This document shows, piece after piece, positions 1-21,979 of a stretch of 21,979 nucleotides of DNA. Positions within the stretch are counted from its first letter, which is position 1. Each line of letters begins with the position of its first letter. The translations under genes and the position numbers were made by a program. Origin of the DNA: a virus. The DNA lies in the IMG/VR virus record IMGVR_UViG_3300018049_002149, positions 1 to 21,979 of that record; one strand, written 5' to 3'. Under the pieces are notes generated by a model that saw only the letters and a program-made list of their open reading frames with translations, was not told where the DNA came from and made no database searches.

Positions 1-776
1 CAAGTTCCCTTTTCAAGCAGATTTTGTTTACCAACACAATAACAACCCCTACCCCATTCTCTGAATGACCTTACGATTCGTTCTGTATCCATATCATTCA
101 TGGCAACAAATCCACCCTCTCCTGTGGTCATGTGGTGTGCTGGGTAGAACGAACAACTAGCCATTTTACCAAACGAACCCAACTTCTTACCGTCATATGT
201 ACTACCCAATGCATCACAACAATCTTCAAGTAATATCAAATCATATTTCTCTACAATTTGCACTAGTTTATCCATGTTTGGTGGGTTACCAAGAACATGA
301 GCAAATGTTATTACCTTGGCATCGGGGTTGTCCTTACAAACCTGTTCAACTTGGTCCAAGTCAAGATTAAGAGTATCTAACTCAATGTCAACAAACAATG
401 GTTGAAACTCACTCTGGAAGATTGGGTTAATAGTTGTGGGGAACCCTGCTATTGGAGTAATTACCTTAGTACCTTTTGGTAGATTCAGTCCTCGTTTTGA
501 TGTAAGTGCCTTCAACATCAAAAGATTAGCAGAAGAACCACTATTAACAAATAGACCACGTTCTTTTCCTAAGAGTTTTGGAAATGTTCTTTCAAACTTA
601 ATAGCTTCTGCCCCAAGAACCAACCAACCACCAAGTAAAGTTTTGACTGCTCTAACATATTCTTGATGGTCAAAGTATGGACCAGAATATTGAACCCAAT
701 CTTTACCCGCTGTCCAAGACTTTTTACTGTCTTGTTCTTTTATGTAATCCTCTACTAACTTTAGAATTTCTTTCAT
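1..776 (-). CDS. rfbH: RfbH/E1-like PMP-dependent sugar 3-dehydratase (DegT/AHBA family), 3' end missing
   Basis: This is a partial gene: 258 codons read from ATG at 776 to the left edge. The fold is that of the DegT/DnrJ/EryC1 family, normally PLP aminotransferases. The motif SFYPAHHMTTGEGG (residues 209-222) has His214 where aminotransferases carry the PLP-binding lysine. That substitution is the hallmark of E1/RfbH CDP-4-keto-6-deoxyglucose 3-dehydratases, which use PMP and a [2Fe-2S] cluster to make 3-deoxy sugars. The E1 cluster cysteines also fit: Cys187 (EDCCDALGS), Cys245 and Cys247 (GRGCYC) give C-X57-C-X-C. The last readable codon begins TG after GT, so a fourth Cys at 259 is possible. 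The start lies one base from the stop of the neighbouring glycosyltransferase, so the two are probably co-transcribed. The 3-dehydratase reading is better supported than an aminotransferase; the exact sugar is unknown. Confidence 0.85.
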   Translation of the reverse strand, partial: MKEILKLVEDYIKEQDSKKSWTAGKDWVQYSGPYFDHQEYVRAVKTLLGGWLVLGAEAIKFERTFPKLLGKERGLFVNSGSSANLLMLKALTSKRGLNLPKGTKVITPIAGFPTTINPIFQSEFQPLFVDIELDTLNLDLDQVEQVCKDNPDAKVITFAHVLGNPPNMDKLVQIVEKYDLILLEDCCDALGSTYDGKKLGSFGKMASCSFYPAHHMTTGEGGFVAMNDMDTERIVRSFREWGRGCYCVGKQNLLEKGT

Positions 777-777
777 G

Positions 778-2154
778 TTAAATCTTTTTTAGTTGTGGTA
801 ATTTAATTTTAGGAAGTTCTACTTTCGGTGTTTCTTCGGTTTGACCAATTTTCTTTAATTTTGGAAGATTTAACTTCATTGGTTGTGCTGGTTCCTCAAA
901 CTCTGGAACATACTTGTCTAACAATTCCCAAGTAATCTTTTGTATCTTTTTGTAATTAAAGTTTTCTTTGTTTTTCTTAGCGAGATTGACCGCTTTCTTT
1001 TTCCAAGGTTGGTAGTTGTTAAACAACTCAACCATAGCGGTAGCAGCCATATTGGGGTCAATATCAAACCACTTGGAACCCTTGATAATAACCTTGTCCC
1101 AGATAGCGGAATCGTGAACATCATTGAGATGACCACCAAGTAGAATCGCATCGTTCGGGTCCAAGAAATCAAGGTGTCCTGACCAACCGGGAGCAATCAC
1201 TGGTTTACCACTGAGTGATGCTTCGAGGAGCGGGCGACCAAAACCTTCACCCTTTGTGAATGAAACGTGGACCTTGACCTTTGGATGGTTGTATAGTGAC
1301 GCCATTTCCTTTTCTGTTAGGTCACCGTGTAAAAGATACACATTAGGGAAACATTCGCCTGGTTCTAGTGGAATACTTTCTTTGATTCGTCTAATCTTGT
1401 CTAAGATTTGTTCACGGTCAAGAAGTGAATACCCAGCACCACTTGTCTTTAGGATAAGAGCCGGTTTTTCAGTAAACTCTGTCTTTTTAAATATTTGACA
1501 GAATACATTGACCAACAATCCAACATTTTTTCTATCTTGACCCATATCACCTCTAAGCCAGTGACCAACAAACAAATAATTGAATTTTTCTGGAATATCT
1601 TTGAATGTGTCTTTTATTGTTTTTTGTAAATCAAGTTCATTTGTCTTTTTGTAGATATATGTGTCTACACAATTATTTAAGACCTCAATTGGTTTTTCAC
1701 ATTGAATCATTCCAACAACATTTTGATTCTGGTCCCTAGCCTCATATTTTGAATTTTCAAACACATTCTTAGCATGATTTGAAATTACGAATGCAACATC
1801 CATCTGGTTCATTGCTTGGACCCACTCAGGACTTGCTTGTGTGGTTTCAATACCAGCGGTTATACCAATGTTGTATCTACCCACTGGTCTAAATTCTGTT
1901 GGAACCGAAATTGACACATAAAGGTCTGGTTGGGATTGGAACTGTTCTGGACGGATTCTGTCAAGTATCATCTTATCCATTGGTTCATTTTCGTCCAATG
2001 CGTTCATTGGAGTCTCACCCCAATTGATAGAGTGGATTTCAACATCATATTTGTCATATTCAATAAGATGTCTAACAATGTCTCTAGACATCTCACCATA
2101 ACCGGACCTTGTGGCGACTGGCGCTCTCACAACACACTTTGGTCTATAACTCAT
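778..2154 (-). CDS. GT4-type glycosyltransferase with Lys/Pro/Leu-rich C-terminal tail
   Basis: This is a 458-aa GT-B-fold glycosyltransferase. The C-terminal half carries KGEGFGRPLLEASLSGKPVI (residues 301-320), with the E-X7-E pair Glu303/Glu311 typical of GT4 retaining enzymes, followed by a nucleotide-sugar-binding GWSGHLDF segment. The N-terminal region has the glycine-rich SGYGEMSRDIV segment (17-27) expected of the acceptor domain. The last 38 residues form an unusual low-complexity tail in which LPKLKKI and LPQLKKI recur. The start at 2154 is preceded by AGGAAA. The gene lies between a second glycosyltransferase upstream and the RfbH-like enzyme downstream, suggesting a small glycan-building module acting on the host surface or on virion proteins. 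Donor and acceptor cannot be read from the sequence. Confidence 0.88.
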   Translation of the reverse strand: MSYRPKCVVRAPVATRSGYGEMSRDIVRHLIEYDKYDVEIHSINWGETPMNALDENEPMDKMILDRIRPEQFQSQPDLYVSISVPTEFRPVGRYNIGITAGIETTQASPEWVQAMNQMDVAFVISNHAKNVFENSKYEARDQNQNVVGMIQCEKPIEVLNNCVDTYIYKKTNELDLQKTIKDTFKDIPEKFNYLFVGHWLRGDMGQDRKNVGLLVNVFCQIFKKTEFTEKPALILKTSGAGYSLLDREQILDKIRRIKESIPLEPGECFPNVYLLHGDLTEKEMASLYNHPKVKVHVSFTKGEGFGRPLLEASLSGKPVIAPGWSGHLDFLDPNDAILLGGHLNDVHDSAIWDKVIIKGSKWFDIDPNMAATAMVELFNNYQPWKKKAVNLAKKNKENFNYKKIQKITWELLDKYVPEFEEPAQPMKLNLPKLKKIGQTEETPKVELPKIKLPQLKKI

Positions 2155-2216
2155 AAAAATTTCCTATAGGTAAAAATTTGGTAGAAAAAAAATTTTGGAA
2201 AAGAGGTGCTTGGACA
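2155..2216 (-). other. 62-bp intergenic gap between two glycosyltransferase genes
   Basis: The gap is AT-rich with two T-runs on the transcribed strand and an AGGAAA ribosome site next to the downstream start. I see no convincing promoter hexamer pair, no T4-type late TATAAATA on the coding strand and no stable hairpin before the T-runs. Termination is possible but not supported. Confidence 0.4.
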
Positions 2217-3614
2217 TTAAACTTTCTCTAGGAAAAATGGTTGTCTTGGAGTAAAGTTTTCCATTGCTTTGTCCATTCCCTCAATGAAAAGGTTGCACAT
2301 ATTTTCGGCGTGTAACCCACCCTCGTTAAGACAGAATTGACGACCCATTTCTCCTGCTTGTTGTCTCTTTTCGTCACCACGATTATACCACTCAGTGATA
2401 GCATCACCAACGTCTTCCCACTTACAACGGTCGTCAAAAATGTATGGTGTGATAGGTGACCCGACTAGGTTACGAGACGCAGGGAATACTGGTATAACCC
2501 ACTCACCGTGGTTCTTAAACCTCCCGTCGTGGTTAGACCCCCACTCATAGGTAAAGTCAACGTCGGGGTCTAGAAGGTCGCCTGAGTCGTTTGTGAATCC
2601 ACACTGGTCTTGTAGACCACCAGTTACATTGACCACCACGGGAGTGCCAGCCATCAAACTTTCAGCAACAGACAACCCAAAACCTTCGTTACTGGATATG
2701 TTAACTGTGACATCAGCAACGTTGTAAAGCATATTGATGCCGTCTTGTTCATATCTTCTGTTGGTAAACAACAGATTGATATCTGGTGTGACATCTCTGT
2801 GAACAGCCCACAGGTCTGTTCCATTATCATCAACGGGTTGTGTGTGCATTAACAGACAAGTCTTGTCTCTCTTTTCTTCTGGTAATTGTCTGACAAACTG
2901 TTGGAACCCAAGCATAATATCACTGGTCATCTTACGACGAATATTTCGTGAGTTATAGAAGACCACATACTCGTAGTCTTTTCCTTGTAAGACTTCATTT
3001 CTAAAGTTCTTGTACTCCTCACTGTCTTTGTCAACAGGATGAAATTTGTCTGGGTTGATGCCGTGTGGAACATATGAAAGTTGCCAAGGTTCTGTCTTTT
3101 CTTTACGACCACGAACTTGCTTCACGATGTTATATGTTTGTTTGGAAATACAACCCAACCAATCACAGGAACGATAGAAGTTTTCGTTGTAGTATGGGTA
3201 AGGCAAGTCATCCCAAATCGTGTAGAAGAAGATTGGAATCTCACTACGGATTTCGTGTTCCATATTATACAACCACAACCAATATCGTGGGTCTGTAAAG
3301 TGGAGGATTGCATTTGGATTGTAATGTTGGCTTAATTGTCTTAGAATCATGGGGTCACCATACCCATTCCAAGGATGGACAACACAAGATGCATCCTCAA
3401 CACCCGTAATATTTTGTAAGTCTCCAGAAATATCTAAGACCTTTCCGGCGTCAGGGTGGTTGATAGCGGCGCCGAGTTGAACCCAATTGTATCGGTGACA
3501 GGTTCCCTCCACGATTTCTTTACTCATCGTGCCGATTCCAGATGGAATACGGAGGTCATCGCCTAAAAATAAAATAGTTTTACGTTCTGATTTTGGTAAC
3601 CAATTCTCTCTCAT
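2217..3614 (-). CDS. GT4-type glycosyltransferase
   Basis: This 465-aa protein has the two-domain GT-B layout. The N-terminal domain starts with a beta strand and glycine loop (TILFLGDDLRIPSGIGTMSK, residues 13-32). The donor domain contains NISSNEGFGLSVAESLMAGT (305-324), with the E-X7-E pair Glu310/Glu318 and a following PVVVNVTGG loop, as in GT4 enzymes. Segments such as HFTDPRYWLW and FFYTIWDDLPYPYYNE suggest an acceptor site rich in aromatic residues. The start at 3614 has a strong AAGGAGAGG ribosome site. It shares family and orientation with the next gene but is clearly diverged from it, so this is not a recent duplication. The likely role is transfer of sugar to a surface glycan or virion protein; specificity is unknown. 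Confidence 0.88.
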   Translation of the reverse strand: MRENWLPKSERKTILFLGDDLRIPSGIGTMSKEIVEGTCHRYNWVQLGAAINHPDAGKVLDISGDLQNITGVEDASCVVHPWNGYGDPMILRQLSQHYNPNAILHFTDPRYWLWLYNMEHEIRSEIPIFFYTIWDDLPYPYYNENFYRSCDWLGCISKQTYNIVKQVRGRKEKTEPWQLSYVPHGINPDKFHPVDKDSEEYKNFRNEVLQGKDYEYVVFYNSRNIRRKMTSDIMLGFQQFVRQLPEEKRDKTCLLMHTQPVDDNGTDLWAVHRDVTPDINLLFTNRRYEQDGINMLYNVADVTVNISSNEGFGLSVAESLMAGTPVVVNVTGGLQDQCGFTNDSGDLLDPDVDFTYEWGSNHDGRFKNHGEWVIPVFPASRNLVGSPITPYIFDDRCKWEDVGDAITEWYNRGDEKRQQAGEMGRQFCLNEGGLHAENMCNLFIEGMDKAMENFTPRQPFFLEKV

Positions 3615-3652
3615 GTAACCTCTCCTTATGGAGTTTTATATAAGTAGTCTGT

Positions 3653-4696
3653 TTATTGTTCTGGATACGTTGATGCAAACCTAATAGGTACTGTAAATGT
3701 GTTAGATGCTCTATCTCTTTGCTCAAACAATCCCCCGCCAAGTATTCTTATTCCAAGTGGGGCTTTCTCCCAACCAGTTACTTTAAAAGTAATGTCACTG
3801 TCAAAGTTTGGAGTTTGTCCGGTCCACCTTAAAGTTATAACCCCAGAAGATTTATCTATTCGATATGTTATATTTGATTTTTCTTCGTTAGGAAATCTAA
3901 CACCATATCTTTCTATTGTCAACTGGTAATTTGGTTCGTCTGTGACATTTTTGTCATTAACAAAATATACTAATCTATCAACTAGATTGCCGTTTTCATA
4001 TTTAAAAGATGGACTTAACGTGGAAGAAAATAATAAAAGATTTTTAGTACTGTCTTGAAGAGAACCAACAGGTATCCCTTCACCTTGAGCGGCACTTTCT
4101 GCCGCTAGAGCTGAATTAAAATTTCCCTCTGCTTCAGATTGTGAAGTAATTCCAACATCACCGAATCCCCCGGCTACATTTTTTAACCAATTTAATAAAG
4201 TTGGTATACCAATAGCTAACATAATTGGTGCAACGGCGGTTCTTATTGCGGGGTCTATCTGTTCGGCCTTCCCCATAGCTAAACCATTTGCATATGGTTC
4301 ATATACATCTCGTAAGTCTTGGGTATATTCTGCAACCCTCTCATTGTGTCTGGTATTTTCTCTATCTATCTTTGCAGTCTTTTCACTACTTAGCAACTCA
4401 CCATCGTCGTACTTTGAATTTATTCTATCTATTGCAGCATCACGCCAGCCTGAGGATTCTTGTTCGTAATCAATTATATATTGGGGTAACGTTACTGTCA
4501 GTACTTTTGTTTTGGCAGGAGCTGTTACAGATTTTCCTATCTCATAAGATATCCCCAGAACATTTGGAGTTGGTGCTGGTGGGTCTTCTGGGCCGGGAGA
4601 ATAGTCCCTAACAATCCCCGTCAAAAGTTTAATTAGATTTGGTATATTGACAGCGACAGTAATTAAACTAGCTAGTTGTTTGATTAGACCTAACAT
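3653..4696 (-). CDS. Protein of unknown function with two hydrophobic segments and a beta-rich C-terminus
   Basis: I do not recognise this 347-aa protein. Residues 1-29 form a hydrophobic or amphipathic segment (MLGLIKQLASLITVAVNIPN onward), followed by a proline-rich linker (PGPEDPPAPTP). The middle (about 85-140) is charged and probably helical. A second hydrophobic stretch lies near 155-175 (IMLAIGIPTLLNWLKNV). From about 205 the sequence alternates polar and hydrophobic residues, as in beta-sandwich domains, and ends in TFTVPIRFASTYPEQ. It contains no cysteine. The start has a clear AAAGGAG site. It lies between a glycosyltransferase and a nuclease gene. A virion or membrane-associated protein is possible, but this is inference from composition only. 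Confidence 0.75.
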   Translation of the reverse strand: MLGLIKQLASLITVAVNIPNLIKLLTGIVRDYSPGPEDPPAPTPNVLGISYEIGKSVTAPAKTKVLTVTLPQYIIDYEQESSGWRDAAIDRINSKYDDGELLSSEKTAKIDRENTRHNERVAEYTQDLRDVYEPYANGLAMGKAEQIDPAIRTAVAPIMLAIGIPTLLNWLKNVAGGFGDVGITSQSEAEGNFNSALAAESAAQGEGIPVGSLQDSTKNLLLFSSTLSPSFKYENGNLVDRLVYFVNDKNVTDEPNYQLTIERYGVRFPNEEKSNITYRIDKSSGVITLRWTGQTPNFDSDITFKVTGWEKAPLGIRILGGGLFEQRDRASNTFTVPIRFASTYPEQ

Positions 4697-4732
4697 TTAT
4701 ATCTCCTTTAACCTATATAAATAGTTTGTCTA

Positions 4733-5638
4733 TCACAAACTAACCCACTCTTGTTGTCTACTTGGTGATGTTACTTTTTTTGCTGAGTATTCACATACAC
4801 CATTCTCACTAAATTCACAAAACTTACAATTGTTCTTAGAAGGACTTGCGATTTGGTTGGGGTCATACTCACCACCAAAAAATGCCTTGTCTACAAACTC
4901 ATTCATACCATCCCACGCTTTTTTCATTGAGGGTGGACCACTGGCTGGTGAGAACTCTGATACTCTTGGAATAGGATACTGACTTTCTATCAGTATACGT
5001 TTAAGGATTGTAAAGACCACGTTGATTTTAGTAGGTGGTATCCCCAACTCTTTTGCAAAGAATATCTTGTAGAGTAGTAACTGGTCTGTCTTTTTCTTAT
5101 CTTTCTTTGCGTATTGATTCCAACCACGACTACTGGTCTTTAAATCATACAAAGTATACTCACCAGTTTTTTCATTGTATGTGACCACATCAATGTATCC
5201 AATAAAATATACGTGGTCATTGATGTCGGCGTTTAGTTCGTGCTCAATAGCATATAGTTTTGTATCCTTGGTAGGGAAAAACTTTTCTTGGTTTTTTTGC
5301 ACATACTGGATAATCTCACAACCTTGGTGGTAGAACTCTTCCAACTCTTGACGAGTAAACAAGAACCCATCTTCTGTTTTGATATGGGGTTTTGCTTCTT
5401 CCATCAAGATTTCTTTAAACTTGTCACTCAAGTCTACGGTAGTTGCATACTTTTGTGTCTTGTCACCATACAAATCTTGTTCCATCCAATCCTGTAATAC
5501 ACGATGGACAGCAGTTCCAAAGATTGTGTGAATACTCTGGTCAAAGGTTCCCAACTTATCTACATAATTTAGTTTCCACTTGTAGTTGCACTCTCTCCAC
5601 ATTCTGTATTGTGAGAATGATATTCTATTCTTGTCCAT
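4733..5638 (-). CDS. Cas4/RecB-like PD-(D/E)XK nuclease with a four-cysteine Fe-S-type motif
   Basis: This 301-aa protein has the full PD-(D/E)XK (PDDEXK_1) active-site series: His45 in FGTAVHRVL, Glu132/Glu134 in AIEHELNA, Asp150 in FIGYIDVV, Asp165 and Lys167 in YDLKTS, and Gln186/Tyr190 in DQLLLY. Cys17 (RECNYKWKLNY) and the C-terminal trio Cys271, Cys274 and Cys282 (CKFCEFSENGVC) match the split cysteine set that holds a [4Fe-4S] cluster in Cas4 and AddB nucleases. No helicase domain is present, so it probably acts as a free-standing exonuclease on single-stranded ends in phage recombination or repair. Its start overlaps the end of the 71-aa gene upstream by 14 nt, implying coupled translation. 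No CRISPR genes are visible nearby, so a spacer-acquisition role has no support here. Confidence 0.9.
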   Translation of the reverse strand: MDKNRISFSQYRMWRECNYKWKLNYVDKLGTFDQSIHTIFGTAVHRVLQDWMEQDLYGDKTQKYATTVDLSDKFKEILMEEAKPHIKTEDGFLFTRQELEEFYHQGCEIIQYVQKNQEKFFPTKDTKLYAIEHELNADINDHVYFIGYIDVVTYNEKTGEYTLYDLKTSSRGWNQYAKKDKKKTDQLLLYKIFFAKELGIPPTKINVVFTILKRILIESQYPIPRVSEFSPASGPPSMKKAWDGMNEFVDKAFFGGEYDPNQIASPSKNNCKFCEFSENGVCEYSAKKVTSPSRQQEWVSL

Positions 5639-5840
5639 CTACAAACCTACCAATGTAATGTTCACACATCTTACCAAGTTGTGTTTCAAATTGTTCACGA
5701 CCACGAATGTGTATCATAAAATCGTATTGAATATTCTCACCTTGCATATCGTGTAAGGTAACATGAACTACATTGTCTGCTACGCCAGCAAACCATTTAA
5801 CTTTGTCACGATATGTTCCTTCAAGAGCTTCTTTAAACAT
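5625..5840 (-). CDS. Small protein of unknown function (71 aa)
   Basis: I do not recognise this protein. I take the ATG at 5840 as the start because GAGG lies six bases upstream and the 8-nt overlap ATGTTTAA with the methyltransferase stop suggests coupling; a GTG at 5852 is the alternative and would add four residues. The protein starts MFKEALEGTYRDKVKWFAG, has a short beta-rich middle (NVVHVTLHDMQG, YDFMIHIRG) and a helical end. It has no membrane segment and only one cysteine. It is tightly packed between the methyltransferase and the nuclease, overlapping both, which supports a real expressed gene. Confidence 0.68.
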   Translation of the reverse strand: MFKEALEGTYRDKVKWFAGVADNVVHVTLHDMQGENIQYDFMIHIRGREQFETQLGKMCEHYIGRFVDGQE

Positions 5841-6543
5841 CAAAATCCTCACGGTGTTTAAAAATTAAATAGTGATTCCAATCATATAAATTTTCTTCTG
5901 GTAACAAGGTTTCACTACTAACTCTAGGATAGTTTGGAGTTTTTAATTGTGAACCATATAACCCAACACACTCAAACCCATGAACATAAAGAAAATATAA
6001 AAGATTATCAAAATCAAACAAACCACGATACAAAAATTGGTGTGCCATTCTCCAATTAGGATTTGATATCAAGTAAACAGAATTTTTATTTGTCAACTCA
6101 TATATTGTTTTTACAATTATGTGTGGATTTAAAACGTGCTCTAAAAAATCGTTAGTGATTATCAAATCATAACAATCCATTAAACCAGAAGTATCAAAAG
6201 AATTGGATAAATCTTTTACAAAGAAGGTTCCATTAAAATTGTGTTCATCAAAATATTTTTTTGCGAATGGTTTATCAACCAAGTGATAATTTAAATTTGT
6301 ATTATCTTTTAAAATGTATTGTGATAACACACCGGGGCCGGAACCCAATTCTAGAACATTTTTAATGTGAGGATTATCTACGATAATAGAATCTACAATT
6401 GTCTTCTCATATTGATATCTTTGTTTCCAGCTTTCTTCGTTTAGTCTGTCAGAAATTTTCCACTCTTCTTCATCTAATGTATCCAAGTCTTTGAATGAAA
6501 ATATTTCTTCAAAATTTGTATGTTTTATTCTAAAAAGTCCCAT
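5833..6543 (-). CDS. Class I SAM-dependent methyltransferase
   Basis: This 236-aa protein has the Rossmann methyltransferase signature: motif I VLELGSGPG (residues 63-71), an acidic end of strand 2 at Asp90 (YHLVDKP), and motif IV-like DLIITNDFLEHVLNP (126-140). The pattern fits the Methyltransf_11/23 group acting on small molecules, sugars or lipids. It lacks the DPPY/NPPY or PC catalytic motifs of common DNA amino- or C5-methyltransferases. The start forms a TAATG overlap with the preceding gp62-like gene. By eye the coding sequence is somewhat more AT-rich than its neighbours, which could point to separate acquisition. Given the sugar genes downstream, glycan methylation is possible; the substrate is unknown. 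Confidence 0.85.
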   Translation of the reverse strand: MGLFRIKHTNFEEIFSFKDLDTLDEEEWKISDRLNEESWKQRYQYEKTIVDSIIVDNPHIKNVLELGSGPGVLSQYILKDNTNLNYHLVDKPFAKKYFDEHNFNGTFFVKDLSNSFDTSGLMDCYDLIITNDFLEHVLNPHIIVKTIYELTNKNSVYLISNPNWRMAHQFLYRGLFDFDNLLYFLYVHGFECVGLYGSQLKTPNYPRVSSETLLPEENLYDWNHYLIFKHREDFDV

Positions 6544-6956
6544 TAGTTTTTCAACCCATAGATGTTTTCAAGATACTTTAATTGCTTTTTACCTTCCTTA
6601 CTGCTGTTCAGTATTTCATAATAGACTTTACTATTCTTTATACTTTCGTTGAAATGTTTACTAATAACCTCAACCAATGGGTCTACTTTTTTTGACCCCT
6701 TCCAAATCCACGGGAATTGTTTGAACCCCGGCCTCTTGGAGTATGGGAATAAAGAATTCATAACCTTGAAGTGCAACTTATTGTCCAAGGGAGGCGAATA
6801 ATATTGCTGGACTACATTAACCAAGTCAATCAGTTCACCATTCTTTGACAACTCTTTGTTAATTACATACTGACTATAACCTTCATCACCTTTAAATTGT
6901 GATGACCGACTATAGATGTCATTAACGTGCGTGAATGGTGTAGGTTTTTTAGTCAT
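6543..6956 (-). CDS. 62: Probable clamp-loader small subunit, gp62-like (divergent)
   Basis: This 137-aa protein shows faint but position-consistent similarity to T4 gp62 (187 aa), the non-ATPase subunit that partners gp44 in loading the sliding clamp. The shared pattern is an aromatic-Lys/Gln-Tyr followed by N-x2-LS near the N-terminus (YSQYVINKELSKN), a His then FP-x-KR/KRPG segment (LHFKVMNSLFPYSKRPGFKQ), and a helical VEVISKHFNESIKNSKVYYEIL end. In T4, gene 62 follows gene 44; here it lies downstream of gp44 in the same orientation after two inserted genes. I chose ATG 6956, which overlaps the PspC-gene stop by 8 nt as at the next junction but one; a TTG at 6983 is less likely. Assignment rests on weak similarity plus context. 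Confidence 0.62.
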   Translation of the reverse strand: MTKKPTPFTHVNDIYSRSSQFKGDEGYSQYVINKELSKNGELIDLVNVVQQYYSPPLDNKLHFKVMNSLFPYSKRPGFKQFPWIWKGSKKVDPLVEVISKHFNESIKNSKVYYEILNSSKEGKKQLKYLENIYGLKN

Positions 6957-7155
6957 TGAACATTTCTTGTTTAGGTAGTGCAACCCAGAGAACTAAATAT
7001 AATATAAAAAGTTCAAATTGGAAAGGGCCGATTGCAAGCCCGACAGCATAGATGACGCGGAGGGCCTTGGTGTCGATACCAAAGTATCTGGCAACTCCAC
7101 CAAGGACTCCCCCCACCATCTTATCATACGATAATTTTTCCAGTTCCATTGTCAT
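6949..7155 (-). CDS. PspC-domain small membrane protein
   Basis: The 68-aa product is almost entirely one PspC (phage shock protein C) domain. It starts with SYDKMVGGVLGGVARYFGID (residues 9-28), the family's glycine-rich signature, then a hydrophobic stretch IYAVGLAIG and a second one FELFILYLVLWVALP. PspC proteins sit in the inner membrane and sense or transmit envelope stress in bacteria. The first ATG (7155) lies about ten bases after GAGGAA; an ATG two codons later is also possible. The gene overlaps the upstream zinc-ribbon gene by 32 nt and the downstream gp62-like gene by 8 nt. A membrane role, such as blunting the host response to phage damage, is inferred from the family only. Confidence 0.88.
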   Translation of the reverse strand: MTMELEKLSYDKMVGGVLGGVARYFGIDTKALRVIYAVGLAIGPFQFELFILYLVLWVALPKQEMFND

Positions 7156-7426
7156 CGGCTGGTTCTTCCTCTTGTTCTTTCATCGGCAAGAACTCCTTGT
7201 TAATCCAACCACAGGCGTTACAGGAGAATACCTGCATAGGAATGATTGCTTCCTGACCTGTAGGAGACATAATTGCCGACAAACGTTTCATCAGCATAAC
7301 TGGAAGAAATGTATAGTTACCACAACTATCACAAGTAATATCATCGGCAGATGACAGGTCTACGTTGACCGTGGTTTGTTGTGGACTACTCATTGCTCTG
7401 TTTTGTTTGTTTGTTCTACGTGACAT
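7124..7426 (-). CDS. Zinc-ribbon protein of unknown function (100 aa)
   Basis: The protein has two CxxCG knuckles, Cys32/Cys35 (CDSCGNYTF) and Cys69/Cys72 (CNACGWINKEF), separated by 33 residues. This is the classic layout of a zinc ribbon binding nucleic acid or protein. The N-terminus is basic and Gln-rich (MSRRTNKQNRAM) and the C-terminus acidic (KEQEEEPADD). I chose ATG 7426 because AAGGAA lies just upstream and it places the gene 10 nt after the gp44 stop; a longer frame reaching 7522 would run deep into gp44. Context between gp44 and gp62 suggests a replication- or transcription-linked role, but no specific function can be read. Confidence 0.8.
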   Translation of the reverse strand: MSRRTNKQNRAMSSPQQTTVNVDLSSADDITCDSCGNYTFLPVMLMKRLSAIMSPTGQEAIIPMQVFSCNACGWINKEFLPMKEQEEEPADDNGTGKIIV

Positions 7427-7436
7427 AACTTGTTCC

Positions 7437-8354
7437 TTATAGTTTAATGATTTTGTATACACAGGCAGCAAAGTTGATTTCTTTGTCCACCACGAACGCA
7501 TCTCTGTGTTGTGCTTCGGCAAGTTCCAAGATAATCATAGGTTGTTTATCTTCGGGGAACTCCTCAATGTTCTCAAATATATATTTAAAAAGTTCAGAGA
7601 AATCGGAAACGCCATTCTTATGAATCAGTTCACGAATCTCTTTGAAACGCTCATTGGGGTTGAGTTTCTGTAAAAGAAGTTCCAAGACTTTTAGTTTTAC
7701 ATCTGACCCCACCAATTGTTGGACATCAATGCTCAATTTACCATCCTTGGAGAATAGTTGTGCGGTATTGATAATCTTACGGATGTCGGGATGATAAGTC
7801 ACGACCAATTGTTTGATGTCCTCTGGCGAAAAGCTAACACTTTCTTGCTGAAGGATGAAGGCGAGATGGACGGCGACATCTTTCTGCGATGGAGGATTCA
7901 AAGAGAACGATTGACAACGACTTATGATGGGGTCAATAATTCTTTCTTGAAAGTTACAAGTCAAGATAAACCTTGCGTGTTTACTAAATGTCTCCATCAA
8001 GTTACGAAGAGCAGCTTGACCATTGGGTGAAATATAATCGGCCTCATCCAAGATAACAATCTTTAATGGTTTAAACCCAATGGTCGTAACGAACCCTTTA
8101 ATCTTGTTACGGATTGTATCAACACTATTCTCATCGGAAGCATTGATGAACAGATAATCACACTCAATGTTCTTGACCAACATTTTGGCAAGAGTTGTCT
8201 TACCTGTTCCTGCTCTACCTGCGAGAAGTAGATGGGGAATGTCCTGTTGGTCTATCAAGGTTTGTATCTTGTCCTTGATGTGTTCGTTACCTACATACTT
8301 GTCTAACACAACCGGACGATACTTTTCTACCCACAAGCTATTCTCTACTTGCAT
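7437..8354 (-). CDS. 44: Clamp loader ATPase large subunit, gp44
   Basis: This 305-aa AAA+ protein matches T4 gp44 and the RFC small subunits. Visible elements are the RFC-type N-terminus LWVEKYRPVVLDKYVG (residues 7-22), Walker A GRAGTGKT (46-53), Walker B with the DEAD box ILDEADYIS (101-109), sensor-1-like LTCNF (131-135) and the SRC arginine-finger motif (145-147). It would use ATP to open the gp45 clamp and load it at primer-template junctions for gp43. The start has an AGAGAGG ribosome site overlapping the stop region of the 51-aa gene upstream. Its first codons share an 18-nt sequence with that gene (AATATGCAAGTAGAGAAT), so both proteins begin MQVEN. Length is close to T4 gp44 (319 aa). 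Confidence 0.95.
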   Translation of the reverse strand: MQVENSLWVEKYRPVVLDKYVGNEHIKDKIQTLIDQQDIPHLLLAGRAGTGKTTLAKMLVKNIECDYLFINASDENSVDTIRNKIKGFVTTIGFKPLKIVILDEADYISPNGQAALRNLMETFSKHARFILTCNFQERIIDPIISRCQSFSLNPPSQKDVAVHLAFILQQESVSFSPEDIKQLVVTYHPDIRKIINTAQLFSKDGKLSIDVQQLVGSDVKLKVLELLLQKLNPNERFKEIRELIHKNGVSDFSELFKYIFENIEEFPEDKQPMIILELAEAQHRDAFVVDKEINFAACVYKIIKL

Positions 8355-8357
8355 ATT
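8340..8357 (-). repeat. Direct repeat, copy 1 (gp44 start codon region)
   Basis: The 18-nt sequence AATATGCAAGTAGAGAAT (minus strand) covers the gp44 start. An exact second copy lies 157 bp away at 8497-8514, over the start of the 51-aa gene and the stop of the glutamine synthetase gene. Confidence 0.9.
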
Positions 8358-8511
8358 AACCTCTCTTGAATGTTATAATATAACACTTTTTACAGAGTTG
8401 TCCAGACCCCTCTACATAATATTGTCTTTTGTGTATATGAGTATCTACAGGAATATTTGTATCTGTTTTACATAGAACACATTTATCGGTGACTACATTC
8501 TCTACTTGCAT
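8356..8511 (-). CDS. 51-aa CxxC...CxxC mini-protein (probable zinc binding)
   Basis: This short frame runs from ATG 8511 to TAA 8356, with GGAG five bases upstream of the start and a 10-nt overlap with the end of the glutamine synthetase gene. The product has paired cysteines at 11/14 (CVLCK) and 40/43 (CKKCY), with DTHIH and YYVEGSGQLC between. Such spacing is typical of small treble-clef or zinc-ribbon proteins, and all four cysteines are in knuckle positions, which would be unlikely in a random frame. Its stop lies 2 nt before the gp44 start, completing the coupled chain. Function is unknown; a small nucleic-acid or protein-binding zinc protein is the simplest reading. Confidence 0.78.
   Translation of the reverse strand: MQVENVVTDKCVLCKTDTNIPVDTHIHKRQYYVEGSGQLCKKCYIITFKRG
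8377..8404 (-). promoter_or_regulatory. Candidate sigma70-like promoter upstream of gp44
   Basis: On the minus strand TGGACA (8399-8404) is followed after 16 bp by TATATT (8377-8382), 23 bp before the gp44 start codon. The -10 core TTATATTA is the same as in the two better promoters upstream of gp45 and gp32. It lies inside the 51-aa gene, which lowers confidence. Confidence 0.45.
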
Positions 8512-8514
8512 ATT
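8497..8514 (-). repeat. Direct repeat, copy 2 (51-aa gene start / glutamine synthetase stop)
   Basis: This is an exact 18-nt match to the gp44 start region at 8340-8357. The copy contains both the TAG stop of the glutamine synthetase and the ATG of the 51-aa gene. Confidence 0.9.
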
Positions 8515-9512
8515 GTCTCCATAAGAATGTGACACACCTCATATGGGTCACAATTAGCGGCGGGTCTGCGGTCCTCAAGGTATCCCTTACGATTGAAAGC
8601 AGTATCCATTGGGATACGGATAGAAGCACCACGGTCGCTTATTCCCCACCTGAACTCATTAATACTACAAGTTTCGTGAAGCCCTGTCAACCTTGCTTCG
8701 TTACCATGACCATAGACGGCGATGTGGTCCTTGTGTCGGTCACCAAGACGAGCACAGGCTTCGTGGATAAGTTCTAGTCCACCATCTTGTCTCATTGACT
8801 TGGTGGAGAAGTTGACATGACAACCAGCACCATTCCAATCACCACGAACAGGCTTGGGTTCTAGTGATACATTGATACCATGTTTCTCACCCAACATATA
8901 GAGAAGGAATCGTGCAACAATAAGGTCGTCGGACATCTTGAGTGGGTCACCTGAACCAACTTGGAACTCCCACTGACCGGGCATAACTTCGGCGTTAATA
9001 CCTGAGAGTTGGATACCATAGTTTAGGCAGGAATACATATGTTCTAGGACAAGACCACGACCAAAGACTTCATCAGCGCCCACACCACAATAGAACGGAC
9101 CTTGTGGTGGTGGGTAACCGCCTTCGGGCCAACCAAGTGGGCGTTGTCCTTGGAAGAATGTATACTCTTGTTCAAGACCAACCCAAACATCTTCGTCAAT
9201 GAGTTCTTCCTGCATTCTTGCTAGAGCGTGACGAGTATTTGTTTCGTGAACAATGCCATCCGAATGGAACACCTCACAAAGAACGAGAGGAATGTGGTCG
9301 TATTGGTGATTGTATACTCTGACGGGAACCAACTTACAATCAGAGAAGTTACCTTCTGCTTGACCTGTAGAACTGCCGTCGAATCCCCAATCAGGCATAT
9401 CACCCAAAGAAACATTGGTTCTGTCTTCAACGTCTACAATCTTAATCTTTGACCTGAGCCTCTTTGTTGGGCGGGCTCCATCAATCCAAATATACTCCAC
9501 TGGTATTCTCAT
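8502..9512 (-). CDS. glnII: Glutamine synthetase, type II (GSII)
   Basis: The product (336 aa, the usual GSII length) condenses glutamate and ammonia to glutamine with ATP. It matches the eukaryote/GlnII class: beta-grasp start EYIWIDG and FDGSSTGQAEG (residues 44-54), metal ligands by alignment in GLEQEY (Glu114, Glu116), GINAEVMPGQWEFQVG (Glu175, Glu182) and CHVNFSTKSM (His232), then RLTGLHE (274-280) and RGASIRIP (294-301), ending with EDRRPAANCDPY. Every catalytic motif I can locate is intact, so it should be active rather than decaying. Its ATG overlaps the stop of the upstream glycosyltransferase-like gene (ATGA), and GGAGAG precedes it. A phage copy is an auxiliary metabolic gene, plausibly raising glutamine supply for nucleotide synthesis; involvement in a modification pathway with its neighbour is speculation. 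Confidence 0.95.
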   Translation of the reverse strand: MRIPVEYIWIDGARPTKRLRSKIKIVDVEDRTNVSLGDMPDWGFDGSSTGQAEGNFSDCKLVPVRVYNHQYDHIPLVLCEVFHSDGIVHETNTRHALARMQEELIDEDVWVGLEQEYTFFQGQRPLGWPEGGYPPPQGPFYCGVGADEVFGRGLVLEHMYSCLNYGIQLSGINAEVMPGQWEFQVGSGDPLKMSDDLIVARFLLYMLGEKHGINVSLEPKPVRGDWNGAGCHVNFSTKSMRQDGGLELIHEACARLGDRHKDHIAVYGHGNEARLTGLHETCSINEFRWGISDRGASIRIPMDTAFNRKGYLEDRRPAANCDPYEVCHILMETICK

Positions 9513-11047
9513 TTAATCTCTCCAAAAAATTTGTCTGCGTTACTATTGTTTTTCTTTTCACGATTGACCTGTTTCTTAATACTTTCCTTGATATCCTTTT
9601 GAAGTTCTACCCGTTCAAAGTCAAGGTCAAGTTCAGACTCACCAAAGTCTTCACCATTTATCTCACCAATCAATCGTTGCTTTACTTCTTCATTAGGAAT
9701 AAAAAACCTAGTGAACTTACTTGTTGGGTCATCACGAACACCCATATCCATAGCCTTTAACCTCAATCCTTCCCAAACATTACTGGAATACAAATCTGGA
9801 TGGGAGTTTTTGAGTAGATGTGCTTTGTATGCATTATTCTGTAGGGAAATAATGTGATGATACCATTCGTTGTTATATTTTGAAACAGGAATTCTAGTTT
9901 CTTCCATTGTCTCCATCATTGTATTTAAGAGATTAGTCTTAAATGTTTCATCGTGAGGAGGCAAAGTCCATTCAAATCTATCTGGTATATTATTTAATAG
10001 ATTCAAGAAATCATCCTTGGTTTTAAACAGGAAAGGATAGTCGTCACCAAGAACATATCGTTGTGTTGGATGATTATATGCTAATGAAGGAGTATCAAAA
10101 CTAATAGAATCTTGAACAGAAAGATTCCAAGTCATATAACCATCAACAAAACACATTGTTGCGTGACAGTTCTGCAATAGATACAGATACTTCCTATAAT
10201 CTAAGGTTTGAACGTGGAAGTGGTCTGGGGCTGGATTACCAGCTCTAGGATTCAGAGCGTTTTCATCGGTAACCCAAATCAAATACTCATCACCCAATCC
10301 TTCTGTGTATTCAATCAACTTATTAATACCAGTTGTCTTGGCCCATCTATGGTTAAACACCAGAATTTTCTTATCTCTTGGTAAGGGGAATGGTTCTGGT
10401 TCTTCATCGTGGTTGACCCCAAGAGGCATATAACGAATCTTATTCTCTACATAAGGAAGATTAATATCAATAAAAGAATTTTCTCGTTTCGGGGAGAAAT
10501 TTGTTTGTAGATATTTTAAACTTTCTTCACAATGAAAGAATGTATTAGCACCAAGGTGGATTGCCTCAAGTTGTCTAATAAATCCATCGGGGAATACATC
10601 GGTTGGTTTAGTCTGTGGTGTATCCAACCAATGGAAAATATTAAATACCTTTGTGAACGCACCATACCTAGCACTCTGAATACCATTGATGATGCCATAG
10701 GTAAGTTCTGGTTGGTGATTAAAGATAAAGTCCAAGTCCATTCCACGAAGATTAAACATACGAACAATATCCTTAGCGTTCATATGACCTCTGTTCAGAG
10801 TCACTGACCCGGCATAATCAAACGGAATCAAAGTAACATTGTCGCGGTCATCTGGAATTTCGTGGTTCTCTGGAGCAAGAATAAAGTGATGACACATCGG
10901 TAACCACTCAACTGTCTTGTTCAAAACCTTATAGTTAGAACATTTGTTGTGTTCATACTTTGGACCACGCCACCTTACGGGGGACATAAAGTGCAATACT
11001 CGTCTCCCATATAGAGGGTGGTCTATATATTCTTCTCTAGGAATCAT
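9509..11047 (-). CDS. Putative GT-B-like glycosyltransferase (512 aa)
   Basis: The protein looks like a two-domain GT-B glycosyltransferase. There is a strand-turn start (RRVLHFMSPVRWRGPKYEHN), a mid-protein NIFHWLDTPQTKP segment, then a second Rossmann-like half beginning KKILVFNHRWAKTTGINKLI (residues 226-245) and a donor-site-like TMCFVDGYMTWNLSVQDSIS (297-316). The E-X7-E motif of the GT4 enzymes at the left of the window is absent, so it belongs to a different group. Residues about 450-512 form a highly charged, probably helical tail. It is coupled by ATGA overlaps to gp45 upstream and glutamine synthetase downstream, far from the surface-sugar genes. Its place in the replication operon allows a DNA-glycosylating role, but no hydroxymethylase gene is visible here. 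Family membership is moderately sure, substrate unknown. Confidence 0.65.
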   Translation of the reverse strand: MIPREEYIDHPLYGRRVLHFMSPVRWRGPKYEHNKCSNYKVLNKTVEWLPMCHHFILAPENHEIPDDRDNVTLIPFDYAGSVTLNRGHMNAKDIVRMFNLRGMDLDFIFNHQPELTYGIINGIQSARYGAFTKVFNIFHWLDTPQTKPTDVFPDGFIRQLEAIHLGANTFFHCEESLKYLQTNFSPKRENSFIDINLPYVENKIRYMPLGVNHDEEPEPFPLPRDKKILVFNHRWAKTTGINKLIEYTEGLGDEYLIWVTDENALNPRAGNPAPDHFHVQTLDYRKYLYLLQNCHATMCFVDGYMTWNLSVQDSISFDTPSLAYNHPTQRYVLGDDYPFLFKTKDDFLNLLNNIPDRFEWTLPPHDETFKTNLLNTMMETMEETRIPVSKYNNEWYHHIISLQNNAYKAHLLKNSHPDLYSSNVWEGLRLKAMDMGVRDDPTSKFTRFFIPNEEVKQRLIGEINGEDFGESELDLDFERVELQKDIKESIKKQVNREKKNNSNADKFFGEIK

Positions 11048-11766
11048 ACATCAATCGCCATCTGAACAAGGTAATACGTTGAACTGATATCATTTGTATG
11101 GAAGGTGATTCTAGCCAGACCAGTAGAACTGACCTCCATTACACCCTGAGTAACATCCTTGTTAGATGTAAGGATTTCCTTCAGATATGTAGCAGAGAAA
11201 CTGATTGGGGAAAAACTACCAACATCATTAGACTTGGCGTTCAACTTGATTCGGTTGGTGTTACTTGTAGAGAAACCCAACACAACATCTGTCTTACCAT
11301 TGTTACTAGAGATAGTAAAGGTATCAGACTCAGCAAGAGCGCTCTTTGCCTTCACGAAAGTATTGACAAAGGTTTCGTCAATGTCAACCTTCAGTTCAAA
11401 TTCTGGAACGGTCTTGAGGTCTGGAACAGGGGGGATGATTGATTCATCTGAAAGGACAAATGTCATCTCTGTATTTGATTGGTCGGTGAAATGAACTGCG
11501 TAAGCAACATCACCATTGACCAAGGGTTTGGTTAGAAACGTATCACTCAGGATACCAATCATTGACCTCAACCTACTGGTTTCATACACACTATATCTGC
11601 CAGTGGGGAGGAAGGGTTGATTCATTGTAACCTCACAAAGAACATTCTTGTCACTACTAATACCCCTGACCTTGACATCGTTTGTGGAACAATCAAATGT
11701 CACACTATCACAAGCACCACCAAGGGTGTATTTGGAAATAAACTTTTCCAAAATGTTTCTGTTCAT
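11044..11766 (-). CDS. 45: DNA polymerase sliding clamp, gp45
   Basis: This 240-aa protein corresponds to the T4 gp45 trimeric clamp (228 aa), which tethers gp43 to DNA and in T4-like phages also activates late transcription. The N-terminal half begins MNRNILEKFISKYTLG, followed by a repeated beta-alpha-beta pattern (GRYSVYETSRLRSMIGIL; MTFVLSDESIIPPVP) and a second domain with ISFSATYLKEIL and a final strand SSTYYLVQMAIDV. No enzyme motif is expected. A strong AGGAGAGG ribosome site precedes the start, and a TTGACT/TATATT promoter lies in the 58-bp gap behind gp43, so the clamp and its followers can be transcribed separately from the polymerase. The stop overlaps the next start as ATGA. Confidence 0.93.
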   Translation of the reverse strand: MNRNILEKFISKYTLGGACDSVTFDCSTNDVKVRGISSDKNVLCEVTMNQPFLPTGRYSVYETSRLRSMIGILSDTFLTKPLVNGDVAYAVHFTDQSNTEMTFVLSDESIIPPVPDLKTVPEFELKVDIDETFVNTFVKAKSALAESDTFTISSNNGKTDVVLGFSTSNTNRIKLNAKSNDVGSFSPISFSATYLKEILTSNKDVTQGVMEVSSTGLARITFHTNDISSTYYLVQMAIDV

Positions 11767-11793
11767 AACCTCTCCTGTTTTAATTTACTCTGT

Positions 11794-11822
11794 AATATAA
11801 TACATTATTGTTATCTAGTCAA
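11794..11822 (-). promoter_or_regulatory. Sigma70-like promoter for the gp45 operon
   Basis: On the minus strand TTGACT (-35, 11817-11822) and TATATT (-10, 11794-11799) are separated by exactly 17 bp, in the short gap between the gp43 stop and the gp45 start. The same two hexamers with the same spacing occur upstream of gp32. Confidence 0.78.
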
Positions 11823-11824
11823 GG

Positions 11825-14404
11825 TCAAAACGCAAAGAATTGACTAGCTTTTTCGTTTACATCCATCGGAAGTTCTCCCCAATCTAGAGCATCATAAAAG
11901 TCTTTGACCTTCTTTTTTAATTCGGCCTCAAACAATCTACGATGGTCACAATATTCTGTTAAGAACTTCACGATTTGTGGTGGGTCTTCATAATCTTTAA
12001 ACGCAAGACTATCAAGTTTATATGGGTTATCTTTTAATAACACATACTTTATCTTTTCACCCTCACTGATTGGTGGGTATTGTTTTTCTATACCGAACTC
12101 TGACAACAATTGGTTATAGTTTATTGCCGACTTGAGGTGGATAGGTGTTCCCTTTCCATAGTCACCAATGATATCACCCACACCATACTTCTTAAAACCT
12201 TTGACTGATGTATTCCTAGCAATTTCACGATACGGAATATCATTTAGACTTTTATAGAATGTCATTAGTTCATTACTGACCACATCCTTGTCTCTATTCT
12301 TTAGTAGGTCCAGAATAAAATTTCTCATATACGACTTAAACTTAATCGGGAAGGATGACCGAATAATGTCAAGTCCCTTGACACCTAGTTTCGGTTCAAT
12401 TTCCATATCCTTTTCCAAGTCATATGTCTTGAGCATTGCGTATCGTTTCTTAGCAATCCAGATACCAGAACTTGCAATAACCTCACCTTTTATGTAAAGT
12501 TTATGAGCTTCACAATTGAAATAATCCAGAGACATACTATCATAATAAGCATTAAGTCGTCCCTCAATAAATCTAGCAAGTTTAATCGTGTTTTCTTGAA
12601 TGTCGCCATTGAATTTGTGTTGTAAGGGAACGGATGAAAAGTAAAGAGAATCTGTATCAATGTAGACACACCAATCCTTTTCGTCGGCTGTGTCTGGTCT
12701 TTCTTTTTTCCGTAGTGCTTCTGCGTTTAGTGCTCGTTGATACTTTGCTACTTCTGCAGCACTTCTTGGTTCTGCTCCAATCTGGTCAAACAACTCATTA
12801 ACAAATGTCTCTGAGTTTTTAATTACATCCTGACCGACAGCTGTAACAGCAAGAGCGTTATCAATGTCAAAAAATCTGAAAACTGGAAGACCCAGAACTC
12901 CGTATAGTGAGTTAAGGAAAATCTTTTGAATGTGTTGTCGTCTATCATAATAGTCAGCTAACTCCTCATTACCTTCGTTTGCATACTTCTTCATTAAGTC
13001 TTTGTATTCTACACGTTCACTGAACCACTTCTCTAGAATATCTGGAATAACTCCTCGTTTGTCCTGACGATACAAGATACCATTTGTACTGACCGCAAGG
13101 TTTCCGTCTGTTACAAATTGTTTAAACTGGTCGTTGGTTAGGTTTGCAGTTTCATCACCTGTTTCAACCACAACTTTTTCAAGTTCGCCGGCTACATACT
13201 TCCGATTATCCCAACCAACAACACGACCAACCTTTGTCTCTGGTGAAATATTAAGAGACATAATGATACTTGGATACAGAGATTGTAAGTCCAGAGAAAA
13301 CAACCACTCATACTTAGCAGGCATTGGGGTCTTGACATACGCTCCCGTGAAACCCTCACCATCTTTGTTGTCCATCAACTCTCTGGCGTCGGGGTCGCGG
13401 TCAGTCACAATCATACCCTGACGATGCAGATACGTTACAATCGTTCCTTCAAGGAAACGAGAAGAGTAACAATAATCTTCGTATGGAACGTGACCAATAT
13501 GGCAGATACCTCTGACCAACTCAATCAGTTTCATCTTCTTTTCAAGCTCTACGATAATCTCAACGTCTCGTAGGTTATATCTAATAAACTTGTCAATGTC
13601 ATTCTCAAACAAATCATCAAGGGTTCCTTCATATTCAATCTTACCCATACCCAACTCAATGTCACCCACGGTATCAAGACGATAGTTAGGAAGTTCGGTA
13701 TAGGTAAACTTTTTATAAAGGTCTAGATAATCAAGACACGAAATGCCAGCAATTTGATACTTCATTCTGTAGTTTGAGTATTTGACCTTCTGGATACTGG
13801 ACATTCTTAGAGCGTGATTGTATCCAAGAACGTGTTGTATTCTACGATACAGATAGGGAGTATCAAACTGGTCACAGTTCCAACCAGAAATAATAGTTGG
13901 GTTGATACCCTCCCACAAATCCAAGAAAAAATACAACAGGTCAAACTCTGTGGTAAAAAACTTAACGTGTGTATTGTCTTTGGAATAGTTTTCTTTCTCA
14001 CCAGAAGTATCAAGAACTAACGCGTGATACTCGTCTGTGATTTGGTCGTAGAGAGCAATAGATGTTACTTCGTTGTTTGCGGTTTCAACGTTCGGAAGCT
14101 CCGGTTTCATTGAAACCTCAATATCAAATACAACTAGTCGGTGACCATCAGATGGTTCATCACTTTCTAGATACACATCAGTCAACACCCGTGTCTCAAT
14201 GGGAAGGTCACTCTCATAAATTTCGGGGTCCGCTTTCTGGAACCTCCGTGTCTTGGAGCACCTGTCACCATTGAAGCATAGATGTTGACCGCGTGGATTT
14301 TTACGATAGGCGTATTGATACTCTTTCGCCGGAAAAACATAATAACCTTTCTGGTCATCCCAGATGTGAACGTAATCATCTGCGAGATAGATATTTTGAT
14401 ACAT
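11825..14404 (-). CDS. 43: Family B DNA polymerase, gp43
   Basis: The replicative polymerase (859 aa; T4 gp43 has 898) carries a 3'-5' exonuclease and a polymerase domain. Exonuclease motifs are I FDIEVS (Asp94, Glu96), II SGWNCDQFDTPYLY (173-186) and III YNLRD (Tyr276, Asp280). Polymerase motifs are A DLQSLYPSIIMS (Asp372), B KIFLNSLYGVLG (494-505) and C YIDTDS (581-586). The C-terminus EKASQFFAF resembles the T4 clamp-binding tail that docks on gp45. Both active sites look intact. It starts right after the 55-aa gene, whose TAG stop overlaps the weak ribosome site AAGTAGG. The gp45 promoter lies just past its stop. No intein or split is visible. Confidence 0.97.
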   Translation of the reverse strand: MYQNIYLADDYVHIWDDQKGYYVFPAKEYQYAYRKNPRGQHLCFNGDRCSKTRRFQKADPEIYESDLPIETRVLTDVYLESDEPSDGHRLVVFDIEVSMKPELPNVETANNEVTSIALYDQITDEYHALVLDTSGEKENYSKDNTHVKFFTTEFDLLYFFLDLWEGINPTIISGWNCDQFDTPYLYRRIQHVLGYNHALRMSSIQKVKYSNYRMKYQIAGISCLDYLDLYKKFTYTELPNYRLDTVGDIELGMGKIEYEGTLDDLFENDIDKFIRYNLRDVEIIVELEKKMKLIELVRGICHIGHVPYEDYCYSSRFLEGTIVTYLHRQGMIVTDRDPDARELMDNKDGEGFTGAYVKTPMPAKYEWLFSLDLQSLYPSIIMSLNISPETKVGRVVGWDNRKYVAGELEKVVVETGDETANLTNDQFKQFVTDGNLAVSTNGILYRQDKRGVIPDILEKWFSERVEYKDLMKKYANEGNEELADYYDRRQHIQKIFLNSLYGVLGLPVFRFFDIDNALAVTAVGQDVIKNSETFVNELFDQIGAEPRSAAEVAKYQRALNAEALRKKERPDTADEKDWCVYIDTDSLYFSSVPLQHKFNGDIQENTIKLARFIEGRLNAYYDSMSLDYFNCEAHKLYIKGEVIASSGIWIAKKRYAMLKTYDLEKDMEIEPKLGVKGLDIIRSSFPIKFKSYMRNFILDLLKNRDKDVVSNELMTFYKSLNDIPYREIARNTSVKGFKKYGVGDIIGDYGKGTPIHLKSAINYNQLLSEFGIEKQYPPISEGEKIKYVLLKDNPYKLDSLAFKDYEDPPQIVKFLTEYCDHRRLFEAELKKKVKDFYDALDWGELPMDVNEKASQFFAF

Positions 14405-14409
14405 TAGAC

Positions 14410-14577
14410 CTACTTGTTGTTTTGATTTATCCTTGCTTGATTTTCATACCAAATCATCTTCTTTAGATGAGCGTCTCTTTCTACATTAAATTTACGAAGA
14501 GCTTCATCGTGTGTCAAGTCCTTGTTTTGGGGCATATTGACCCAAGTTTGCCAAGGTAAAAATTCATAGTAATTCAT
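14410..14577 (-). CDS. Small protein of unknown function (55 aa)
   Basis: I chose ATG 14577 because AGGAGA precedes it and the gene then begins 1 nt after the dUTPase stop; a longer frame would start inside dut. The product is polar and probably mostly helical (DEALRKFNVERDAHLKKMIW), with an aromatic N-terminus (MNYYEFLPWQTWVNM). It has no cysteine and no membrane segment. I do not recognise it. Its position between dUTPase and DNA polymerase makes a replication-linked role possible. Confidence 0.7.
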   Translation of the reverse strand: MNYYEFLPWQTWVNMPQNKDLTHDEALRKFNVERDAHLKKMIWYENQARINQNNK

Positions 14578-14578
14578 A

Positions 14579-15124
14579 CTATTCTCCTGTGCTGCCGAAT
14601 CCATCTTCACCACGACCATCACTGGTTACGATTTCATCTACTTCTTCAATTTCAAAATCTGTAACGGGAATCAAAACCAACTGAGCAATCTTGTCACCTT
14701 TATTAAAGTTAATTCTATAGGGAGTAGAATTAAAAAGTGCAATTCTAATCTCTCCTGTGTAACCATTATCAATGACACCCGCTACCGTAAAGACTTTTCT
14801 TTTCGTAGCAATAGATGACCTGTCCTTGATAAGACCACCAAAACCTTTTGGAAACTGAATTGATACTCCTGTGCTAACTAACTCAGTAGACACGGGGTAT
14901 AACGTAATGTCTTCATTAGCATACAAGTCATAACCTAAATCACCAGTATGTGCTTTGGTGGGTAATACTGCGTCTTCCTGTAACCTTTTGACTTTCATTG
15001 ATTCTCCTCTGGGTTCTTCCCAATCAATCATAATGTCTGCGTTGGATGTCCCACGCGTGGGGGAGTCACTTGATATCCCCCACGCATGAGCCGTTCCGTA
15101 TGTAAGATTCTTCCATACTGTCAT
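14579..15124 (-). CDS. dut: dUTP diphosphatase (dUTPase) with a 42-residue N-terminal extension or leader
   Basis: This trimeric-type dUTPase hydrolyses dUTP to dUMP, keeping uracil out of DNA and feeding dTMP synthesis. All five motifs are present: 1 GDLGYDLYA, 2 KDRSSIA, 3 VIDNGYTGEI, 4 GDKIAQLVL and 5 GRGEDGFGSTGE. The family-typical protein would start at Met43 (MKVKRLQEDAVLPTKAHTGD), giving 139 aa from ATG 14998. That ATG has its own strong AGAGGAG site, while the upstream ATG 15124 has an equally strong AAGGAG site. The first 42 codons are open but unlike any dUTPase part I know and contain a long hairpin. Two in-frame products are therefore possible. The gene sits between the class II reductase and gp43, a nucleotide-supply context. 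Confidence 0.93.
   Translation of the reverse strand: MTVWKNLTYGTAHAWGISSDSPTRGTSNADIMIDWEEPRGESMKVKRLQEDAVLPTKAHTGDLGYDLYANEDITLYPVSTELVSTGVSIQFPKGFGGLIKDRSSIATKRKVFTVAGVIDNGYTGEIRIALFNSTPYRINFNKGDKIAQLVLIPVTDFEIEEVDEIVTSDGRGEDGFGSTGE
15004..15010 (-). promoter_or_regulatory. dut: Internal Shine-Dalgarno site for the short dUTPase
   Basis: AGAGGAG on the minus strand lies five bases upstream of the in-frame ATG at 14998, where the conserved dUTPase domain begins. It supports internal initiation in addition to, or instead of, the start at 15124. Confidence 0.7.
15052..15088 (-). repeat. 13-bp inverted repeat (stable hairpin) in the dUTPase leader
   Basis: In the minus-strand RNA CAUGCGUGGGGGA pairs with UCCCCCACGCGUG: 12 Watson-Crick pairs and one U-G, around an 11-nt loop. 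There is no following U-run, so it does not look like an intrinsic terminator. It ends 41 nt before the internal ribosome site at 15010. Confidence 0.8.
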
Positions 15125-15135
15125 AACTTTCTCCT

Positions 15136-16986
15136 TTATACCACCTCACAGGCTCCACCACCACAGGCAACTTCACCCTGTAAATCTGTGGTGTCTTCTA
15201 CTTCGGTGATATTGTCAACATTGACTTCCTTTAGGGTTTCCATCATTGTGTTGTAGGTTTCTTCATCACAATCTTCAAAGGGAGCCTGAGTATATGTGTG
15301 GTCGTCAAATGGTAGCACCGACAAAGCAGTATACATATTACGGTTGACCCACATCCACTCACCAACCTTATCCCACTCGTCATCTTTGATAGATACCGTG
15401 GTGGAGACATTGTTTTTGTTCTCACCTTTTCTGTGACCGGCTCTTACCCAATCACTCCAGACGGTTTGGACACGACTGAGTAGTTGCATTGCACTTTCTT
15501 GTCGTGTGATAGCACCTTCAGGAGCTTTCTGTGGTATTTCAATAACAGCTTGTTGTGTTGGTTTAAAGAATTCGTCTTCTACAATCTCTGGATGGTTCTG
15601 TAATAAATAGTTGTAGATTGCCTCATTCTTACCCACCCTGACCCTACGGATGTAATGACTATTGTGCCAGGCGTGAATACCACTACTGGAACCCAAGACC
15701 AATGATGATGTGCCTTCGGGTTTGACTGTGGTTGTTCTAGCGGCTGGTTTAATACCGATTAGGTCAGCCACTCTCTTGTTCTCTTCCTTGACCACATTGG
15801 CAGCTTCCTTCATACTGAGGTCAAGAACCTTACCAGAAGCAATACCTGTCATTGATACACCGATTAGTGCCTCCCGTTCGGTTGTCTTCTTCCAGATATC
15901 ACGAAGATAGTGGAAGTCGGTGTAACTTGCCTGTAGAGTAGCGATAAAGGCGGCAGCTTTTGCTCTTGCGTTGTAGTCTTCTTGGTCAACCACATCTGAT
16001 GCGTTAATTGTGACCAAGTTACAGAACTGGTATGGTCGTAGACTAATTTCAGCACAAGGGTTCATTCCCCAATCTTTATCGTTGGTAAAGAAGAAACCGG
16101 GCTCCCCTGACTTGGATGCCTCAATCTTTTTCCAGAGGTCCATAAATGTTTCTTTGTCAATCTTGTGTCTTACGATGACCGCACTGTTGTTGGAACGAGC
16201 GAGGTGAGCTTTTGTCTCCCACCAGTTACCAAACTTACAGGTAAGCATTTCTTCATCGTCAAGGTCAAACAAACTAATCATAGCTGACCTACGGATACCA
16301 CCAGACAATACTGCATCAGCAATATAACAATTGATTTCGTGGACCTCAAACGAAGTTAGTTTCTCTCCATCCTCCTTTCGGTCAAGAACCTTACGGAGAT
16401 TGTGTAGGCAGTCGTGTAGGGGTTCAGGACCGGGAGCCTTACCACCACTGGTGATTAGACGAGCACCCTTTGGACGGACATCACTGAAGTCAAACAATGG
16501 TAGAGAACGACCAGCAAAATAGGCCTTCATTAATACCTTAACGGCGTCTGCCCAACCCTCAATGCTGTCACCTACCAAGTAGCGTCTGGTTTTGGTTGGT
16601 TTACGAATATCTGGTAGTTTCTCAATGTGATGATTCTGGACAGAGTAACCCACACCTGTTCCTGAAAGTAGTAGGAACATTACTTCACTGAAACTTTCGT
16701 AACTATCCATTGGAAGATAGCAACAATTATACAACCTAGCGTTGTTAATCATTACAGGCTTTCCACCAAATTGCATTGACCTCATACTTGGTAGAATTTT
16801 TCTGTCGTGAACTAGTTGGTATGCAGATTTGATTTCATCTTTTAGTTTTGGAAATCTTTTAATATGCATATTTGCATTTCTTGTAACAATCTCATCCCAA
16901 TTTTCTCTACGATTTAGTTCTGGGATAAATTTTGCATACTTCATATGCACGGTTACATCGGATAAAATTTTTGACGCTAATTGCAT
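15136..16986 (-). CDS. nrdJ: Class II (adenosylcobalamin-dependent) ribonucleotide reductase
   Basis: This 616-aa enzyme reduces ribonucleotides to deoxyribonucleotides. It resembles the monomeric RTPR type: NPCAEISL (309-316) holds the thiyl-radical Cys311 and Glu313, Cys322 lies 11 residues further on, the same spacing as Cys408/Cys419 of the Lactobacillus enzyme, and Cys88 or Cys89 in LYNCCYLP is the probable redox partner. The C-terminal swinging pair Cys608/Cys613 (CGGGAC) is present, so reduction by thioredoxin or glutaredoxin is expected. It is shorter than the Lactobacillus protein (about 740 aa), mostly in the N-terminal half. No small radical subunit is needed or seen. It depends on B12 from the host. 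A TGGAGAAG site precedes the start, and dut follows after 11 nt. Confidence 0.94.
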   Translation of the reverse strand: MQLASKILSDVTVHMKYAKFIPELNRRENWDEIVTRNANMHIKRFPKLKDEIKSAYQLVHDRKILPSMRSMQFGGKPVMINNARLYNCCYLPMDSYESFSEVMFLLLSGTGVGYSVQNHHIEKLPDIRKPTKTRRYLVGDSIEGWADAVKVLMKAYFAGRSLPLFDFSDVRPKGARLITSGGKAPGPEPLHDCLHNLRKVLDRKEDGEKLTSFEVHEINCYIADAVLSGGIRRSAMISLFDLDDEEMLTCKFGNWWETKAHLARSNNSAVIVRHKIDKETFMDLWKKIEASKSGEPGFFFTNDKDWGMNPCAEISLRPYQFCNLVTINASDVVDQEDYNARAKAAAFIATLQASYTDFHYLRDIWKKTTEREALIGVSMTGIASGKVLDLSMKEAANVVKEENKRVADLIGIKPAARTTTVKPEGTSSLVLGSSSGIHAWHNSHYIRRVRVGKNEAIYNYLLQNHPEIVEDEFFKPTQQAVIEIPQKAPEGAITRQESAMQLLSRVQTVWSDWVRAGHRKGENKNNVSTTVSIKDDEWDKVGEWMWVNRNMYTALSVLPFDDHTYTQAPFEDCDEETYNTMMETLKEVNVDNITEVEDTTDLQGEVACGGGACEVV

Positions 16987-17020
16987 TGGTACTTCTCCAG
17001 AAAGTTAAGGTTATTGTGGG

Positions 17021-18400
17021 TTACTCATCGTCCGACTGAAAACTTTTGAGCTTATTCGCAAGGAACTTTTTCATATTCTCTTCACCATTAGCCATAGTTT
17101 CCTGCAACTCACCACCCTCTGGAGATGTGGGGTCATGAACATCGACCAGACCCTTAGATGTATCCATTTTTACGGGCAAAGTAACTCCGTCTGCACCAAA
17201 TCTATTTTTGACTATGTGCATCCGAGCAGTATTATTAATTTTGTCTTCAGTCTTACGGCTAAGTGAAAGTAGAACATCGGCTGTTTTAACCTTGTTATAG
17301 CTCTCACCGATTTTATCGGCTTCAATTACTTCATCATTAATACTGGACCTCTGTGTCTGACTTGCGGTCCAAATTGGAACTTGTAGTTCTCCTGCCATTG
17401 AACGCAGTTCCTCGTAAATATACCCCAATTCCTCATGTCTAGCATTAGAACGAGTAGGAGTTTTCATCAAGTCAGCATAGTCAATGATTATCAAGTCTGG
17501 TCTAAAATCGTGGATTGATAAGTAATCAATATGTGATAATAATGTATGATACGATGCCGTTCTTGTAGGAAAGTATTTAATAAGTAGTCTACCAGTTACC
17601 TTTTCAATGACCGATTTTACACTTTCTAGGTGATGTTTTAGAGCGGAAGGTTCAATTCCAGTGAAAGAAGTGTCATATCTGATACCTTGATAGTTCTCAT
17701 TCAACTCATATGAGTAGTGAATTACCTGTTTTCCTTGTTGAAGTGCAGCCTTACCCAAGTGGGTTAAGGCCCAAGATTTACCAATACCAGATGGTGCGGC
17801 AATAACACCCAACTCACCGGGGCCTAGTCCACCATCAAGGTATTTATCAATGACAGACCAACCAGTAGGTAATGTATTTCTGGAGGCTTCTATGTGTCTC
17901 TTCTCAAAGTCCTCATCCCATCGTAGACCAATATCTTTCTGTGTTCCAGCTTTCATTGCACCATCAATCATCAGTTTGATTTCACCATACTGACCACGTT
18001 GTAGCAAATCAGCAGAACGCAGGATAGCATTCTTCAATGTTTGGTTTTTACAGAACTCAAGAAATTTATCCTGAACATACTCAAGGTCAGAATCAGTAAA
18101 GTGCATCTTACTATTCTTGAGTTGGTCTAGGACTTCAACTTTTAGACTTTCGTTTTTTTCTATCTCACCAAACTCTGCACGGAAAAATTCCATTGTAGGA
18201 TTTTTTCTGTATTCAACATAATAATCAACAATCTTTGATACAATCCATTGGGAAGCACTACTATCAAAGAAGTTAGGGTTGATAACGTCAAACGATTGTG
18301 CAAGAAATGACCCATTACGAATGAGTGATGCGATTACCTTTGATTGAAAGGCGGGTCCGAAGTCTGTGAGTTTGTCAACATTAGCATTATAGTCTACCAT
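17021..18400 (-). CDS. 41: Replicative DNA helicase, gp41/DnaB-like
   Basis: This 459-aa RecA-fold helicase should form a hexameric ring and unwind DNA 5' to 3' ahead of gp43. The N-terminal part (1-150) is helical, as in T4 gp41 and DnaB. The motor domain begins GLGPGELGVIAAPSGIGKSW (191-210), with Walker A APSGIGKS (202-209) and Walker B LIIIDYADL (303-311), followed by WTASQTQRSS (motif H3/Q region). The acidic C-terminal tail ends KSFQSDDE. The start overlaps the end of the exonuclease gene by 14 nt, so translation is probably coupled; the ribosome site is weak. A gp61-type primase gene is not in this window. Confidence 0.93.
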   Translation of the reverse strand: MVDYNANVDKLTDFGPAFQSKVIASLIRNGSFLAQSFDVINPNFFDSSASQWIVSKIVDYYVEYRKNPTMEFFRAEFGEIEKNESLKVEVLDQLKNSKMHFTDSDLEYVQDKFLEFCKNQTLKNAILRSADLLQRGQYGEIKLMIDGAMKAGTQKDIGLRWDEDFEKRHIEASRNTLPTGWSVIDKYLDGGLGPGELGVIAAPSGIGKSWALTHLGKAALQQGKQVIHYSYELNENYQGIRYDTSFTGIEPSALKHHLESVKSVIEKVTGRLLIKYFPTRTASYHTLLSHIDYLSIHDFRPDLIIIDYADLMKTPTRSNARHEELGYIYEELRSMAGELQVPIWTASQTQRSSINDEVIEADKIGESYNKVKTADVLLSLSRKTEDKINNTARMHIVKNRFGADGVTLPVKMDTSKGLVDVHDPTSPEGGELQETMANGEENMKKFLANKLKSFQSDDE

Positions 18401-19430
18401 TAAATCTCATCAAGGGTAAAAAGGTTTGTTGCAACCAAAAGTTATAGTTTTGTATTGCTGGTAGAATATTATACTCTTCCAAGAGATTTGTCAAGTGGGG
18501 TTTGTCAAGAATTACTTCACTCTCATTAATTCTATTCAAGACCTTCATCTTATTTATATCACTCATATTGGCAGATTCCAATGACATCAAGTAGAGATTA
18601 CGCTCAATGATATCTTTGTTATCTACAATCTTTTGCATAACTTTTGATTTATTTGCTTTAGCTGTATCCATCAATTCATCCAAAGTAATCTTTTGTTCTT
18701 CGGCAAACTGAGGCATATGTTTTAGTAATGTTTTTGTTCCGATACCTTTGATACCAGAAATGTTGTCGCTGTTGTCACCTATGAGTGACCTATACAACAG
18801 AAAGTTATTGGGGTGTATCTTGTGTTCTTCCAATACCAAGTCTGTTGTATAGGTCTTCTTTTTCATAGGATGCCAAATGGTGATGTTTTCATTGACCAAC
18901 TGAAGAAAGTCTTTATCGGTTGAGTAAAGAATACTTTGACCACCCTGTTCTGCAGTATGAGTTGCGATATAAGACATAATATCGTCAGCCTCAACGTGGT
19001 CAAGAGTAATCGTTGTGATGGGTAGAGACAGCAGTGACTTGGCAACAATCACCAACTCACGTTTCATTAAGTCTTTTTCATCCTGTTCTGTCGTCATATC
19101 ATAGGCACGATTCAACCTTGTCACGGGTTTTCTGCCTGCCTTGTATTCTGGATATATGTCACGACGGCGTTTACTACCACCTTTACCATCAAAGATTACA
19201 TATACCCTTGTAGGATTGACCTGACGGATAGCGAATGCTACCGAACGAAGGAAGCCCGTTACACCACCAATGTGATTACCATTGTCATCCATAGTTGGGA
19301 TTGCTGCAAAACTACGGATAAAGGTATTCATTCCATCAATGATAAGAACACGGTCATTAAGAGAAAGACTTTCTTGTTCTTCCCGTTCACTCAACATATC
19401 GTTAAATGCTTTCAACAGTTCTTCAGTCAT
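18387..19430 (-). CDS. rnh: 5'-3' exonuclease, FEN family (T4 RNase H-like)
   Basis: This 347-aa flap/5' nuclease would remove RNA primers from lagging-strand fragments. The metal-binding acidic residues lie in conserved motifs: RVLIIDGMNTFIRSF (27-41, Asp32), VIFDGKGGSKRRRDIYPEYK with the basic arch, VEADDIMSYIA, YSTDKDFLQLV, and IGDNSDNISGIKGIGTKT, the last being the helix-3-turn-helix DNA-binding element. Length is close to T4 RNase H (305 aa) plus an N-terminal helix. Its start overlaps the uvsX stop by one base (TAATG). In T4 the equivalent enzyme works with gp32, which is encoded two genes upstream here. Confidence 0.93.
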   Translation of the reverse strand: MTEELLKAFNDMLSEREEQESLSLNDRVLIIDGMNTFIRSFAAIPTMDDNGNHIGGVTGFLRSVAFAIRQVNPTRVYVIFDGKGGSKRRRDIYPEYKAGRKPVTRLNRAYDMTTEQDEKDLMKRELVIVAKSLLSLPITTITLDHVEADDIMSYIATHTAEQGGQSILYSTDKDFLQLVNENITIWHPMKKKTYTTDLVLEEHKIHPNNFLLYRSLIGDNSDNISGIKGIGTKTLLKHMPQFAEEQKITLDELMDTAKANKSKVMQKIVDNKDIIERNLYLMSLESANMSDINKMKVLNRINESEVILDKPHLTNLLEEYNILPAIQNYNFWLQQTFLPLMRFNGRL

Positions 19431-20548
19431 TATTCTTCACTTGTTTCTTCAAAGATTGGTTTAACATCTGTGGACCGATAAGACATAATTATCTTTTCAC
19501 AGATTTCATTGTAAAACATTTCCTTTCTTTCCAAATCAGCTTCTAGGAATTCTGGGAAATCTTTTGATTGGAATTTGTGTTCCTCACCACTATCGTCGGT
19601 AAATGAATACCAAGCACCACTTTGTTTAATAATCTTATTTTGTTTCATAACCTTTAACCACGATGAATAATCATCAATACCACGGTCAAAATAGATATCA
19701 AACTCAGCAACTCTGTGTGGAGGTCCACAACGATTTTTCTGAACCGTAGCCTTCACGGTTACTCCAATCACATCACCACTACTATTCTTAATCTTACCTG
19801 TAGTTGCAAGTCGGAGACGAACAGAGGCGTGGAACTGAATTGCCTTACCACCACTCGTTGTATACTGGTCACCGAATGGCATAGCGTTCATCTTTTGTCT
19901 CAACTGATTGGTAAAGATTAGTAGAACTCTTTGTTTTGCTAGTAGATTGGTAATCTTTCTCATAGCCTTACTGAGAATAATTGCCTTATCTGTAGCATAA
20001 CCATCCTTACCAAAGTCGGCTTCAATCTCTTTCTTGGTAGAAGCGGCAGCAACTGAATCAACCACGATTGTGACCAACTTATCCTTATCGGCTTTCCTGA
20101 CCTTTTCAATAACATTGGTAATCATATCAAACACATCCTCAAGGGCATCTGCTTGAACATATACCATCTTAGTCATATCAAGACCAATGGAACGCCAGAA
20201 CTCTTCGTTAGCCGAAGACTCTGTGTCAATCAAAATACCTACACCACCAGCCTTTTGTGTGCTGGCGATGGCATGAGCAGCGAGAAGACTTTTACCAGAT
20301 TGTTCAAGACCCGTTAATTCTACAATCCTCCCCACCGGAAAACCACCATGTGGACGATTGCTGATAGCAAGGTCCAACATGGTGGCTCCAGAGGAAACCC
20401 AATCATCTAAATCAATTGGGGTATCTTCACCGCCGTCAAGAAAGTAGGCTACCTGACCATCAGTTTTCATCATTGAGTTAAGACTATCTGCAATAGTCTG
20501 TGCTAACTCATCACGGTCGGGTGTATCAACCTTTTTCTTTATTGGCAT
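19430..20548 (-). CDS. uvsX: RecA/UvsX recombinase
   Basis: This 372-aa strand-exchange ATPase has Walker A GLEQSGKS (80-87), the catalytic glutamate region DTESSANEEF, Walker B VTIVVDSVAAAS and a loop-2 segment NQLRQKMNAMPFGDQYTTSGG followed by HASVRLRL. Loop 2 is closer in style to cellular RecA than to T4 UvsX, but the gene sits where uvsX is expected among T4-type replication genes, so I use that name. It would coat single-stranded DNA displacing gp32 and drive recombination-dependent replication and repair. It starts 3 nt after the gp32 stop with a weak GAG-type ribosome site, suggesting translation coupled to gp32. Confidence 0.94.
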   Translation of the reverse strand: MPIKKKVDTPDRDELAQTIADSLNSMMKTDGQVAYFLDGGEDTPIDLDDWVSSGATMLDLAISNRPHGGFPVGRIVELTGLEQSGKSLLAAHAIASTQKAGGVGILIDTESSANEEFWRSIGLDMTKMVYVQADALEDVFDMITNVIEKVRKADKDKLVTIVVDSVAAASTKKEIEADFGKDGYATDKAIILSKAMRKITNLLAKQRVLLIFTNQLRQKMNAMPFGDQYTTSGGKAIQFHASVRLRLATTGKIKNSSGDVIGVTVKATVQKNRCGPPHRVAEFDIYFDRGIDDYSSWLKVMKQNKIIKQSGAWYSFTDDSGEEHKFQSKDFPEFLEADLERKEMFYNEICEKIIMSYRSTDVKPIFEETSEE

Positions 20549-20551
20549 TTA

Positions 20552-21331
20552 TTACTCTGCGAAGAGCGATTCAAACTCATCAACAGCACTCTTAACGGGA
20601 GCACTTGTCTGTTGAGGAGCAGCAGCAACAGGTGTGGTTACCTGTTGTGTTACACTCGTCTCAGGAGCATCAACCGCACCATCGGGGTCAAGGTATCTCT
20701 TGAGGAACGCACTGAGTTCTTCAAAGGAAGGTTCCTTATACAGAGAACGAAGGTCGGGCTGACTTGTGGTCCAATTCTCAACCAGACGAGCATCATCACT
20801 GAGAGGAGTCTGATTAGGCTTGGCCATTACCGAAGTCTTCGGGAAATTGGTGTCACTCTGTTCCTGTGGAATATAAGTGACGGTAATATCACGACCTGTC
20901 TCAATGTGAGTAATATCACCATAGTCAGGGTCAGCGATAATTTGTAGAAGCTCTTGGTAAACGGTCTTACCGAATGACCAGAAGCGGACACCTTCATCCT
21001 CTTCACCACGAACAACTACAGGAACAAAAGTACGGAGCTTAGGCATAAACTCGCGGGCTTGCTGATAAGACTCACGACTACCATCACCACGAAGGTTATC
21101 GGCGAATTCGGCAATCGGGTCACGATTACCATAAGTCATAGGACTTAGGTGAGTCTTGTTTCCAAGATAATGGAAGTAAAGCTCAGAGAACGGATTCTCC
21201 GGGCGGTCGGTGAGGGGAACGATACGAACAATCGTCTTTCCCGCCGAGGGTTTCCAGAATGCAGAGGAACGTTGTCCCTGTCCTTGGAAGGTATTGAGCT
21301 TAGCACGAAGTGCAGAAATGTCAAGAGCCAT
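20552..21331 (-). CDS. 32: Single-stranded DNA-binding protein, gp32
   Basis: The protein (259 aa; T4 gp32 has 301) shows the gp32 pattern: an N-terminal cooperativity region, an OB-fold start SSAFWKPSAGKTIVRIVPL (22-40), aromatic LYFHYLGNKTHLSP, and a long core reaching about residue 200. A Pro/Ala/Gln-rich linker and an acidic tail (SAVDEFESLFAE) follow, of the kind that recruits partner proteins. It contains no cysteine, so the zinc site of T4 gp32 is missing. The start has AAGGAG. A strong TTGACT/TATATT promoter lies 46 bp upstream of the start codon, which suits a protein needed early and in large amounts and probably also drives uvsX, rnh and gp41. Confidence 0.9.
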   Translation of the reverse strand: MALDISALRAKLNTFQGQGQRSSAFWKPSAGKTIVRIVPLTDRPENPFSELYFHYLGNKTHLSPMTYGNRDPIAEFADNLRGDGSRESYQQAREFMPKLRTFVPVVVRGEEDEGVRFWSFGKTVYQELLQIIADPDYGDITHIETGRDITVTYIPQEQSDTNFPKTSVMAKPNQTPLSDDARLVENWTTSQPDLRSLYKEPSFEELSAFLKRYLDPDGAVDAPETSVTQQVTTPVAAAPQQTSAPVKSAVDEFESLFAE

Positions 21332-21376
21332 AGTTTTTCTCCTTATGGTTTAGGGTTTAATTTTTACTACTTCAGT

Positions 21377-21405
21377 AATATAACATCGTTTAGTATTTAA
21401 GTCAA
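21377..21405 (-). promoter_or_regulatory. Sigma70-like promoter for the gp32 operon
   Basis: On the minus strand TTGACT (-35, 21400-21405) and TATATT (-10, 21377-21382) are exactly 17 bp apart in the 97-bp gap before gp32. Hexamers and spacing are identical to the gp45 promoter. Confidence 0.8.
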
Positions 21406-21428
21406 GTCTTATTTTTTATTTGTTACAA

Positions 21429-21979
21429 TTAGTAATTATCTTTATTTGCAGCGGCCAATGCCTTTACAGCATCACCAAGCCCTTTTACCTTATTACTTTC
21501 TTCATATTTTTGGCCAGGCAGTCTTACCATATAACGACCGTTTCCAATGGCTTTAACTGACCCATAATCACCACCCTCATCATCATATCCATCGACATCA
21601 CCCGTTTCTGGGTCGTGTTGCCAACTGACATTACCTCCCCAATTATCACCAATCCCGTGTCTATTTAATGCATCTTCAACGGCTGGACCAGACATATTTG
21701 CCACCTTGAGTGCTCTATCAGCAGAAGTCTTTGCCATCATCTTTTGGTCAAAGTCGGGGTCGTCCCACCAATCACCCTTTTTATATTTGGGGTCATCGTA
21801 TTTACTTTTTGGTTTATCTTTTTTAAGAGGAACAGCACGACCACCCTTTGTCATTGTAAATGCATCGGGTCCAGCTAAATTAGGTAAACGATCTGTTTTA
21901 CTTTTTGGTTTATCTTTTTTAAGAGGAACAGCACGACCACCCTTTGTCATTGTAAATGCATCGGGTCCAGCTAAATTAG
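21429..21979 (-). CDS. Repeat-containing protein of unknown function, 5' end missing
   Basis: The frame is open to the right edge, so the N-terminus is outside the window; an in-frame ATG at 21950 is internal to the repeat and need not be the start. The visible part begins with two near-complete copies of a 32-residue unit (NLAGPDAFT, MTKGGRAVPLKKDKPKSK, TDRLP), basic and rich in Lys and Pro. A charged segment (YDDPKYKKGDWWDDPDFDQK) follows, then a C-terminal domain of about 110 residues with WGGNVSWQHDPETGDVDGYD and GNGRYMVRLPGQKYEE. No catalytic motif is recognisable. It precedes gp32 in the same orientation. A structural or DNA-compacting role is conceivable from the basic repeats, but this is a guess. 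Confidence 0.72.
   Translation of the reverse strand, partial: NLAGPDAFTMTKGGRAVPLKKDKPKSKTDRLPNLAGPDAFTMTKGGRAVPLKKDKPKSKYDDPKYKKGDWWDDPDFDQKMMAKTSADRALKVANMSGPAVEDALNRHGIGDNWGGNVSWQHDPETGDVDGYDDEGGDYGSVKAIGNGRYMVRLPGQKYEESNKVKGLGDAVKALAAANKDNY
21801..21979 (-). repeat. Perfect 96-bp-period tandem repeat, cut by the window edge
   Basis: An 83-nt sequence at 21801-21883 is repeated without mismatch at 21897-21979, separated by 13 nt (21884-21896). The window ends exactly where the second copy matches the end of the first. The repeat keeps the reading frame (32 codons), so copy number could vary without breaking the gene. Confidence 0.93.

What the first reader, a model, noticed from the sequence alone, without database searches (positions are those of the whole stretch)
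6949..7155. PspC-domain membrane protein encoded by a phage between clamp-loader subunits
PspC belongs to the bacterial envelope-stress response first noticed during phage infection. A stand-alone, intact PspC domain overlapping its neighbours on both sides in a lytic-type phage could mimic or block host stress signalling, or protect the membrane during late infection.
Basis: partly seen in the sequence, partly recalled or inferred. Interest (0 to 1): 0.6.

Follow-up and report, generated by a model that had tools for sequence, protein, structure and literature searches.

The report
Phage-borne mini PspC membrane protein
A virus of aquatic bacteria carries, tucked between two DNA-replication genes, an intact 68-residue copy of a bacterial membrane-stress protein (PspC); unrelated phages carry similar solo copies elsewhere in their genomes, which hints that viruses use it to manage the host membrane, but its action is untested.

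Summary
Minus-strand ORF 6949-7155 encodes an intact 68-aa stand-alone PspC domain (Pfam PF04024, 56.5 bits, cut-off 25). It overlaps a zinc-ribbon-like ORF by 32 nt and the gp62-like small clamp-loader gene by 8 nt. The contig is a 22-kb fragment of a T4-like phage.

The gene is an accessory insert. One relative (L001) has it in the same place at 96% aa identity. Of 80 records found through the gp44-like gene, only L001's has it there; L004, L005 and Microcystis phage Mel-JY01 have an empty site. The gp44-gp62 gap varies (about 250-1,250 bp), a plastic slot.

Carriage is recurrent: eight clear and three probable other phage contigs or genomes carry solo PspC genes of about 60-105 aa at other positions. 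One overlaps a phage SPFH gene; one 735-kb phage has three. No PspA or PspB above cut-off was found in the PspC-bearing viral records searched.

Best reading: an early/middle inner-membrane hairpin protein that helps hold the infected cell's membrane together, probably with host Psp partners. Dampening of host stress signalling is the main rival. 'Late infection' is not supported by gene position. Function is inferred. New member of a known kind, moderately interesting.

The parts
6949..7155 (-). Stand-alone PspC-domain protein, 68 aa, predicted short N-terminal helix plus hydrophobic helical hairpin
   Evidence: ORF; Pfam PF04024 E 2.4e-15; AlphaFold2 helices 17-25, 29-42, 46-59, mean pLDDT 78; two hydrophobic stretches
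7124..7432 (-). Zinc-ribbon-like ORF (two CxxC pairs), kept in L004 and L005, which lack PspC; longest frame opens at 7522, likely ATG (MSRRTN...) near 7430; its 3' end overlaps PspC by 32 nt
6543..6956 (-). gp62-like clamp-loader small subunit; ATG at 6956 lies inside the last PspC codons (AATGACTAA)
   Evidence: phrog_225 E 1.6e-11; junction sequence
7437..8354 (-). gp44-like clamp-loader large subunit (AAA+)
   Evidence: phrog_168 E 6.6e-80; Pfam AAA
6957..7155 (-). 199-nt stretch (PspC ATG to just before gp62 ATG) absent from L004, L005 and Mel-JY01; ATGAC at both junctions

Best explanation
The gene is a small accessory (moron-type) gene, in a family otherwise cellular, that sits in a variable slot between the two clamp-loader subunits of a T4-like phage. 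It encodes a minimal PspC domain: a short helix followed by a hydrophobic two-helix hairpin carrying the conserved arginine. Translated with the replication cluster, hence probably early to middle in infection, it would enter the host inner membrane and steady it against leakage while the phage takes over, either by recruiting host PspA or by the PspA-independent membrane activity shown for PspBC in Yersinia. Shown: the domain, its intactness and constraint, the presence/absence polymorphism of the insert, its narrow spread in this slot, and recurrence of solo PspC genes in other phages without PspA or PspB. Inferred: timing, membrane location, partners, and the protective effect.
For: PspC domain full length. 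Invariant G16, V17, G20, F25, D28, R33, Y53 across viral and bacterial copies; a conserved arginine between two TM helices is the family hallmark given in PMC11237479. Predicted helical hairpin. Constraint: 3 non-synonymous against 6 synonymous changes between window and L001. Empty sites in L004, L005 and Mel-JY01, and a variable gp44-gp62 gap. Recurrent solo PspC genes at other positions: L098 beside head protease and major head protein, L096 beside DNA polymerase and terminase, L094 (shares a 45%-identical gene with L001), L100, L101, L102, L086, Stenotrophomonas phage TS-12, and huge phages with one and three copies. In L092 PspC overlaps a Band_7/SPFH gene, and an SPFH protein ties PspA to the membrane in B. 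subtilis (PMC8581546). PspBC suffice against secretin toxicity in Yersinia (PMC5596341, PMC3467454). Infection can raise psp: strongly with phiX174, weakly with T4 (PMC12795941).
Against: No function tested and the host is unknown; whether the host has PspA or any Psp network cannot be said. Spread in this slot is two phages only. In Yersinia PspC alone, without PspB, is toxic (PMC3467454), and no PspB was found in these viral records, which speaks against simple protection by PspC alone. Constraint rests on nine substitutions, and 32 nt overlap another gene. Fold comparison gave no informative match.
Confidence: 0.42

Rival explanations
1. Decoy: the phage PspC binds and ties up host PspA (or a PspC-linked kinase) so that the host stress response is dampened or wrongly set, helping takeover rather than protecting the membrane.
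For: The viral records carry the PspC part without PspA or PspB; PspBC sequester PspA at the membrane in the Yersinia model (PMC3467454); PspC is fused to histidine kinases as a sensor in Actinobacteria (PMC9239133, PMC11237479).
Against: Sequestering PspA would by the classic model switch the response on, not off; the response has a narrow output; the pairing with SPFH in L092 points more to membrane upkeep.
Confidence: 0.25
2. Membrane-active agent: like PspC without PspB in Yersinia, the protein perturbs the membrane on purpose, for example for superinfection exclusion, host shut-off or help with lysis.
For: PspC alone is toxic in Yersinia (PMC3467454); in L101 the PspC gene lies about 0.8 kb from a small predicted membrane protein gene.
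Against: In the window the gene lies in the replication cluster, not by a recognised lysis gene; conserved PspC residues suggest the family's usual interactions.
Confidence: 0.18
3. Cargo of little or no benefit: a random insertion in a plastic slot, kept by chance and by translational coupling with gp62.
For: Slot is variable; presence in only two phages at this place; the ZnR-PspC block was recently exchanged between them.
Against: dN/dS about 0.13 with P 0.006-0.035; recurrence of solo PspC genes in many unrelated phages.
Confidence: 0.15

Closest known systems
PspC (PF04024), stand-alone bacterial form and E. coli/Yersinia PspC
   Same: Full PspC domain with GGVxGGxAxxFGID motif, conserved arginine, hydrophobic hairpin
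   Different: Encoded by a phage, 68 aa with no C-terminal extension, no pspA/pspB/pspF beside it, 23-44% identical to the other PspC domains compared here (L001's copy apart)
Other phage solo PspC genes found here (L086, L092, L094, L096, L098, L100, L101, L102, Stenotrophomonas phage TS-12, huge phages LR756501 and LR756508)
   Same: Short, single PspC domain, no PspA or PspB above cut-off in the records
   Different: Different genomic positions and low sequence identity, so most are probably separate acquisitions
B. subtilis YdjFGHI (PspA-SPFH membrane module)
   Same: Links Psp proteins with SPFH proteins at the membrane; the PspC-SPFH overlap in L092 recalls it
   Different: No SPFH or PspA in the window; YdjG/H were not compared with PspC here

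Membership tests
PspC domain family (PF04024) | Match over the whole profile above the curated cut-off | tested here: met
   56.5 bits against 25, profile positions 3-57 of 58
PspC domain family (PF04024) | Two hydrophobic helices with the conserved arginine between | tested here: inconclusive
   R33 invariant in 12 aligned sequences; hydrophobic stretches at about 31-45 and 38-63; model helices 17-25, 29-42 and 46-59, pLDDT mostly 70-90. R33 falls near the start of the second model helix; which helices span the membrane was not tested
PspC domain family (PF04024) | Inner-membrane location | not testable with these tools
   needs fractionation or a tagged protein
Psp stress-response system | PspA encoded nearby or in the same genome | tested here: not met
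   No PF04012 match in the 22-kb fragment, nor above cut-off in any of 16 viral records searched; the rest of the window's own genome is not held
Psp stress-response system | PspB partner | tested here: not met
   No PF06667 match above cut-off in 17 records; PspB is rare outside Proteobacteria (PMC11237479)
Psp stress-response system | Sensing or relief of envelope stress | not testable with these tools
   experiment needed

The most novel reading that the evidence does not exclude
Diverse tailed phages have repeatedly and independently captured solo PspC genes as a class of virus-borne membrane-management genes that work on the host's Psp/SPFH network during infection, a viral strategy not described in the papers searched.
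Probability: 0.35. Interest if true: 0.65.

Novelty: new member of a known kind. Interest (0 to 1): 0.42.

Why it matters
The Psp system was named for its induction by phage, yet I found no description of phages that themselves carry a Psp component: two large Psp surveys (PMC9239133, PMC11237479) were checked only by term search, and the passages shown described no viral PspC; a jumbo-phage survey (PMC7824862) has no match for Psp. If phage PspC works on the host membrane, it gives a compact, genetically simple handle on the open question of how PspC alone protects or harms a membrane without PspA.

Tried and rejected
Alignment-based scan of viral contigs failed (no conserved stretch); single-protein scans found only the closest copies, so degenerate DNA patterns were used, whose sensitivity is low and unmeasured. 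L099 is a match in another reading frame and is rejected; L103 (ABC transporter and kinase neighbours) and the 'Acinetobacter phage MD-2021a' record (acyl-CoA dehydrogenase and other cellular-type genes beside PspC) look bacterial and are not counted. L093 has a short PspC but its viral status was not examined. Listeria, Enterococcus and faecal 'Bacteriophage sp.' records were not examined and not counted. Source of the gene: the one genome scan gave a single Coriobacteriia MAG protein at 44%, too little to name a donor. Fold searches against viral and PDB libraries gave nothing significant. A ZnR-PspC functional pair (ZnR-PspC fusions exist, PMC11237479) was considered and set aside, because the zinc-ribbon ORF is kept in phages without PspC. 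No tree of PspC was built: about 55 aligned residues are too few.

Full report
Observation. The ORF 6949-7155 on the minus strand is real: 68 codons from an ATG, a PspC domain by Pfam (56.5 bits, cut-off 25, E 2.4e-15) and by an independent scan of the record. No PHROG family matched it. Its start lies inside the end of a zinc-ribbon-like ORF (32-nt overlap) and its stop overlaps the ATG of the gp62-like gene by 8 nt. The large subunit gp44 is upstream of the zinc-ribbon ORF. So 'between clamp-loader subunits' is right, with one extra small gene between gp44 and PspC.

The phage. The contig carries T4-type replication genes: DNA polymerase, DnaB-like helicase, RecA/UvsX-like, gp32-like, RNR, dUTPase, clamp loaders. 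The DNA polymerase is nearest to Microcystis phage Mel-JY01 (42.8% over the full length), with Synechococcus T4-likes next at about 33% or less. The host is not known. The record is a 21,979-base virus fragment.

Relatives and the empty site. Scanning with the PspC protein finds one near relative, L001, with the same local order GS-gp44-ZnR-PspC-gp62. Scanning with gp44 gives 80 loci. The records behind them were searched for PF04024: L001's record and one other (L007's record, where PspC lies about 80 kb away from gp44, in what looks like a tRNA array) have it. L004 and L005, the nearest relatives after L001 (gp44 78% and 74%), have the zinc-ribbon ORF running directly into gp62, and Mel-JY01 has gp44, an 81-aa ORF and gp62 in tight succession and no PspC in its 190 kb. 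Of 30 relatives examined, 26 gave a clear gp62 match, at about 250 to 1,250 bases after gp44: a variable insertion slot. Whether the window lineage gained the insert or the relatives lost it is not proven, but absence in all other relatives favours gain. The ATG-to-ATG insert is 199 nt, with ATGAC at each junction; the short repeat may be chance, given that it includes the start codon.

Constraint and mosaicism. Between the window and L001, PspC has 3 non-synonymous and 6 synonymous changes (dN/dS about 0.13), unlikely under neutrality (P 0.006, or 0.035 with a lower non-synonymous fraction). Nucleotide identity is 93-99% from about 7530 to 6800 (end of gp44, ZnR, PspC, start of gp62) but 72-79% in the gp44 3' half and falling to 86% further into gp62. 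dS is 0.13-0.14 in ZnR and PspC against 1.0 in gp44 and 0.66 in the 5' part of gp62. The block therefore seems to have been exchanged recently between otherwise diverged phages. The glutamine synthetase gene is mosaic as well, so this is not special to PspC.

Recurrence. Two DNA-pattern scans of IMG/VR and protein searches of 50,697 phage records gave further solo PspC genes. Viral by neighbours are L098 (head protease and major head protein), L096 (T4-type DNA polymerase and terminase), L092 (replicative helicase) and L094 (shares a 45%-identical gene with L001). L086 lies in a 131-kb record with gp44. Stenotrophomonas phage TS-12 and the huge-phage records LR756508 (one copy) and LR756501 (three copies) also carry it. 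That makes eight. L100, L101 and L102 are IMG/VR contigs whose viral nature was judged only by eye: three probable. All are above the Pfam cut-off. PspA (PF04012) reached its cut-off in none of 16 records, nor did PspB (PF06667) in any of 17. Band_7/SPFH genes are present in L092's record, directly overlapping PspC, and in the two huge phages away from it.

Protein. Twelve aligned sequences share G16, V17, G20, F25, D28, R33 and Y53. AlphaFold2 gives three helices (17-25, 29-42, 46-59) at mean pLDDT 78 and pTM 0.59, with hydrophobic stretches over the last two. This is compatible with the published description of PspC as two TM helices, the first cryptic, with a conserved arginine (PMC11237479). 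No solved structure or viral model matches significantly.

How it may work. In Yersinia, PspB and PspC sense membrane damage, sequester PspA, and together suffice against secretin toxicity; PspC alone without PspB is toxic (PMC5596341, PMC3467454). PspC may act independently of PspA in some bacteria (PMC11237479). In B. subtilis an SPFH protein links PspA to the membrane (PMC8581546). In one E. coli study phiX174 strongly induced psp while T4 and lambda did so weakly (PMC12795941). From these and the gene's position I infer an early or middle membrane protein that steadies the host membrane, with dampening of host signalling and deliberate membrane perturbation as rivals. None of this is shown by the present data.

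Literature. Keyword searches of the open-access library for phage-encoded PspC returned nothing relevant; one Vibrio phage table lists a weak 'PspC_subgroup_2' CDD hit on a DNA-binding protein, which by my own knowledge is the unrelated pneumococcal PspC name. I read the two Psp surveys only through term searches: in PMC9239133 'virus' and 'prophage' do not occur; in PMC11237479 'bacteriophage' does not occur and 'viral' occurs twice, in passages not shown to me, so I cannot say what those two say. PMC7824862 (224 jumbo phages) has no match for Psp, SPFH or prohibitin. Most subscription papers are not in the library, so absence here is weak evidence of novelty.

Verdict. Confirmed observation, interpretation partly supported. 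A new phage-borne member of a known domain family in an accessory slot, more interesting for its recurrence in unrelated phages than for its place between the clamp-loader genes.

Noticed in passing
window 8502-9512 (-): Full-length GSII-type glutamine synthetase, best solved match PDB 4bax (E 1.2e-114); phage relatives at 48-50% in huge-phage records LR745206, LR756501-3. Phage glutamine synthetases are reported (PMC12619734).
   Followed up: partly
L092 9163-10348: Phage PspC gene with an extra N-terminal hydrophobic stretch overlaps a Band_7/SPFH gene: a possible viral membrane-upkeep pair.
   Followed up: partly
LR756501.1 (735-kb phage record): 431661-431831, 197445-197609, 655674-655841: Three separate PspC domains plus two Band_7 matches and no PspA above cut-off in one huge-phage record.
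   Followed up: partly
window 6800-7530 against L001: Sharp mosaic: 93-99% identity across ZnR-PspC against 72-79% in gp44's 3' half; glutamine synthetase also mosaic, 77-97%.
   Followed up: yes
L088 (CAKLQH020000003.1): Record named 'Acinetobacter phage MD-2021a' looks like bacterial chromosome by its genes near PspC.
   Followed up: no
window 3-3614 (-): DegT-type aminotransferase fragment and two glycosyltransferases downstream of the replication genes.
   Followed up: no
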